Of a stretch of DNA of 59,465 nucleotides, positions 1-59,465 are shown piece by piece (the stretch's first letter is position 1; every line of letters starts with the position of its first letter). Below the pieces are notes generated by a model, which was not told the origin of the DNA, searched no databases, and saw only the letters and a list, made by a program, of their open reading frames with translations. The DNA is from Enorma phocaeensis (GTDB taxonomy: Bacteria > Actinomycetota > Coriobacteriia > Coriobacteriales > Coriobacteriaceae). Made by a program: the position numbers and the translations under genes. Location: the NCBI RefSeq assembly GCF_016901575.1, contig NZ_JACJKQ010000013.1:1-59465 (forward strand), in the 5' to 3' direction.

Positions 1-175
1 CTCCAATATGCTTCTTGTCTCGACAACTCGAATCATACCGGGGCGGGCCGTGCCCTCCTTTCTTGCCTGGACGCTATTCCGCTGTCAAAGTGCGCAAGAA
101 ATTGTACGTTACCCCTCTTTTTCCTGGTGGCAGTGCAGCAGGTCCTCGATAGACGCCGGCGTACTGTGAGATGCC

Positions 176-331
176 CGCGAGCATTGGCGGCGCATCCGCA
201 AGAACAACGCCATCGAGCGGCTCAACAGGGAAATCAGGCGGCATACCCGCGTCGTCGGGACTTTCCCCGATGGAAGGTCGTCGCTGATGCTAGTGGCCGC
301 CCGCTTGAAATACATCGCGGACAGTGAATGA
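176..331 (+). pseudogene. IS256-family (mutator) transposase, C-terminal remnant
   Basis: Reading codons from 176 gives about 50 residues typical of the C-terminus of IS256-type transposases: EHWRRIRKNNAIERLNREI, then a TRVVGTFPDG block and LMLVAARLKYIADSE, ending at TGA 329-331. An in-frame stop lies just upstream at 167-169, and the preceding bases resemble the family only in another frame, so the copy is both truncated and frameshifted. No start, catalytic core or terminal inverted repeat is visible. It is a dead scar of an insertion sequence at the contig edge, next to the end of the polysaccharide locus. The first 175 bases show nothing else recognisable. Confidence 0.8.
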
Positions 332-380
332 GTACCGCGTCATCTTTGACACATACCGAAGAGCAAGCCACTATTGAGTC

Positions 381-980
381 TCACGAGTCTTCGACTTCTA
401 CGTCCATTTCGTCATAGGCTTTGTTCACTTCCCACAGGTAAATCCAATACAACACCGTAAGAGCAGTGAACAGGATGAGCACAGTCCAGTCGATTAATGA
501 GAAAACATTGATAGCGAAACCCTCAATGATCGCCTTTGAGAACAGTACAACCTCAAACAGCACGATAAAAAAACACTTATATAGCAAGTCAATGGCCTTC
601 GAGAGAAGAGGCCACCCCATCGAATAATTGGTGCCTTCCCTATCAATCAAGCAGCCTTGGCCCTTTAACTCGCGCTCTATTTTATTTAAATAAAGGTAGT
701 CCCGCTCGATTGTCGTCATAAGCTGCAGATAACGGATGTACGTATAAAGAACGCCAACCCACAAAAGCGTCTGGACGACCCTTCCACTCACCGAGAGATC
801 AAAACCGTAACCTGCCAGAACGGCTGCCGCCGCGTCCTCGCACCCCTGTGGGTCAAACGTGAATGCACCAAGAGCAAATACCAGTATCAGAAGCGCTAAG
901 AAAAATCTGTTTCTTAGCGAACAAGCGGCGCGCTGGGTCTGGCATGTGTCCTTGTAGTGATCGTAAAGGCTGTCAGACAC
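381..980 (-). CDS. Four-helix membrane protein paired with a TIR-like protein (putative effector)
   Basis: A 199-residue protein with four likely membrane helices at about residues 26-43, 67-85, 134-158 and 164-183. A charged stretch (about 88-115) lies between helices 2 and 3, and the tail is acidic. The start is GTG at 980, three bases after the stop of the TIR-like gene, so the two are surely cotranscribed and probably translationally coupled. I recognise no named family. The pairing suggests a membrane effector or anchor acting with the TIR-like partner; that is inference from context. Base composition is clearly more AT-rich than the housekeeping genes of the window, consistent with transfer. 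It could instead be a structural membrane protein of the polysaccharide locus. Confidence 0.75.
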   Translation of the reverse strand: MSDSLYDHYKDTCQTQRAACSLRNRFFLALLILVFALGAFTFDPQGCEDAAAAVLAGYGFDLSVSGRVVQTLLWVGVLYTYIRYLQLMTTIERDYLYLNKIERELKGQGCLIDREGTNYSMGWPLLSKAIDLLYKCFFIVLFEVVLFSKAIIEGFAINVFSLIDWTVLILFTALTVLYWIYLWEVNKAYDEMDVEVEDS

Positions 981-983
981 CTG

Positions 984-1409
984 CTACGCCCTATCCAGAG
1001 CCGCAACGATCTCGGCTTGAGAGAACGAATAAGCCCATTTGGCGCCGACGTACCTCAGCTCTTCAGGAGCCGCATAGGTGCTCCTAATCTTCACACCAAT
1101 CAGCTTGTTCCCATTCTGGATGCTGCGTGCCACCTCAAAATTCTGCCAATTCCGGTAGCCGATTTCGCGCCAATCTGGGTGCAACGCATCAGCCTCTGCG
1201 CCGACAATGCACAGCGTGTAAGTTGCCTCCTTGATTTTCTTGGTGAGACAGGCTTTCACCACAGAAACGCTATCGGACTGAATTTCACGTGAAGAATAGT
1301 CGCTGAACACGAAGTCAAATTTTGGATTCGCGTCCCATGCCTTCATCAGATAGTAATATTCTCGATCATTTTCGTAATCAAACGATACGAAAACCTTCTT
1401 CTTAGACAT
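984..1409 (-). CDS. TIR-like (ThsB/DUF1863, MTH538-type) protein
   Basis: A 141-residue protein with the hallmarks of the ThsB/MTH538 TIR-like family: the N-terminal strand KVFVSFDYENDREYYYLM, then TKKIKEATYTLCIVG, a GYRNWQNFE block and GNKLIGVKI. The flavodoxin-like TIR fold fills the whole length. The start is ATG 1409 with a strong ribosome site (GAGGGGAGT); a longer reading to 1631 runs back through capG and is a shadow. Family members such as ThsB of Thoeris make NAD-derived signals on phage infection, while others are only structurally TIR-like. The gene lies 34 bases after capG on the same strand, so it may ride the polysaccharide operon. Family membership is firm; a defence role is inferred. 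Confidence 0.85.
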   Translation of the reverse strand: MSKKKVFVSFDYENDREYYYLMKAWDANPKFDFVFSDYSSREIQSDSVSVVKACLTKKIKEATYTLCIVGAEADALHPDWREIGYRNWQNFEVARSIQNGNKLIGVKIRSTYAAPEELRYVGAKWAYSFSQAEIVAALDRA

Positions 1410-1443
1410 AGCTAGACTCCCCTCTTCAGCCTGTTGGGGCCAA

Positions 1444-2634
1444 TTACCCTTGCTTGCGCCACACCATCTTGTCCACCACGCCAGTGTAACTCTGAATGAT
1501 CTTGACCACCTTGGTGGACACAGTCTCGTCGGCGTAATCGGGCACGGGCGCCTCTGGGTAGCTACCCTCGGCGTCCAGGGCCACGGCCGTATGGACGGCC
1601 TGCAGGAGGCCCCGCTCGCTGATGCCGGCAAGCGTGAAGCACGCTTTGTCGAGCGCCTCGGGGCGCTCGGTGCTCGTGCGGATGCACACCGCCGGAAAGG
1701 GCTTGCCGATGCTCGCGAAGAAGCTCGACTCCTCGGGCAGGGTGCCGGAGTCCGACACCACCGCGAAGGCGTTCATCTGCAGGCAGTTGTAGTCATGGAA
1801 GCCCATAGGCTCGTGCATGCGAACCCTCTGATCCAGCTTGAAGCCCGTGGCCTCCAGGCGCTTGCGAGAGCGCGGGTGGCAGCTGTACAGGATGGGCATA
1901 TCGTACTTCTCGGCGAGCGCGTTGATGGCAGTGAACAGGCTCGTGAAGTTCGCCTCAGTGTCGATGTTCTCCTCGCGATGGGCGCTGAGCAGCATGTAGC
2001 GCTTGGGCTCAAGCCCCAGCTCGCCAAGGACGTTAGACGCCTCGACCTTCTCGAGATTGGCGCGCAGCACCTCCGCCATGGGGCTGCCCGTCACGTAGGT
2101 GCGCTCGGGGGCGCAGCCGGTGTCCTTCAGGTAGCGGCGCGCGTGCTCGGAGTAGGCCAGGTTCACGTCGGAGATCACGTCCACGATGCGGCGGTTGGTC
2201 TCCTCCGGCAGGCACTCGTCCTTGCAGCGGTTGCCCGCCTCCATGTGGAAAATGGGGATGTGCAGGCGCTTGGCGGGGATGGCGGAGAGGCACGAGTTCG
2301 TGTCACCCAGCACGAGCAGGGCGTCCGGCTTGACCTGCACCATGAGCTTGTAGGAGGCGTCGATGATGTTGCCGATGGTCGAACCCAGGTCCTCCCCCAC
2401 CGCGTCCATGTAGACGTCCGGGTCGTCGAGCGACAGGTCGCGGAAGAAGATACCGTTCAGCGTATAGTCGTAGTTCTGCCCCGTGTGCGCGAGCAGGCAG
2501 TCGAAGTGACGCCGGCACTTCTTGATGACTTCCGAGAGGCGGATGATCTCCGGCCGCGTTCCCACGATGACGAGGAGCTTCAGGCGGCCGTCGTTCTTGA
2601 AGGAGACGTCCGAGTAGTCGGTGCGGAGAGGCAT
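1444..2634 (-). CDS. capG: UDP-N-acetylglucosamine 2-epimerase type enzyme, CapG/FnlC (UDP-FucNAc synthesis)
   Basis: A 396-residue non-hydrolysing 2-epimerase of the WecB/CapG fold. Visible signatures are LLVIVGTRPEIIRLSEVIKK, HTGQNYDYTLNGIFF, LVLGDTNSCLSAIPAKR, FHMEAGNRCKDECLPEETNR, LLSAHREENID and SDSGTLPEESSF. Because the window also encodes CapE and CapF, the likely job is the last step to UDP-N-acetyl-L-fucosamine, by C2 epimerisation in the cytoplasm. The start ATG 2634 has an AAAGGGTG ribosome site. Its composition is host-like (GC-rich), unlike the AT-rich genes that separate it by 10 kb from capE and capF. A plain UDP-GlcNAc to UDP-ManNAc epimerase is the alternative. Confidence 0.88.
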   Translation of the reverse strand: MPLRTDYSDVSFKNDGRLKLLVIVGTRPEIIRLSEVIKKCRRHFDCLLAHTGQNYDYTLNGIFFRDLSLDDPDVYMDAVGEDLGSTIGNIIDASYKLMVQVKPDALLVLGDTNSCLSAIPAKRLHIPIFHMEAGNRCKDECLPEETNRRIVDVISDVNLAYSEHARRYLKDTGCAPERTYVTGSPMAEVLRANLEKVEASNVLGELGLEPKRYMLLSAHREENIDTEANFTSLFTAINALAEKYDMPILYSCHPRSRKRLEATGFKLDQRVRMHEPMGFHDYNCLQMNAFAVVSDSGTLPEESSFFASIGKPFPAVCIRTSTERPEALDKACFTLAGISERGLLQAVHTAVALDAEGSYPEAPVPDYADETVSTKVVKIIQSYTGVVDKMVWRKQG

Positions 2635-2673
2635 GGTGTCACCCTTTCATCAAAGCGGAATCTCGTACTAAGC

Positions 2674-3933
2674 CTAATCCCTGCGGAACAAATCGCGCGT
2701 ATACACCTTGTCCGCCACATCCGTGAGCTCGTCGCTCCAACGGTTGGCGATAATCAGATCGCAGCGCGCTTTGAATGACACGAGGTCATGCGTAACCTCG
2801 GAACCGAAGAACGTCGTATCGTCCAGCGTAGGCTCGTAGACCACCACGGGTACGCCTTTGGCCTTCACGCGTTTCATGATTCCCTGGACAGAAGACGCGC
2901 GGAAATTGTCCGACCCGCTCTTCATGGTCAGGCGGTACACGCCCACAGTAGGTGCTGAAACGCCCGCGTACACGAGCTCGTTCACGCGCGTAAGAACCTC
3001 ATCTGCAACGTGATCTTTGCGCGTGCGGTTGGAGTCCACGATTGCCTCGATGAGGTTCTGCGGAACATCCCTATAGTTGGCGAGCAGCTGCTTGGTGTCC
3101 TTGGGCAGGCAGTATCCACCGTAGCCGAAAGAGGGGTTGTTGTAGAAGGAGCCTATGCGCGGTTCCAGACACACGCCGCGGATGACGTCAGCGGTGTCGA
3201 GCCCGCGTACCTCGCAGTAGGTGTCGAGCTCATTGAAGTAGGAGACGCGCAATGCCAGGTAGGTGTTGGCGAAAAGCTTGACCGCCTCGGCCTCTGTGAG
3301 GCCGAGCACGAGTTCGGGAATGCCGGTCGTGCCGTCCTCGTTCATGCGATTATGCTCTGCGGAATCGGCGCCTTCAGAAAGCAGGGCGGCGAAGCGCTCG
3401 GCAGCGGCGCGAGCTTCAGCATCGTCTGCAGGCGCGCCTACCACAATGCGACTGGGATGAAGGTTGTCGTACAACGCATGTCCCTCACGCAGGAATTCCG
3501 GCGAGAAGATGATGCGGGAATCCCCGCGCTCCGCGCGCAGGCGCTCCGTGTAACCGACGGGAATAGTCGACTTGATGACGATCCATGCGTCCGCATTTAC
3601 CGAACGAACCGCATCGATGGCCGCCTCAACGGAGGAGGTGTCAAAGTAGTTACGAGCTGGATCGTAGTTGGTCGGCGTCGCGATAACCGCGTAGTCGGCA
3701 CCTGTGTATGCTGCCGCCGTATCAATCGTAGCCGTCAGATCAAGCGCGCGCTCCCCTACCTTAGCTTCATCCAGAAACCGTTCAATCTCAGCATCCCGGA
3801 TGGGCGACTCAAACCGGTTGAGCACCTCTACTTTCTCGGGAACAATATCCAAAGCGTGAACTTCGTTGTGCTGTGCAAGCAGGACAGCGAGCGAAAGACC
3901 AACATAGCCAGTACCGGCAACGGCAATCTTCAT
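2674..3933 (-). CDS. ugd: UDP-glucose 6-dehydrogenase
   Basis: A 419-residue NAD-dependent dehydrogenase oxidising UDP-glucose to UDP-glucuronate. It opens with a Rossmann motif ([20 protein letters not shown]). The catalytic cysteine lies in the segment [15 protein letters not shown], and the middle domain has [15 protein letters not shown] and [14 protein letters not shown]. Start: ATG 3933 has GGAG eight bases upstream, which is better than the in-frame TTG four codons earlier. The next gene downstream is capG (39-base gap). Its product probably feeds the UDP-glucuronate 4-epimerase encoded just upstream, giving uronic acid units of the polymer. Confidence 0.92.
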
Positions 3934-3994
3934 CTCAGTCTCCAATTGTCAAAGAACGTAACAGGGCGCGAGCCCTTTAATAGTTAATTAGACC

Positions 3995-5029
3995 CTAAAG
4001 TCCGTAATACTCCCGATACCACTTGGCAAAGGCGCGAAGGCCATCCTCGAGCTTTGTTGCAGGTTGGTAGCCAAAGTCACGCTGAAGTTCCGAGCAATCG
4101 GCGTACGTCTCCACCACATCGCCCGGCTGCATAGGAACGAGCTCTTTATGCGCATCGAAGTCGTAGTCTTCCGGAAGAATGCCCTCTTCTACAAGAACAT
4201 GCTGAAGCGTATCGACGAATTCAAGCAACTGCACCGGCTCAGAATTGCCGATGTTGTAAACCTTGTATCGCGCGCCGGTTCCGCAGTCCTCAGGAGCATG
4301 CTCCATAACGCGCACAACGCCTTCAACGATGTCGTCCACGTAGGTGAAGTCACGCCGACAAGCGCCCATGTTGTAGATTTGGATTGTTCCTCCCGCACGA
4401 AGCGTATTGGCAAACTTGAAATACGCCATGTCGGGACGGCCCATAGGGCCGTAAACCGTGAAGAAACGCAAGCCCGTGCAAGGGATGTCATAGAGCTTGG
4501 AGTACGCATGGGCAATGAGCTCGTTGGCCTTTTTAGTGGCAGCGTAAAGCGACACTGGATGGTCAACTTGATCCGCCTCGGAGAAGGGCACCTTTTCGTT
4601 GCCGCCGTAGACCGAGGACGATGAAGCGAAGACGAGGTGCTTCACCGGATGATGACGGCACGCCTCGAGAATGTTGTAGAAGCCGATGAGATTGGAGTCG
4701 ATGTACGCCTTGGGGTTATCAATCGAGTAGCGCACGCCTGCCTGAGCAGCAAGATTCACGACGACGTCGAAATCATTCTCAACAAAAAGACGCTCGACAA
4801 GAGCGGCATCGGTGAGATCTCCGCGGACGAATGTGAAGCGCCCGTCCTCATCGGCCTCTCGAAGCATGCGAAGTCGGTCTTCTTTAATGCCAGGGTCGTA
4901 GTAGGCATTCACGTTGTCCAGCCCAACAACATCCCATCCCTCGCGCACGAGATGCTCTGACAAAAAGGCACCGATAAAACCAGCGGCACCTGTTACAAGT
5001 GTTTTTCCACGGTCTGTAGTATTAGCCAT
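3995..5029 (-). CDS. NAD-dependent epimerase, probable UDP-glucuronate 4-epimerase (CapI-like)
   Basis: A 344-residue extended short-chain dehydrogenase. It has the nucleotide motif VTGAAGFIGAFLSEHL, the active-site Ser block FASSSSVYGG and the Y-x3-K pair in SLYAATKKANELIAH. The segment RYSIDNPKAYIDSNLIGF is typical of UDP-glucuronate 4-epimerases rather than GalE. It would convert UDP-GlcA from the adjacent Ugd to UDP-GalA in the cytoplasm. ATG 5029 follows an AAGGG ribosome site; a start at 5053 would overlap the acyltransferase gene without a better site. The gap to the acyltransferase stop is 2 bases, so the two are coupled. The exact sugar specificity is inferred from motif and neighbour. 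Confidence 0.85.
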   Translation of the reverse strand: MANTTDRGKTLVTGAAGFIGAFLSEHLVREGWDVVGLDNVNAYYDPGIKEDRLRMLREADEDGRFTFVRGDLTDAALVERLFVENDFDVVVNLAAQAGVRYSIDNPKAYIDSNLIGFYNILEACRHHPVKHLVFASSSSVYGGNEKVPFSEADQVDHPVSLYAATKKANELIAHAYSKLYDIPCTGLRFFTVYGPMGRPDMAYFKFANTLRAGGTIQIYNMGACRRDFTYVDDIVEGVVRVMEHAPEDCGTGARYKVYNIGNSEPVQLLEFVDTLQHVLVEEGILPEDYDFDAHKELVPMQPGDVVETYADCSELQRDFGYQPATKLEDGLRAFAKWYREYYGL

Positions 5030-5031
5030 TC

Positions 5032-6096
5032 TCAACCCTTCCCAACAATCCACTTCGTGCGTTTGCTAAGAGAAAGAATTTCAGATAATCCTATTGAGAT
5101 CGTCATAGAGATAAAGAAACACGCCGTTGCGACAACCATCGGAGGCGCACTTGGAATATTTAGTTTTGAAAGCACGAAAAAGATAATTTGCTGATGAAAT
5201 AGATACACGCCGAGTGAGTTGCTCTCCAGAATCCTCGCTACTCTATTCAGCATTCGCCAATTTCTAAAGCCGTTCTTGATGAAAAGGCCCAATGCGCCTA
5301 AAACAGAAAGTGCCACAGCACATCCCGCCAGCCGAAGCGGCAAAAGGATAATGTTTGAAATGATAGACGGAGCAAAGCCCTCGGCACATTCGACATTCGA
5401 CCAGACAAAAAATAAAACCAAATCGACGATAATCCAAAAAAGCGGCCCTATTGACCAGAAACGCCTTGTTTCTCCAGCCCTGAAAGCATAACCGGCACAA
5501 AAGACAGGTAAATACTGAAAGGCAGACGCCAATTGAAGGATATTACCGACAAGCGCAGAGACGATGGGTGCGACGAACGATATCCCCACCGCATAAAGCA
5601 ATAGCTTCAGTGGTCTTTCCACTAAGTCTGGAAGGAGAACGCGAACCAGCTCTAAAACCACAAAACACCAATAGAGCATAGGAAGAAACCAAAGTTGAGA
5701 AGGACTAGCGGCGAAAGCGAATTTCCAGATTAGGTCGTCTGAGCCGAAGAATAGGGCATATATCGGAGCAGCCCATAGAACAGATATGGCAGCATAGGGC
5801 AAAAGCAAACGCTTCGCCTTTTTTGTCAAAACAGAAACAATTGTTCCGTAGTGTCCAGTTTCCCTGCGAAGGTAGGAATACAAATAGCCCGACGCAAACA
5901 CGAACGCCGCCACATGAAAAGTATTGAGCCAGATAGCGAGAATTCCAAGCTGGACGCATTGAACCGCAGGTTTATCGAACCATCCTTCTCCCGCCCACAT
6001 AACACACGAGTGATATAGAACGACAAGTAGCATCATCGTTATCTTAAGCGGCGACATCATCGACAGCTCGAAGCTTTTATCTACCTTCACTGACAT
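5032..6096 (-). CDS. Acyltransferase-3 family membrane O-acyltransferase
   Basis: A 354-residue, about ten-helix membrane protein of the acyltransferase 3 family (OafA/NodX/WecH type). Helix 1 carries LLVVLYHSCVMWAGEG, whose His is the conserved catalytic His of the family; a second hallmark is the FHVAAFVFASGYLY segment. Such enzymes acetylate sugars on lipid-linked or exported polysaccharide. It overlaps the 3' end of the flippase gene by 20 bases, so translation is probably coupled. The gene is AT-rich relative to the flanks, like the rest of the central cassette. The acyl donor and acceptor cannot be read from the sequence. Confidence 0.85.
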   Translation of the reverse strand: MSVKVDKSFELSMMSPLKITMMLLVVLYHSCVMWAGEGWFDKPAVQCVQLGILAIWLNTFHVAAFVFASGYLYSYLRRETGHYGTIVSVLTKKAKRLLLPYAAISVLWAAPIYALFFGSDDLIWKFAFAASPSQLWFLPMLYWCFVVLELVRVLLPDLVERPLKLLLYAVGISFVAPIVSALVGNILQLASAFQYLPVFCAGYAFRAGETRRFWSIGPLFWIIVDLVLFFVWSNVECAEGFAPSIISNIILLPLRLAGCAVALSVLGALGLFIKNGFRNWRMLNRVARILESNSLGVYLFHQQIIFFVLSKLNIPSAPPMVVATACFFISMTISIGLSEILSLSKRTKWIVGKG

Positions 6097-7630
6097 CGCC
6101 CCAATCCTCGCTAAACTCCTTCTTTACCAGCCCAGAGAGCCTTGATGGAAGAAGGCGATAAACAAAGGAACTAAACCCAAATTTGACCAGCAGCCAAACC
6201 AGCGTCTCTCTAAGATCACGAATATAAAGCAGCTCGGCTATGTATAAAAAAACCGAAAATAGCGCTAATGCTATCTGTATTGCTGCGCCTACGTTAAAGA
6301 ATTTGATGACAATAGATACTGGAATGGCTATAAACAACGTCGCAGCATAAACCCATCTAAGCTTGTAAATCATTATTGCCGGCGATAGGCCCACGACGCA
6401 ATGACAGATGACAAAATGGATGACGACGAATCCAACTACACGAGCAAGCGGTACAACTACGGAAAAAACCTCGAAACCCATACTCGCTCCAAAATAAAGC
6501 GAGGGAACCATAATTGCTAAAAAACCAAGCTGTGCTGCTAATGATAATCTCGGTTTACCGAGCGCACGATAAGCATCAGATGCCGTATGACAAAAGACTA
6601 TAACTAATGCACTTGCAAGCGAATACAAGCCAAAATACGTCGACGCTTCCAGCCATTGGGATCCAAGTATTATTTCAACAAGGAGATCAGAAAACACAAA
6701 GAGGGCGAACGCAATAGGAACAACGCATAATGAAATGACCTTTTGCATGGAATAAAAAACTGAGTTAAATAGCACTCGGTTTCCCTGCAAACGAGATAGG
6801 CTAGCAAAAATAACCGGATTAACTGCAGAAGTAATAATCCCTATTGCAGAATTCACGAGAGAAGTTGATGTGTTGTACAGACCGAGATAGTAACCCGTCA
6901 TGACACGTCCGAGAACAAACGTGCCCGCCCAGCTAGTAAGCCAAATTGAAAAGCTTTCCAGAAGCGTCCAGCCGCTAAATGAAAACATCGCCCTAAGTTC
7001 TATCAGGCTGTAGCGAAAGGAGGGCCTCCAATCTGATTTAGCCGTAAGCCAAACAGCAAGGAAAAGATTTGACACAAGTGTTCCAACAATCATAGACCAA
7101 TACCCGCCGCCGACTAACGCTAAGGGTACAGCCACTATAAATATGAGGAATGCCGAACCAACTCGAGAGTAGAATAACGTCTTAAAATCCAATGCCCGCT
7201 GATAAATTGCAGTCTGTACGCTAACAGCGGCAGTAAGGGGAAGCGAGCCACAGGCAATCGCAATGGCTAACCCGATAGTCGAATCACCAACAAGTACCGC
7301 TATCCAATCCTTTAAAAGAACCACTCCGAGCAATAGAAACACAGAGATTGCAAAGTTTGTCCAAAATGCAACATCGGCGGATAGGCGCAAATCCTTTTCT
7401 GATCTAAACTCGTGTTGAATAAGGTACTTCTGAAAACCAGCATCTGAAAAAAGATCGGCGAACGATGTGACCATCGTGACTAGCGACATAACACCTATTA
7501 CACTCGGCGCAAGAATTCTTGCCAGCACAATAGTCGTTAAAGGGCTAATCAGCTTTGAAGCGACCTGAGTGATTAGCGACCACTTTGTCGCACCAACAGT
7601 TCTCGCACCGAGGTCGACATCATTGGACAC
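6077..7630 (-). CDS. wzx: Lipopolysaccharide-type flippase (Wzx/WzxC-like, MOP superfamily)
   Basis: A 517-residue polytopic membrane protein (12-14 helices) of the polysaccharide transporter/MOP class. The N-terminal segment GATKWSLITQVASKLISPL and the following LARILAPSVIGVMSLV are characteristic of WzxC-like exporters. It should flip the lipid-linked repeat unit across the cytoplasmic membrane. I prefer GTG 7630 because GAGGGGAAG lies about ten bases upstream; the ATG at 7648 and TTG at 7651 have no ribosome site. It overlaps the CapA-like gene by 11 bases and the acyltransferase by 20. It is the only flippase candidate in the locus, which supports a Wzx/Wzy-dependent pathway. Confidence 0.88.
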   Translation of the reverse strand: MSNDVDLGARTVGATKWSLITQVASKLISPLTTIVLARILAPSVIGVMSLVTMVTSFADLFSDAGFQKYLIQHEFRSEKDLRLSADVAFWTNFAISVFLLLGVVLLKDWIAVLVGDSTIGLAIAIACGSLPLTAAVSVQTAIYQRALDFKTLFYSRVGSAFLIFIVAVPLALVGGGYWSMIVGTLVSNLFLAVWLTAKSDWRPSFRYSLIELRAMFSFSGWTLLESFSIWLTSWAGTFVLGRVMTGYYLGLYNTSTSLVNSAIGIITSAVNPVIFASLSRLQGNRVLFNSVFYSMQKVISLCVVPIAFALFVFSDLLVEIILGSQWLEASTYFGLYSLASALVIVFCHTASDAYRALGKPRLSLAAQLGFLAIMVPSLYFGASMGFEVFSVVVPLARVVGFVVIHFVICHCVVGLSPAIMIYKLRWVYAATLFIAIPVSIVIKFFNVGAAIQIALALFSVFLYIAELLYIRDLRETLVWLLVKFGFSSFVYRLLPSRLSGLVKKEFSEDWGDVSEGR

Positions 7631-8810
7631 GCGAGTTCTTCCCCTCATCAATCATTGCGCGGATACCCGTCAAAAAGAGCTCGCTATGAGCTTCGCATTC
7701 AATAAAGTTCTGAAGTGAGAGGAGCGGCCGCTTTCCGAACATCTTCTCAACGAGCCTGCCGCCACAGATTTTATTCAGGGCTCTAAACAGAAGCGTTCTC
7801 GCTCCGGGTACCACTGCAGAAAGATAATTCCTTAGGTAAGCTCGAGCGAAGCTCTTATACTCTGCCTCGACAAATCCTGGACATTTTATCTTCTCCGATC
7901 TCTCCCAAAATGCCCTCATGACCTCGTCATTTTCCTCTTTGTTTGCAAGTCTCACTGAACCGCCATCTTTAACGACTGGGTGATATATCACTTTGGTTCC
8001 ATCCTCAATAACAACTTCAATGAGAAGGCCTGTTGCCCAGAACTCGCTATCCTGACGATCGAATAAGAAGTTTCCTTGACCGTACACGATTGTCCCATCA
8101 TGCCAATTCTCCTCACAGCCTACACAATGACTGTGCTGGCACACCACGACATCAGCTCCCGAATCCACAATGGCTCTGCACCGCTCACGTAGTAAAGGAG
8201 ATGGATAGCGATAGTGTTCCTTTCCCCCATGATAAAGCACCACAACAACATCGCAGTCACTCTTGAGATTCCTGATAGAACCCAAGGAGGATAAAGGGTT
8301 GAAAGGATTTGCTCCTGGAGAATCATTGCCTGCAATAGAAAACTCATGCTCAGCGCAAGCATAGATGCCAATTCTTTTTTTTCCTATATCAATTGAAAAT
8401 GGAGCCTGCGCATCAGCGAGTCGATTGCCGGCTCCAAAATACTTAATGCCAGCGCCTTCAAGAGCGCCAAAAGTAGATTCGAGCCCTAGGGAGCCTTGAT
8501 CCATAATGTGATTGTTGGCAAGGCAGACCGCATCTACGCCGAGTCTTTGTAAGCCAAAAACAGTGTTCGTTGGTGCTGCTAACGCGGGTCCGGCTTTTTC
8601 AATAGGACTTTCTCGATTGACGAGCGGTGCCTCAAGATTGAGAATCTTATATGATGAATCTCCGAGTAACTTCAGTATCCCGTCGTCCACAAGCGCATCA
8701 ACAATGCCTTCGGAAAAGAGGCTAGCGTTTGACTTAGTGGGAACTGTATCGCCGGCAATCAAAAGAGAAGTTTGTTTGATAGCTGTGCTTGAAACCATGT
8801 CTTCAACCAT
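7620..8810 (-). CDS. CapA-family protein (PGA_cap metallophosphoesterase-like)
   Basis: A 396-residue protein of the CapA family, which has a calcineurin-like fold. Motifs in order are LLIAGDTVP, LNLEAPLVNRES, CLANNHIMDQGSLGL, VVLYHGGKEHYRYPSPL, VVCQHSHCVGCEE and VYGQGNFLFD. Metal-binding Asp, Asn and His residues are retained. CapA proper works in poly-gamma-glutamate capsule synthesis, but many homologues sit in polysaccharide loci where they may add amino-acid substituents. The start ATG 8810 follows GGGAG. No signal peptide or transmembrane helix is obvious at the N-terminus, unlike classical membrane-anchored CapA, so a cytoplasmic role is possible. It is followed within the operon by wzx and preceded by an ATP-grasp gene. 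Confidence 0.85.
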   Translation of the reverse strand: MVEDMVSSTAIKQTSLLIAGDTVPTKSNASLFSEGIVDALVDDGILKLLGDSSYKILNLEAPLVNRESPIEKAGPALAAPTNTVFGLQRLGVDAVCLANNHIMDQGSLGLESTFGALEGAGIKYFGAGNRLADAQAPFSIDIGKKRIGIYACAEHEFSIAGNDSPGANPFNPLSSLGSIRNLKSDCDVVVVLYHGGKEHYRYPSPLLRERCRAIVDSGADVVVCQHSHCVGCEENWHDGTIVYGQGNFLFDRQDSEFWATGLLIEVVIEDGTKVIYHPVVKDGGSVRLANKEENDEVMRAFWERSEKIKCPGFVEAEYKSFARAYLRNYLSAVVPGARTLLFRALNKICGGRLVEKMFGKRPLLSLQNFIECEAHSELFLTGIRAMIDEGKNSRVQ

Positions 8811-8819
8811 CCAAACTCC

Positions 8820-9737
8820 CTATAGGCTTGAACTTATATCGGGAAGCTCGATCCAGGAACCGAGCCTCTCGTCCCACTCGACAGGATCAAATTCCTCAAA
8901 CCCCGCTCCAGGGAAAAAAGTCATCTCACCAAACAAAAGCCTGTTGCCGGATTCATAAAAGTCAACACGGACAAACGGTATGCCGTATGCAAGCTTTTCC
9001 GCGCAAGAAACCATTTCTTCGTATCTCTGCGGCTTTGTCGGGAAGATATCGGCATTTGGATAATGCCGTGTAAAGGGGAGATGTTTCCAATCCATATCAA
9101 AAAAATCTACTCGCAAATCACCTTCTGCCCTTCCCGTGCAGGTAAAAACACACTTTGCTTTTCCACCGAAACACATGAGTTTGTAATCAATAAGCCCCTT
9201 TGCTTCATCAGCAGCCTCAACATATTCTTCAGCAAAAACAAGCGGCCTCACGTCTTTGTACGGCCACTCGCGAGTTCGCCAATAGTAGTTAGTCTTTAAA
9301 TGCTTTTCGAGCTTCTGCTTTGCGGCATTGAGATTAAATGAGTTCCTGTCGCGGCAAATTGCAACACCGCCAGAATCATGATTCGTTTTCAATACAAATC
9401 TTTCTGGCAAGCATGAGATATCCACATCCTCTGCCTTATCCCATACAGCGTATGTTTTGGTGACATATTCGTCGCCAATATGACTTGCAACCCATTCCTT
9501 AACACGATACTTATCAACTAATAAGGTGTATAGGGGATCATGATCATGAATCTTTAGCCACTGAAGCTTCTCGTTGAATGTCTTTGGGTCCCTAAGATCC
9601 GGCCAATCACCGATGCTCGATCGATACAACAGACTTAAATGGGTTTTGTCAGAAACAAAATTGGTTAATCCACATTCTGCTAAAACAATATAGAACGCAA
9701 AGGGGTTTTTAAAAAGCTTAGACAGTTTTTTCAACAT
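8820..9737 (-). CDS. TupA-like ATP-grasp protein
   Basis: A 305-residue protein of the TupA-like ATP-grasp family found in teichuronopeptide and capsule loci. Visible blocks are DPKTFNEKLQWLKIHDHDPLY near residue 50, DKYRVKEWVASHIGDEYV, FVLKTNHDSGGVAICRD, FAEEYVE and the ATP-grasp metal-site strand FGEMTFFPGAGFEEF near the C-terminus. ATP-grasp enzymes form amide bonds using ATP, so it may attach an amino acid to a uronic acid of the repeat unit. The nearby Ugd and uronate epimerase genes fit that idea. ATG 9737 has a GAGGGGACA site. It overlaps the polymerase gene by 20 bases and ends 9 bases before the CapA-like start. Confidence 0.85.
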   Translation of the reverse strand: MLKKLSKLFKNPFAFYIVLAECGLTNFVSDKTHLSLLYRSSIGDWPDLRDPKTFNEKLQWLKIHDHDPLYTLLVDKYRVKEWVASHIGDEYVTKTYAVWDKAEDVDISCLPERFVLKTNHDSGGVAICRDRNSFNLNAAKQKLEKHLKTNYYWRTREWPYKDVRPLVFAEEYVEAADEAKGLIDYKLMCFGGKAKCVFTCTGRAEGDLRVDFFDMDWKHLPFTRHYPNADIFPTKPQRYEEMVSCAEKLAYGIPFVRVDFYESGNRLLFGEMTFFPGAGFEEFDPVEWDERLGSWIELPDISSSL

Positions 9738-11004
9738 TGTCCCCTCTTTCTTCCCCCGTTGGATACGAATACACCATCAATAGGGTCAAGAAGATATAGC
9801 TTACTTTATCTGCATAGCTAACCCACCCTACCTGAATAAGAAACCAAGCCGAGATGATTACAAGCACAACCGCAGACTCATTGCCCGACATCGTCAGATT
9901 GCGAGCCAAGCGCCAAACGGCAACGCATGGTCCCAAGTAAAATAAAAACGTGCCAACAACACCAACGCAGGCAAGAAGCTCAACGTAATTGTTGTGCAAA
10001 TAACTATCGAAGCCAATAACCGCCTGCTGGGTAATAATTCCGCTGTTCGCAATGCCTATACCGAGTAGAGGTGTCTCGACGAACTGCATTAATCCAGCCT
10101 CAGTCAAATTCATACGCTCTGCAGTGGACGCATTTGCCGAACTAACACCCAGCAATGTGTCAACCATTGAAGTAAATCTCGTATTGATGGTATCGAACAC
10201 TGGGAGTTGAAGAAGGTACAATACCGCGATTATGAGACAGACAATCAGTGCAGCGTATTTACATAATGAGAGAACGTTGCCATTAATGTATGCTCTGAAA
10301 ACAAGCAGCGCGACACATCCGAACACTATGATAATAAGGGCTTTGTTGCTTCCGGTAGCTAGAGCAACCAGACCGTTTAGTGCAAGCGGAAAAAGATGCA
10401 GCACTCTTCTCTCATAGACTAGATAATAAAATGCAACCAATAGCGAAAAGGCAGTACCCATGCCAACTGTGTTTTCGTTTGCAACCTCGCCCCCAATTCT
10501 TGCGCCACCCCCTAACGAGCTGAGAAAACCCGCAAGCCCTCCCTGAACCATAACTGTATACAAAGCCAAAACAATACCTGCAAAATAAATACTGTTCAGA
10601 AGAAATACCTTTTGCTTTGTAAAGCAGATATAGTTATGGAGGACAAGCGCGAAGACAATGAGTAGCGGGAGAGTTCTGAACGCCATTGTTGTGGAACGCG
10701 ACGGATCCTCCGCCCACATAATTGATGCTATGCAAAAGGCGCCAAAAGATAATAAGAATGCAAATGGTAGTGTGATGGTTAATCTTCTAATCGTTACAAC
10801 CAGAAGCATCACGGCAAGAGTAAGCAGGCAGAGCAGATTGGAATAAACATACATCATCTCATTGCTCGACCAAACATAAACTGATGCAAGATACAGAACG
10901 ATAAGGCAATTCGCAAGCCTTACGAGATAATCCCGTGAATTGCTTAGCTCAGAATCGTTTTTGGCTTCTGTACGAAGCAACGATGACGCATTGGGCTTTA
11001 TCAT
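9718..11004 (-). CDS. wzy: O-antigen ligase/Wzy-type polysaccharide polymerase
   Basis: A 428-residue protein with about eleven membrane helices and the Wzy_C/O-antigen ligase signature. There is a large outside loop around residues 260-330 followed by YLHNNYVELLACVGVVG, the conserved H-N-x-Y-x-E-L block. In a Wzx/Wzy system it joins repeat units on the outer face of the membrane. No second polymerase is present in the locus, so polymerase is more likely than ligase. The gene is AT-rich, and its ribosome site is weak. It lies 33 bases after the upstream GT4 gene and overlaps the ATP-grasp gene. Confidence 0.85.
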   Translation of the reverse strand: MIKPNASSLLRTEAKNDSELSNSRDYLVRLANCLIVLYLASVYVWSSNEMMYVYSNLLCLLTLAVMLLVVTIRRLTITLPFAFLLSFGAFCIASIMWAEDPSRSTTMAFRTLPLLIVFALVLHNYICFTKQKVFLLNSIYFAGIVLALYTVMVQGGLAGFLSSLGGGARIGGEVANENTVGMGTAFSLLVAFYYLVYERRVLHLFPLALNGLVALATGSNKALIIIVFGCVALLVFRAYINGNVLSLCKYAALIVCLIIAVLYLLQLPVFDTINTRFTSMVDTLLGVSSANASTAERMNLTEAGLMQFVETPLLGIGIANSGIITQQAVIGFDSYLHNNYVELLACVGVVGTFLFYLGPCVAVWRLARNLTMSGNESAVVLVIISAWFLIQVGWVSYADKVSYIFLTLLMVYSYPTGEERGDNVEKTV

Positions 11005-11037
11005 TTTAAAAAATATCCCAGAACAAATTCCTCAGCA

Positions 11038-12096
11038 TTAGGACAAAACCTTAAGCCACTCTTTAAAAATTAATTCTGCAGAAAACCTGGCCATCGATTC
11101 ACGCGCCGCACGCCCAATTCCATTTGCCAGTTCTTCAGAGTCTGCAACCCTTGCCATTGCACTAGCCAAATAATCAGGATCGCGGCATGGTACAAGGATC
11201 CCGTTTATTTGATCCGTGATTACAGACCTAGCTCCACCACCAGCACAATCCGTGCACACGCAAGGCATGCCCAAGCTCATAGCTTCGAGCATCGAGTTAG
11301 AAATGCCTTCGTAGTCCGATGTCGAAACGTACATAAGACACTTAGCTGCCCGTTCAACTGCGTCACTACATTGCCCATGAAAAGATACGGCCGCGCTCAA
11401 TCCCCTTTTCTCGACTAGGGTCTCAAGCCCTTTTCGCAACTCACCATCTCCGAAGATATCAAGATGGTAATTCGGATGATTGCGACTAAAGAAAACGAAT
11501 GCTTCAATAAGCATTTCTGGGTTTTTCTGACGGGTCAATCTACCCATAAATGCAATATGTTTTGACGCTAATCCTGTCCATCTGTTTGAACTAACCCGAG
11601 CGGCATTCGGAATGATCTTTTTCTTCGAAGGGTCAACGTTAGGAAAACAGTCGGCAGCTTCTTTTGTCTGAAAAACCACCATCGTTGCAAGTTCATAGCA
11701 TTTTGATACGAAATCCAGCTCTTTCTCTTCATAAAACTTCGGCGGGTAATTACGCTCAGATAAGAGTACTTTTCTAGACCCAAGTAAGCCAGTTGTTTTT
11801 AATAGCTTATATTGCATACCCAAAGAAATAATCCAGTCAGGGTTAACTTTATTAGTCAGCCGCTTTAATAAGACGGCGTTGAGGAGAGGACGAGTAAGAT
11901 TGCCATCCGTTCCAAACGGCACATAATGGAGATGAACATTGGGCGGAACGATATAAGTCGCTGGATACCTCTTCGACACCCTCGCTACAAATAAATGAAC
12001 CTCGTTACCCTTTTCCGCTAGAAACCGTGACAATTCTAACGACACCCGTTCTGCCCCTCCCGCAAACAGGGAGGATACAATGACTACAGCTTTCAT
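11038..12096 (-). CDS. Glycosyltransferase family 4
   Basis: A 352-residue GT4 enzyme with the GT-B fold. The N-terminal half begins MKAVVIVSSLFAGGAERVSL, with the glycine-rich acceptor loop. The C-terminal half has the donor motif: IAFMGRLTRQKNPEMLIEAF, then DYEGISNSMLEAMSLGMPCV with the E-x7-E pair. It would add one sugar from a nucleotide donor to the lipid-linked repeat unit at the inner membrane face. It overlaps the preceding GT4 stop by one base (TAATG), so translation is coupled. The sugar transferred cannot be told. Confidence 0.88.
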   Translation of the reverse strand: MKAVVIVSSLFAGGAERVSLELSRFLAEKGNEVHLFVARVSKRYPATYIVPPNVHLHYVPFGTDGNLTRPLLNAVLLKRLTNKVNPDWIISLGMQYKLLKTTGLLGSRKVLLSERNYPPKFYEEKELDFVSKCYELATMVVFQTKEAADCFPNVDPSKKKIIPNAARVSSNRWTGLASKHIAFMGRLTRQKNPEMLIEAFVFFSRNHPNYHLDIFGDGELRKGLETLVEKRGLSAAVSFHGQCSDAVERAAKCLMYVSTSDYEGISNSMLEAMSLGMPCVCTDCAGGGARSVITDQINGILVPCRDPDYLASAMARVADSEELANGIGRAARESMARFSAELIFKEWLKVLS

Positions 12097-13181
12097 TACA
12101 ACAACTTCCCGTAAGCGAAACGATAAACTTCCGAGTATTTCGGAACAACGATCGCTTCTCCATATAACTGCCTTACCTTTTCAGCGTTTCTATGACCAAC
12201 CTGCCGTCTAACCTCTTGATCGGAGAGACGTCTCAAAGCTCTCTCAGCCGCATCAAGATCATGGCAGGGAACAACGCAGCCACTCTTCGCTCCAATCATA
12301 TCTGCATTTGCAGCCCAGTCGGTAACAACGCAAGGCATGCCAAAGGACATCGCTTCCAACAGCGCACAAGAGAATCCTTCGGCGGGAAAATGCGTAAGAA
12401 ACAAAAACACATCGTTCTTGGAATACTCATTCGCAAGCTCACTACTATTCAATGTTCCAAGCAGGTGAACGTTGCTTGTCGGCTCGATTGTCGCTGGAAT
12501 CGAACCAGCTCCAGCAAGTCTAAAATTGATGTCCGGATGTCTTTTTGCAATATCGAGGATATCAAAAACTCCTTTTTCCTCTACAATGCCACCAACGTAA
12601 AGAACATTCGTTACCTTGGCGTTTGTCGCTCTACCTTCTTGTGATCGCAACAGTTCTCTTTTGCTTATAAAATTAGGAATCAGAAAAACAGGACACTTGC
12701 TGTTTGCCTTAACATATTCTAAAGAGCGTTCATTCAACACAATTGCCGAGCTGCATAATGATAGGTATATTTTCAGCATCAGTTTCTGCAACGATGAGCT
12801 TATCACTACCGGAACGGTGCAGTGAAAATGACCAATCACCGCACATCGATGGAACCTTGCTATTATCGAACAGAGGATTTCTCGCATTAAACTTGTTGTA
12901 GTCGCAGGAGTATTAGAATGAACAACCTGTATCCCATTTTTGCGTATGCAAGAAACTAGATCACGCCAAATCCGAAAGCACCTTTTAATTTCTCCGCTGA
13001 TTTTGATTTTCGAATTGTCCCCGAACACCTCTCTTCCCTCTTCTTGTCTCTCGTCAACAAGATAGAGTTTTTCGTAACGGAAGCAATCCGATTTCAGCAT
13101 TCGATCCGTCCAAGACGCAATACCACCAGACGAGGGGGGAGTCGCACCGAGCAAAGCAACGTTTATAATGTTGGTTTCCAA
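12096..13181 (-). CDS. Glycosyltransferase family 4
   Basis: A 361-residue GT-B enzyme. The N-terminal acceptor loop is VALLGATPPSSGGIASWTDR; the C-terminal domain has VLYVGGIVEEKGVFDILDIA and FPAEGFSCALLEAMSFGMPC with the E-x7-E donor-binding pair. I place the start at TTG 13181, because GGAGGG lies six bases upstream and the protein then opens directly into the first beta strand. An ATG at 13235 and a TTG at 13268 extend it by 18 and 29 residues but lack ribosome sites. The neighbour downstream is another GT4, overlapping by one base. This is the first gene of the AT-rich block after capF. Confidence 0.85.
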   Translation of the reverse strand: METNIINVALLGATPPSSGGIASWTDRMLKSDCFRYEKLYLVDERQEEGREVFGDNSKIKISGEIKRCFRIWRDLVSCIRKNGIQVVHSNTPATTTSLMREILCSIIARFHRCAVIGHFHCTVPVVISSSLQKLMLKIYLSLCSSAIVLNERSLEYVKANSKCPVFLIPNFISKRELLRSQEGRATNAKVTNVLYVGGIVEEKGVFDILDIAKRHPDINFRLAGAGSIPATIEPTSNVHLLGTLNSSELANEYSKNDVFLFLTHFPAEGFSCALLEAMSFGMPCVVTDWAANADMIGAKSGCVVPCHDLDAAERALRRLSDQEVRRQVGHRNAEKVRQLYGEAIVVPKYSEVYRFAYGKLL

Positions 13182-13254
13182 AGTTTTCCCTCCAATGTAG
13201 ATGAAAGGTCTCGTATCGTCGCGCAACGTTTTCATTATGCTGGCATTGTGCGCA

Positions 13255-14445
13255 CTACACTTCTTCAAAGAAAGTATCAGGCCTCTTGCGGTCGAACGTC
13301 TCGTTAGCCCACATCACAGTGACGAGGTCGTCCGTCTTCGAAACGTTCGTGATGCTGTGCGTCATACCGGGCGCCATCTCGACCACGGTCGGGTTATCTC
13401 CGTTCACGTGATATTCGTCGACGGGATAGGGATTACCCTCTGCATCGACACCAATCTTGCGAAGGCGGATCAACGCCTCACCAGATACGACCAGGAACTT
13501 CTCCCACTTGGTGTGGTGCCAATGGTTGCCCTTGGTTACACCCGGTTTGGACACGTTGATAGAAACCTGCCCGCGATCAGGCGTGCGCAGAAACTCGGTG
13601 AACGAGCCACGCTCGTCACGGTTCGCATGCAGCGGGTACGCCATTGACCCAGCATCGTAGTAGCTCAGATACGTTGCATACAGCTTCTTGGAAAAGCCTC
13701 CATCAGTCTGATCAGGCACAGAAATGTTTTCGCGCGCGTCGCGGAAGCTCTCCAGCAGCTCAACAATCTGACCGAGCGTAACCTTATCCGTGGGGCTCGC
13801 AACACAGATGCCGTCCTTGCCTCGTTCCACCTTGCCCAGCAAAAGCTCGAGCATGCACGCAACAAGATCATCGATATACAGTAGTTCAAGCTCAACAGAA
13901 GGATCGTTCACATGGAACTCGCGACCGTTGGCAATCGCATCGCAAAACGTCGCGACGGCGGAATTGTAGTTCGGCCGACACCACTTGCCGTACAGGTTGG
14001 GAAACCTATAGATGTAGACCGGCGCACCAGTGCGCGCGGAATACTCGCGGAACAGGTTCTCCCCCGCCAGCTTGGACTCGCCATAGACAGAGCCGGCGTA
14101 GCGCCCCTCGAGCGACGCCTGCGCACTCGAAGAGAGCATAACGGGGCACTTGTTGCCATGATGCTCAAGCAGCCCCAGCAGCTCTGAAGCGAACCCGAAG
14201 TTGCCCTTCATGAAGTCCTCAGGGTTCTCCGGGCGGTTCACGCCGGCGAGGTTGAACACGAAGTCCGCCTCCGCGCAGTACAGCGAAAGCTCCTCTCTGG
14301 TGCCGTCGGCGTCGTACTCATAGACAGTCAACGGCAGCAGCGGCCGATACCGCTCGCGGCGGTCCTTGCCGTCGCGAATGCTCTTCAGACTCTCGCAGAG
14401 GTTCCTACCCACGAAGCCCTTGGCGCCGGTCACCAGGACGCGCAT
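13255..14445 (-). CDS. capF: CapF: bifunctional reductase/C3-epimerase for UDP-FucNAc synthesis
   Basis: A 396-residue two-domain enzyme. Residues 1-270 are a short-chain dehydrogenase/reductase with MRVLVTGAKGFVGRNLCESL, SSSAQASLEG and a Y-x3-K in YAGSVYGESKLAGENLF. The C-terminal 115 residues are a cupin with GNHWHHTKWEKFLVVSG and MAPGMTHSITNVS. In CapF (FnlB) the cupin epimerises C3 and the reductase reduces C4 of the CapE product, giving UDP-6-deoxy-L-talose-type GlcNAc. The ATG at 14445 is one base after the capE stop; a start at 14478 would run into capE. Order and fusion match the Staphylococcus capE-capF pair, but capG lies 10 kb away. Confidence 0.93.
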   Translation of the reverse strand: MRVLVTGAKGFVGRNLCESLKSIRDGKDRRERYRPLLPLTVYEYDADGTREELSLYCAEADFVFNLAGVNRPENPEDFMKGNFGFASELLGLLEHHGNKCPVMLSSSAQASLEGRYAGSVYGESKLAGENLFREYSARTGAPVYIYRFPNLYGKWCRPNYNSAVATFCDAIANGREFHVNDPSVELELLYIDDLVACMLELLLGKVERGKDGICVASPTDKVTLGQIVELLESFRDARENISVPDQTDGGFSKKLYATYLSYYDAGSMAYPLHANRDERGSFTEFLRTPDRGQVSINVSKPGVTKGNHWHHTKWEKFLVVSGEALIRLRKIGVDAEGNPYPVDEYHVNGDNPTVVEMAPGMTHSITNVSKTDDLVTVMWANETFDRKRPDTFFEEV

Positions 14446-14446
14446 C

Positions 14447-15508
14447 CTACTGTACCGCCTCGTGCTCGCGGCCCTCAAGGGCCAGGCGCACGTATTCGGC
14501 GGTCTTTATCTTCTCGACCGTCCCCCGCACGTCCAGGCGGCGTGTGTTGTGGGACGTGTAGGGCTCGTCAGCCTGGGTCCTCACCTCACCATCGACCACA
14601 AATTTGTCGTAGTTGAGGTCGCGCGAGTCACATGCAACGCGAAAGTACTCCCCCATGTCCTCGGCGCGCAGGCGCTCCTCGCGGGTCATGAGGGTCTCGT
14701 AGAGCTTCTCCCCGTGGCGGGTGCCGATGACCCGGGTCCCGGTCCTGCCGAACAGCTCCTGCACCGCCTCGGCGAGGTCGCCGATCGTGGAGGCAGGCGC
14801 CTTCTGGATGAAGAGGTCGCCCGGGTTCGCATGCTCGAAGGCGAACTGGACAAGGTCGACCGCCTCGTCCAGGTTCATGAGAAAGCGGGTCATGGCGGGG
14901 TCGGTGACGGTCACCGGCTCCCCCGCCCTAATCTGCTTGATGAAGAGTGGGATGACCGAGCCGCGGGAGCACATGACGTTGCCGTAGCGGGTGCAGCAGA
15001 TGGTCGTGCGGCCCGCGCCGTTGCGGGCGTTGGCGTAGATGATCGACTCCATCATGGCCTTGGACTTGCCCATGGCGTTGATGGGATAGGCGGCCTTGTC
15101 GGTGGATAGGCACACCACGCGCTCGACGCCCTCGTCGATGGCGGCATGCAGGACGTTGTCGGTGCCGATGACGTTGGTGCGGACAGCCTCCATGGGGAAG
15201 AACTCACAGGAGGGCACCTGTTTCAGGGCGGCAGCATGGAAGATGAAGTCCACGCCGCGCACGGCGTCCCGGACGGACCGGGCGTCGCGCACGTCGCCGA
15301 TGAAGAAGCGCACCTTGCCCGCGTGGTCAGGATACATCTCCTGCAGGCGGTGGCGCATGTCGTCCTGCTTCTTCTCGTCACGGGAGAACACGCGAATCTC
15401 GCCGACGTCACTCGTCAGAAAGTGCTTGAGCACGGTGTTGCCGAAGCTGCCCGTGCCGCCGGTAATCATGAGAGTTTTTCCGGCAAATGCCTTACTGGCA
15501 GTGGCCAT
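14447..15508 (-). CDS. capE: CapE: UDP-GlcNAc 4,6-dehydratase/5-epimerase
   Basis: A 353-residue SDR enzyme of the FlaA1/FnlA/CapE group. Motifs: LMITGGTGSFGNTVLKHFL, FSRDEKKQDDMRHRL, FHAAALKQVPSCEFFPMEAV and a catalytic Met-x3-Lys (NAMGKSKAMME) replacing Tyr-x3-Lys, as is typical of inverting dehydratases. It starts UDP-FucNAc synthesis in the cytoplasm by dehydrating and 5-epimerising UDP-GlcNAc. Its first 17 bases overlap the 3' end of the transferase fusion upstream. The coding region is GC-rich, like the chromosomal backbone. UDP-FucNAc is a likely donor for the GT4 half of the adjacent fusion protein. Confidence 0.92.
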   Translation of the reverse strand: MATASKAFAGKTLMITGGTGSFGNTVLKHFLTSDVGEIRVFSRDEKKQDDMRHRLQEMYPDHAGKVRFFIGDVRDARSVRDAVRGVDFIFHAAALKQVPSCEFFPMEAVRTNVIGTDNVLHAAIDEGVERVVCLSTDKAAYPINAMGKSKAMMESIIYANARNGAGRTTICCTRYGNVMCSRGSVIPLFIKQIRAGEPVTVTDPAMTRFLMNLDEAVDLVQFAFEHANPGDLFIQKAPASTIGDLAEAVQELFGRTGTRVIGTRHGEKLYETLMTREERLRAEDMGEYFRVACDSRDLNYDKFVVDGEVRTQADEPYTSHNTRRLDVRGTVEKIKTAEYVRLALEGREHEAVQ

Positions 15509-17540
15509 GCTTCATCCCCTTAATTGCACGCAGCTGGTTTTCCAATGTTTTGAAAAATGCATCCTTGGTGAAATGGGCGTCATAGTAAGAGCGCGCCTGC
15601 TTACCCATGGCCAACCGCATCTCACGACTCTGCTCGGCAAACACAAGGCAGTTAGCTGCTAATCCAACCGAATCCTCTGGATATGAGGTCAATCCACAAT
15701 TTGCTTCAAGAATCACTCGCTCCGCCTCACCAGTAACTGTTCCAATGATGGGTTTCCCAGCGGCAAGATACGATTGAATCTTTCGAGGAAGTGTATAAGC
15801 CAATACTGGATTGTCGGCGAATGTGGCAATCATTGCATCTGATGCCTGATAATAAGCAGGCATCTCTTCAAGAGGCCGTCGACCGTGAAACACAATGTTA
15901 GTCAGGCCCAATTGCAATGCCATACTTCTGCACGCTTGCTCAGAAGAGCCAGAGCCGACAATGTGAAAGAGAATGTCCTGGTTGTCAGATACCAATGCGG
16001 CCGCATGAACAATGGTCTCAACCGACTGTGCAGACCCGATGTTACCCGCAAAGGTAAAGTTGACCTTGTCGTTCCGGTACCCTTCGGGAGCAAACGATGC
16101 TTCTATACCAAATATGTCTTCGGCATACTGAGGCAAGTCGACAAGTTCCTCTGTCGAAATATCAAACTTATCGTGCAGATAATCCTTAAATAGCGGCGAT
16201 GTGACCGCAAGACGATCGGCTTCTCGATATATCTTTCCGGACAGCATTTTGAAGACTTGGTATGGCACACTACCCGCAGAAATTCCTCCTGCCGTCAGAC
16301 ACTCAGGCCAAATATCAATGCACCAGAGGAAGACAGGAGCTCCCGTACGCTTTGCATATGCAATTGCAGGCTCAGCCATCATGACGGGTGATGTTTGAAA
16401 CGATAATATGACGTCGAAATCAGACTCAAGGGCATCCGCCATTCGTCTCGCTTCATAGCTAAAACTGAAATAGTTGGCGATGCGCTGAGCCACATTGGCC
16501 CCACGTGGAATAATTGGAGATCGAATGATTCGCACCCCTTGGTGCCACTCATATCGATTCTTGCCGCCCCTATATCCCTGATACACCTTACCTTCGGGGT
16601 AATTTGGAATACCAGTCAACACCGTCACGTCATAGCCCCGAGTAACCAATTCCTCACATATCTCGGAAAAATTAAACGGCTCCGGCCAGTAGTGCTGGCT
16701 TACAACCAGCAATTTAAGCTTGGAACTATCTGACACAAGCTGCTTGGTGTCAATCTTGTTGTTTCGTTTATGCGGAACGACCGTCGAAGTATTCGCGGCG
16801 TTTCCCCTGCGCGACAACACAACCCCTATACTTTTAAAGAAGCAAACAAGGTCAAGATGAAAGCTGAGATTGTGACGATATGCACCATCAAGTCGAGCTT
16901 TAAGATCAGTGTTCACATAATCTCGCCCATTGATTTGAGCGAGTCCCGTTAGTCCCGGCTTGATATCGTTTGCACCATATCGGTCTCGCTCAATTATTTG
17001 GTCGACTTCGCTCAAAATCATAGGCCTAGGCCCGATAACCGACATATCGCCTTTGATGATGTTGATTAGCTGTGGAAGCTCGTCAAGCGACGATTTCCGA
17101 AGAAAGCCTCCGATTGGAGTGAGACAGGAGCTGTTCTCCCGCATCTGTGATGTCGGAAGATTGTCTGGAGCCTCGATTTTCATTGAACGAAACTTGTAAC
17201 AGATAAACGGGCGCTTGTCCTTTCCGAATCGTAACTGCTTAAAAATCGCCGGGCCAGGGCTTGTCGCACGAATTGCTAAAGCAGTCAGCGCCATAACTGG
17301 AGAAAGCGTAATCAGACCTGCAGAAGCGAGAACGATATCTGCCATTCGCTTAAAAATGAGAAACGCTTCCTGCGCCTGCTCAAATTCATGAACCTCTATG
17401 CCATCGTCAAACTGATGATAGCCCGCGGTCCCAAGATTCTCGCTTACAGCAGAGCCCTTCGTTTCTGTATCAATATCAATTATTGTAGAAACCTCATGGT
17501 CACATGAGCTATTTATATCTACGTCCACGCAGTTATCCAT
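15492..17540 (-). CDS. Fusion: phosphoglycosyl transferase + GT4 glycosyltransferase (WbuB-like)
   Basis: A 682-residue protein made of two enzymes. Residues about 61-250 form a monotopic polyprenyl-phosphate sugar-1-phosphate transferase, with a membrane-inserted helix at 66-90, FICYKFRSM, the Asp-Glu dyad at 153-154 in SLDELPQL, and GDMSVIGPRPM. After a linker (250-274), residues 275-682 form a GT4 with VVSQHYWPEPFNFSEICEEL, FLWCIDIWPECLTAGG and FTFAGNIGSAQSVETIV, resembling WbuB-type L-fucosamine transferases. It would start the repeat unit on undecaprenyl phosphate and add the second sugar. The start ATG 17540 has AGGA seven bases upstream. It is the first structural gene after loaP and overlaps capE by 17 bases. 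Confidence 0.9.
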   Translation of the reverse strand: MDNCVDVDINSSCDHEVSTIIDIDTETKGSAVSENLGTAGYHQFDDGIEVHEFEQAQEAFLIFKRMADIVLASAGLITLSPVMALTALAIRATSPGPAIFKQLRFGKDKRPFICYKFRSMKIEAPDNLPTSQMRENSSCLTPIGGFLRKSSLDELPQLINIIKGDMSVIGPRPMILSEVDQIIERDRYGANDIKPGLTGLAQINGRDYVNTDLKARLDGAYRHNLSFHLDLVCFFKSIGVVLSRRGNAANTSTVVPHKRNNKIDTKQLVSDSSKLKLLVVSQHYWPEPFNFSEICEELVTRGYDVTVLTGIPNYPEGKVYQGYRGGKNRYEWHQGVRIIRSPIIPRGANVAQRIANYFSFSYEARRMADALESDFDVILSFQTSPVMMAEPAIAYAKRTGAPVFLWCIDIWPECLTAGGISAGSVPYQVFKMLSGKIYREADRLAVTSPLFKDYLHDKFDISTEELVDLPQYAEDIFGIEASFAPEGYRNDKVNFTFAGNIGSAQSVETIVHAAALVSDNQDILFHIVGSGSSEQACRSMALQLGLTNIVFHGRRPLEEMPAYYQASDAMIATFADNPVLAYTLPRKIQSYLAAGKPIIGTVTGEAERVILEANCGLTSYPEDSVGLAANCLVFAEQSREMRLAMGKQARSYYDAHFTKDAFFKTLENQLRAIKGMKHGHCQ

Positions 17541-17596
17541 TGCATATCCTGAAATAAAGTACACATACTTTCAAGACTGTGGCCGAGAGGCTTCCG

Positions 17597-18157
17597 CTAC
17601 CGAGCCGTCTCAGCCTTACGCCGAGCCACGGCGGCGCGGGCATGGGCGCTGTTGCCACTCGACACAATGCCCAGACCAACCCGCACGGCCACCTTGCGGC
17701 CGCACAGGTCAATCTCCAGGTTCGCCGTGCTCTTGCGCCGGTTGATGTCGCGGATCATGCCCTCATGGCCCACCAAGGGGCCACGGGTCACCACCACGCG
17801 GTCGCCGTCCTTTATGCCAAAGGACATTGGCACCACACGCTTGCCCTTGCTGGTGAAGCCACCGATGAGCTCGACCTCTTCTTGGGCGAGCGGCACGTAT
17901 GTCCCACCCTGTACAAGCACGCGGGCAAGCTCGGGAAGCTCCAACAGCTTTTGCTCGAGCTCCTCAGGACGCTCGGTCACAGCGACGAGGTATCCGGGAA
18001 ACAGCGGCTTGACGCACGTGGTCCAGCAGCCCCGCAGCTTGATCTGCGTCTCATATTGGGGATAGAAACATTCCTCTATCTGGCGCGATGCGACCTTGGA
18101 GATGAGCTCCTCCATAACGGTCTCGCGTCCCGCCTGAACTTGTACCACATACCACAC
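17597..18157 (-). CDS. loaP: LoaP-like specialised NusG antiterminator
   Basis: A 186-residue NusG-family protein. The N-terminal NGN domain (1-110) includes MWYVVQVQAGRETVMEELI and PLFPGYLVAV; the C-terminal KOW domain has GDRVVVTRGPLVGHEGMIRD. As the first gene of a 16-kb polysaccharide operon it fits the LoaP/RfaH/UpxY class, which binds RNA polymerase at a leader signal and suppresses termination along long operons. The start is GTG 18157; an earlier in-frame start would lie in the leader. The gap to the next gene is 56 bases. Which subgroup it belongs to (LoaP or UpxY) needs a phylogeny; the paralogue call itself is strong. Confidence 0.88.
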   Translation of the reverse strand: MWYVVQVQAGRETVMEELISKVASRQIEECFYPQYETQIKLRGCWTTCVKPLFPGYLVAVTERPEELEQKLLELPELARVLVQGGTYVPLAQEEVELIGGFTSKGKRVVPMSFGIKDGDRVVVTRGPLVGHEGMIRDINRRKSTANLEIDLCGRKVAVRVGLGIVSSGNSAHARAAVARRKAETAR

Positions 18158-18575
18158 GCCGCATCACCACCCTACTTTGTCTTGCTGTTGTGGGAATCAC
18201 ATAGCCTTTATGTAATCGGCCCATGGCTTCGCCAGGGACCGCTCGTAAAAGACGTATGCATTCCCTCAAACACATCAAGACCCACACGTGGCGCCGCCTT
18301 GCGATTAGAGGTATGTCGCCGCCCGTCTCGCACGCGACAAGACGAGCAGCACTGCTAGAAATGAGGAATTGCGCCCGGCTCGTTCAGACACGCAGCCGTC
18401 GTTGTGTACCCCCTCCGACAGTGCGGGATATTATAGCCCACTCCACGCGAGATAATGTTAGCCCCCATACATATCTTGCAGGTTGGACACAAACCCTTGC
18501 AATTCCATTACATAATGAGGAAAACCTGCTTACTCGAGCACATTTTCCTAGGTACATGATGGTGTTATATAGGGT
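18158..18575 (-). other. Structured 5' leader of the polysaccharide operon
   Basis: This 418-base gene-free region lies between cpsB and loaP. On the minus strand, downstream of a perfect TATAAT, the transcript would hold several stem-loops before loaP. The best is at 18218-18240: ten-base arms with one mismatch closed by a three-base loop (GGCCCATGGC / GCCAGGGACC on the plus strand). A second has arms TGTCGC (18314-18319) and GCGACA (18334-18339), and a third is AGCAGTGCTGCT (18346-18357). LoaP-class antiterminators act through an RNA hairpin in the leader, so the 18218 hairpin is the prime candidate. The role is inferred; the dyads are visible. Confidence 0.55.
18430..18435 (-). promoter_or_regulatory. 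-10 element of the loaP/polysaccharide operon promoter
   Basis: A perfect TATAAT lies on the minus strand at 18435-18430, with an AT-rich but poorly matching -35 (ACATTA at 17-base spacing). Transcription would start near 18423, giving a leader of about 265 bases before loaP. Confidence 0.5.
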
Positions 18576-19214
18576 TTACTCGCAGTCCCCGTATTCCCGT
18601 ACGGCACGAGCGAGGTAGTCATAATGCTGCACGCGATGGGCGTCGCTCGCGATGTAGGTATAGAGCCCCTGGGCAAACAGGCGCTTGGCGGGGCGCTTCT
18701 CTTTTCCTAGGCGACCCCCTGCGATGAAATCGGCCGAGGCCTGTAGCTTGCAACCCATGCGAACCAGATCCTGCGCGATGCCTGGGTCCTTCTGAATGGC
18801 GCGGTATCGCTCAGGGTGCGCGATGATCACCTCGAAGCCGCGACCTTGCAGCTCGAAAATCGTGCGCTCGTAGGCCTGGAAGTCCTCGCGCGCGGCGCGC
18901 GTCGACAGCTCGAGCAGAAACTCGTTCGTCCCATCGAAGTGAAGGCGATCGGCCCACTCAATACCGAGTTCCATCAACTTGGTGTGGTTCACCTCGAACC
19001 CCATGCGCACCGGAAAGCCGCGTGCATGAAGACGAAACAGCTCGAAAGCCTGCCACATGCCCTCATAATCGAAATACGGGTCGCGGCAATGCGGGGTGCA
19101 TACGATCTCGGTGACGCCGGCCTGTCGGGCGGCGTAGAGCATCTGGCAGCTCTCGGTGATGTTGCGCGCGCCGTCGTCTACCCCTGGCAGGATATGGCAG
19201 TGCATGTCGCGCAT
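18576..19214 (-). CDS. cpsB: CpsB/YwqE-type PHP-domain protein-tyrosine phosphatase
   Basis: A 212-residue PHP-fold metal-dependent phosphatase. It shows DMHCHILPGVDDGARN at the N-terminus (metal His-x-His and Asp), EIVCTPHCRDPYF, FEVIIAHPERY and ASDAHRVQHYDY, matching CpsB/CapC/YwqE. It removes phosphate from the tyrosine cluster of the CpsD kinase, so it resets polymer length control. ATG 19214 has a GAGGTG site. It is the third gene after cpsC and cpsD, with a 96-base gap in which I see no second promoter. It is followed by the long leader before loaP, so cpsCDB is probably a separate transcription unit. Confidence 0.92.
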   Translation of the reverse strand: MRDMHCHILPGVDDGARNITESCQMLYAARQAGVTEIVCTPHCRDPYFDYEGMWQAFELFRLHARGFPVRMGFEVNHTKLMELGIEWADRLHFDGTNEFLLELSTRAAREDFQAYERTIFELQGRGFEVIIAHPERYRAIQKDPGIAQDLVRMGCKLQASADFIAGGRLGKEKRPAKRLFAQGLYTYIASDAHRVQHYDYLARAVREYGDCE

Positions 19215-19310
19215 GATTCACCTCATCCCTTCGATGCGCACCCCGCAATGATCGAGCTGCAACGTTAGGCGAGCAGCCGGGGCAATCAGGAAACCGAGAG
19301 CCGCCCTCCC

Positions 19311-20177
19311 CTACTCCTTTGGCGCAAAATGGCCGATCATGGCGGCAGTCGAATCGGGAGGAATCGCCCCGCCGTTCGCCCGAGCCGTCGAGATGGACCG
19401 CGGCGCCTGAACCGTCGCACGCTGGACCCTGGGACCGGAAGGACGCGGAGATGCCTTTGCAGCCGGGACGCGATTGGACGCCGCCTGCTCGGACTGCATG
19501 TCGACGCGGTCGCCGCTGTCGTTGTAGTAGGCGTAATAGTAGTCGCCCGAAGCTGGGGCGCATCCGTTGAGCACGGTGCCGATCACGTTGGCCTCGGCCT
19601 TCTGCAACTGCTCAAACGCGCCGAGAAGCTCCGCGCGCTTAACGAAGCGCTCACGCACCACCAAAACGGTCGCGTCCGCCACGGCGGAAATGACGGCTGC
19701 GTCGACAAACGTCCCGACGGGCGGCGTGTCGAAGATCACGTAGTCGTACTTTGAGTTGACCTCTTTCACAAAGCGGCGGAATCGATGAGAGGCCAAGATG
19801 TCGGCAGGGTTGGGGATATGCGGCTCCGCATCCAAGAAGTACATGTCGGGAACGTCTGTGGTGACCACGGCGTTTTCAAGCATGCAGTCGCCCGCGAGCA
19901 CCGCATAGAGGCCCTGGCGCGAATGCACTCCCAAGCGGCCCGAAAGCGAGCGGCGACGCATGTCGGTCTCGACGATCAGCACATCGCGCCCGCTCGTCGC
20001 GATGGCCTTAGCAAGGCTCATCGCCACGGTGGTCTTGCCCTCATTGGGCACCGAGGAAGTGACCACGATGGACGAGACCGGCTCGTCCACGCTCGCGAAG
20101 CGGATGTTGGCGAGCAAGGTCTTGACGGCGTTCTGCAGCGCCACCTCGTCGTTTCTGTGGGTCCGTTTGCGCGCCAT
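19311..20177 (-). CDS. cpsD: CpsD/CapB-type bacterial tyrosine kinase
   Basis: A 288-residue cytoplasmic BY-kinase. Walker A is SSVPNEGKTT (41-50), Walker A' is VLIVETDMRRRSL (66-78) and Walker B is YVIFDTPP (146-153). A tyrosine cluster YYYAYY lies at 213-218. Unusually, it is followed by a 65-residue Pro/Ala/Ser-rich tail, whereas the cluster normally ends the protein. CpsD autophosphorylates in trans with its membrane activator CpsC, encoded three bases upstream, and controls chain length and export. The Walker A' has VETDMRR where many relatives have IDxDLRR, so its second acidic residue is kept. Confidence 0.92.
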   Translation of the reverse strand: MARKRTHRNDEVALQNAVKTLLANIRFASVDEPVSSIVVTSSVPNEGKTTVAMSLAKAIATSGRDVLIVETDMRRRSLSGRLGVHSRQGLYAVLAGDCMLENAVVTTDVPDMYFLDAEPHIPNPADILASHRFRRFVKEVNSKYDYVIFDTPPVGTFVDAAVISAVADATVLVVRERFVKRAELLGAFEQLQKAEANVIGTVLNGCAPASGDYYYAYYNDSGDRVDMQSEQAASNRVPAAKASPRPSGPRVQRATVQAPRSISTARANGGAIPPDSTAAMIGHFAPKE

Positions 20178-20180
20178 GGT

Positions 20181-20831
20181 CTACTTTCCTTCCTTGATGA
20201 GAGGGATGCGGCCGATGACCGGCACACCCAGCAGCTCCTGCAGCTCGTCGGGGCGCACGCGGGTGTCAAGCATGTCGCGCAGCACCACGATCGCCACGGC
20301 GACGAAGAACCCTGCCATGAGGCCGACGGCGACGTACAGCGGACGGTTGGGCCCGCTCGGCGCGCTCGGGGCAGCCGCCTCGTCGATCACGTTGACGCTC
20401 TGCACGTCCATGACCTCTTGGGCGACGCCGGAAACGGAATGTGCGATCGCGTTGGCGACGTCCGCCGCCGCGCGCGGGTCAGACCCGGTGACCGCGCAGG
20501 TGATGACGCGCGTGGTGGTCTCACTCGTCACCGAGATGTCGAAGCCGGAAAGGTCGTCGAGCCCCAGGGAATCGGCGGCATCGGCGGTCACGCGCTCGCT
20601 CTGGATGAGCGTGGCCACGTCGTTTGCAAGAAGCTGGCTTGCGGAGAGCTCGGTGTTGAGCGAGTTGCTGTCGCCGATGGGCGTGAGCACGTACATGCTC
20701 ACGCGCGCCGTATAGGTGTTGCCCATGAAGAGATAGGCGTAGGCGCCCACACCGAGTGCGAAGATGATGGGTAGAAGCACCACGAGCTTCAGGTGATGCT
20801 TTAGCAGCTCAAGCAGCTCAAGCAGGGTCAT
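20181..20831 (-). CDS. cpsC: CpsC/Wzz-type chain-length determinant and kinase activator
   Basis: A 216-residue membrane protein with two helices, at about residues 19-40 and 168-190, bracketing an outside domain that begins YTARVSMYVLTP. A short cytoplasmic C-terminus ends LLGVPVIGRIPLIKEGK. The size and layout match Wzz/CpsC proteins of Gram-positives, where the kinase is a separate protein. ATG 20831 follows GGGGGA by six bases; the GTG at 20852 has no site. It is the first gene of the cpsC-cpsD-cpsB unit, divergent from carD. Confidence 0.9.
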   Translation of the reverse strand: MTLLELLELLKHHLKLVVLLPIIFALGVGAYAYLFMGNTYTARVSMYVLTPIGDSNSLNTELSASQLLANDVATLIQSERVTADAADSLGLDDLSGFDISVTSETTTRVITCAVTGSDPRAAADVANAIAHSVSGVAQEVMDVQSVNVIDEAAAPSAPSGPNRPLYVAVGLMAGFFVAVAIVVLRDMLDTRVRPDELQELLGVPVIGRIPLIKEGK

Positions 20832-20951
20832 GAACGGTCCCCCGTACCACACGGCGACGGCATCTCGCCCGACACGCAGCGCCGTCGCCCGACAGGGGCG
20901 GCGGCATGCTTTCGAGGCTCAAGCCATCGCATGTCAACGATTTCATCGGCC

Positions 20952-20957
20952 ATTATA
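20952..20957 (-). promoter_or_regulatory. Candidate -10 of the cpsCDB promoter
   Basis: A perfect TATAAT lies on the minus strand about 120 bases upstream of cpsC, preceded by a G-rich stretch and no clear -35. The 328-base interval 20832-21159 between cpsC and carD otherwise holds only the carD promoter elements. A small reading frame that starts on this -10 element is unlikely to be in the mRNA. Confidence 0.4.
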
Positions 20958-21035
20958 TCCCCCCTACGACACTATTAGCTAATGACCTCCCCATTCACTC
21001 CTTTTGCGCAATGTCCGACACCGCCCGCACGGTAG

Positions 21036-21129
21036 CCGATATCGGTCTTGACACAGGCAGAAATAAAAGCTAGCAAATGACGCTTTTTCGTTGACGTGCT
21101 GACAAAATCCCACGTAATCGTGGTATTCT
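21036..21129 (+). promoter_or_regulatory. carD promoter region with two palindromes
   Basis: Going toward carD there is a 10-base palindrome CCGATATCGG (21036-21045), a consensus -35 TTGACA (21048-21053) with a weak TAGCAA 17 bases on, a second -35-like CTGACA (21099-21104) and a -10-like TATTCT (21124-21129). A perfect dyad CCACG-TAAT-CGTGG (21110-21123) fills the spacer of the second promoter, where a bound protein would block polymerase. The elements are visible; their use is inferred. Confidence 0.45.
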
Positions 21130-21159
21130 AGATAGACGGCTTATGAGTTGGGAGATAGC

Positions 21160-21654
21160 ATGTTTGAAATCGGAGAGCACGTAATCCACCCCGGACAAGG
21201 AGTCTGCACCGTCACCGGATATGACGACGCGGGCCCCGCGCCCATGATCATCCTGGAATGCAAGCAGGGACACGCCAAGACGCGGATGATGTATCCCGTC
21301 GCGCAGTCAGACCGCCTGCATCCCACGGTTTCGCGCGAAGAGGCGCAAGACATTCTCGACCATTACGATTCCATTGAATGCGACACGTTCACCGAGCGCA
21401 ACAGCTCGTTGGAAGAGTCGTATTTCAAGCAGCAGCTCAAGCAGGGCGTGCCCGAGACGGTGCGGGTGGCGAAGACCATGCGGCACCGCATCGCCGAGGC
21501 GCAGGCTGCTGACAAGAAACCGAGCAGCTATTACAGCCGCGTGCTCAAGGAGGCTCATCGCCGCTCGGTCGAAGAGCTCGCCGTCGCGCTCGAGATAAGC
21601 GAGGACGACGTCGAGGAGATCTTCGCCAAGACATACGGTATGAGCGAAAACTAG
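21160..21654 (+). CDS. carD: CarD/CdnL-family transcription regulator
   Basis: A 164-residue protein. The N-terminal RNA-polymerase-interacting domain starts MFEIGEHVIHPGQGVCTVTG and is followed by a helical C-terminal domain with LEESYFKQQLKQG and YYSRVLKEAHRRSVEELA. CarD-type proteins bind the polymerase beta subunit and promoter DNA and stabilise open complexes. The length (about 160) is normal. ATG 21160 follows GGGAG; a TTG four codons earlier lacks a site. The gene stands alone, divergent from cpsC and closed by a strong terminator. Confidence 0.93.
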   Translation: MFEIGEHVIHPGQGVCTVTGYDDAGPAPMIILECKQGHAKTRMMYPVAQSDRLHPTVSREEAQDILDHYDSIECDTFTERNSSLEESYFKQQLKQGVPETVRVAKTMRHRIAEAQAADKKPSSYYSRVLKEAHRRSVEELAVALEISEDDVEEIFAKTYGMSEN

Positions 21655-21695
21655 CACGCCAGATCGGAAAAAAAGAGACGATTTACAGACAGGAT

Positions 21696-21719
21696 AGCCG
21701 GCGACACCGCCGGCTTTTC
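21696..21719 (+). terminator. Rho-independent terminator of carD
   Basis: Perfect eight-base stem AGCCGGCG / CGCCGGCT with an ACAC loop, running into TTTTCT. It lies 42 bases after the carD stop. Confidence 0.9.
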
Positions 21720-21877
21720 TCATATCGAGAAAAACGCCTTCACGGCCCATCGCGGGCATCTGTGTCCGCACGCGCATATACAATAGAGAAAGAGTAAAAC
21801 AGCTGGTTCCCGGCCCGGGCGCCACACGCGACGCCTCGAGGCCGTGTCCTGTATAGGACGGATTGAGAGGTGCTTCG

Positions 21878-24556
21878 ATGAGATTGAAGAAGGCTCCTTG
21901 GAGGACCGTCGCCCTGGCGCTCGCGACCTCCGCGTTGGCGCTCGGCACACCCGTGGCGGCGCTCGCGCTTGACGAGGCGAGCCCGAGCGCAGACAGCGCG
22001 GGCGTAGCCGCCGCCCCGGCAGACGCCGCCGACGACTCGGCGGTGACCCAAGACCAGACGGACACTACAACTCCGGGTGATGCCACCGGCGACCAAAGCG
22101 GCGACACGACGACACCCGGCGACGACTTCCCCGCCGCCCCCGATGCCCCTGCCGCGGCATCGCTCGACGGCGTGGAGTACGAGACCGTCCAGGCGGCCAT
22201 CGACGCCGCCGAGAGCGGCGACACCGTGACCGTCCTCCGCGCCAGCTCCCCCAACACCGAGGCGCTCGTGATCCGCGACAAGGCGATCGTCATCACCTGC
22301 GACGCGCAGAGCCCCGCCATGCTCGCCGGAACCCTCACCTTGGAGAACGCCGACGGGACCACCGTCTCCAACCTGCGTTTTGAACGTCGCGGTGCGGCAG
22401 GCGACACCGCCTCAGCAGACTTTGCGAGCCTTGTGCTCAACGATTCGTCGAACGTGCGCGTCCAAGGCTGCAGCTTCACCTTCACGGGAGGCGGCGCCAC
22501 CGCGGAAGGCGTCTACACGCCCTTCGCAAGCAATGCGGAAGACCGCGTCGGCATCCGCGTGTCCGGCGACACCGACGACGCGCTCATCTCCGACACGTCG
22601 TTCACCATGGATGCGCTCAGCGCAGCCGACTCTCCCGACGGCACAGCGCACACGTGGCGCGGCATCGAGGTCCTCGGCAGCGCGCAGGTGGTCGAGGACC
22701 TGCACATCTCTTCATGCGGCCTTACCGTCACGTCTTCGCAGAACCCCGTCGCGTCGGCGACGACGCGCTTCGGGTATCGGCTGGTCGACGTCGCGGGAGA
22801 CGCCGCCACGGGCGGCGGGCAGGGCGTGAGCGGGCTCGTCATCGACGGCATGTCGGTCGCCAACGCCGCCGGCATCGACAGCGCGGCCTCGAATATCGTG
22901 GGCGCGAGCATCACCAACGCGACCGGGGTCACCGTGCGCAAGATCGCCGGGGCAGTGGCGACGGTCGACGGAGAGGTGGGCGTGCGGCTGGGTGCCGACG
23001 GAGCGCGCACCAACGGAACGGTCACGGTCGAGGGGCTCTCGTTCGCCTCAGCCACGGGCATCGAGCTCATCGCCCCCTCTTGCGGGGCGCTCACCGCGCA
23101 GAGCAACACCTTTGCCGACGGCGTGACCCCCATGGAGGGCGCCCCCGTCGTAGACGAGCACAGTCGCTACTACTACTCGGTGAGCAACGCGGCGTCCGAG
23201 TCCGACGGCGACGCCGTGGCGCTGACGGAAGATGTGACCGAAGACGTCGTGATCCCCGCCGGCGCGGTACTCGACCTCGACCTTGCCGGACACACCATCA
23301 CCTCTGTCGACGGGCCGGCCATCTCCAACCGCGGCGCGCTCACGCTCACGGATAGCGGCCACACCGGCCAGGTCACCTCGCCGGACGCGGACCATCCCAC
23401 CCTGGTCAACGAGCAGCACGGCATCGTGGCGCTCGACGGAGGCCTCATCACCAGGACCGCCGCCGCTGCGGGAGAAGACGCGTCCGGCGCAACGGCGGAG
23501 CCTGTGATCGACAACCACGGCGACCTCACCGTTGGCACCGGTGCGACCGTCATGCTCTCCGACGCGTCCGCGGCCCTTATCGAGAACAACGGGGCCTCGA
23601 CCTATTCGCCGGCAGAGCTCGTCATCGAGGGCGGCACCTATTCTGGCGGCTCCGCCGTCGTCCACAACGGGCGCGCAGGCACCGCACAGGTGAACGACGG
23701 CTACTTCCGCACCGGAACCGCAGCACCCTTCACGCAGGCGTCGGGCTCCCCGGCATCCTCGTATCTGAGGGTATATGGCGGCACCTACACGGCAAACCCG
23801 ATCGAGTTTGTCCCCAAGACCTTCGTGGCGAAGGTGAACGACGACCTGTTCACCGTCATGCTGAAGCGCAACCTGTACGCCGGCGAGTACATCACCCCCG
23901 AAGACGACGTCATCGACGAATCCAACCTGGCGGACGGCCAGAAGGTCACGCTCGACGAGGAGACCGGGCACTTCGTGGTCTCCTGCGACGGCGGCGAGCT
24001 GTGTCCCAGCAACGACTTCTTCGACGTCGACACCTCGCAGTGGTACCACGACCCCGTCGACTGGGCGATCGGCCAAGGCTACATGACCGGCTACGACAAC
24101 ACGCCCGTGCCGACCTTCGGCCCCGACGACCCGCTCTCGCGCGCGCAGGTGGCGGCGATCTTCTACAAGATGGCCGGCGAACCCGAGTGGGACACGTCGG
24201 CGCTTGACCGCTATACCGACTGCGCCAAGGACGACTGGTATTCCATGGCTGTCGCCTGGGCGACGGACATGGGCATTTTCTCGGGCGATTCGACCAAGCC
24301 GCTGTTCTATCCCCATGACACGATCACCCGTCAGGAGATGGCCATCGTGCTGTGGCGGATGCAGGGCGAACCCGCCGGGACGGGCGACCTGTCCTCGTTC
24401 CCGGACGGCCTTGAGACGAGCTCCTGGGCCGTGGCGGCCATGCAGTGGGCGACCGAGGCGGGCGTCTTTACCGGCAACGACCAGACGGGCGAGCTCATGC
24501 CGCTCGACGGCCTTACCCGCGCACAGGCCGCGACCGTGCTCATGCGCATCTCGTAG
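21878..24556 (+). CDS. Secreted beta-helix surface protein with C-terminal SLH repeats
   Basis: An 892-residue exported protein. The signal peptide covers about residues 1-32 (RLKKAPWRT, then a hydrophobic core ending in AALALD), followed by an Asp/Thr/Ala-rich linker to about 95. Residues about 100-640 look like right-handed beta-helix/parallel repeat sequence (VQAAIDAAESGDTVTVL, LTLENADGTTVSNLRF, LVIEGGTYSGGSAV). The end carries three SLH repeats starting near 712, 776 and 838, which normally bind pyruvylated wall polymer. ATG 21878 follows GAGAGGTG; a TTG at 21863 has no site. It is probably an adhesin or surface enzyme; no catalytic residues can be assigned. An upstream TACAAT at 21779-21784 may be its -10. 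Confidence 0.85.
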   Translation: MRLKKAPWRTVALALATSALALGTPVAALALDEASPSADSAGVAAAPADAADDSAVTQDQTDTTTPGDATGDQSGDTTTPGDDFPAAPDAPAAASLDGVEYETVQAAIDAAESGDTVTVLRASSPNTEALVIRDKAIVITCDAQSPAMLAGTLTLENADGTTVSNLRFERRGAAGDTASADFASLVLNDSSNVRVQGCSFTFTGGGATAEGVYTPFASNAEDRVGIRVSGDTDDALISDTSFTMDALSAADSPDGTAHTWRGIEVLGSAQVVEDLHISSCGLTVTSSQNPVASATTRFGYRLVDVAGDAATGGGQGVSGLVIDGMSVANAAGIDSAASNIVGASITNATGVTVRKIAGAVATVDGEVGVRLGADGARTNGTVTVEGLSFASATGIELIAPSCGALTAQSNTFADGVTPMEGAPVVDEHSRYYYSVSNAASESDGDAVALTEDVTEDVVIPAGAVLDLDLAGHTITSVDGPAISNRGALTLTDSGHTGQVTSPDADHPTLVNEQHGIVALDGGLITRTAAAAGEDASGATAEPVIDNHGDLTVGTGATVMLSDASAALIENNGASTYSPAELVIEGGTYSGGSAVVHNGRAGTAQVNDGYFRTGTAAPFTQASGSPASSYLRVYGGTYTANPIEFVPKTFVAKVNDDLFTVMLKRNLYAGEYITPEDDVIDESNLADGQKVTLDEETGHFVVSCDGGELCPSNDFFDVDTSQWYHDPVDWAIGQGYMTGYDNTPVPTFGPDDPLSRAQVAAIFYKMAGEPEWDTSALDRYTDCAKDDWYSMAVAWATDMGIFSGDSTKPLFYPHDTITRQEMAIVLWRMQGEPAGTGDLSSFPDGLETSSWAVAAMQWATEAGVFTGNDQTGELMPLDGLTRAQAATVLMRIS

Positions 24557-24680
24557 AGGCACGCTTCGGCGCGCCTCCGGACTCCCCACGTCACGACGTT
24601 AGGGAATCTGGAGGTGCCCGCGCCGTATGGCGCCCCGGCCGCCCGCCGAGACCGGCTGGGGCGGCGGCACCGCGGCGCGG

Positions 24681-24686
24681 TATGAT
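24681..24686 (+). promoter_or_regulatory. Candidate -10 for the HD-domain gene
   Basis: TATGAT stands in an otherwise very GC-rich stretch, 75 bases before the start of the HD-domain gene. No convincing -35 is seen. Confidence 0.3.
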
Positions 24687-24760
24687 ACACGACAGCACTC
24701 TCGCGCGCCGCAGCATCCAGCTGCGGCGCGCATCGTATCGGTCCCGACAAGGAGGACACC

Positions 24761-25378
24761 ATGGCAGAAACGCTTTCCGCAGGGCTCACCCGCGACGCCG
24801 CCTTCGAGCTGCTCACGGCACACAACAAAGACCCGTTCCACATCGAGCACGGAGAAACCGTCGAGCAGGTCATGCGCTACTTCGCGCGCGAATACGATCC
24901 CGAGAACGAAGAGTTCTGGGGGATCGTAGGCCTGCTTCACGACCTCGACTGGGAAGAGCATTCCGACGACCCCATGAACCACACGCTCTACGCCACCCCG
25001 CTCATCGAGGAGGCAGGCGGTTCTCCCGAGCTCATCCGCGCCATCCAGAGCCACACGAGCGACTTCAACAGGACGCTCCCCGTGCCCGAGCTCCAGATGG
25101 AGAAGATCCTGTTCGCCACCGAGGAGCTCACCGGCCTCATCGGCGCAGCCGTGGTCATGCGCCCCTCCAAGAGCGTCATGGACTTCAACATGAAATCCCT
25201 CAAGAAGAAGTTCAAAGACAAGCGCTTCGCCGCCGGCGTCTCGCGCGATGTCATCAAGAAGGGCGCCGAGATGCTCGGCTGGGAGCTCGACGAGCTCTTT
25301 GCGCGCACCATCGAGGCCATGCAGTCCTTTGCCCCCGACCGCGACACCTTCGGCAAGACCGAGGGGCCGCTCGCCTAG
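24761..25378 (+). CDS. HD-domain metal-dependent phosphohydrolase family protein
   Basis: A 205-residue HD-domain protein. The metal ligands are visible as His in HIEHGETVEQVMRYF and the His-Asp pair in GLLHDLDWEEH, with a later conserved His in IRAIQSHTSDFNR. Many such stand-alone proteins are annotated as hydrolases without a known substrate, usually acting on nucleotides. The start ATG 24761 has a perfect AGGAGG. The stop overlaps the 3' end of proA on the other strand by four bases, so the two genes are convergent and share a boundary. Confidence 0.85.
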   Translation: MAETLSAGLTRDAAFELLTAHNKDPFHIEHGETVEQVMRYFAREYDPENEEFWGIVGLLHDLDWEEHSDDPMNHTLYATPLIEEAGGSPELIRAIQSHTSDFNRTLPVPELQMEKILFATEELTGLIGAAVVMRPSKSVMDFNMKSLKKKFKDKRFAAGVSRDVIKKGAEMLGWELDELFARTIEAMQSFAPDRDTFGKTEGPLA

Positions 25379-26676
25379 GGGCGCACCTGGCCGTCGCCGC
25401 GCACCTCGTACTTGTAGGTGGTGAGTGCCTCCGCCGCAAACGGCCCGCGCGCGTGCAGCTTCTGCGTGGAGATGCCGATCTCGGCGCCCAGCCCAAACTC
25501 GCCGCCGTCGGTAAAGCGGGTGCTCGCGTTGGCGTAGACCGCCGACGCGTCGACCTCGCGCAAGAAGCGTTCGCAAGCGTCTTGGTCCTGGGCGACGATG
25601 GCCTCTGAGTGGCCCGTTCCATAGCGGTTGATGTGTGCGACCGCCTCGTCCAGACCCGAGACGCACTTCACGCTCATCTCAAGCGCCAGATACTCGCGCC
25701 CCCAGTCATCCTCGGTGGCGTCGACCATGCGGGCAAGCGTGGCCGCCTTTTCATCCGCGCCCTCCGAGGCGGTCTCGACGGCGGCCTTCGCCTGCGCGTC
25801 CACATGCAGCGTCACGCCGGCGCGCGCGAGCTCTCCGAGCATCCGAGGCAAAAACTCCCGGGCGACCGACTCGTCCACCAGCAGGGACTCGGCGGCATTG
25901 CACACGCCGACACGCTGCGTCTTCGCGTTCATGACAATGGCGCGGGCCTTCTCGAAGTCGGCGGACTCGTGCACGTAGACGTGGCAGTTGCCGGTACCCG
26001 TCTCGATGACGGGCACCTGGGCCTCGCGTACGCAGCGCTGGATGAGGCCGGCGCCGCCGCGCGGGATGAGCACGTCCACGATGCCGCGCAGGCTCATGAG
26101 GGCGCCTGTCGCGGCACGGTCGGTCGTCTCGATAATCGTGACCGCCTCGGCCGGGAACCCGCAGCCGGCGACCGCGTCGGAAAGCACGTGGGCGATCGCC
26201 ACGCATGAGCGCTGCGCAAGCGAGCCGCCGCGCAAGATGCAGGCGTTGCCCGTGCGGATGCAGATGCCCGCGGCGTCGGAGGTCACGTTGGGCCGGGCCT
26301 CGTAGACCATCGCGACGAGCCCCAGCGGCACGCTCACCTTCTGCAGGTCGAGCCCGCAATCGATCGTGCGCCTCTCCAGCACCCGGCCCACCGGGTCGGG
26401 CAGGTCGCAGAGCGCCTCAAGACCCTGCGCCATGCCTTCGATGCGCTCGGGCGTAAGCAGCAGGCGGTCGAGCAGCCCCTCGCTCGTACCCGCGGCACGC
26501 GCGGCATCCATGTCCTTTGAGTTCGCCGCGACGATCTCTTCCACATGCTCGCGCAGCGCCGCCGCCATGGCGCGGACGGCTCCGACGCGCTCCTCGTTGT
26601 TTGCAAAGCCCAAGGGACGGGAGGCCTCCTTCGCGTTGCGGGCGAGCTCGGTCACATATGCCTGAATGTCTTCCAT
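25375..26676 (-). CDS. proA: Gamma-glutamyl phosphate reductase
   Basis: A 433-residue aldehyde-dehydrogenase-fold enzyme for the second step of proline synthesis: NADPH reduction of gamma-glutamyl phosphate to glutamate semialdehyde. The catalytic Cys lies in QRVGVCNAAESLLVDE. Other family blocks are VPLGLVAMVYEARPNVTSDA, LRGGSLAQRSC and LIPRGGAGLI. ATG 26676 has GGGGAGG upstream. proB lies 2 kb away on the same strand, separated by an oppositely oriented peptidase gene, so the usual proBA operon is broken here. Confidence 0.95.
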   Translation of the reverse strand: MEDIQAYVTELARNAKEASRPLGFANNEERVGAVRAMAAALREHVEEIVAANSKDMDAARAAGTSEGLLDRLLLTPERIEGMAQGLEALCDLPDPVGRVLERRTIDCGLDLQKVSVPLGLVAMVYEARPNVTSDAAGICIRTGNACILRGGSLAQRSCVAIAHVLSDAVAGCGFPAEAVTIIETTDRAATGALMSLRGIVDVLIPRGGAGLIQRCVREAQVPVIETGTGNCHVYVHESADFEKARAIVMNAKTQRVGVCNAAESLLVDESVAREFLPRMLGELARAGVTLHVDAQAKAAVETASEGADEKAATLARMVDATEDDWGREYLALEMSVKCVSGLDEAVAHINRYGTGHSEAIVAQDQDACERFLREVDASAVYANASTRFTDGGEFGLGAEIGISTQKLHARGPFAAEALTTYKYEVRGDGQVRP

Positions 26677-26804
26677 ATCAGAACCTCCCCTATTCTCAAC
26701 ATCGTGACGATGCGCCTTGCTTCGTTTGAGTGTACCCTGAGTTCACGCAACATATCAGCATCAACACCTCCCGTAACCTGACGCACCGCTTTGAAAGGAC
26801 GATC

Positions 26805-28232
26805 ATGACCAAGCTCGCGAGCTATTACGCACCCGGCCTCTTTGTCGAAGACCATGCCATCGACGTGCCGCTCGATTGGCGCGGACTCGAGCCGGCGCTT
26901 CTGGCGCTGGGCATGAACATGCGCCGCGGGGCGTTTCCAGACCCGCTGCCCGGCGCGCCCGAATCGATCCGCCTGTTCTACCGCGTGCTCTGCGCACCCG
27001 AACATGTCCATGACAACCTGCCGCTTTTGGTGTTCTTCCAAGGTGGGCCTGGCGGAGAGGGGCCGCGTCCCACCTCGCCCTCAAGCGACGGCTGGATCGC
27101 GGAGGCCATCAAGCACTTCCGGGTGGTGCTTCCCGACCAGCGTGGCACCGGACGGAGCAGCCGTGTGAGCGGCAGGACCATGGACGCGCTGGGGCAGGCC
27201 GCCGCGTGCGCGGGGAAAGACCCGGCGCGGGTCCAGGCGGACTATCTCAAGCGTTTTCTCGCGCCCTCGATCGTGCGCGACTTTGAGTACCTCAGGCTCA
27301 CCGAGTTTGGCGGCGCGCCGTGGGCCACGCTGGGACAGAGCTATGGCGGCTTCATCACGCTTTCCTATCTGTCGCACTACCCCACCGGCATCGCTGCCTC
27401 GTTCGTCACGGGAGGCATTCCGCACGTGCCTGCCGACGCCGATGAGGTCTATGCGCACACCTTCCCGCGCATGGCGTCGAAAACCGAGCAGTACTATCGC
27501 CGCTATCCCGGCGACGTCGAGCGCGTCGCGGCCGTTGCCGACCGCCTTGCCGCCGGCACCGTCGCCCTTCCCGATGGCAGCCCGCTCACCGTTGAGCGCC
27601 TGCAGCTTCTGGGCAGCGACTTCGGCATGAAGCCCAGCTTTGAGCGCATGCATTGGCTCTTTGACCACGCCTTCGAGGAGGCGGACGGCTCCGTGCCGGC
27701 AGACCCCGCCGCCGCAGAGCTTTCGGACGGCTTCCTCATGAGCGTGCTCCAGCGCACGACGACCGCCCAGAACCCTCTGTACTGGACGCTGCAGGAGTTC
27801 ATCTACGCGGACGGCACAACGCGCCCCATCCGCTGGGCCGCCGAGCGCCAGAAGGCGTCGCGCCAGGAATTCGACACGGCGTCTCGCCCGCTCGTCTTTA
27901 CCGGAGAGGCGTGCTTCTCCTGGATGTTCGAACAGATGCCCGAGCTCAAGCCCTTCGCGGGTGCCATGGAGCAGCTGATGGAGGACACCGAGTTCGACGC
28001 CGTGTACGACCTGGCGCGCCTCGCCTCGAACGACGTGCCGCTCCAGGCCGCTGTCTACTTTGACGACATGTACGTCGATGCGGGGCTTTCGCTCGACACG
28101 CTGTCCCATGTGGGCGCGAGCCATGCATGGGTAACCAACGAGTTCGAGCACGACGGCGTTCATGGCGACCGCGTGTTCAGGCACATCTTTGAAGAGGCCC
28201 TGGGGCGCGGCGACCTGAAGCATGTGTTGTAG
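26805..28232 (+). CDS. pip: Alpha/beta hydrolase, proline iminopeptidase-like (S33)
   Basis: A 475-residue serine hydrolase of peptidase family S33. The oxyanion-hole motif is FFQGGPGGEGPRP, the nucleophile Ser lies in LGQSYGGFITLSYL, and the charge-relay His is probably in NEFEHDGVHGDRVFRHI near the C-terminus. The larger size (about 470 against 310) matches the long proline iminopeptidase subgroup. It releases N-terminal proline from peptides in the cytoplasm. It lies between proA and proB, which suggests a shared theme of proline supply. ATG 26805 has GAAAGGA upstream. Confidence 0.85.
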   Translation: MTKLASYYAPGLFVEDHAIDVPLDWRGLEPALLALGMNMRRGAFPDPLPGAPESIRLFYRVLCAPEHVHDNLPLLVFFQGGPGGEGPRPTSPSSDGWIAEAIKHFRVVLPDQRGTGRSSRVSGRTMDALGQAAACAGKDPARVQADYLKRFLAPSIVRDFEYLRLTEFGGAPWATLGQSYGGFITLSYLSHYPTGIAASFVTGGIPHVPADADEVYAHTFPRMASKTEQYYRRYPGDVERVAAVADRLAAGTVALPDGSPLTVERLQLLGSDFGMKPSFERMHWLFDHAFEEADGSVPADPAAAELSDGFLMSVLQRTTTAQNPLYWTLQEFIYADGTTRPIRWAAERQKASRQEFDTASRPLVFTGEACFSWMFEQMPELKPFAGAMEQLMEDTEFDAVYDLARLASNDVPLQAAVYFDDMYVDAGLSLDTLSHVGASHAWVTNEFEHDGVHGDRVFRHIFEEALGRGDLKHVL

Positions 28233-28730
28233 AACGATTGGATAGCCCTTCAGCAGCCGCACGATCTGGCGTCCACAGATCCAGACTCGTTAATGAGCGG
28301 CATTCGATGCCGAAGGTCGCCTTGCGCTCGCACCCTGCATAGCCACGACGCATTCCGCGCTTCCCCCGCAAATCATGGGTGCTAAATGACGTTATGCATA
28401 TAATCGTCATTTAGCACCCTTTATATGCAGCACTTTTTCGAGCAGGAAAATGGGTCTACCATCGATTGGTCAAAAGTATCGACGAAATAGCAATTAGGCA
28501 CCTCATGGCAATCCATAAATCGGTATGAGATGCCCAAGATTCAGCACATCAAACCTGAAGATGCCTTGCAAGGACCCAGCTAGACGCAAGAGGCCCCAAC
28601 TCAAGCGCTTCGAGACGGTGTATAAGCATAGGGAATGCTATATCGTCGAGCATTTTGACCACTGGTGGCATTTTCAATATTTCTGACCCCTCTTTTTCAA
28701 ATAAGGGCCCTAGGGAAATCCTCGTCGAAG
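28233..28730. other. AT-richer intergenic island between pip and proB
   Basis: Almost 500 bases with no convincing gene, in visibly more AT-rich DNA than the flanking genes. It holds the large dyad at 28377-28419, an imperfect dyad GGCACCTCAT / ATGAGATGCC in 28498-28534, and CCACTGGTGG between two CATTTT copies near 28650-28676. It may be a decayed insertion or a non-coding element. No transposase fragment was recognised. Confidence 0.5.
28377..28419. repeat. 15-base perfect inverted repeat with 13-base AT loop
   Basis: The arms GGGTGCTAAATGACG (28377-28391) and CGTCATTTAGCACCC (28405-28419) match perfectly. The loop TTATGCATATAAT contains a smaller palindrome, and TTATATGCA recurs at 28421-28429 just after the right arm. 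It could be an operator, a terminator for pip (145 bases after its stop, with TTTAT following) or a mobile-element end. Confidence 0.85.
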
Positions 28731-29864
28731 CTAGGCGAAGACGATCATGTTGTCACGATGCACGGCAGGCTTGCCCGCAAGAGCGGCCAGCAGCCGGTTC
28801 TGGGCGATTTCGTCCTGATGACGGCCTGCGGCGAGCTTGAGCTCGTCACTCGGTGCCTCCGCCTGACCGCGCGCGAGGACGAAGCCCGCTCTGTCACAGA
28901 TGTCAAGAATGTCTCCCGTGGCGAAGTCGCCCTCGACCGAGGTGACACCCACCGGCAAGAGCGACGAGCCGTTCTCGACCACGGCGTGCGCCGCGCCCTC
29001 GTCGACGGTCAGCTTGCCGCGAGCGGCATCGCCCAGCGCGATCCAGAGTTTGCGCGGCGCAATATCCAACCGGTCGGCAGGCGGGACAAACCGCGTGCCC
29101 ACGGCCTCCCCCGCAGCAAGGCGCACCAGTGGGTCCTCCGCGGCGCCGCTGGCGATCACGCATTCCACACCAGCGGTCATGAGGATGCGGGCGGCCCTGA
29201 TCTTGGTGATCATGCCTCCCGTACCCACCGCCGTGGACGAGTCGCCCGCGGAACCGATGATCTTCGCATCGATTTTGTCGACCCTAGGAATGAACTCTGC
29301 CGTGGGGTCCAGCGCGGGATTGGCGGTATACAGGCCATCGATGTCGGACAGGATGACACACAGGTCGGCAGACACCAGGCAGGAGACGAGCGCGGCCAAG
29401 GTATCGTTGTCTCCGAAGCGAATCTCGTCGACCGTGACCGTGTCGTTCTCGTTCACCACAGGCACGACGCCCAAGCCGACGAGGCGCGTGAGGGCATCGC
29501 GGGCATGCAGATACGAGCTGCGTCGGGCGGTGTCGTGCCTGGTGAGAAGGACCAGCGAGGTCAAAAGGTCGGCGGAGCGGAACTCCTCGTCGTAGACGGC
29601 GGAGAGCACGCACTGCCCCACCGAGGCGCACGCCTGAAGGCTCGGCATGTCGTGCGGGCGGCGCTCAAACCCCAGAAGCGGCGCCCCGCATGCGATGGCG
29701 CCCGAACTTACCACCACGAGGTTCCAGCCCATGCGCCGCAGCTCTGCGGCCTGGTGCGCGAGATTGGCGATAAAGGCGCGGTCGATCCCCGTCTTTGCAT
29801 GCACCAGCGTCGACGATCCGATCTTGACGACCATCGTCTTGGTGGGGGTGGCGGGCGCTGCCAT
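28731..29864 (-). CDS. proB: Glutamate 5-kinase with PUA domain
   Basis: A 377-residue enzyme that phosphorylates glutamate as the first committed step of proline synthesis. The amino-acid kinase domain (1-260) shows MVVKIGSSTLV, VVSSGAIACG, NENDTVTVDEIRFGDND and VGTGGMITKIRAA. The C-terminal 100 residues form the PUA domain, as in the full-length enzyme. ATG 29864 has AGGAG eight bases upstream. Feedback inhibition by proline is usual for the family. It faces pip tail-to-tail. Confidence 0.95.
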   Translation of the reverse strand: MAAPATPTKTMVVKIGSSTLVHAKTGIDRAFIANLAHQAAELRRMGWNLVVVSSGAIACGAPLLGFERRPHDMPSLQACASVGQCVLSAVYDEEFRSADLLTSLVLLTRHDTARRSSYLHARDALTRLVGLGVVPVVNENDTVTVDEIRFGDNDTLAALVSCLVSADLCVILSDIDGLYTANPALDPTAEFIPRVDKIDAKIIGSAGDSSTAVGTGGMITKIRAARILMTAGVECVIASGAAEDPLVRLAAGEAVGTRFVPPADRLDIAPRKLWIALGDAARGKLTVDEGAAHAVVENGSSLLPVGVTSVEGDFATGDILDICDRAGFVLARGQAEAPSDELKLAAGRHQDEIAQNRLLAALAGKPAVHRDNMIVFA

Positions 29865-29997
29865 GGCACATCTCCTGTCCGGCTCGTGAGCGTTGCAGCG
29901 GCATTATAGCGCGCGGGTGGCGCGGAGAAAGACTCCACGCCACCCGAAAACACCGTCATGCGGGCGCACGCGCCGCGAAATATGCCGCAAGCATCCC

Positions 29998-31518
29998 CTA
30001 CCGTTTGCGAGGGGCCTTCCACGGCATGGATGAGCCGGTCGCGACGAGGCGCTCACGCACCAGCTCGTCGCGCACGCGGGCAAGGCCGCTCTCCATACCG
30101 ACCACGTAGGACTGGGGATACAAGAAGCGCTTGTACTCGGAGTCGAGCGTCGACAGCGCAGAGCTACAGCGGGCGCGCGCCTGGGTGAGTGACTCGCGCG
30201 GGGCAACCGCGGCGCCGCCGCGAACCACCGGCTCCAGCAGCTCCCGATACGGCATGCCCGCCACGCTCGTGACCAGCGCGGCATCGTTGACTGCGACGAG
30301 CGTGCAGCCGCGCTCGCCGCCCTCGCCTTCGAGATACGCCTCATCATAGATCATGTCGCACACCGGGCTTCCCGCCTCGTCCATGTAGCGGCGCACCTGC
30401 TGCACGCCGGGGATGGTGCGCTTGTATGGCTGCTCGGAGAGCTTGACCACAGGCGTCCAGCCCGCATCGCCCGGGTCGCGGCGGGCGGCGAGCTTGTACA
30501 CGCAACCCAACGCCGGCTGGTCGTAGCAGGTCGCGAGCTTGGTGCCGACGCCAAACGAATCGATGGGCGCGCCCTGGTCGAGGAGCGACTGGATGGTGTA
30601 CTCGTCGAGGTCGTTCGAGACGGAGATCTTTACGTAGGAGAGGCCCTCCTCGTCGAAGCGCCCGCGCACATAGGTCGAAAGCTTGGCGAGGTCGCCCGAG
30701 TCGATGCGGATGGCGGCGAGCCGCTCGCCGCGCTGCTCCATCTCGCGTGCCACGGTGATGGCGTTCTCCACGCCCTCGCGCACGTCATAGGTATCGATGA
30801 GCAGCGTGCAGTTGTTGGGCATGCTGCGCGCGAAGGCGCGGAACGCCTCGAGCTCCGTGTCGAAGCTCATGACCCAGCTGTGCGCATGGGTGCCGAACAC
30901 CGGGATGCCGTACTTGCGGCCGGCGAGCACGTTGGAGGTGCTGGAGCAGCCCGCCACATAGCTCGCACGCGCCACCGCCATGCCGCCGTCGGGCCCCTGG
31001 GCGCGCCTGAGGCCAAACTCGGCGACGGGCCGCCCCTCGGCCGCCTCCACCACGCGCGCGGTCTTGGTGGCGACGAGCGTCTGGAACCCGATGGTGTTCA
31101 AAAGCGCCGTCTCGAGCATCTGGCACTCGAGCGCGGGGCCCGTGACGCGCACCATGGGCTCGCGCGGAAAGACGAGCTCGCCTTCGGGAACGGCGTCGAT
31201 ATCCACGTGGGCACGGAACTGCCGCAGGTACTCAAGGAACCCCTTCTTAAAGAGCGCCCCGCCCGCCGGCGCCTCGAGCGACGCGAGGTACTCGATATCC
31301 TCGTCCTCGAAGCGCAGGTTCTCGACCAGGTCTGCCAGGTCGGCGGTGCCGCACATGACGGCGAACGCGCTGCCGAAGGGATGGTCGCGGTAGAACGCGG
31401 TGAAGCAATCCTCCTCTTCGAGCTTGCCGCTCTCCCATAGGCCCTGCGCCATGGTGAGCTCGTAAAGATCGGTGAGAAGCGCCACGTCGGTGGGGCGGGC
31501 AGGATCTGTCAGTGCCAT
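29998..31518 (-). CDS. pncB: Nicotinate phosphoribosyltransferase
   Basis: A 506-residue enzyme of the NAD salvage (Preiss-Handler) pathway that makes nicotinate mononucleotide from nicotinate and PRPP. Visible motifs are LLTDLYELTMAQGLWESG at the N-terminus, EFGLRRAQGPDGG, the phosphorylated-His region GTHAHSWVMSF and the IRIDSGDLAKLS block. ATG 31518 follows AAGGAAGG; an earlier start at 31563 has none. With nadE 18 kb away it gives the cell a salvage route to NAD. It is transcribed away from the tail-anchored protein gene with a 102-base gap. Confidence 0.95.
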   Translation of the reverse strand: MALTDPARPTDVALLTDLYELTMAQGLWESGKLEEEDCFTAFYRDHPFGSAFAVMCGTADLADLVENLRFEDEDIEYLASLEAPAGGALFKKGFLEYLRQFRAHVDIDAVPEGELVFPREPMVRVTGPALECQMLETALLNTIGFQTLVATKTARVVEAAEGRPVAEFGLRRAQGPDGGMAVARASYVAGCSSTSNVLAGRKYGIPVFGTHAHSWVMSFDTELEAFRAFARSMPNNCTLLIDTYDVREGVENAITVAREMEQRGERLAAIRIDSGDLAKLSTYVRGRFDEEGLSYVKISVSNDLDEYTIQSLLDQGAPIDSFGVGTKLATCYDQPALGCVYKLAARRDPGDAGWTPVVKLSEQPYKRTIPGVQQVRRYMDEAGSPVCDMIYDEAYLEGEGGERGCTLVAVNDAALVTSVAGMPYRELLEPVVRGGAAVAPRESLTQARARCSSALSTLDSEYKRFLYPQSYVVGMESGLARVRDELVRERLVATGSSMPWKAPRKR

Positions 31519-31620
31519 GTGAACCTTCCTTTCGCATGCGAATGTCGCATCGAGGCCGGCCATGCCCCGGCCCCGCGGGGTGTTTCGGGTCGGAACAAGC
31601 CGCCGACCCGACGCGTCCCG

Positions 31621-32103
31621 TTATCCCAGCGCCCCGGCGTTGCTCAGCGCGACATAGACCGCGCCGCATATGAACGCGACGAGCGCGATGGCGATGATGA
31701 TCTTCTGCGCAGGCGGCATCGAGGGCACGCCGTCCTCGTCCTCCCCTTCGGAAAGCACCATCCGCTCTCCGAAGGAACGCTCGCGCTGCCGCGGCGGAGC
31801 GGCATGCGCCTCCGAGGACGCCGCCCCGGGACGGCTCGTCACGTCCGCGGGCTGAGGCGCAGGCGCCTGTGGTACCTCCGATGCGGGCGCGGCGCCCGCG
31901 GTCTCGTAGGCAGGCCCTGCCGTAGCCTCTGGATTTGGTTCTGGAGTCTCCGAGGCCTCTTGATGTACCTGGGCAGAAACGGTGCCGGCGGCTTCGGCGC
32001 GCAGCTGCTCGAGCTCGGCACGCTCGCGGCGCGCCTTCTCGGCGCGAAGCTGTTCGAGCTCGGCGCGCTCGGCGTCGGTTAGGGGCGTATCTTGATCTGC
32101 CAC
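31621..32103 (-). CDS. Small tail-anchored protein with duplicated coiled coil
   Basis: A 160-residue protein with a direct duplication near the N-terminus: RAELEQLRAEKARR, then RAELEQLRAEAAG, a heptad-like coiled coil at about residues 12-40. A long Pro/Ala/Glu-rich linker (41-125) follows, then one C-terminal membrane helix at about 131-152 (KIIIAIALVAFICGAVYVAL). There is no signal peptide, so it is likely tail-anchored with its bulk in the cytoplasm. No family is recognised. It lies between pncB and the divergent mupG gene. Function unknown. Confidence 0.75.
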   Translation of the reverse strand: MADQDTPLTDAERAELEQLRAEKARRERAELEQLRAEAAGTVSAQVHQEASETPEPNPEATAGPAYETAGAAPASEVPQAPAPQPADVTSRPGAASSEAHAAPPRQRERSFGERMVLSEGEDEDGVPSMPPAQKIIIAIALVAFICGAVYVALSNAGALG

Positions 32104-32324
32104 GATGGGAACCTCTCTTCGATCCTGGCGGCGTCTGCCGCGTCATGGCGTTCTTTGCAGTATACCCGCAACCACTGCCACCCGCGTGTTCGGGTTGCCT
32201 GTGCGCTGCAATCGCGTGCCCGCTGTGAGAAAATGCGGCATGTATGGGCAACGGCCGCGCATGTCCGCGCGGGCCGTCATCAGACATGTCGGCTTGACCG
32301 CGCAGACGCAACGAAAGGACCCTC

Positions 32325-33416
32325 ATGCACAGGCTGGGAATCTCTCTGTATCCAGAACACTCCACCCCCGAGAAGGACCGCGCCTACATGCAGCTCGCGG
32401 CAAAGCACGGCTTCAGCAGGATCTTCACCTGCCTGCTCTCGGTGAAAAAGGACGCCGAGAACACCATCGCCGAGTTCGGCTCCTTCGTTCGCGAGGCTCA
32501 TGAGCTGGGCTTCGTGGTAGCCGTAGACACCAACGAGGACGTCTTCGAGCGCCTGGGGGCGACGCCTTTCGACCTCACGCCGTTCGAGCGCATGGGGGTC
32601 GACATCATCCGCCTGGACGGACACTTCGGAGACCAGGGCGACATCATGATCACCCGCAACCCCCAGGGCATCCAGATCGAGTTCAACGCAAGCTGCAGCC
32701 TCGGCCTGGACCTGCTCATTCGCCGGGGCGCCGACCCGCGCGCCATGACCGTTTGCCATAACTTCTTCCCCGAGCCCTACACCGGCCTCTCGGAGGAGAC
32801 CTTCCAGGCGCGCAACGCCCAGTACAAGGGGCTCGGCCTCACGCTCGCCGCCTTCGTGAGCAGCCGCGAAGCCGAGACCTTCGGCCCCTGGCCGGTCTTT
32901 GCGGGCCTTCCCACCTGCGAGGATGACCGCAGGCGTCCCATCGACCTGCAGGCACGCCACCTGCTGGCCTCCGGCCTTGTCGACGACGTCATCGTGGGCA
33001 ACTGCTTTGCGAGCGAGGACGAACTCGCGGCGCTCGCCGCCGTGGACACCACGCGCGTCACCATGCGCATCGACACCGTGCCCGACATCACGGACGCGGA
33101 GCGCGAGGTGATCTGGGACTTTGACCACACCACCCGCGGCGACGCCTCGGCATACATGCTGCGCTCCTCATGGCCGCGGCTCGCGTTCAAGGAGCGCTCG
33201 ATCGCCCCACGCACCTGGGACGACCCCATGTTCCACCGCGGCGACGTGCTCGTTCCCAACGACAACATGGCCCACTACCGCGGCGAGCTCGAGGTGGCGC
33301 TGCGCGACTTCGAGAACGACGGCACGCGCAACCTGGTGGGACGCATCCCTGCCGAGGAGCTGTTCCTGCTGGACTACATCGCGCCCGAGCATCCCTTTGG
33401 GTTCGTGCGCCCCTAG
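32325..33416 (+). CDS. mupG: MupG-type 6-phospho-N-acetylmuramidase (DUF871)
   Basis: A 363-residue protein matching the DUF871/MupG family. It has an N-terminal TIM barrel starting RLGISLYPEHSTPEKDRAYM, with VVAVDTNEDVFERLG, QIEFNASCSL and VCHNFFPEPYTGLS, and a C-terminal cyclophilin-like domain with PHRGDVLVPNDNMAHYRGEL-type sequence. MupG cleaves MurNAc-6-phosphate-GlcNAc during peptidoglycan recycling in the cytoplasm. ATG 32325 has AAAGGA upstream. No PTS transporter or MurQ etherase gene is adjacent; the convergent neighbour is a ROK protein that could act on related sugars. Confidence 0.88.
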   Translation: MHRLGISLYPEHSTPEKDRAYMQLAAKHGFSRIFTCLLSVKKDAENTIAEFGSFVREAHELGFVVAVDTNEDVFERLGATPFDLTPFERMGVDIIRLDGHFGDQGDIMITRNPQGIQIEFNASCSLGLDLLIRRGADPRAMTVCHNFFPEPYTGLSEETFQARNAQYKGLGLTLAAFVSSREAETFGPWPVFAGLPTCEDDRRRPIDLQARHLLASGLVDDVIVGNCFASEDELAALAAVDTTRVTMRIDTVPDITDAEREVIWDFDHTTRGDASAYMLRSSWPRLAFKERSIAPRTWDDPMFHRGDVLVPNDNMAHYRGELEVALRDFENDGTRNLVGRIPAEELFLLDYIAPEHPFGFVRP

Positions 33417-33465
33417 AGGCATCCGGGCACCGGGCCCAAACGCGACGGCATGGAGCCTGACGAGC

Positions 33466-33495
33466 GCGGGGTCCCGGCATCAGCCAGGACCCCGC
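33466..33495. terminator. Bidirectional stem-loop between mupG and the ROK gene
   Basis: A perfect nine-base stem GCGGGGTCC / GGACCCCGC with a 12-base loop lies in the 120-base convergent gap. It has no T-run, so it is at best an intrinsic terminator of the high-GC type. Confidence 0.55.
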
Positions 33496-33536
33496 CACCT
33501 TTGCGCCCGCGGTCCCGCTACTTCGCGGCTTCGCTG

Positions 33537-34463
33537 CTAGCGGCTTTCGGCGCGCCTGCGCTGCATGTTCAGGAAATGCTGGCAGGCGCCGATAAGGTTC
33601 GCATCGTTGAAGAAGCGGCACGGCATGACCTCGACCGTGGGGAACGGATTGCGAAGCTCCTTGTTAAAGCGGTCGAGCGCGTCTCGGACCCCCTCGATAA
33701 AGAGCGGGTTCTTGCTAACGCCGCCGCCCAGGCAGATACGCTCCGGGTCGAGCCAGCACTGGATGTTGTGCACCTGGATGGCGATGCCGTCGCACACATC
33801 GTGAAAGACGCGGCACGCCGCCTCGTCGCCCGCCTCGATCCAGGCAAAGACCTCCCGGCCGTTGCAGGACTCGACCCCCTTCGCCTCGGCAACCCGGCGA
33901 CACAGGCCGAAGGTCGAGCAGTCGGTCGAGAACGACCCCTCCTCGCGCACGGCGCTGTCCTTGTCGGGCATACGGTAGTACATGAGCGACGCCTCGCCCG
34001 CATAGAGATGCGACCCCTTGAAGACCTCGCCGTTCACCACCGCGCCGCCGCCGATGCCCGTGCCGAAGGTGAGCACGGCTCCATTGGTGACGCCCTGGAG
34101 ATTTCCCACCGAGAGCTCTGCCATGGTCGAGCAGCGAGCGTCGTTCTCGACCTCGACGGGCAAGCCGAAGCGGCGCTCCCATTCGTTCACGTCGACGTCG
34201 TAGTTATACATGAGCGCGCCGCCGGTATGCAGGTATTTGCGGTCGACGTCGATGACGCCGGGCAGCGAGAAGGCGATGCCCTCGACAGGGCCCATCTGCT
34301 CCAAGACGCCTTCGAGCGTGGTGAGGAATGCCTCTTGGGTCTCGGTGAGCCCGTTCGGGGTGGGAACCTCGCCATGCTGAGAAAACTGGTCCGGCGCCCC
34401 CTCCCCTTCCATCACCGAATACTTGATGGCGGTGCCGCCGACATCGAATACCGCTAGCCTCAT
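33537..34463 (-). CDS. ROK-family sugar kinase or regulator-like protein
   Basis: A 308-residue ROK protein without a DNA-binding domain, hence more likely a sugar kinase. The ATP site is VFDVGGTAIKYSV, and the central motif is TFGTGIGGGAVVNGEVFKGSHLYAGEA, split here by the family's phosphate loops. The usual Cys-rich zinc motif (CxCGxxGCxE) is absent, as in some ROK subgroups. The likely substrate is a hexose or N-acetylhexosamine. ATG 34463 follows GGAGGA, and its ATGA overlaps the stop of the GNAT-radical SAM gene, so the two are translationally coupled. Confidence 0.88.
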   Translation of the reverse strand: MRLAVFDVGGTAIKYSVMEGEGAPDQFSQHGEVPTPNGLTETQEAFLTTLEGVLEQMGPVEGIAFSLPGVIDVDRKYLHTGGALMYNYDVDVNEWERRFGLPVEVENDARCSTMAELSVGNLQGVTNGAVLTFGTGIGGGAVVNGEVFKGSHLYAGEASLMYYRMPDKDSAVREEGSFSTDCSTFGLCRRVAEAKGVESCNGREVFAWIEAGDEAACRVFHDVCDGIAIQVHNIQCWLDPERICLGGGVSKNPLFIEGVRDALDRFNKELRNPFPTVEVMPCRFFNDANLIGACQHFLNMQRRRAESR

Positions 34464-35968
34464 GATGCGTCCTCCTTCTCCGCGCGCAAGGTGCCACTCC
34501 CGGCGTCGGCGCGCACAAGTACGCCGGTGGTATCGAAAGGCGGCGTGAAGCTCTCGTCCACGGCACCGCCCTCCTGCCAAAACATGGTGGTGAATCCCAG
34601 GTCGTCGGCATGGTCGAGCACCTGCTCATACTCCTGGTTCGTGACCGCCCGAGAGAGCTGCCCGCCCGCCGCCCGCATGGCGGCGTTGGGCGTGTACTGG
34701 TTCATGACGGAGACGGGCACGTCGCCCGCGGCGTCCCAGATCTGGTCGAGCACGCGGCAGGAATCGTCGGCATGCCCCGGAAGCACCAGGTGGCGGACGA
34801 TGATGCCGCGCGTCCACGTGCCGTCGGGGCGCGAGGCCTGGCCGCCCGCACGCTCCACCTGAGAGGCCATCTCCGCGAGCGCCGCGGCGGCGACCTGCGG
34901 ATAGTCGGGCACATGCGACAGCTCGCTCCCCAGGCGGGACGAGGCGTATTTGAAATCGGTGAGCCAGATGTCGACGAGGCCCTCGAGTTCCCGAATCGCC
35001 TCCACGCGCTCGTAGCCACTCGTGTTGTAGACGACGGGGATGGAAAGGCCACGTCGGCGGGCGTCGGCGAGGGCCTGCGGCAGCAGGTGCGCATAGTGGG
35101 TCGCCGTCACGAGGTTGATGTTGAGCGCTCCTTGGTCCTGCAGCTCGAGCATGATCTCGACAAGCCGCTCGGGGGGAACCTCGATGCCGAAGTTGCCGGT
35201 CGAGATCTCGTGGTTCTGGCAGTAGACGCACTTCAGCGGACAGCCGCTGAAGAAGATGGTTCCCGAGCCCGCATCGCCCGATATCGGAGGCTCCTCCCAC
35301 ATGTGCAGCGCCGCGCGCGCCAAACGAAGGGTGCTTGCGGCGCCGCACGCCCCGCGTTCCCCCGCCGCCCGGTTGGCCCCGCAACGCCTGGGGCAAAGCC
35401 CGCATGACGCGAGCGATGCCGGGTCAAGCAGCCGGCGCGCGGGGGCGAGATCGAGTTCCATGAGGCGTGCGTCGCACGAGAAGTCCTCGGCATAGTCGAG
35501 TGAGAACACGCCCAGGTCGGCAAAGCCGCATGAGCGGTAGAGCGCGACGGCCGGCGCGTTGCTGGCGATGGCGTCGAGCCGGACGGAGCGCGCCCCGCGC
35601 TCTCGCGCGATGTGCGCGGCGGCCTCGACCAGACGCCTGCCCACGCCGAGCCCCCGCGCATCGGGCGCGACGGCAAGAAGGTGTATCACCTGGACCTTGT
35701 CGGGGCTCGCCGCGACATGCCAGGGCACCTGCTCGTAGCCTGCGTCCTGCTCGCCATCGAGGACGAACGCCCCGACGAGCCGATGGGAGTCGCCCTCGGC
35801 GACAAAGAGGTTTCCGGCCCGGCATCGGTCGCGCAGGCCTTCGCGCGTCGGATGGACGCCCATCTCCCAATACGCGTCGTAGGGGGCGCCGTGCATGTCC
35901 TCGACGACCGCCGTATAGAGCGCCTCGATACCCGGCAGGTCTTCTTCCAGGGCTGGACGAACGGTCAT
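34460..35968 (-). CDS. GNAT acetyltransferase-radical SAM fusion protein
   Basis: A 502-residue fusion. Residues 1-170 are a GNAT domain with the acetyl-CoA loop ARGLGVGRRLVEAA (104-117) and the C-terminal NAPAVALYRSCGF block. Residues about 185-502 form a radical SAM protein of the PflA-related PflX type: a Cys set CGLCPRRCGANRAAG...CG (189-208), then the cluster motif FFSGCPLKCVYCQN with Cys 243, 247 and 250. The SAM domain alone is a common family of unknown substrate; the fusion is not one I recall. ATG 35968 has GGGAG ten bases away, better placed than the ATG at 35977. It is coupled to the ROK gene. Substrate unknown. Confidence 0.85.
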   Translation of the reverse strand: MTVRPALEEDLPGIEALYTAVVEDMHGAPYDAYWEMGVHPTREGLRDRCRAGNLFVAEGDSHRLVGAFVLDGEQDAGYEQVPWHVAASPDKVQVIHLLAVAPDARGLGVGRRLVEAAAHIARERGARSVRLDAIASNAPAVALYRSCGFADLGVFSLDYAEDFSCDARLMELDLAPARRLLDPASLASCGLCPRRCGANRAAGERGACGAASTLRLARAALHMWEEPPISGDAGSGTIFFSGCPLKCVYCQNHEISTGNFGIEVPPERLVEIMLELQDQGALNINLVTATHYAHLLPQALADARRRGLSIPVVYNTSGYERVEAIRELEGLVDIWLTDFKYASSRLGSELSHVPDYPQVAAAALAEMASQVERAGGQASRPDGTWTRGIIVRHLVLPGHADDSCRVLDQIWDAAGDVPVSVMNQYTPNAAMRAAGGQLSRAVTNQEYEQVLDHADDLGFTTMFWQEGGAVDESFTPPFDTTGVLVRADAGSGTLRAEKEDAS

Positions 35969-36235
35969 AGGCAACATGCTCCCATCTGATGACGGCCGTC
36001 GCGGCTTTTTGCTCTGCAGGTATCTGCCGACAACGGCAATTCATTATAACCGAATCCGCGCCGGCTCCCCGATCACGCGCCGCTCGCGGCAGCGCGGGGC
36101 CAAGCCCCTGGACCACCTCGCCTTGGTGCGACCTGCATGCGATGCGATGCCCGCCGCACCTCTCGCCCATCTGTGAAAGACTGAGGGCAAGCGCGGACAG
36201 CGAGCACGTGCCGCGCTCGACGAGAAAGGGAGCCC

Positions 36236-36420
36236 ATGGGTTGCATGAGTGTTTTGTTCAACATCGTCTGGATCTGCACCGGCGGCATCTCGACCGCCCT
36301 CGGCTTTCTCGTTATGGGGCTTATCTGCTGCATCACCGTCGTGGGCATCCCGTTTGGGCTTCACAACTCTTCAAGATGGCAAAGCTTGCGCTCTGGCCCT
36401 TCGGCGCCACCGTGAGCTAA
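36236..36420 (+). pseudogene. YccF-family small membrane protein, frameshifted
   Basis: The ATG at 36236 (site AAAGGGAG) opens MGCMSVLFNIVWICTGG, then ALGFLVMGLICCITVVGIPFGL, the YccF domain. At about 36362-36367 the frame is lost: the normal continuation LFKMAKLALWPFGATVS is found one frame over and ends at TAA 36418, while the original frame stops at TGA 36413. A single-base change near a CACAACTC stretch explains it. It may be a true pseudogene or an assembly error. The 258 bases upstream hold nothing else recognised. Confidence 0.8.
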
Positions 36421-36535
36421 GGGGCCTCGAGCCTCCTTTTGAGGGCTCGCCGGCGTTCTCCCTGGGGCAATTCAGCGTGCAAGCCCCCTAAAAAGTGGGA
36501 ATACTTGCTACAACATTGCGCGTTGGGAGGCAGCC

Positions 36536-38005
36536 ATGTCCATTGTCGCGACCTTTGCCGTGCCGCATCCGCCGCTTATCGTTCCCGCCGTCGGCCACGG
36601 CCGCGAGCGCGAAATCGCCCGCACGATCGATGCCTACCGCGAGGTGGGGCATCGCGTTGCGGCGCTTGCGCCAGATACCATCGTCATCTCAAGTCCCCAT
36701 ACCGAAATGTACCTGGACTATCTGCACATAGCAGGCGGAGCCGGGGCGACGGGCACCTTCGCGCGGTTCGGAGCCGCGCACGACGGCGCGCGCGTGGCCT
36801 ACGACGAGGAATTCGTGCAGGAGATCTGCCGCCGCGCCCGAGCAACGGGCCTTGCGGCAGGCACCCAGGGAGAGCGCGACCCCTCGCTTGACTGGGGCGT
36901 GCTCGTCCCGCTTCATTTCGTGCTTCAGGGATATCGCGACTTAGGGGTGCCCATCGAGCGAAAGGGCGGCCTCCCCACCGTGCCCTGCCCCGTCGTCCGC
37001 ATGGGCATATCGGGCCTTTCCCCCGCCGAGCACTATCGTCTGGGACGCATCGTCCAGCAGGTTGCCGAAGAGCTTGGCAGACGCGTGATCTACATCGCCT
37101 CGGGAGACCTTTCCCACAAGCTCAAAGATGACGGCCCCTATGGCTTCTCGCCCGACGGCCCCGTGTTTGACGACCTGGTATGCGATGCCTTCCGCGACGG
37201 AGACTTTCTCTCGCTTCTGAGCGCCGACCCCGGCCTGTGCGAGCGCGCGGCGGAATGCGGGCTGCGCTCGTTCCAGATCATGGCGGGGGCGCTCGACCGC
37301 ACGCCCGTGGCCGCCGAGCTCCTGGCCCATGAGGGTCCCTTTGGCGTCGGCTACGGCATCGCGGCCTTCACGCCCGCAGGACCCGCCGGCTCCGACGAGA
37401 CGCGCGCGTTCGGCGAGCAGTACGACGCCTGGCACGCCCAAGACCTTAAGCGCCGCCGCGAGGCCGAAGATCCCTGGGTGAGGCTCGCGCGATTCTCGCT
37501 CGAGTCCTACGTGCGCGACGGCCGCCGCGTGAGGGCCGCCTGCGACCTGCCGAGCGAGCTTGCCGAATCGCTTCCGGAGGAGCTCACCTCGACGCGGTCG
37601 GGAGCCTTCGTGTCCCTCAAGAAAGACGGCCAGCTGCGCGGCTGCATCGGAACCATCCTTCCTGTGCGCGACACGCTTGCCGAAGAAATCTGCGCGAACG
37701 CCATCTCCGCGGGGTGCCGCGACCCGCGCTTCTCCCCGGTGGAGCCCGCCGAGCTCGACGAGCTTGTCTACGACGTCGACGTGCTCTCGACGCCCGAGGC
37801 GGTGGCGTCTGTGGAGGAGCTCGACCCGCGCAGGTTCGGCGTCATCGTGAGCGCGCCCGGAGGCAGGCGCGGGCTGCTCCTGCCCGACCTCGACGGCGTG
37901 GACACCGTGGAGGAGCAGGTGCGCATCGCCGCGCGCAAGGGCGGCATCGACCCTGCTGAGGACGGCGTGGGCTTTGAGCGCTTCACGGTCACGAGGCACC
38001 TATGA
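36536..38005 (+). CDS. Memo-like + AMMECR1 fusion (AmmeMemoRadiSam system)
   Basis: A 489-residue two-domain protein. Residues 1 to about 270 resemble the Memo/LigB extradiol-dioxygenase fold (VATFAVPHPPLIVPAVGHG, VISSPHTEMY, IYIASGDLSHKL). Residues about 310-489 are AMMECR1, with the hallmark LRGCIGTILP and FVSLKKDG. The catalytic activity is unknown. ATG 36536 has GGGAGG upstream, and its stop overlaps the next start (ATGA), so it is coupled to the radical SAM gene. The fusion and pairing match the AmmeMemoRadiSam system described by TIGRFAM-style families, whose function is not established. The Memo metal site is only partly visible. Confidence 0.9.
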   Translation: MSIVATFAVPHPPLIVPAVGHGREREIARTIDAYREVGHRVAALAPDTIVISSPHTEMYLDYLHIAGGAGATGTFARFGAAHDGARVAYDEEFVQEICRRARATGLAAGTQGERDPSLDWGVLVPLHFVLQGYRDLGVPIERKGGLPTVPCPVVRMGISGLSPAEHYRLGRIVQQVAEELGRRVIYIASGDLSHKLKDDGPYGFSPDGPVFDDLVCDAFRDGDFLSLLSADPGLCERAAECGLRSFQIMAGALDRTPVAAELLAHEGPFGVGYGIAAFTPAGPAGSDETRAFGEQYDAWHAQDLKRRREAEDPWVRLARFSLESYVRDGRRVRAACDLPSELAESLPEELTSTRSGAFVSLKKDGQLRGCIGTILPVRDTLAEEICANAISAGCRDPRFSPVEPAELDELVYDVDVLSTPEAVASVEELDPRRFGVIVSAPGGRRGLLLPDLDGVDTVEEQVRIAARKGGIDPAEDGVGFERFTVTRHL

Positions 38006-38907
38006 GCGAAGGTGCCGGCGCCCGCGGCGCCGTGGCAACGTGCCCGGTCTGCCCCCATCACTGCCAGCTGCTTCCCGGACACCTTGGGCGGTGTCGCGCG
38101 CGGCGCAACCTTGACGGCGCCGTCGTGCCGGAAAACTATGGCCGCGTGACCTCGCTCGCGCTCGACCCCGTTGAGAAAAAGCCGCTCGCGCGCTTCATGC
38201 CGGGCACGCTCGTGCTATCGGTGGGATCGTACGGCTGCAACCTGGCCTGCCCCTTCTGCCAAAACCATGAGATCGCCCAGGTTGGCGCAGATGGGGTGCC
38301 CTGGCGCGAGGTATCGCCCGAGGAACTCGTCGGCGCCGCCTGCTCCCTGCGCGACCAAGACCCGCGCGTGGCGGGCATCGCCTATACCTATAACGAGCCG
38401 CTCGTGGGATGGGAATATGTGCGCGACTGCTCGCAGCTTGCCCACGACGCCGGCCTTGTGAACGTGCTGGTCTCAAACGGCCTGGCAGAGCCTGAGACCG
38501 TGCGTCCGCTTGCCCCGCTCATCGACGCCGCGAATATCGACCTCAAAGGTTTCTCGCCGAGCTTCTATGAGGCTTGCGGGTGCCCGGGCGCGCTCGATCG
38601 CATTAAGGCGACCATCGGGCTCTTGGCAGCGACGCCCTCATGCCACCTTGAGGTCACCACCCTCGTCGTTCCCGGCATGAACGACGCCGAAGAAGAGGTC
38701 GACGCCGCGGCGCGCTGGCTCGCCGGGCTCCCCTACCACACGCCGGAAGGCGACAGCACGGGTGCCGAGGAGCTCACCTACCATGTCACCCGCTTCTTCC
38801 CGCGCTGGCACATGGCAGACCGCGCCCCCACGCCGGTCGCGACCGTCTACGCGCTTGCCGACGTGGCGCGCCGCCATCTGCGGCATGTCCGCACGGGCAA
38901 CTGCTGA
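38002..38907 (+). CDS. AmmeMemoRadiSam system radical SAM enzyme
   Basis: A 301-residue radical SAM enzyme. An N-terminal Cys set CPVCPHHCQLLPGHLGRC (14-31) is followed by VGSYGCNLACPFCQN with cluster ligands Cys 79, 83 and 86, then TYNEPLVGWEY, IDAANIDLKGFS and LVVPGMNDAEEEV. It uses SAM to make a radical and activate or modify an unknown partner, probably the fused Memo-AMMECR1 protein. Translation is coupled by the four-base overlap. Distinguish it from the other radical SAM protein of the window, which is fused to GNAT and lies upstream on the other strand. Confidence 0.92.
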   Translation: MSEGAGARGAVATCPVCPHHCQLLPGHLGRCRARRNLDGAVVPENYGRVTSLALDPVEKKPLARFMPGTLVLSVGSYGCNLACPFCQNHEIAQVGADGVPWREVSPEELVGAACSLRDQDPRVAGIAYTYNEPLVGWEYVRDCSQLAHDAGLVNVLVSNGLAEPETVRPLAPLIDAANIDLKGFSPSFYEACGCPGALDRIKATIGLLAATPSCHLEVTTLVVPGMNDAEEEVDAAARWLAGLPYHTPEGDSTGAEELTYHVTRFFPRWHMADRAPTPVATVYALADVARRHLRHVRTGNC

Positions 38908-38936
38908 GAACGGCCGGCAGCCTGAGCCATCCTGGG

Positions 38937-38967
38937 TCGCGAAATGCCTCAAAAGGCACCGTCGCGA
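38937..38967 (+). terminator. Stem-loop after the AmmeMemoRadiSam pair
   Basis: A two-part stem: the TCGCGA arms 38937-38942 and 38962-38967 pair, and the inner arms TGCCT (38945-38949) and AGGCA (38954-38958) pair around CAAA. It lies 30 bases after the stop and has no T-run, so a terminator role is a guess. Confidence 0.4.
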
Positions 38968-38980
38968 GGGGCCAGAATAA

Positions 38981-39121
38981 AATCGATGCGCTTTTCCGAC
39001 ATTTTGGGGCGTTCTGGCGAGTAGACCGCCATATCGAGTCAAGAGAAGCGCAGGTAGAACCGTTGCCGCTTTTCTGTCTACTTGGACAAGGTGCTCAAAA
39101 TGTCGGAAAAGCGCATCGATT
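38981..39121. repeat. 141-base palindromic element with 26-base perfect arms
   Basis: The arms 38981-39006 and 39096-39121 are exact reverse complements over 26 bases. Inside, GTAGAC (39021-39026) pairs with GTCTAC (39076-39081), and AGAGAAGCG (39042-39050) pairs with CGCTTTTCT (39067-39075) allowing one wobble. The whole element can therefore fold into one long hairpin. It holds no gene and lies in a 292-base gap between convergent genes. MITE-like mobile sequence or a structured RNA are both possible. A third, shorter stem-loop (CCGAC-AGCG / CGCT-C-GTCGG) follows at 39134-39163. Confidence 0.9.
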
Positions 39122-39199
39122 GTTCTCCAGAGTCCGACAGCGGGAGAAAAAGGCGCTCGTCGGGCATGACGTAGGCAGGCGGGACGGGCCTTGGCAACG

Positions 39200-40453
39200 T
39201 CATGCCATGAGGAGCAGGAGCCGATACGCCTCGAGCCCGCGCACGAGCACGCGCTCGTCGAACGTGAACGTGTCGGCATGCAGCGGAATGCCCGTCCCCG
39301 TGCCCAGCAGCAGAAACACCCCGGGGATGGCCTGCTGGTAAAACGCGAAGTCCTCGGCGATGAGTAGAGGCTCTGGAAGCTCGGCCAAGCCCGGCAACGC
39401 CGAGCGCACCCGCGCGAACAGCCCGGCGTCATTGATCACGGGAGGATAGCCCTCCGAAAAGGTGAGGTCGAAGGTGCATCCCTCTTCGTCGGCGGCGGTC
39501 TGCGCCAGCGCGCCGACCTCCTTGCGCGCACGGTCGAACATCGCGTCGGAAAAGACGCGCAGGCTTCCCTCGACCGTCGCCTCGCCTGCCACGGCGTTGC
39601 GCACCGTGCCGCCCACGACATGTCCGAATCGCAGCGTGCAGGGCTCGTCTTGCTCAAGGCGGCGCGAAAGCCACTTCGCGCCCACCACGAACCTCGCCGC
39701 CGCCCCGACCGCATCGTGCCCTTCGCGCCACCGCGCGATGTGCGCCGAGCGCCCGTGGAACACGGCCGTGGTCTCGCTCGAGCGCGCGAGCAGCGGGCCC
39801 GGACGCGACGCCAGGACGCCTTCGGGCAGATCGGGCCAGAGATGGAATCCAAAGATGCGCGTCGCCCCCAGCCGCTGGAACACGCCGCTGTCGCACACCC
39901 GCTTCGCGCCTCCCGTGGTCTCTTCGGCAGGCTGGAACACCACGAGCACGTTGCGTGGCAGCATGTCCGCAGAGACCCCCTGGACCTTACCCGCGAGCAC
40001 GCGGTCGACCCAGCGGGCGGCGCCGAGCGCCATGGCCATGTGCCCGTCGTGGCCGCAGGCGTGCATGCGGCCTTCGTGGCAGCTCGCAAACGGCAGCCCC
40101 GTCGCCTCCTGGATGGGCAGCGCGTCCATGTCGGAGCGGATCGCCACGGTCTCCGACCGCCCCAGGTCAAAGTAGGCGCACACGGTGCTGCGGCAGGGCT
40201 CGAAGACCTCGCAGCCGAACCCTTCAAGCACGCCGCGCACGTAGGCGGTGGTCTGGGGAAGCTCGTCGTCGAGCTCGGGGATGCGATGGAGGTCGCGGCG
40301 GATGCGCACGAGCTCCTCGAGGTCGCCGGCGGCGCCTCGGCGGAGCCCTGGGGCGACGGGTCGCGCCGCCGCGACGTCGCCAGGCAGTACGGCGGGCGCG
40401 TCGTCCCCAACCGCATGCGTATGTCCGTGCAGCTCCTTCTCGCCCACCATCAT
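39200..40453 (-). CDS. M20 amidohydrolase, probable N-acetyl-diaminopimelate deacetylase
   Basis: A 417-residue M20 metallopeptidase of the amidohydrolase type. It shows RRDLHRIPELDDELPQT, IRSDMDALPIQE, MHACGHDGHMAMALG with metal His/Asp ligands, VVFQPAEETTGG with catalytic Glu residues, and ADTFTFDE near the C-terminus. Related enzymes hydrolyse N-acyl amino acids or hippurate. Because it is divergent from lysA-dapA-dapB and the window has DapH (N-acetylation), removal of acetyl from N-acetyl-LL-diaminopimelate is the best guess. Start ATG 40453 has GGGAGGA; a frame open to 40624 has no site. A general amino-acid deacylase is the alternative. Confidence 0.8.
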   Translation of the reverse strand: MMVGEKELHGHTHAVGDDAPAVLPGDVAAARPVAPGLRRGAAGDLEELVRIRRDLHRIPELDDELPQTTAYVRGVLEGFGCEVFEPCRSTVCAYFDLGRSETVAIRSDMDALPIQEATGLPFASCHEGRMHACGHDGHMAMALGAARWVDRVLAGKVQGVSADMLPRNVLVVFQPAEETTGGAKRVCDSGVFQRLGATRIFGFHLWPDLPEGVLASRPGPLLARSSETTAVFHGRSAHIARWREGHDAVGAAARFVVGAKWLSRRLEQDEPCTLRFGHVVGGTVRNAVAGEATVEGSLRVFSDAMFDRARKEVGALAQTAADEEGCTFDLTFSEGYPPVINDAGLFARVRSALPGLAELPEPLLIAEDFAFYQQAIPGVFLLLGTGTGIPLHADTFTFDERVLVRGLEAYRLLLLMA

Positions 40454-40653
40454 CCCGTCCTCCCAAGGCCCGAAGCAGGCCTGCGGCAAAACGCCCGCCT
40501 GCCAAGGCCCTCGCCAAAAAACTCCCGCCAGTATACCTGCGCCGGCCAAGCAGCGGGACGTGCCCGCGGGCGGGCGCCCCAACGTTTCAGCTACGTTTCT
40601 CAAACGGGCGCCCCCGCGCGGCACGCCGACGCTGTGCTACGGTAAAGCGACTT

Positions 40654-40810
40654 GATAGAGGCGCGGGGAAGAAGACCCGCGGGCGAGCCGGCAGGTGCAG
40701 ACCCCGCGGCGAGGCGACTCCGCCGAACTCGGTCGCCCGGGCGCGGGGGCCGGGTGGGTCCGTGGGAAACACCCGCGGGACTGTCTGCAAGAACCTGCAG
40801 GAGCGCTATC
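40654..40810 (+). promoter_or_regulatory. Lysine riboswitch (L-box) upstream of lysA
   Basis: The leader matches the L-box. GATAGAGGCGC (40654-40664) pairs with GCGCTATC (40803-40810) as helix P1. Between them lie a CCGCCGAA core block (40720-40727), a P5-like hairpin GTCC-GTGGG-AAACA-CCCGC-GGAC, and the conserved CTGTC...AAGA segment. It is unusually GC-rich. P1 ends eight bases before the AAGGAG of lysA, so control of ribosome access is likely. Lysine binding would close P1. The rest of the 374-base gap 40454-40653 shows no further feature. Confidence 0.85.
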
Positions 40811-40827
40811 AGCCAAGGAGATTGCCC

Positions 40828-42144
40828 ATGAAGCGGCCCTTTGTGTCGAAAGACCAGCTTGTTCGCATCGCCGAACGCTACCCCACTCCCTTTCATCTCT
40901 ACGACGAGGCGGGCATGCGCGCCAACGCACAGGCCGTGATGGATGCCTTCTCGTGGAATCCGGGCTTCAAGGAATACTTCGCAGTGAAGGCCAACCCCAA
41001 CCCGACGCTCATCTCGCTCTTGGGCGAGTACGGATGCGGCTGCGACTGCTCGTCGGCGACCGAGCTCATGCTCGCCGACGCCCTCGGCTTTCGCGGGCGC
41101 GACATCATGTTCTCGTCGAACGACACGCCGGCAGAAGACTTCCGCCTCGCCCGCAAGCTGGGCGCCGTCATCAACTTTGACGACATCTCGCACATCGAGT
41201 TCTTCGAGGAGGTCGCGGGGCCCATCCCGCCCGTCGTGAGCTGCCGCTTCAATCCCGGCGGCACGTTCCAGCTGGCCAACGGCATCATGGACAACCCCGG
41301 CGACTCGAAGTTCGGCATGACCGAGGGCCAGCTCTTCGACGCCTTCCGCATGCTCCGCGACAAGGGCGCGCGCGAATTTGGCCTGCACGCGCTCCTTGCG
41401 AGCAACACCGTGACCGACGACTACTACCCCGTGCTCGCCCGCCTGCTCTTCGAGCTGGCGGTGCGGCTCGAGCGCGAGACCGGCGCGCACGTCACCTTCG
41501 TGAACCTCTCGGGCGGGGTGGGCATTCCCTATCGGCCCGACGAGCGTGCCTGCGATATACGCGCCATCGGCGAGGGCGTGCGCAAGGCGTACGAGGAGGT
41601 GCTCGTGCCCGCCGGCATGGGCGATGTCGCCGTGTGCGCCGAGATGGGACGCTTCATGGCCGGACCATACGGGTGCCTCGTGACCCGCGTCGTTCACGAG
41701 AAGCATATCTATAAGGACTACGTCGGCGTCGACGCCACTGCGTGCGACCTCATCCGCCCGGCGATGTACGGCGCCTACCACCACATCACCGTGATGGGCC
41801 AGGCGGGCGGCCCGGACAAGTCCGAGCTGCCCGCCACCCACGTCTACGACGTCACGGGCAACCTCTGCGAGAACAACGACAAGTTTGCCCGCGACCGCGA
41901 GCTCCCCGAGGTGGAGGTCGGCGACCTCCTCGTCATCCACGACACGGGGGCCCATGGACGCGCCATGGGATACAACTACAACGGCAGGCTGAGGGCGGCG
42001 GAGGTGCTGCTGCGCGAGGACGGCTCGACCGAGCTCATTCGCCGCGCCGAGACCCCTGCCGACTACTTCGCCACCTTGGACGCGACGCCCCTGGGGCGCC
42101 AGGTCATCGCACGCTGCAACAGAGAGGACGGCCGCCATGCCTAG
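40828..42144 (+). CDS. lysA: Diaminopimelate decarboxylase
   Basis: A 438-residue PLP enzyme of the fold-III (alanine racemase/LysA) type, catalysing the last step of lysine synthesis. The PLP lysine lies in YFAVKANPNPTLISLL near residue 55. LSGGVGIPYRPDE carries the glycine loop for the phosphate, CEMGRFMAGPYG follows, and the C-terminal domain has GAHGRAMGYNYNGRLRAAE. The Cys of the second half is within GNLCENNDKFARDREL. ATG 40828 follows AAGGAG, behind the lysine riboswitch. Its stop overlaps the start of dapA by eight bases, making a lysA-dapA-dapB operon. Confidence 0.93.
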   Translation: MKRPFVSKDQLVRIAERYPTPFHLYDEAGMRANAQAVMDAFSWNPGFKEYFAVKANPNPTLISLLGEYGCGCDCSSATELMLADALGFRGRDIMFSSNDTPAEDFRLARKLGAVINFDDISHIEFFEEVAGPIPPVVSCRFNPGGTFQLANGIMDNPGDSKFGMTEGQLFDAFRMLRDKGAREFGLHALLASNTVTDDYYPVLARLLFELAVRLERETGAHVTFVNLSGGVGIPYRPDERACDIRAIGEGVRKAYEEVLVPAGMGDVAVCAEMGRFMAGPYGCLVTRVVHEKHIYKDYVGVDATACDLIRPAMYGAYHHITVMGQAGGPDKSELPATHVYDVTGNLCENNDKFARDRELPEVEVGDLLVIHDTGAHGRAMGYNYNGRLRAAEVLLREDGSTELIRRAETPADYFATLDATPLGRQVIARCNREDGRHA

Positions 42145-43036
42145 TTCCGACATTCGCACCATAACCGGATCGATCGTGGCCTTGGTCACGCCGTTTGCCG
42201 CGGACGGCACGGTGGACTTCGAGGCGCTGGGACGCCTCATCGACTTCCAGATCTCCTCGGGCACCGACGGCATCCTCACCTTGGGCACCACCGGCGAGAG
42301 CTCCACCATGACCGACGAAGAGGACGACGCGGTGTGCGCCTATGTGGTCGAGCGCGTCGCCGGACGCGTCCCCGTGATCGCCGGCTCGGGGTCGAACTGC
42401 ACCGAGACCATGCTCAGGAAAAGCCTCTCCTACCAGCGCTTGGGCGCCGACGGCCTGCTCATCATCACGCCGTATTACAACAAGGCGAACGAGGAGGGCA
42501 TCTACCGCCACTTCGCCACGGTCGCTGACGCGGTGGAGATCCCCTGCATCCTGTACAACATACCCGGTCGCACGGGATGCTCGATCTCGGTTGCCAACGT
42601 GGGGCGCCTTGCCGCGCATCCCAACATCATGGGCATCAAGGAGGCGAGCGGCAACGTCTCCTACGCCGCGGACGTCGCGGGGTTCCTGGGCCCCGATTTC
42701 AAGATGTTCTCGGGCAACGACGACATGGTGCTGCCGCTCATGAGCCTGGGCGCGAGCGGCGTCATCTCGGTGTGGGCGGACGTGCAGCCGGCCCTTGTGC
42801 ACGAGATGTGCCGCAGCTATCTGGAGGGCGACCTCGAGCGCGCCACGCAGATCCAGGTGGCGGCGATTCCGCTCATCCGCGCCCTCTTCTGCGAGGTGAA
42901 CCCCATCCCCGTGAAGGAGGCGCTCGCCCAGATGGGACTCATCGAGGCAAACTACCGCATGCCGCTGTGCCCCATGTCAGACGCCGCCAGGGCGCGGCTC
43001 GTGGAAGCCATGAAGGGGGCTGGTCTCATTGCTTAG
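42137..43036 (+). CDS. dapA: 4-hydroxy-tetrahydrodipicolinate synthase
   Basis: A 299-residue class I aldolase that condenses pyruvate and aspartate semialdehyde. The Schiff-base lysine is in IMGIKEASGNVSY; TTGESSTMTD, the catalytic Tyr in PYYNKANEEG, and NIPGRTG are also seen. Length is normal for the tetrameric enzyme. It overlaps lysA upstream and dapB downstream (eight bases each), so all three are translated together. It should be lysine-inhibited only weakly or not at all, but that cannot be read. Confidence 0.95.
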   Translation: MPSSDIRTITGSIVALVTPFAADGTVDFEALGRLIDFQISSGTDGILTLGTTGESSTMTDEEDDAVCAYVVERVAGRVPVIAGSGSNCTETMLRKSLSYQRLGADGLLIITPYYNKANEEGIYRHFATVADAVEIPCILYNIPGRTGCSISVANVGRLAAHPNIMGIKEASGNVSYAADVAGFLGPDFKMFSGNDDMVLPLMSLGASGVISVWADVQPALVHEMCRSYLEGDLERATQIQVAAIPLIRALFCEVNPIPVKEALAQMGLIEANYRMPLCPMSDAARARLVEAMKGAGLIA

Positions 43037-43763
43037 CCTGACGATCGTGGGCGCCGGGCGCATGGGGACCGCCGTGCGCACGCTTGCAGAGGGCCCTTGC
43101 GACGACCAGGGCGCGTTTGCCGTGGTGGGACAGGTTGGACATGCGGTCGAAGAGCTGGAGGCGCTGCCCGCCGCCGACGTGGTGATCGACTTCTCAAACC
43201 CGGCGACGCTCGACGCCGTGCGAAGCTACGTGACGCGGACCGGCGCCGCGCTGGTCTCGGGCACCACCGGCTACACGGACGCGCAGATGGAGTCCCTGCG
43301 GGAGCTGGGCAGCCGCGCCCGCGTCCTCTGGTCGGGCAACTATTCCATCGGCGTGGCCGCGCTGAGACATCTCGTTCGGCAGGCGGCCATCGAGCTTCCG
43401 GGGTTTGACGTCGAGATCGTGGAATGCCACCACAACCAAAAGGCCGATGCCCCCAGCGGAACGGCAGCCATGCTCCTCGATGCCGTCATCGACGGCAAGG
43501 GCGACCCAGAGGCGCGGCCGGTATATGGCCGCGCGGGCATATGCGGCGCACGCAGCCCGCACGAGATCGGCGTTCATGCCCTGCGCGGCGGCACCGTCGC
43601 CGGGACTCACACCGTCTCGTTCTTTGGTCCGAGCGAGGAGGTGTCGCTCACCCACCGTGCCGAGAGCCGCGAGATCTTTGCCCGCGGCGCCCTCGCGGCG
43701 GCACGAAGGCTCGCCCTCCTCGAACAGGGCTTCTACACCTTTGACGAAGTCATGTTTGGGTAA
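43029..43763 (+). CDS. dapB: 4-hydroxy-tetrahydrodipicolinate reductase
   Basis: A 244-residue reductase. The nucleotide loop is TIVGAGRMGTAVRTL, and the catalytic His-His-Lys lie in VECHHNQKADAPSGTAAML, with SFFGPSEEVSLTHRA downstream. It reduces hydroxy-tetrahydrodipicolinate with NAD(P)H. The start is TTG 43029, inside the 3' end of dapA, with GGGGGC about nine bases upstream. A 150-base gap with small GC-rich stem-loops but no gene follows before dapH. Confidence 0.95.
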   Translation: MLSLTIVGAGRMGTAVRTLAEGPCDDQGAFAVVGQVGHAVEELEALPAADVVIDFSNPATLDAVRSYVTRTGAALVSGTTGYTDAQMESLRELGSRARVLWSGNYSIGVAALRHLVRQAAIELPGFDVEIVECHHNQKADAPSGTAAMLLDAVIDGKGDPEARPVYGRAGICGARSPHEIGVHALRGGTVAGTHTVSFFGPSEEVSLTHRAESREIFARGALAAARRLALLEQGFYTFDEVMFG

Positions 43764-43913
43764 TATGCCTCGGCAGGGTATAGAGGCCTATGGGTGACGG
43801 GAGCGCTTCGCCCCGTCGACCGAAGCGGGTCGGGCCCCTCGCCTGGCAACGCGCGCCAAGACCTCGTCCCGACGACCGGCCCCAGCACACCGATTTGACC
43901 AGAAAGGGTTCTG

Positions 43914-44681
43914 ATGACCAACGCCACCACACAGACCGAAAACGTCACGAACATGAGCGCCCAGCAGATCATCGACTATATCTCGACGGCGCCCAAGAAG
44001 ACCCCCGTCAAACTTGTGGTGCACGAGAAGCGCGGGGCATCCATCGACTGGGCCGCGGGAGACGGGTCGGGCGCGACGAGCCCGGTCCGCGTCTACGGCG
44101 GACGCAGGTGCCGCGTGGTCTACGGAGACTGGGCTGACCTCAAGCCGGTGCTCAGGCGCAACAAGAAGCACATCAAGCACTACGAGGTCGAAAACGACTG
44201 CCGCAACTCCGCCGTGCCGATGCTCGATATCAAGGATGTCAACGCGCGCATCGAGCCCGGCGCCATCATCCGCGAGCACGTCGAGATCGGCGAGGGCGCC
44301 GTCATCATGATGGGCGCCATCGTAAACATCGGCGCCAAGATCGGCGAGGGCACCATGATCGATATGGGTGCCGTGCTGGGCGGGCGCGCCACGGTGGGCA
44401 AGCGCTGCCACATCGGTGCAGGCACCGTGCTCGCCGGCGTCATCGAGCCTGCAAGCGCCAAGCCCGTCGAGATCTCTGACGACGTCATGATCGGCGCGAA
44501 CGCCGTGGTGCTCGAAGGCGTCTACATCGGTCCCCAGGCCGTCATCGCCGCCGGGGCCGTCGTGGTGGAAGACGTGCCCGAGCACGCCGTGGTCGCCGGC
44601 GTCCCCGCACGCGTCATCAAATACCGCGACGAGCGCACCGACAGCAAGACCGGCCTCATCGAGTCGCTTCGCCAGCTCTAG
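43914..44681 (+). CDS. dapH: Tetrahydrodipicolinate N-acetyltransferase
   Basis: A 255-residue left-handed beta-helix acetyltransferase. The N-terminal domain is DapH-specific ([20 protein letters not shown] and [10 protein letters not shown]), followed by hexapeptide repeats such as [20 protein letters not shown] and [13 protein letters not shown]. DapH acetylates tetrahydrodipicolinate using acetyl-CoA; DapD, the succinyl enzyme, has a different N-terminus. This defines the acetyl branch of the diaminopimelate pathway here. ATG 43914 has AAAGGG five bases upstream. The gene is separated from dapB by 150 bases. Confidence 0.93.
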
Positions 44682-44738
44682 GCATCGCGCAAGGGGCGCC
44701 GGGCGCGGCCGATGCGCCCGGCAAGCCAAAGGCAGCCC

Positions 44739-45743
44739 CTATCGGTTCTCGATGGCGCCGATGTTTTTGAGCTCGATGGAGATGAGTCCGTTCGGCTCGT
44801 TCACGAACTCGATGTACTCGGGATTGCGGGCCATCTCGGCGGGAAACGTTATCTCGATGCCCGTGTCGGTGCGAATCTTTTGATTCTTCACCGCCGCCTT
44901 GCGGACCTGCGTGCGCTCGACGGTCACATGCTCGGGGACATGCTCCTCCTCGAGGGCACGCTTGATGGTGTCCCGCAGCACCGGCTCGTCCTCAAACGCC
45001 TCGTCCACGATGTCCCAGGGCGGCAGGTCCTCATCTTCCTCGACGCGCTCCACGATCGCAGCCTTCGCCGCAGCAAGCGCCACCGGGGAGACGGCGCCGT
45101 GCTCCTCGGCCGCCTCCTCGACGATGCGCGTGACGGTGTCGATGACCTCTTTGCTCGAGACGCCCTCGGAGCACTGGAGCAGCCCCTGGGGGATGAGCAT
45201 GCGGCCCTCGCCCGCAATGGAGCGCTCCTTGTCCTGATAGAGGACCTCGAGGGTGCTGGCGCGCACGAGCGCGAACGAGGTGACCTTTTGGGACGGACTC
45301 GGCAGGATGGCATAGTGGCGGGCGATGCCGCACGTCGCGCCCTCCTGCCCGTTTTCCACCTCATGCATGAACGCCATGCGGCTCTGAAGCAGCAGCACCG
45401 CAAACCAGCGCGCATCGTCATCGTCGTCGAAATCGGCCACGAGGACGTCTGTGGACTCGAGCTTGTCGGCACGGGAAAGCTCCCCGGCGAGGAACTCCGC
45501 GACGTCGAGCGAGAGGTCGAGGAAGTCCCGCTCTCCGAAAAAATAGCGCTTGAGCTCGGTTGCAAAGGCGCTCTCGTCTGCAAACGCGCCGCGGCGGTTG
45601 TCCCCCGCGCCGCGCGCCTTCGCCAGGTGCTTGGTCACAAACGAGCGAACGGCGCGCGTGTCGAGCTCGAGCTCGCGCTGCGAGAACACGTTCACCCCGG
45701 AGTCGAAGTCCAAGATGTGCAGAATGGCATGGTTGATATTCAT
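44739..45743 (-). CDS. Nucleoid-associated protein, NA37/YejK family
   Basis: A 334-residue protein similar to the NA37/YejK/NdpA nucleoid-associated family: the start NINHAILHILDFDSGV, then an acidic central region with DDDDDARWFAVLLLQ, IARHYAILPSPSQKVTSF, and a C-terminal domain with GIEITFPAEMARNP. The family binds DNA and the nucleoid; no enzymatic activity is expected. ATG 45743 has only a weak site (AAGGG twelve bases away). It is convergent with dapH (57 bases between the stops). Membership is moderately firm by layout. Confidence 0.8.
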   Translation of the reverse strand: MNINHAILHILDFDSGVNVFSQRELELDTRAVRSFVTKHLAKARGAGDNRRGAFADESAFATELKRYFFGERDFLDLSLDVAEFLAGELSRADKLESTDVLVADFDDDDDARWFAVLLLQSRMAFMHEVENGQEGATCGIARHYAILPSPSQKVTSFALVRASTLEVLYQDKERSIAGEGRMLIPQGLLQCSEGVSSKEVIDTVTRIVEEAAEEHGAVSPVALAAAKAAIVERVEEDEDLPPWDIVDEAFEDEPVLRDTIKRALEEEHVPEHVTVERTQVRKAAVKNQKIRTDTGIEITFPAEMARNPEYIEFVNEPNGLISIELKNIGAIENR

Positions 45744-45903
45744 AGGGGGCGGGCCCTTCCCGTCGTCTGTTGAGCGCAGGCAAGTATAGCACGCGCCCCG
45801 CGACGGCCGCAGGACCCGCCTGCCGGCGACAAGGGGGCCGGGGCGGGCGAAAGGTGCCCGCGGGCGGCATCGGACCGCCGTCGGCTCATCGATCGGCATC
45901 TGC

Positions 45904-47205
45904 CTAGGCCTCCGTGGAAGCGCCCTCCCCCGGCTTCAAGGTCGCCAGGAGCGATCCGGCCGCGTCGGAGACCTTGTCGATGGTCGCCGTTCGCGCAAGC
46001 GCCTTGAGCACGTCTTGCACAAACGCCCGCTCGTCGGGGCCGAGCGCCTCGGCGGCGGCGCGCATGGCCGGCAGGGCAGTCTTCCAATCCTCTCGGATAT
46101 CCGCAAAGCGCGTGGCGCCGGTCACGCCGATGACGTCGAACAGCGTATCGATAAACCGGCTGCGCTCCTCGGGGGTGAAGCGCGCCATCCAACCGGCGAT
46201 GGTGGCCGCAAGGTAGCGCGAGCTCGCCGTGAGCCCGTCTGCCGGCACGAAGTCGCATCCATCGACCGCCCAGAGGAAGGGGTTGTGCTGGAAGATGGAG
46301 AACCCACCGCTTTCCACCACCTGCGCATGCGAGCCATCATCCATGATGAGGCCGATGACCGAGGACTTCGGAACCGTCTTGATCACGCGCTCCTGCATGA
46401 GCCCAAAGCCCTCGCGCGCGCGAAACTCATCGCTAAAGCCCGGGCCGTCGTGCGAGAACACCTGGCGGATGCGGTCCTGTGCCTCCCTTGAGCAGCAGGC
46501 GGCGGCATATACGGCGAGGTTGCCTCCCTTCGAGTGCCCGCCGACGTACACCGGCCCCTCATGGCGGCACATCGCCTCCTCAAGGTAGGCGCACGCCTCC
46601 TTCTGCGACGGGACGGGACAGAGGTAGGCCATGTTGAGGTCCTCTTTCCATCCCACGATGGTGGAATCGGTGCCGCGAAACGCCACGTACGCCCCGCCCG
46701 CCGGGAGCGCGAACGTCATCGCCGCAAACTGCTCCTCTTGGGCGAGGTCGGTCTTGAACACGAGGTCGGTGAGGCGCGTGTCGCGAAAGCGCGGGCTCGC
46801 GCAGACGGCGAACAGGATCTCGCGGCTTCCCTCGGGATCCCAGCTCGTGCCAAACATGTCTTCGAAATCTTCCGCGCGCAGCAGCTCATGCAGGGCAACG
46901 CCCTCGAGCGTGCAGGCCCGGCCCAGGTCCTCATGCAGGCGGAAGTACGAGAGCCACGAGAAGACGAGGCTGTCCACCGCGCAAAGCGGACGCTCCTCGA
47001 AGGTGTCGAGCTGGGTCTGGACATAGGTGAGCATGGTGCCCGCCTTGCGCGGAAGCGACGGCAGATGCGCCAGCGCCGCGGCGGACAGGCTCGAGGCGAC
47101 CTCTCGGGCGCCGGCGAGCTCCACCGAGGGGGCGGACTCGTCGGCGCGCGGAGCGGCGGAAAGCTCTACTTCGGGCTGGTTCGTCTCGGGGTTTTGACCG
47201 TTCAT
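45904..47205 (-). CDS. Mbeg1-like alpha/beta hydrolase (DUF2974)
   Basis: A 433-residue hydrolase of the Mbeg1-like DUF2974 family. The nucleophile elbow is VGGHSKGGNLAVYAAA; VAFRGTDSTIVGWKED and VFSHDGPGFSDEF are also family blocks. The N-terminal 40 residues are low-complexity and acidic. The family contains putative lipases or esterases without known substrate. The start ATG 47205 overlaps the ldh stop (TGATG) after GAGG, so it is translationally coupled to ldh. The GTG at 47208 is less likely. Confidence 0.85.
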   Translation of the reverse strand: MNGQNPETNQPEVELSAAPRADESAPSVELAGAREVASSLSAAALAHLPSLPRKAGTMLTYVQTQLDTFEERPLCAVDSLVFSWLSYFRLHEDLGRACTLEGVALHELLRAEDFEDMFGTSWDPEGSREILFAVCASPRFRDTRLTDLVFKTDLAQEEQFAAMTFALPAGGAYVAFRGTDSTIVGWKEDLNMAYLCPVPSQKEACAYLEEAMCRHEGPVYVGGHSKGGNLAVYAAACCSREAQDRIRQVFSHDGPGFSDEFRAREGFGLMQERVIKTVPKSSVIGLIMDDGSHAQVVESGGFSIFQHNPFLWAVDGCDFVPADGLTASSRYLAATIAGWMARFTPEERSRFIDTLFDVIGVTGATRFADIREDWKTALPAMRAAAEALGPDERAFVQDVLKALARTATIDKVSDAAGSLLATLKPGEGASTEA

Positions 47206-48155
47206 CACGCCTCAAAATCTACCTGGTCGATGATTGCCTTCAAAGCCGACGCGGATTCTTTGAGCTCAGCCATCTCGTCATCGGAAAGCGAGACGGGGAC
47301 GCGGCACACCACGCCGCCGCGCCCGACGATCGTGGGCATGGAGATCGCGATGTCGTTCAGGCCGTACTCGCCCACCATGAGGCTCGAGACCGGCAGCACC
47401 GTGTCCTCGTCGTGCATGATCGCCGTGCAGATGCGGCGTACCGACATGGCGATGCCGTAGTAGGTGGCATGCTTTTTGGCGATGATCTCGTAGGCGCTGT
47501 TCTTGACCTCTTCTGCGATGCGGGCCTCGGTGGCCTTGTGGTCGTGATGCCCGTGCATCTCGCAGAAGGTGTTGAGCGGCACGCCCGCGACCATGGCGCT
47601 CGACCAGGCGGCAAACTCCGAGTCGCCGTGCTCGCCCATGATATAGGCGTGCACGTCGCGCGGGTCGACCTCCAAATGCTCGCCGAGCATGTACTTCAGG
47701 CGCGCCGTGTCGAGCACGGTGCCCGACCCGATGACCTTGCCCTCGGGCAGGCCGGACATCTTGATGGCGGCATAGGTGAGGACGTCCACCGGATTCGACA
47801 CGACGAGCAGGATGCCGTCGAAGCCGCTCTCGCGGATCTGCGGGATGATGCTCTTGAAGATGCCGACGTTCTTGTTGACCAAGTCGAGACGCGTCTCGCC
47901 GGGCTTTTGGGCGGCGCCCGCGGTCACCACGATGATCGCCGCGTCGGCGGCGTCGGCGTAGTCGCCCGCGTAGATCTTGCACGGGTTGGCAAACGGGACG
48001 CCGTGCGCGATGTCGAGGGCCTCGCCCTCTGCGCGGGCGCGGTCGACATCGATGAGGACCATCTCTGAAAACAGCCCGCTCTGCATGAGGGCGAACGCAG
48101 AAGACGACCCCACGAAACCGCAGCCTACGATAGCGACTTTCCTGTCATTGACCAT
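47205..48155 (-). CDS. ldh: L-lactate dehydrogenase
   Basis: A 316-residue NAD-dependent enzyme. The Rossmann loop is VAIVGCGFVGSSSAFAL, substrate Arg lies near AQKPGETRLDLV, and the catalytic His in GEHGDSEFAAW. It converts pyruvate to L-lactate at the end of fermentation. The ATG at 48155 has GGAG eight bases upstream; GTG 48164 is too close to that site. The next gene, DUF2974, overlaps its stop. Confidence 0.95.
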   Translation of the reverse strand: MVNDRKVAIVGCGFVGSSSAFALMQSGLFSEMVLIDVDRARAEGEALDIAHGVPFANPCKIYAGDYADAADAAIIVVTAGAAQKPGETRLDLVNKNVGIFKSIIPQIRESGFDGILLVVSNPVDVLTYAAIKMSGLPEGKVIGSGTVLDTARLKYMLGEHLEVDPRDVHAYIMGEHGDSEFAAWSSAMVAGVPLNTFCEMHGHHDHKATEARIAEEVKNSAYEIIAKKHATYYGIAMSVRRICTAIMHDEDTVLPVSSLMVGEYGLNDIAISMPTIVGRGGVVCRVPVSLSDDEMAELKESASALKAIIDQVDFEA

Positions 48156-48207
48156 TTCCACCACTCCTTCGGACCGCGCCGGAACGACGCGCTGTAATCT
48201 GCTACCG

Positions 48208-48213
48208 ATTATC
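48208..48213 (-). promoter_or_regulatory. Candidate -10 of the ldh promoter
   Basis: GATAAT on the minus strand, in a GC-rich context, about 53 bases before the ldh start. A -35 with good match is not seen. Confidence 0.4.
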
Positions 48214-48298
48214 CCCCATTTACCGTCGCCCTATACGGCAGGCGGCTCCCGGAGCGGCGCGGCCGGGACTGCTTGGGCGCCGCGTCGTGTCGAGCCGG

Positions 48299-49462
48299 CT
48301 AGCGGATGCCGGCAGCCTCGATGGCGGCCACGGCGGCGCGCAGCCCCTCGGGCGGCAGCACCAGCGCCATGCGGACATATCCCTCGCCCGAGGGGCCGAA
48401 GCTCGCGCCGGGCGTCACCACGACGCCCGCGCGCTCCATGAGCTCCTCGCAAAACGCCATGGAATCCGTCCTGCCGCCGGGAAGCTTTGCCCAGACGAAC
48501 ATGGTGCCGTGCGCGTTGGGACGCTCCCACCCGATCGCCTCGAGCCCGCGGCAAAGCGCGTCACGACGCTCCTCGTAGAGATGGCGCTGATGCTCGACCT
48601 CGTCGAGCGGGCCGGTGAGCGCGGCGATCGCCGCCTTCTGGATGGGGAAGAACATGCCGAAGTCGATCTGGCTGCGCAGCTTCGCGAAGGCGGCGACGAT
48701 GTCGGCGCGGCCGACGAGAAATCCGATGCGCGCGCCGGTGACGTTGAAGGATTTGGAGAGCGAGAAGAACTCGACGCCCACCTCGAGCGCGCCGGGATAG
48801 CCGAGGAAGCTGCCGCCGCGCGGACCGTCGTAGACGATGTCGGAGTACGCATTGTCGTGGACGATGATGAGGTCGTGCTCGCGCGCGAAGGCGATGACCT
48901 CCTCGTAGAGCTCGGGCGTGCCCACGCTGCCCACGGGGTTTGCCGGCAGCGAGACGATCATGTACTTGGCGCGGTCGGCGACCTCGGGATCGATGCCGGC
49001 GACGTAGGGCAGGAAGTCATGCTCCGCCTCGAGCGGATAGTATGCCAGCTCGCCGTCGGCAATCTTCACGCCCGCCTCGAATACGGGGTAGCACGGGTCG
49101 GGAACGAGCACGGTATCGCCCGCGTCGAGCAGCGCCAGGCCCAGATGTCCCACGCCCTCCTGCGTCCCGTTGCAGCTTGCCACCATGTCGGGCGTGATGC
49201 CCTCGACCCCAAAGCGGCGGGCATAGTAGTCGCAGACCGCTTGCTTGAGCTCGGGAAGGTCGCCCAGGCTGTACTTCCACTGCGCAGGATCCGCCGCGGC
49301 GTCGCGCAGCGCCTGGACGACATGGTCGTATGGATGGAAGTCGGGGGTGCCCACCGAAAGGTTGTAGATGGTGCGGCCCTCCGCCTCGAGCTGCAGGCGC
49401 TTCTGATTGAGCGAGCTGAAGACCTCGGCACCGAACCGGTCGAGCCGCTTGGAAAACTGCAT
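48299..49462 (-). CDS. Class I/II PLP aminotransferase, probable N-acetyl-LL-diaminopimelate aminotransferase
   Basis: A 387-residue fold-I aminotransferase. It has YNLSVGTPDFHPYDHVV, SCNGTQEGVGHLGLALLD, the aspartate-binding VHDNAYSDIVYDG and the PLP lysine in FSLSKSFNVTGARIGFLVG. It resembles PatA/DapL-like enzymes and alanine aminotransferases. With DapH and the M20 enzyme in the same window, a role at N-acetyl-LL-diaminopimelate is the simplest fit; an LL-DAP aminotransferase or general enzyme cannot be excluded. ATG 49462 follows AAAGGA. A TACAAT in the upstream gap may be its -10. Confidence 0.82.
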   Translation of the reverse strand: MQFSKRLDRFGAEVFSSLNQKRLQLEAEGRTIYNLSVGTPDFHPYDHVVQALRDAAADPAQWKYSLGDLPELKQAVCDYYARRFGVEGITPDMVASCNGTQEGVGHLGLALLDAGDTVLVPDPCYPVFEAGVKIADGELAYYPLEAEHDFLPYVAGIDPEVADRAKYMIVSLPANPVGSVGTPELYEEVIAFAREHDLIIVHDNAYSDIVYDGPRGGSFLGYPGALEVGVEFFSLSKSFNVTGARIGFLVGRADIVAAFAKLRSQIDFGMFFPIQKAAIAALTGPLDEVEHQRHLYEERRDALCRGLEAIGWERPNAHGTMFVWAKLPGGRTDSMAFCEELMERAGVVVTPGASFGPSGEGYVRMALVLPPEGLRAAVAAIEAAGIR

Positions 49463-49679
49463 GGGTAGATCCTTTCCGCAACGCGTTAGGCAGAATTACT
49501 GGCTAGGACACCCATTGTAGGCCGTCGGCCCCATGGCGAGAATCTAAAACCCAGACTCTCGCCTCTCGGGCGCTCTCCCCCATATGCGAGCATGCGCTTT
49601 CGAAACGCAGGGCATCTTGCCGGGTACGGGCGATGACATCCGCAAGGGGCTGGAATGCCTCCGCCGCACGCGCCCCGAC

Positions 49680-51803
49680 CTACGCCTCGAGTGCGTCGAT
49701 TTCGGCAAGCCACAGGCGGGCGCTCGCGTCGCTCGGCATGCGCCAGTCGCCGCGGGGCGACAGGGTGACCGAACCAACCTTTGGGCCGTCGGGCAGGCAG
49801 CTGCGCTTGAACTGCTGGGCGAAGAAGCGCCGGTAGAACACGCGCAGCCATGCAAGGATGGTCGCCCGGTCGTACACGCCTTCAAACGAGCGGCAGGCCA
49901 TGCGGAAGATCTTGCCCGGCGTGAAGCCAAAGCGAAGCAGGTGGTACACGAAGAAGTCGTGCAGCTCATAGGGACCCACGAGGTCTTCGGTCTTCTGGGC
50001 GATCTCGCCGTCGCCTGTAGGCGGCAGCAGCTCGGGAGACACCGGCGTATCGAGGATGTCGAGCAGGGTGGCCTCGATCTGGCCGCCATAGAGACCGGCG
50101 GCATAGCGCACCAGATGGCGCACGAGCGTCTTCGGCACGCTCGCGTTTACCGCATACATGCTCATGTGGTCGCCGTTATAGGTGGCCCAGCCCAACGCGA
50201 GCTCCGAGAGGTCGCCCGTGCCGATGACCATGCCGCCCGCCTGGTTGGCGAGGTCCATGAGGATCTGCGTGCGCTCGCGCGCCTGGCTGTTCTCGTAGGT
50301 CACGTCCGTTACCGCAGGGTCGTGGTCGATGTCGGCAAAATGCTGCTCGACCGCCTTATGGATGGAGATCTCGCGGAAAGAGACGCCGAGGCTCTCCGCA
50401 AGGCTCTGCGCGTTGCTCTTGGTTCGCACCGTGGTGCCGAAGCCCGGCATGGAGGCGGCGAGGATGCCCTGACGCGGCAGGCCGAGCGCGTCGAAGGCGC
50501 GCACGGTCACGAGCAGCGCGAGCGTAGAGTCGAGTCCGCCCGACAGGCCGATGACCGCATGCTTGGTGCACGTGTGGGCGAGGCGCGTCTTGAGGCCGGC
50601 TGCCTGCAGGCCGAAGATCTCCTCGCAGCGCGCCGCAAGGTCGCCATGGTCGGCCGGCACGAAGGGCATGCGGGGGAAGACGCGGTCGGCATCGAGGGCG
50701 GAACGCACCAGCTGCGGCGCCTCGCTGCCAGCAGGCGTGTCGGAATCGCGGCCGGCGCCGGTGGCGAGGGTCTCGACGTCCTCGCCCGACATCTCCGGCT
50801 CCCCGCCCTCCCCCATCGGGTTGAGCGGACCGGCGCAGCCGCGCGCACGTCCCCTGAACGAGAACCGCCCCTCAGCGCCCCCTCCCATAGTAAAGGGAGA
50901 CGGCGCCCAGGTGGTGGAGCGTCGACGCTCGGCCACGAGACGGTCGAGGTCCACGTCCGCCACGGCCATCTCGCAGCTGAAGAGCGGCGTCTTGGCAAGG
51001 ATGGCGCCGTTTTCGGCAATGAGGTTCTCGCCCGCGAACACGAGGTCGGTCGTCGACTCGCCCTCGCCCGCGTCGGCATAGGCATAGGCACAATAGAGGC
51101 GCGCCGACTGCTGGCTCACAAGCTGGCGACGGTACTCGGCCTTGCCGATGATCTCGTCGGAAGCCGAGGGGTTCAAGATGATCGTCGCCCCCTGGCGCAG
51201 AGCCATATCGATCGACGGCGGCTCGGGCACCCAGAGGTCTTCGCAGATCTCGACGCCGATCACGACATCCTCCATGCCAGGGTCGACGCAGCGGAACGTG
51301 CCCTTGCCTCCCATCAACACCTCTTGTCCCGCATACGACAGGTGCACGCTGTTCAGCTGCGCCGGGGTGAACCACCGGCGCTCATAGAACTCTCCATAAT
51401 TGGGCAGGTGCATCTTGGCGGCGAGACCGAGCAGACGGCCCCTGCAGCAGACGGCGGCGCAGTTATAGATCGCCTCGTCGGATGCGACCGGCAGGCCGAC
51501 GGTATAGAGGATCGGAAGGTCGGCGGTCTCACGCAGGATGACGGCAAGCGCCGCCTCGCAGGAACGCAGGAGCGTGCGGTCCAAAAAGAGGTCCGCGCAG
51601 GTATAACCCGTAAGACAGAGTTCGGGGAGCACGAGCGCGCCCACACCGCGGCCCGCGGCCTCGCGCACGCACCCGACAATCGAGCGGGCGTTGCCCTCAA
51701 CGTCTGCCACGCGAATCTTGGGAGTTGCCGCCGCGACGCGGAAGAAGCCGTCGCCCGCGCCTGCCCCGACGCCCCCCGCAGCCCTTGTGAACAGCTCGTC
51801 CAT
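49680..51803 (-). CDS. nadE: Glutamine-dependent NAD+ synthetase
   Basis: A 707-residue two-domain enzyme. The nitrilase-type glutaminase (about 20-310) shows Glu in LVLPELCLTG, Lys in KMHLPNYGEFYERRWF and Cys in VIGVEICEDLWVP. The C-terminal synthetase (about 420-707) has the PP-loop VIGLSGGLDSTLALL and KTLVRHLVRYAAGLYGG. It amidates nicotinate adenine dinucleotide to NAD using glutamine ammonia. A low-complexity insert near 300-370 widens the linker. ATG 51803 has AAGGAGG upstream. It pairs in pathway with pncB. Confidence 0.95.
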   Translation of the reverse strand: MDELFTRAAGGVGAGAGDGFFRVAAATPKIRVADVEGNARSIVGCVREAAGRGVGALVLPELCLTGYTCADLFLDRTLLRSCEAALAVILRETADLPILYTVGLPVASDEAIYNCAAVCCRGRLLGLAAKMHLPNYGEFYERRWFTPAQLNSVHLSYAGQEVLMGGKGTFRCVDPGMEDVVIGVEICEDLWVPEPPSIDMALRQGATIILNPSASDEIIGKAEYRRQLVSQQSARLYCAYAYADAGEGESTTDLVFAGENLIAENGAILAKTPLFSCEMAVADVDLDRLVAERRRSTTWAPSPFTMGGGAEGRFSFRGRARGCAGPLNPMGEGGEPEMSGEDVETLATGAGRDSDTPAGSEAPQLVRSALDADRVFPRMPFVPADHGDLAARCEEIFGLQAAGLKTRLAHTCTKHAVIGLSGGLDSTLALLVTVRAFDALGLPRQGILAASMPGFGTTVRTKSNAQSLAESLGVSFREISIHKAVEQHFADIDHDPAVTDVTYENSQARERTQILMDLANQAGGMVIGTGDLSELALGWATYNGDHMSMYAVNASVPKTLVRHLVRYAAGLYGGQIEATLLDILDTPVSPELLPPTGDGEIAQKTEDLVGPYELHDFFVYHLLRFGFTPGKIFRMACRSFEGVYDRATILAWLRVFYRRFFAQQFKRSCLPDGPKVGSVTLSPRGDWRMPSDASARLWLAEIDALEA

Positions 51804-51926
51804 ACGTCCTCCTTCACCGAGCGGGCGGCCTCACCACGCCCGCGAATCTCTCATAGGCACATTGTACCGTGACGTCTCTCCACCCACACTCCATCGCATG
51901 GGATGTTCTGGCGGTCGGGCGCGCCG

Positions 51927-51932
51927 TATAAT
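51927..51932 (+). promoter_or_regulatory. Candidate -10 of the GlfT2-like gene
   Basis: A perfect TATAAT in GC-rich DNA, 62 bases before the GTG start. The -35 at 17 bases (TGTTCT) is weak. Confidence 0.45.
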
Positions 51933-51993
51933 GGAGGCACGACGGATACGGGCAGCGCGCCCGAATACATACAACATGAAAGGTGGCAGGCTC

Positions 51994-53052
51994 GTGAGCG
52001 ACACCGCACGCCCCGGCACCACGCATACCCCCTCCACGACCCAGGGGCACGGCATCGACCGGCTCGCCCTCGTGGTGGTCACCTATAAGCGCCAGAACCT
52101 GCTGGCGAAGCTCTTCGACTCCTTCTGCAAGCTCACCCAGGCGCCATGGCGCATCATCATCGTCGATAACGAGCATTCCGATGAGACGCGCGACATGGTC
52201 GCCGACCTTGGGCGTCGGACCGACGAGCTGTGGGGAAAGGACTCGACGCCCGACGCCGAAGGCGGCGACGCGCGCGTGGTCTATGCCCCGCAAACCGACA
52301 ACCTCGGCGGGGCCGGCGGATTCTCCGCCGGCGTTAAGCGCGCCTGGGAACTCGGCGCGCAGTGGTTCTGGGTCATGGATGACGACGTGCTCGTCCTGCC
52401 CGAAGCCATCGACAAGCTTGAGCCGTGGACGCACGAGCACGAAGTGGTGCAGGGCTCGCGCCTCGACTACGACGGAGGCGCCTTTTACTGGCAGTACGAC
52501 TTCATCGTGCCGCTCGGCATCCCCAACCCCATCGCGCCGGCGGCCTTCGATGAAAGCGGCTGCCGCGTGATGAACACGCTGTGCTTCGAGGGCGGCCTGT
52601 TCGCCCGCTCCGTCGTAGAGCGCGTCGGCCTGCCCGACCCCCGCTTCTTCATCTACTGGGACGACACGGTCTATGGCTACCTTGCCTCGAAGGTCACCGA
52701 TCCCGTGGTGGTCGCCGACGTCATCCTGCAGCGCAGCCGCGACATTCCCAACTGGGACATCGCGGGGCTCCGCCAGCTCAACGGCACCTCGGACATGAAC
52801 CGCTACCACATCATGCGCAACCGCGGATTCATGATGCAGTACTTCCGCCTGCACGGCGACTACAACCGCTTCCTGTTTGGCGTGGGCACCGCCGCGACCT
52901 TTGCCAAGGAGGTCATCCGTCTCATCATGGTCAACCGCGACTCGGTCAAGACCGGCATCCCGGCGCTCGTCCGCGGCATGAAGGACGCCCGCAAGATCTA
53001 TCGCGATCGGACCTGGAAGCCCATGCCGCCGATGGGAGAGGCGGAGCGCTGA
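51994..53052 (+). CDS. GT2 glycosyltransferase, GlfT2/rhamnosyl-type
   Basis: A 352-residue GT-A enzyme resembling GlfT2-like and rhamnosyltransferases. The N-terminal strand is LALVVVTYKRQNLLAKLFDS, followed by IIIVDNEHSDETRD and NLGGAGGFSAGVKRAW. The DxD-like metal site is in WFWVMDDDVLVLPEAI, and the catalytic W-D-D lies in FFIYWDDTVYGY. It probably adds a sugar to a wall glycan or lipid-linked glycan. GTG 51994 has AGGTGG upstream; the ATG at 51976 has no site. The 154-base gap to the next gene has its own ribosome site, so cotranscription is possible. Confidence 0.85.
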   Translation: MSDTARPGTTHTPSTTQGHGIDRLALVVVTYKRQNLLAKLFDSFCKLTQAPWRIIIVDNEHSDETRDMVADLGRRTDELWGKDSTPDAEGGDARVVYAPQTDNLGGAGGFSAGVKRAWELGAQWFWVMDDDVLVLPEAIDKLEPWTHEHEVVQGSRLDYDGGAFYWQYDFIVPLGIPNPIAPAAFDESGCRVMNTLCFEGGLFARSVVERVGLPDPRFFIYWDDTVYGYLASKVTDPVVVADVILQRSRDIPNWDIAGLRQLNGTSDMNRYHIMRNRGFMMQYFRLHGDYNRFLFGVGTAATFAKEVIRLIMVNRDSVKTGIPALVRGMKDARKIYRDRTWKPMPPMGEAER

Positions 53053-53206
53053 CACGACAAGGCGGCGCTTTTGTGTTGTCTTGCTTCAGGGCGCCAAACC
53101 TGCTACACGAGCGGGTATCACAGGCATACCATCCAAAACGCCTGCCGGCGGGCCCGCGTCCGCCGGCTCTTCCTTACAACTTCGCCATGAACAGGGAGGA
53201 CCTTGC

Positions 53207-54193
53207 ATGGCATCTCGATATACCGACCAGCAGCGGACCCGTGTCGTGGACCGCAAGAAGCTCGAGCGCCACGCCCGTACGAGCGCATCCATCGGCGACA
53301 CGCAGGCCATCGCACCAAAACCCAAGCTCCTTGAGGGCATTTCGGTCGCACAGCTCATCGCCGGCGCCGCCGCGGCGGCGACCTCGATGGTGCTTGCCTC
53401 AGAGATCGGCATCGCGGGATCGGTCATCGGCGCCGCGGTGAGCTCCGTCGTGACGGTCATCGCGTCTCAGCTGTACCGCAACTTCCTTTCGGCGGGAGCA
53501 CGAAAGGTCAAAAGCGGACTGGGCGACCTGCCCCGGCCGGGACGCCCGGGCTCGTCCGACGCGGCGACGGCCGCGCAGGCCACCTATTCGCAGGAGCGGG
53601 CGCGGGTCGCCCGCGTGGCGCCCGCGAAGCTTCAGGCGCGCGCGGCGGCAGAGCGCAACGCCACGCAGCGCAAAGTGATCATCTTCTCGGTGGTCATCGC
53701 CGCCGTGATGGTCATCGCCTGCACGGCAGCCATCCTCATCGGAACCGCCGGCGAGGGCATCGGCACCAAGACGGAGCCCCTCATCCCCCGCTCGACCTCG
53801 TCTCAACAAACAGACGACAGCGCCTCGTCTCAGACGCAGGCGAACGCGCTCGCCAGCGTCCCCGACGGGCCCGCCGCCGGCGCTGACGATGCGGAGGATG
53901 CCGGCGACGCGAGCGGCGACGCCGCCACGGGCGGAACCGCCTCGAACGGAGGGGGCGCCACCGACACCGAAAGCGGAACAGGGTCTGGCACCTCGAGCAA
54001 CGGAGGCGGAACCACCGGTGGCTCCACCGACGCCGGCGACACAGAAGGAGCTGCCGGATCGAACACGGGCGCGGGCACCGGCTCGGGCTCGGGAAGCACG
54101 GGGTCTGGCTCCGGCACCGATTCCCCCACCGGGCAGGGGTCGGGGACAGGCACCGATACGAGCGGCGCAGCCGGCGCCTCAAATGGCCAATAA
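53207..54193 (+). CDS. Membrane protein with long Gly/Ser/Thr-rich tail
   Basis: A 328-residue protein of no recognised family. A basic N-terminus (1-44) leads to a hydrophobic hairpin at about 48-89 (small-residue rich, possibly two helices), a basic cytoplasmic-type region (90-152), a clear helix at about 153-178 (KVIIFSVVIAAVMVIACTAA), and a 140-residue tail of Gly, Ser, Thr and Asp. The tail probably lies outside the membrane. ATG 53207 has GGGAGGA upstream. It precedes the Asp/Tyr-repeat protein of the VTC cluster with a promoter between, so a shared surface role is likely but unproved. Confidence 0.75.
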   Translation: MASRYTDQQRTRVVDRKKLERHARTSASIGDTQAIAPKPKLLEGISVAQLIAGAAAAATSMVLASEIGIAGSVIGAAVSSVVTVIASQLYRNFLSAGARKVKSGLGDLPRPGRPGSSDAATAAQATYSQERARVARVAPAKLQARAAAERNATQRKVIIFSVVIAAVMVIACTAAILIGTAGEGIGTKTEPLIPRSTSSQQTDDSASSQTQANALASVPDGPAAGADDAEDAGDASGDAATGGTASNGGGATDTESGTGSGTSSNGGGTTGGSTDAGDTEGAAGSNTGAGTGSGSGSTGSGSGTDSPTGQGSGTGTDTSGAAGASNGQ

Positions 54194-54240
54194 GCTGCGG
54201 ATTCAAGATGCCTTACAAATCGCTTACATAGCCCCTCCGT

Positions 54241-54268
54241 TGATTGACCCCTCGGCCGTGATATAAGA
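54241..54268 (+). promoter_or_regulatory. Promoter candidate for the VTC-CotH cluster
   Basis: TTGATT (54241-54246), a 16-base spacer and TATAAG (54263-54268) lie 103 bases before the RsgI-like gene. Both hexamers fit moderately. Confidence 0.5.
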
Positions 54269-54370
54269 GAGGCGGCTGCCCCTTGGTAGGACGACCGACT
54301 TCCTGAGCAAGGGAGCCTTTCGTTGGGGATATCCCTGCGAAAACGCCTAGTCGACCGAGGGGTGAACAAC

Positions 54371-55234
54371 ATGACGAACAAGCAACTTACGATCGTGCTC
54401 GCCACGCTGCTCGCTGTAGTCGTTGGCGGCGGAGTCCTCTTTACCGTCTGGGGAGGCACGCAGACGCCGGCGAACGACCCTGTCGCCACAGCGACCGAAC
54501 CAGACCTTCCCTATCCCGAAGGCGGCGGCACCCTTATCCTTCGCGTGAACCCGGAATTCGCCATCCACTATGACGCGAACGGCGTCGTCGTGGGCGCCGA
54601 GGCGCAAAACACAGACGCCAAGAACATGGGCATCGACCTCTCGTCGCTCGAGGGCCAGGAATGCCGTGCCGCGGTCTCCACCTTGATCGCGCGCATCAAT
54701 GAGGCAGGCTATTTCGTGGAAGACGTCGAGGGCGAGGGCAACACCATCGACCTTGAAGTGGAGAACGGCTCTTCCCTGCCGGCAAACGACTTCCTCAAAA
54801 ACATCGTGAGCGACTCCCAGGCGTATGTCATCGGGCAGAACAAGACCGCGACCATGCAGGTCACGGGCTCGAGCAACTATGGCTGGACCAACTACAGCGA
54901 CTCGGACTATGGTCCCGACAACGACGGCGTCACCGACTATAACGACTCCGATTACGGCCCGCTGAACGACGGGGTCACCGACTACCAGGAGCCTGCTCCG
55001 GCGGCGCAGCCTGCAGCCCCGACCGGCGGCGCCGCGGCGGGAACCGGCGGCACTGCAGGCGGCGCATCGGGAGCCTCGTCCACTGGCGGCTCTGCTGCCC
55101 CCGCCCCTGCGCCGTCGGGAGGCAACTCCAATTACGGCAACACGAACTATGGCGGCAACAGCGGCTATAGCAACTCGGGATACGACAGCGGCAACTCGGG
55201 ATATGATGGTGGCAACTCGGGCTATGACGACTGA
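54371..55234 (+). CDS. Membrane-anchored protein with RsgI-like domain and Asp/Tyr repeats
   Basis: A 287-residue protein. One helix lies at about 6-27, followed by a domain (52-160) with LILRVNPEFAIHYDANGVVV and AVSTLIARINEAGYF, resembling the extracytoplasmic part of RsgI-type anti-sigma proteins. A tandem repeat of 15-16 residues at about 175-205 reads NYSDSDYGPDNDGVTD and then YNDSDYGPLNDGVTDY; the DNDGVTD pattern recalls calcium-binding repeats. The C-terminus is Gly/Asn/Tyr-rich (NSGY-type units). ATG 54371 has GAGGGGTG; the reading from 54323 lacks a site. Its stop overlaps the VTC start (TGATG), so they are coupled. The anti-sigma role is unlikely, as no sigma-binding domain is present. 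Confidence 0.8.
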   Translation: MTNKQLTIVLATLLAVVVGGGVLFTVWGGTQTPANDPVATATEPDLPYPEGGGTLILRVNPEFAIHYDANGVVVGAEAQNTDAKNMGIDLSSLEGQECRAAVSTLIARINEAGYFVEDVEGEGNTIDLEVENGSSLPANDFLKNIVSDSQAYVIGQNKTATMQVTGSSNYGWTNYSDSDYGPDNDGVTDYNDSDYGPLNDGVTDYQEPAPAAQPAAPTGGAAAGTGGTAGGASGASSTGGSAAPAPAPSGGNSNYGNTNYGGNSGYSNSGYDSGNSGYDGGNSGYDD

Positions 55235-55992
55235 TGTCCCCGATGAGCGCCAAGCAGCGACATGAGCTCAAATACGAGATCTCGCCACACGACGCCTTCG
55301 TGCTCTCACAACGTCTCGGCATGCTCTTCCCTCGGGACGGGCATGCCGGGCCCGACGGCCGCTATGTTGTGCGCAGCCTCTATTTCGACACGCCCTTCGA
55401 TGATGCCCTGAGGGAGAAAAGCGAAGGGTTCACCGCGCGGGCGAAGTGGCGCCTGCGCACGTACGGGACCGCAAAGATCGAGGAGCACGAACCGGGACGC
55501 ACCGTGCGTCTGGAGAAGAAGGTCAAGCGCGACGGGGCCGGCTCGAAGCACGCCGCCTGGATCACCCCATCGGATGCGCTGAGGCTCTGCGGCAGGAATG
55601 CCCCTGCCGCGCAAGGCCCCGCCACCGGCGCCGATCGCTCGGCACCGCCCGGCGTATCCGGCGGCGATGAGAATCCGGTGCTCGCCGAATTCCGGCAGGC
55701 GAAGGTCGTCCACGGCCTACGACCGTGCGTCGTGGTCGCCTACGAACGCGAGGCATTTCTATGTGCACCGGGAAACGTGCGCGTCACCATCGATTCCCGT
55801 CTGCGCTCGAGCCCCCATCCCGCGAGCTTCTTCGACCCCGCCCGACTACTCACGCCCTATGCGCCCGACACGGTTGTCCTGGAGGTGAAATTCGACGACT
55901 TCCTCCCCGACGTCGTGCGCGATGCCGTGCGCGTGCCCAGCGCCGTCAGGACGGCTCATTCCAAATATGCGCTCGGCCGCCGTTTTGAGTAG
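55234..55992 (+). CDS. VTC-domain (polyphosphate polymerase-like) protein
   Basis: A 252-residue VTC-domain protein. The family's basic tunnel residues are visible in ELKYEISPHDAFVL, VVRSLYFDTPFDDALRE, KWRLRTYGTAKIEE, VRLEKKVKRDG, VVAYEREAFL and VTIDSRLR, with the acidic metal-type VLEVKFDDFLPD. In yeast Vtc4 this fold makes polyphosphate from ATP; a bacterial function is only proposed. A Pro/Ala-rich insert lies around residues 125-150. It is followed by DUF4956 and CotH genes, a recurring trio in bacteria. Confidence 0.88.
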   Translation: MSPMSAKQRHELKYEISPHDAFVLSQRLGMLFPRDGHAGPDGRYVVRSLYFDTPFDDALREKSEGFTARAKWRLRTYGTAKIEEHEPGRTVRLEKKVKRDGAGSKHAAWITPSDALRLCGRNAPAAQGPATGADRSAPPGVSGGDENPVLAEFRQAKVVHGLRPCVVVAYEREAFLCAPGNVRVTIDSRLRSSPHPASFFDPARLLTPYAPDTVVLEVKFDDFLPDVVRDAVRVPSAVRTAHSKYALGRRFE

Positions 55993-56080
55993 CCGCCTAC
56001 GCGCGGGCACGACCCTGCCCCGCCCTCGATTCGCCTCCCCAGAGGCGCCAAGCCCCAACCACCCGACGTAAGGCACCCAC

Positions 56081-56776
56081 ATGACGTTCAACGACATCTT
56101 CAAGTCCTCGTTTCTCGACCGCATCGACGCCGTCCCGCCGCTCGACGCCGCCATCGCGCTCGCCCTCGCCTGCGCCCTCGGCCTCTTCATCGTGCTGATC
56201 TATAAGAAGACCAGCACCAACGTCATGCATTCGACAAGCTTCGAGGCCACGCTCGTCGCGCTCACCCTCATCACCACGCTGGTGATCTTGGCCGTGTCGA
56301 GCAACGTGCTGCTGTCGCTCGGCATGGTGGGCGCGCTTTCGATCGTGCGCTTCCGGACGCCCGTGAAAGAGCCGATGGACATCGTCTTTTTGTTCTGGTG
56401 CATCGCGGTGGGAATCGTGCTCGCGGCGGGCCTGCTGTTCCTCGCCGTAACCGGCTGCATCGTTATCGGAATCGTGCTGCTCGTCTTTGCCAACACCCGG
56501 ACGATGGACCGCCCGTTCATGCTCGTGGTGCGCTGCTCAGGAGACTCCGTCGACGTGGCAGAGCAGGCCATCTCCTCGCTTGTCGCATCAAATACCAAGG
56601 CACACGTCCTCAAGGCGAAGAGCCGCAGCGCCGCCGGCGCCGACCAAGGCGTGCTCGATCTGACCTACGAGGTGCGGCTCAAGGACGGCGAGACCGCCTT
56701 CGTGGCTGCCGTATGCGCCATCGAGGGGGTCACCGACGCCAACCTCGTCTCATACAACGGCGACTATCTGGGATAG
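56081..56776 (+). CDS. DUF4956 membrane protein
   Basis: A 231-residue protein with about four membrane helices (26-42, 56-75, 79-95 region and 105-135) and a soluble C-terminal domain of about 95 residues. The signature block NVLLSLGMVGALSIVRFRTP, then VKEPMDIVFLFW, is typical of DUF4956. Relatives usually lie beside VTC and CotH genes, as here. ATG 56081 has AAGG upstream. Its stop is six bases from the CotH start. The function is unknown; the C-terminal domain may sense or regulate the VTC enzyme. Confidence 0.88.
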   Translation: MTFNDIFKSSFLDRIDAVPPLDAAIALALACALGLFIVLIYKKTSTNVMHSTSFEATLVALTLITTLVILAVSSNVLLSLGMVGALSIVRFRTPVKEPMDIVFLFWCIAVGIVLAAGLLFLAVTGCIVIGIVLLVFANTRTMDRPFMLVVRCSGDSVDVAEQAISSLVASNTKAHVLKAKSRSAAGADQGVLDLTYEVRLKDGETAFVAAVCAIEGVTDANLVSYNGDYLG

Positions 56777-56782
56777 GCGACC

Positions 56783-58183
56783 ATGCTCGGCAAGCGCTCC
56801 ATAGACGCGGCGTGCATCGCGGCCATCCTTGTCGCCGTGCTTCTCACCTCGGCCTTCGCCTGGGCCGGATCTTTGGGACTCATCGAGGCAGATCGGAACG
56901 ACGCCTATCTCGACCTTCTGTTTGAGCCCGACCGCGTGCACAGCATCGACATTCGGATAGACGACTGGCAGGCGTTTCTGGCCTCTGCCCCCGCCGAAAC
57001 CTATATGCGCTGCGCCGTCGCGGTCGACGGCGAGGAGCTGTCCGACGTCGGCCTGCGTGCCAAGGGCAACAACTCCCTCTCCCACCTGAGCGCGCGCGGG
57101 CTCACCCGCTACAGCCTGAAGATCGAGTTCGACCACTACCGGGACGGGCAGACGTACCACGGCCTCGACAAGCTCTCGCTCGACGCCGCCTTTCAGGACA
57201 ACAGCTATCTCAAGACCTACCTCGCCTTCGACATGATGCGCTTCATGGGTGTTCCCACCCCTGCGACCAGCTTCGTCCAGGTGAGCGTCAACGGCGAGGC
57301 ATGGGGCCTCTACCTCGCCATCGAGGAGCCCGAGGACGCCTTTGCCGAGCGCGTCTGGGGCGAGGGCCACGGCCTGCTGTACAAACCGGACTACCGCTCC
57401 CTCGATGATGAGAACGCGGACGTGGCCCTGCGCTACCTCGGAGACGACCCCGCATCATACCCGGGCATCTTCGAGCGGGCACGCTTCGAGGCATCCCCTG
57501 CCGACGAGGCGCGGCTCATCGAGGCGCTCAGGCTGCTCGACGCAGGCGACCGCGCCTCAATCGAGGCCGCGGTGGATGTCGAGGAGGTCTTGCGCTACTT
57601 TGCGGTTCAGACGTTCGTCGTGAACCTCGACAGCTACCTGGGGCGCACGGGCCACAACTACCTGCTCTATGAGGAGGATGGACGCATCTCGCTGGCACCT
57701 TGGGATTACAACCTCGCGTTTGGCACCTACGCGCTCGGCCGCCCCGAGCTGCCCGACGACGCGACGACCGCCGTAAACCTTCCCATAGACACCCCCGCCG
57801 CAACCGAGGTGCTTGCCCGCCGTCCGCTCTTTTCCAAGCTCATGGCGCACGAGGCATGCCTCTCCGCCTACCACGACAACCTGGGCTACCTGGTCGCCGG
57901 ATACGTCGAGCGCGGCAGGCTCCAACAGACCCTGCAGGATGCCGCGGAGCTGATTGCCCCCTATGTGGAGACCGACGCAACGAGATACATCACCTATGAA
58001 GAGTTCCTGCAGGGCGTGGACACGCTTGAAGCGTTCTGCCTGCTTCGCGCCGAAAGCGTGCGCGGACAGCTCGAGGGGAACATACCTTGCACCAACGAAG
58101 GGCAGCTGAGCGCACCTGATGCCCTGGTGGACGCCTCGTCCATCCGAATCGAGGACCTCGGAGAGCTCTCCGACCTAGATTAG
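56783..58183 (+). CDS. CotH-family protein kinase-like, membrane-anchored
   Basis: A 466-residue protein. One N-terminal helix (9-29) is followed by an outside CotH domain with AKGNNSLSHLSARG, TRYSLKIEFDHY, YHGLDKLSLDAAFQDNSYLK and the kinase-like active-site block APWDYNLAFG (about 304-313), whose Asp is the metal ligand of CotH. CotH kinases phosphorylate spore-coat proteins in Bacillus; in non-spore-formers they are membrane-bound with unknown targets. The adjacent Asp/Tyr-repeat protein is a candidate substrate, by context only. ATG 56783 has AGGCG upstream. Confidence 0.88.
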   Translation: MLGKRSIDAACIAAILVAVLLTSAFAWAGSLGLIEADRNDAYLDLLFEPDRVHSIDIRIDDWQAFLASAPAETYMRCAVAVDGEELSDVGLRAKGNNSLSHLSARGLTRYSLKIEFDHYRDGQTYHGLDKLSLDAAFQDNSYLKTYLAFDMMRFMGVPTPATSFVQVSVNGEAWGLYLAIEEPEDAFAERVWGEGHGLLYKPDYRSLDDENADVALRYLGDDPASYPGIFERARFEASPADEARLIEALRLLDAGDRASIEAAVDVEEVLRYFAVQTFVVNLDSYLGRTGHNYLLYEEDGRISLAPWDYNLAFGTYALGRPELPDDATTAVNLPIDTPAATEVLARRPLFSKLMAHEACLSAYHDNLGYLVAGYVERGRLQQTLQDAAELIAPYVETDATRYITYEEFLQGVDTLEAFCLLRAESVRGQLEGNIPCTNEGQLSAPDALVDASSIRIEDLGELSDLD

Positions 58184-58305
58184 CGCCCGAGCCCGCGCGG
58201 CAAGACGCTCAAGGGAGGCTCGCCGTCCGTACGCCGCCGCCATACACAGCGGCTATACACCGGGATGGTAAGATGCTTGTCAACCAATCGAAGGAAGAAG
58301 CATCA

Positions 58306-59446
58306 ATGTCCCGTATCACGAGCAACAAACCCACCCTCACGCCCGGCAACCGGGTATACCTCTATCGCCTGCTGCGCGATGCCCTGGGATGCGGCAAGCA
58401 GACCTTTATGTCCCAGGTAGAAGAGGTGCTCGCCGCCGAAGAGCTCGGCGCAGAAGACCTCGGCTTTCCCGATACGCGAGCCCTTCTCGAAGAGCTCGGA
58501 GACTTTCTCACGCTCACGGTGTTCAAGGGCGGCCGCATCTACGCGACCGTCGTCGCCCAGCCCGCATGGGACGAGGCGCTCGCCGCCGCGGAGCGCGGCG
58601 CCGCCAAGCAGAAGGCGGGCGGGAAGTCCTGGAAGCGCAAGAAGGCGGGAAAGGACATCAAGCCCGTCCGCCCCAAGCGCGTGAAGCGTGTCGTCGAGAC
58701 GGTCGAGGCGGCCCCCGACTCCCCCGCGCCCGAGGCGGCGACTCCCGGCGAGGGTGCCGCCCCGTCCGAAGCAAACGATTCCGAAACGCTCGGTGTCGAC
58801 GCCGGCGATGCCGGCGCCGCAGGCGACCAAGGCCCGGATGTGCCCGCAGACGCCGCGGCCACCTCTGAAGGCACCGCAGACGAAGACGACAGGGAGATGC
58901 CCGCCGCCACCGATCCGGCAGATGCCGCGCCCAAACAGGGACCGGATGGCAATGGATACGTCGAGGCAAACGAGGCGTCAGAGCATGCAGACGACACGCC
59001 GGCACCCGAGGCAGCGCCCGAGCCTTCTCACCAGGACGGTCCGGCAGTCCCCGCGCCAGAACCCAGCATCAAGTTCACCATCCTCTTCGATCCCGACGAA
59101 GACGCCGATGCCCCCAAGGAAACAAGGCCGGATGCCGTCCGTGCCAAGAAAGAGGCCCCTGCAGCCACCGAGGCTGCGCCTGCGGCGGAGGCTTCCACGC
59201 CCCATGCCGGGCCGCGCCGCTCCGAGCAGGCAGCGTCGGGCGCGCCTGCTGAGGATATCCGCACCCACGATGCATCCCGCGCGCCCGCGAACGCCGATCC
59301 TTCGTCCCCCGCGCACCAGGCGACCCCCAAGAACGCGGCCCCCACGCCTGCCAGCACCGCACCCGACGCTGCGGCGCCCGAGGCGAACGATACGGCAGCA
59401 AAGGCAGCGAAGCCCGCAACGTCGCTCCAGCCCGAGGAGCCTGCCC
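58306..59446 (+). CDS. Ala/Pro/Glu-rich protein, truncated at the contig end
   Basis: The frame is open from ATG 58306 (AAGGA upstream) to the end of genuine sequence, at least 380 residues. Residues 1-100 are a compact domain (YLYRLLRDALGCGKQTFMSQ, LEELGDFLTLTVFKGGRIYA) that I do not recognise but which resembles small winged-helix-like or OST-HTH-like modules. A Lys/Arg-rich patch at about 107-125 could bind nucleic acid. The rest is disordered Ala/Pro/Glu/Asp sequence. No signal peptide. The C-terminus is missing. Confidence 0.75.
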
Positions 59447-59465
59447 CTGTCTCTTATACACATCT
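59447..59465 (+). other. Nextera transposon-end (mosaic end) adapter sequence
   Basis: The last 19 bases are CTGTCTCTTATACACATCT, identical to the Tn5 mosaic end used in Nextera library adapters. They are artificial and mark the right end of the assembled contig; the reading frame from 58306 into them is not real. Confidence 0.97.

Follow-up and report, generated by a model that had tools for sequence, protein, structure and literature searches.

A CotH kinase gene cluster of Enorma phocaeensis and its SEAL-domain partner, a candidate kinase substrate

Genes at the locus

The stretch of DNA analysed here (the window) comprises 59,465 nucleotides of Enorma phocaeensis. Four genes in it, all intact, on the forward strand and closely packed, encode a repeat protein (RPT), a VTC-domain protein, a DUF4956 protein and a CotH-type protein. 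An earlier note on this DNA had described this run of four, and had claimed that the stop codon of RPT overlaps the start of VTC in the letters TGATG. Both descriptions hold, with the overlap lying at 55232-55236. The gaps that follow are 88 bp (VTC to DUF4956) and 6 bp (DUF4956 to CotH), and the Pfam scores of all four products are over the cut-off. The features are:

54274..54317, + strand: leader 5' of RPT, conserved in Coriobacteriaceae, with a predicted hairpin round conserved CGACCGAC (alignment of 8 leaders)
54371..55234, + strand: RPT, 287 aa; N-terminal membrane anchor, SEAL domain, S/T-x-Y repeat tail (RsgI_M match, alignments, model match to RsgI structures)
54524..54865, + strand: SEAL (RsgI_M-like) domain of RPT; Asn60-Pro61 site at 54548-54553
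54866..55009, + strand: first repeat block, (DSDYGPxNDGVTDY)n (sequence)
55115..55231, + strand: C-terminal repeat block, (GNSGYD)n, ending GYDD (tandem repeat score 83)
55234 (or 55243)..55992, + strand: VTC-domain polyphosphate polymerase-like enzyme, cytosolic, without SPX (PF09359)
56081..56776, + strand: DUF4956 membrane protein (PF16316, 2.8e-9)
56783..58183, + strand: CotH-type protein kinase with N-terminal membrane anchor (PF08757, 5.6e-59)

Of six leader sequences, five fold with z-scores between -1.5 and -4.3 and the other with +0.7; an Rfam search of the leader and the loci returned no family matching the leader.

RPT matches Pfam RsgI_M (1.3e-8), and Foldseek places its model on two RsgI structures (8t9n, 8.5e-5; 8hdj, 1.1e-3). 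Asn60-Pro61 lies where that model loops from strand 1 to strand 2, and both residues are invariant in 32 aligned sequences. This is the SEAL domain: the RsgI_M fold with Asn-Pro between its first two strands. The cytoplasmic anti-sigma domain RsgI_N gave no match in RPT, where only about five residues stand ahead of the membrane anchor. RPT is an RsgI-derived protein that lacks the anti-sigma part and joins the SEAL domain to an acidic repeat tail. The name "RsgI-like repeat protein", given earlier, fits its central domain; at the N-terminus, a membrane anchor comes first instead. Two relatives of RPT carry a lipobox there.

The VTC product (252 aa) matches PF09359 at 9.4e-30. A phmmer search of the PDB with the single sequence found nothing real, while the family profile did match yeast Vtc4 (3g3q, 8.3e-10). 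Residues R69, R71, K92, K94, R168, E213 and K215 are invariant in 31 sequences. CotH aligns to 5jd9 (9e-13) with its active-site aspartates in register; NLDSYLGRTGHNYLLY and PWDYN fall on NFDxxxxHNYxLY and PWDYD of the B. cereus protein, and N281, D283, N292, W307 and D308 are invariant in 30 sequences. Judged by sequence, the first is a VTC tunnel domain in which basic and acidic residues are conserved, and the second a CotH domain with catalytic and metal-binding aspartates.

The VTC product is, of course, the VTC domain alone; it has neither the SPX domain nor the C-terminal membrane helices of yeast Vtc4, so any membrane part would have to be DUF4956. That protein has about five helices, and after them an ACT-like domain similar to the C-terminal part of MgtC. 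It matches the MgtC/SapB model at 3.6e-4, and the best match of its structure model is the MgtC C-terminal domain (2lqj, 4.4e-4).

The repeat tail

The tail had been described as an Asp/Tyr repeat. The repeat does exceed chance, and it is better named S/T-x-Y in an Asp/Asn/Gly context, the motif that both repeat blocks have in common. Nearly every tyrosine of the acidic tail has a serine or threonine two residues N-terminal to it. In the window the tail holds 12 [S/T]-x-Y, compared with 2.4 +/- 1.4 in shuffled tails. Across RPT tails 90% of tyrosines have S/T at -2 (1124 occurrences; 218 +/- 13 when shuffled), and in 46 of 69 relatives the last four residues are GYDD or DYDD. A scan of the window's genome found no tail protein other than RPT and no second copy of the first repeat block.

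The Asp/Asn/Gly-rich repeats of 14-16 residues (PDNDGVTDY, for example) might recall thrombospondin type 3 or RTX-kind calcium-binding repeats, making the operon a calcium-dependent surface structure with no link to phosphorylation; this is very unlikely, and the calcium-loop reading of the tail was rejected on sequence, since a DxDxDG loop needs Asp at positions 1, 3 and 5 before Gly, while YGPxNDG has Gly at position 1 and a variable residue (D/E/L/N) at position 3, and nothing like the loop occurs in the second block (GNSGYD), S/T-x-Y being the constant feature of both.

Linkage across genomes

Relatives of RPT were sought with motif patterns in 84,980 species. This gave 70 loci, 61 of them testable in having enough sequence 3' of RPT. 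The motif richness of this set is, of course, partly selected by the search; the linkage is not. CotH follows or adjoins RPT in all 61, and the full trio of VTC, DUF4956 and CotH is present in 59, in identical order in 56. These loci span Actinomycetota and Bacillota of the gut. An RPT unlinked to the trio in other genomes would have told against the earlier note; the linkage instead recurs. In the two loci that lack the full trio, RPT and CotH are kept together and VTC lies elsewhere in the genome, which makes CotH the tightest partner of RPT.

The trio also has a life of its own. VTC and DUF4956 accompany CotH in loci without RPT, including loci beside chitin-synthase-like genes, and VTC-DUF4956 pairs without CotH adjoin Cthe_2159-type proteins.

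The tail motif follows CotH

An independent survey selected proteins by their SEAL domain, not by the motif. Here, the tail motif was found in 26 of 29 SEAL proteins at CotH loci, in none of eight unlinked SEAL paralogues of the same genomes (Fisher p 4e-6) and in one of 62 SEAL proteins of other genomes (p 2e-18), counts whose rows are not phylogenetically independent and whose unlinked paralogues belong partly to other SEAL subfamilies. In homologous sigI-rsgI-SEAL modules without CotH (L198, L206, L218), and in those of 13 VTC-less coriobacterial genomes, the tails are poly-Asp and almost free of the motif. A polyanionic tail therefore seems to be the common end.

Exceptions exist in both directions. 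RsgI of G180, G276 and G345 is without the motif despite the presence of CotH, although in G345 the two genes are on different contigs. G013 has the operon and an unlinked SEAL protein with poly-Asp. In G145 RsgI carries the motif and VTC is absent. In G401 the motif occurs without a detectable CotH, at a locus that begins at a contig start. Apart from these exceptions, in four Coriobacteriaceae (G054, G149, G150, G151) the motif extends to SEAL/RsgI proteins whose genes lie at a distance from CotH.

That the tail might be a target of CotH had been proposed from the window alone. The near restriction of the motif in SEAL proteins to those encoded with CotH strongly suggests that it is.

A predicted sigma-I circuit in Bacillota

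The window contains no sigI. Among the 51 loci with upstream sequence (L069 onward), sigI is present in 45, with a separate full RsgI alongside in 44. In Bacillota, sigI and rsgI adjoin the operon, and RsgI usually carries an S/T-x-Y tail like that of RPT (S/T at -2 of 84% of tyrosines; 268 occurrences, 66 +/- 7 when shuffled). The PF12791 (RsgI_N) model itself found no matches in the family; coriobacterial RsgI falls under its cut-off and was detected with a local model.

A promoter of the sigma-I type, GACCCCG-N18-CGTA, precedes both sigI (34 of 50 loci) and RPT (43 of 50) in Bacillota, with about zero in shuffled sequence. The requirement was CCC plus an A/T tract in the -35 element and CGWA in the -10 element, a consensus taken from published sigma-I elements (PMC6056542, PMC10575876), which match. 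By these predicted promoters, the Bacillota loci belong to a sigma-I regulon. The B. subtilis-style patterns ACCCC[CA]..CGWW and CCCC..CGAA, and ACCCCG with too short a spacer, gave zero matches; the real element combines CGTA with a spacer of 18 bp.

None of the Coriobacteriia loci examined, the window's among them, has the promoter 5' of RPT. SigI/RsgI has been lost from the window's genome, whose lineage retains only the effector half. The circuit, visible only in the Bacillota relatives, was absent from the earlier note.

Mechanism and alternatives

These observations make it fairly probable that the operon is a surface kinase-substrate module in which CotH phosphorylates the S/T-x-Y tails of RPT and, in Bacillota, of RsgI, closing a feedback loop on sigma-I. 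Here, RPT would be anchored on the outer face of the membrane, where the membrane-anchored CotH would phosphorylate Ser/Thr (possibly Tyr too) in the G-x-[S/T]-x-Y repeats, turning the tail into a dense polyanion. VTC and DUF4956 would act in support from the cell interior. In the simplest view, VTC would make polyphosphate with DUF4956 as its membrane partner, and the product would supply phosphate or energy across the membrane; polyphosphate is a plausible phosphate donor. In Bacillota, sigma-I would drive the operon, and CotH/VTC activity would be signalled back to sigma-I by way of the SEAL domain, as the modification state of the tailed RsgI ectodomain.

CotH might instead transfer polyphosphate, a nucleotide or another group to the tails, the donor being VTC-made polyphosphate exported via DUF4956. 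Polyphosphate is invoked because there is little ATP outside the cell. The regular company of VTC and DUF4956 with CotH, with RPT and without it, favours such a transfer, as does the nearly invariant tyrosine, which a Ser/Thr kinase does not explain. However, VTC-DUF4956 pairs exist without CotH, RPT-CotH may stand apart from VTC, the VTC activity is itself putative in these bacteria, and the likeness of the DUF4956 model is to MgtC (in the soluble domain) and not to Vtc1. This alternative is unlikely.

Quite unlikely is a reading in which the tails are modules that bind to, or assemble with, divalent cations, glycans, the cell wall or one another, CotH has some other target or is a pseudo-enzyme, and the shared motif reflects exchange of tails between neighbouring genes. 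The tails are, of course, Asp-rich, relatives without CotH have poly-Asp, repeat sequences may pass between adjacent genes, and the trio occurs without RPT by Pel exopolysaccharide genes (PMC7112168) as well as chitin-synthase-like ones. The invariant active site of CotH, however, is unlike that of a dead enzyme. Exchange alone leaves the absence of the motif from poly-Asp modules unexplained, and the four Coriobacteriaceae carry it in proteins encoded far from CotH.

A bolder extension of the kinase-substrate module is speculative, and rather doubtful. Cytosolic VTC polyphosphate, passed out by DUF4956, would be used by CotH on S/T-x-Y tails, including the one on RsgI, the anti-sigma factor; sensed on the outside of the cell, the phosphate or energy status would in this way reach sigma-I as feedback. 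The poly-Asp tails of relatives would then be a genetically fixed substitute.

Relation to known systems

To our knowledge, the substrate of the widespread non-spore CotH kinases is not known, and bacterial VTC and DUF4956 proteins lack an established role; searches of the literature turned up no paper to the contrary. The locus offers a concrete candidate motif, G-x-[S/T]-x-Y, a candidate pair of enzyme and substrate in gut bacteria that can be cultured, and the motif again in an anti-sigma factor. With these, the role of non-spore CotH and the phosphate source of an extracytoplasmic kinase become directly testable.

In B. subtilis, the genes of CotB and CotG lie next to that of CotH, which multiply phosphorylates the serine repeats of both proteins (PMC7821199). 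Here too, the CotH gene adjoins genes for proteins with Ser-containing repeat tails; unlike the spore system, the present operon is non-spore, its acidic S/T-x-Y tails are membrane-anchored, and VTC-DUF4956 (in Bacillota also sigma-I/RsgI) is coupled to it. Two features of the tails tell against phosphorylation by CotH: they are acidic where its known substrates are basic (Ser/Lys/Arg), and their most constant residue is tyrosine, whereas CotH is a Ser/Thr kinase.

The Bacillota loci share sigma-I, RsgI (anti-sigma plus SEAL) and sigma-I-type promoters with the SigI-RsgI systems of Bacilli and Clostridia, where SEAL undergoes autoproteolysis. They differ in two respects: an S/T-x-Y tail takes the place of a carbohydrate-binding module at the end of the RsgI ectodomain, and the gene of CotH is accompanied by that of a further SEAL protein, RPT, which has no anti-sigma domain. 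No account of this coupling of CotH and RsgI turned up in a search of the literature.

The same enzyme trio is known as accessory genes of Gram-positive pel loci, CotH-polyphosphate polymerase-DUF4956(-DUF4832) (PMC7112168). The present operon is without Pel genes and DUF4832, and has RPT as its partner; the pel-linked CotHs group apart, with strong support. C. perfringens NELoc-2 (PMC2879425), compared by its reported order, has SigI, a 348-aa cell-wall protein, VTC, a "tubulin/FtsZ" of DUF4956 size and CotH; unlike the present operon, it runs on into HEAT-repeat and chitin-synthase-like genes.

The operon

The genes studied here lie close to the end of the window, which is contig C15 in a genome of 2.36 Mb. 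This genome belongs to the Coriobacteriaceae, with Enorma massiliensis and Collinsella sp. An268/An307 (G066, G149, G150) among its close relatives.

54371-58183, + strand: RPT, VTC, DUF4956 and CotH, four genes in that order
54371-55234, + strand: RPT, an RsgI-derived SEAL-domain protein with an S/T-x-Y repeat tail

The earlier note had proposed that these genes form a single cluster, and this is borne out. They share a strand, RPT and VTC overlap at TGATG, gaps of 88 bp and 6 bp separate VTC from DUF4956 and DUF4956 from CotH, and Pfam matches VTC, DUF4956, CotH and a central RsgI_M domain in RPT. Just upstream (53207-54193) is a membrane protein with a long Gly/Ser/Thr/Asp low-complexity tail; it has no significant Pfam family, and no copy was found beside RPT in the other genomes of the order surveyed.

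The repeat protein

RPT begins with a membrane anchor (two relatives, L023 and L024, have a lipobox cysteine), continues with the SEAL (RsgI_M) domain, and ends in an acidic tail made up of a (DSDYGPxNDGVTDY)n block and a (GNSGYD)n block, usually closing with YDD. It had been called an RsgI-like repeat protein. The anti-sigma N-terminus is absent, and RPT is therefore not an RsgI. No second protein of the window's genome was found to have such a tail.

The predicted model of the SEAL domain matches RsgI structures from B. subtilis (8t9n, 8.5e-5) and C. thermocellum (RsgI2, 8hdj, 1.1e-3). Asn60-Pro61 is invariant in the alignment and lies, in the model, between strands 1 and 2; Asn-Pro is presumably the self-cleavage site of the SEAL domain. 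The periplasmic domain of RsgI is known to cleave itself, with strand 1 coming apart (PMC12203970). Some Bacillota members appear, from the alignment judged by eye, to carry a PepSY-like segment after SEAL; Pfam confirms PepSY in related SEAL lipoproteins not linked to the operon.

Linkage with CotH

Across 120 genomes of the window's order, VTC and DUF4956 nearly always occur side by side; some of these pairs also have CotH next to them, and in five genomes RPT lies adjacent to VTC. RPT patterns, run against 84,980 species, identified 70 loci, many from chicken gut, spanning Coriobacteriia, Lachnospiraceae, Oscillospiraceae, Erysipelotrichia and others. The proposed linkage of the repeat protein to the trio was upheld: among the 61 loci with at least 3.2 kb after RPT, CotH is present in all 61 and VTC with DUF4956 in 59, with the same gene order in 56. 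In the two exceptions (L086, L104), RPT and CotH are still paired and VTC is elsewhere in the genome; genome G180 also has the pair without VTC nearby.

In a CotH tree, the RPT-linked proteins of both phyla (Actinomycetota and Bacillota) group together. The CotHs linked to Pel exopolysaccharide (pel) loci form a separate, strongly supported group, and those linked to chitin synthase are almost separate too. This grouping suggests that the operon has moved between phyla.

The tail motif and CotH

Ser or Thr stands two residues before Tyr in 90% of cases in RPT tails and 84% in neighboring RsgI tails. Since the 70 loci had been collected by motif patterns, a second, independent survey started from the SEAL domain instead. 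It covered 295 genomes from the order to which G161 (Oscillospiraceae) belongs and drew on RsgI_M matches, RPT-type CotH and tails read from DNA. Among SEAL proteins of CotH loci, 26 of 29 contain the strict motif, [ST][GDNA]Y[DGE] in at least two copies; the count is 0 of 8 for those elsewhere in the same genomes (p 4e-6) and 1 of 62 in other genomes (p 2e-18), rows that are not phylogenetically independent. The lone bearer (G401) lies where its contig begins.

The nearest control is provided by homologous sigI-rsgI-SEAL modules that lack CotH: those at L198, L206 and L218 and in 13 coriobacterial genomes without VTC have poly-Asp tails with almost no motif. In the operon-bearing Coriobacteriaceae G054, G149, G150 and G151, the motif is present even on RsgI and SEAL-PepSY proteins whose genes lie far from CotH. 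Exceptions to the pattern are G013 and G145, and the RsgI proteins of G180, G276 and G345.

Most descriptions of sigma-I concern Bacilli and Clostridia. Coriobacteriaceae and relatives (L007-L015, L017, L137-L143) also have sigI-rsgI-SEAL-PepSY lipoprotein modules, with long poly-Asp (DDWDDRDD) tails.

A proposed sigma-I circuit

Outside the first coriobacterial group, in the 51 loci from L069 onward with at least 2.5 kb of upstream sequence, sigI is found in 45 and RsgI in 44, its tail usually bearing the same S/T-x-Y motif as RPT. At L111, Pfam confirms the RsgI and sigma domains, RsgI_N scoring slightly below cut-off. A de novo search returned the element GACCCCG-N18-CGTATTCTA, a promoter of sigma-I type that agrees with published sigma-I elements (PMC6056542, PMC10575876). 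It lies 5' of sigI in 34 of the 50 loci; for RPT, it precedes the gene in 12 of the 13 divergent loci and in 31 of the 37 co-directional ones. Shuffled sequences gave about zero matches.

This promoter is missing upstream of RPT in all Coriobacteriia loci examined, the window's included, and a profile based on RPT, able to pick up RsgI/SEAL relatives elsewhere, has RPT as its sole match in the window's genome. What the window shows is thus limited to the effector half. A conserved leader 5' of RPT (54274-54317), with a predicted hairpin around CGACCGAC, occurs in eight Coriobacteriaceae; it has no Rfam match and may act as a cis-regulatory RNA in place of lost sigma-I control.

Proposed mechanism

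The simplest reading is that the S/T-x-Y motif is the site of CotH action. Fam20C targets S-x-E, and S/T-x-Y may be an analogous +2 rule. CotH of B. subtilis, a distant relative of Fam20C, multiply phosphorylates serine repeats in proteins encoded beside it (PMC7821199).

Because relatives without CotH have poly-Asp tails, the shared end of both tail types is suggested to be a polyanionic ectodomain, which would arise by either route, encoded in the genome or made by modification. If so, the RsgI tail would make sigma-I sensitive to what CotH and VTC do. VTC has a match in yeast Vtc4, and its charged residues are conserved; DUF4956, a membrane protein of several helices, has a soluble domain similar to MgtC in the model. 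Export of polyphosphate via DUF4956 is possible.

The VTC-DUF4956-CotH trio is a known accessory of Gram-positive pel loci (PMC7112168), and a SigI-VTC-CotH neighborhood is listed for NELoc-2 of C. perfringens (PMC2879425). A search of open-licence literature turned up no account of the repeat proteins, of their S/T-x-Y motif, of its restriction to CotH loci or of its sharing with RsgI.

Other architectures

VTC-DUF4956 also partners with Cthe_2159 proteins, chitin-synthase-like genes and two-component systems. Oscillospirales loci (L254-L258, L260, L261, L263) encode a response regulator, histidine kinase, VTC, DUF4956 and a longer CotH, without RPT. A Cthe_2159-type carbohydrate-binding protein (PF14262) follows VTC-DUF4956 in place of CotH at L049-L054 and comparable loci of coriobacteria, often with a two-component pair. 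In L028, a chitin-synthase-type operon of G018, VTC and DUF4956 contain in-frame stops, so this operon is decaying.

Elsewhere in the window, a lysine riboswitch (RF00168, 62.7 bits) lies at 40648-40816. The contig terminus (59447-59465) is CTGTCTCTTATACACATCT, a Nextera transposase end; the last ORF (58306-59463) is therefore truncated by an adapter artefact.
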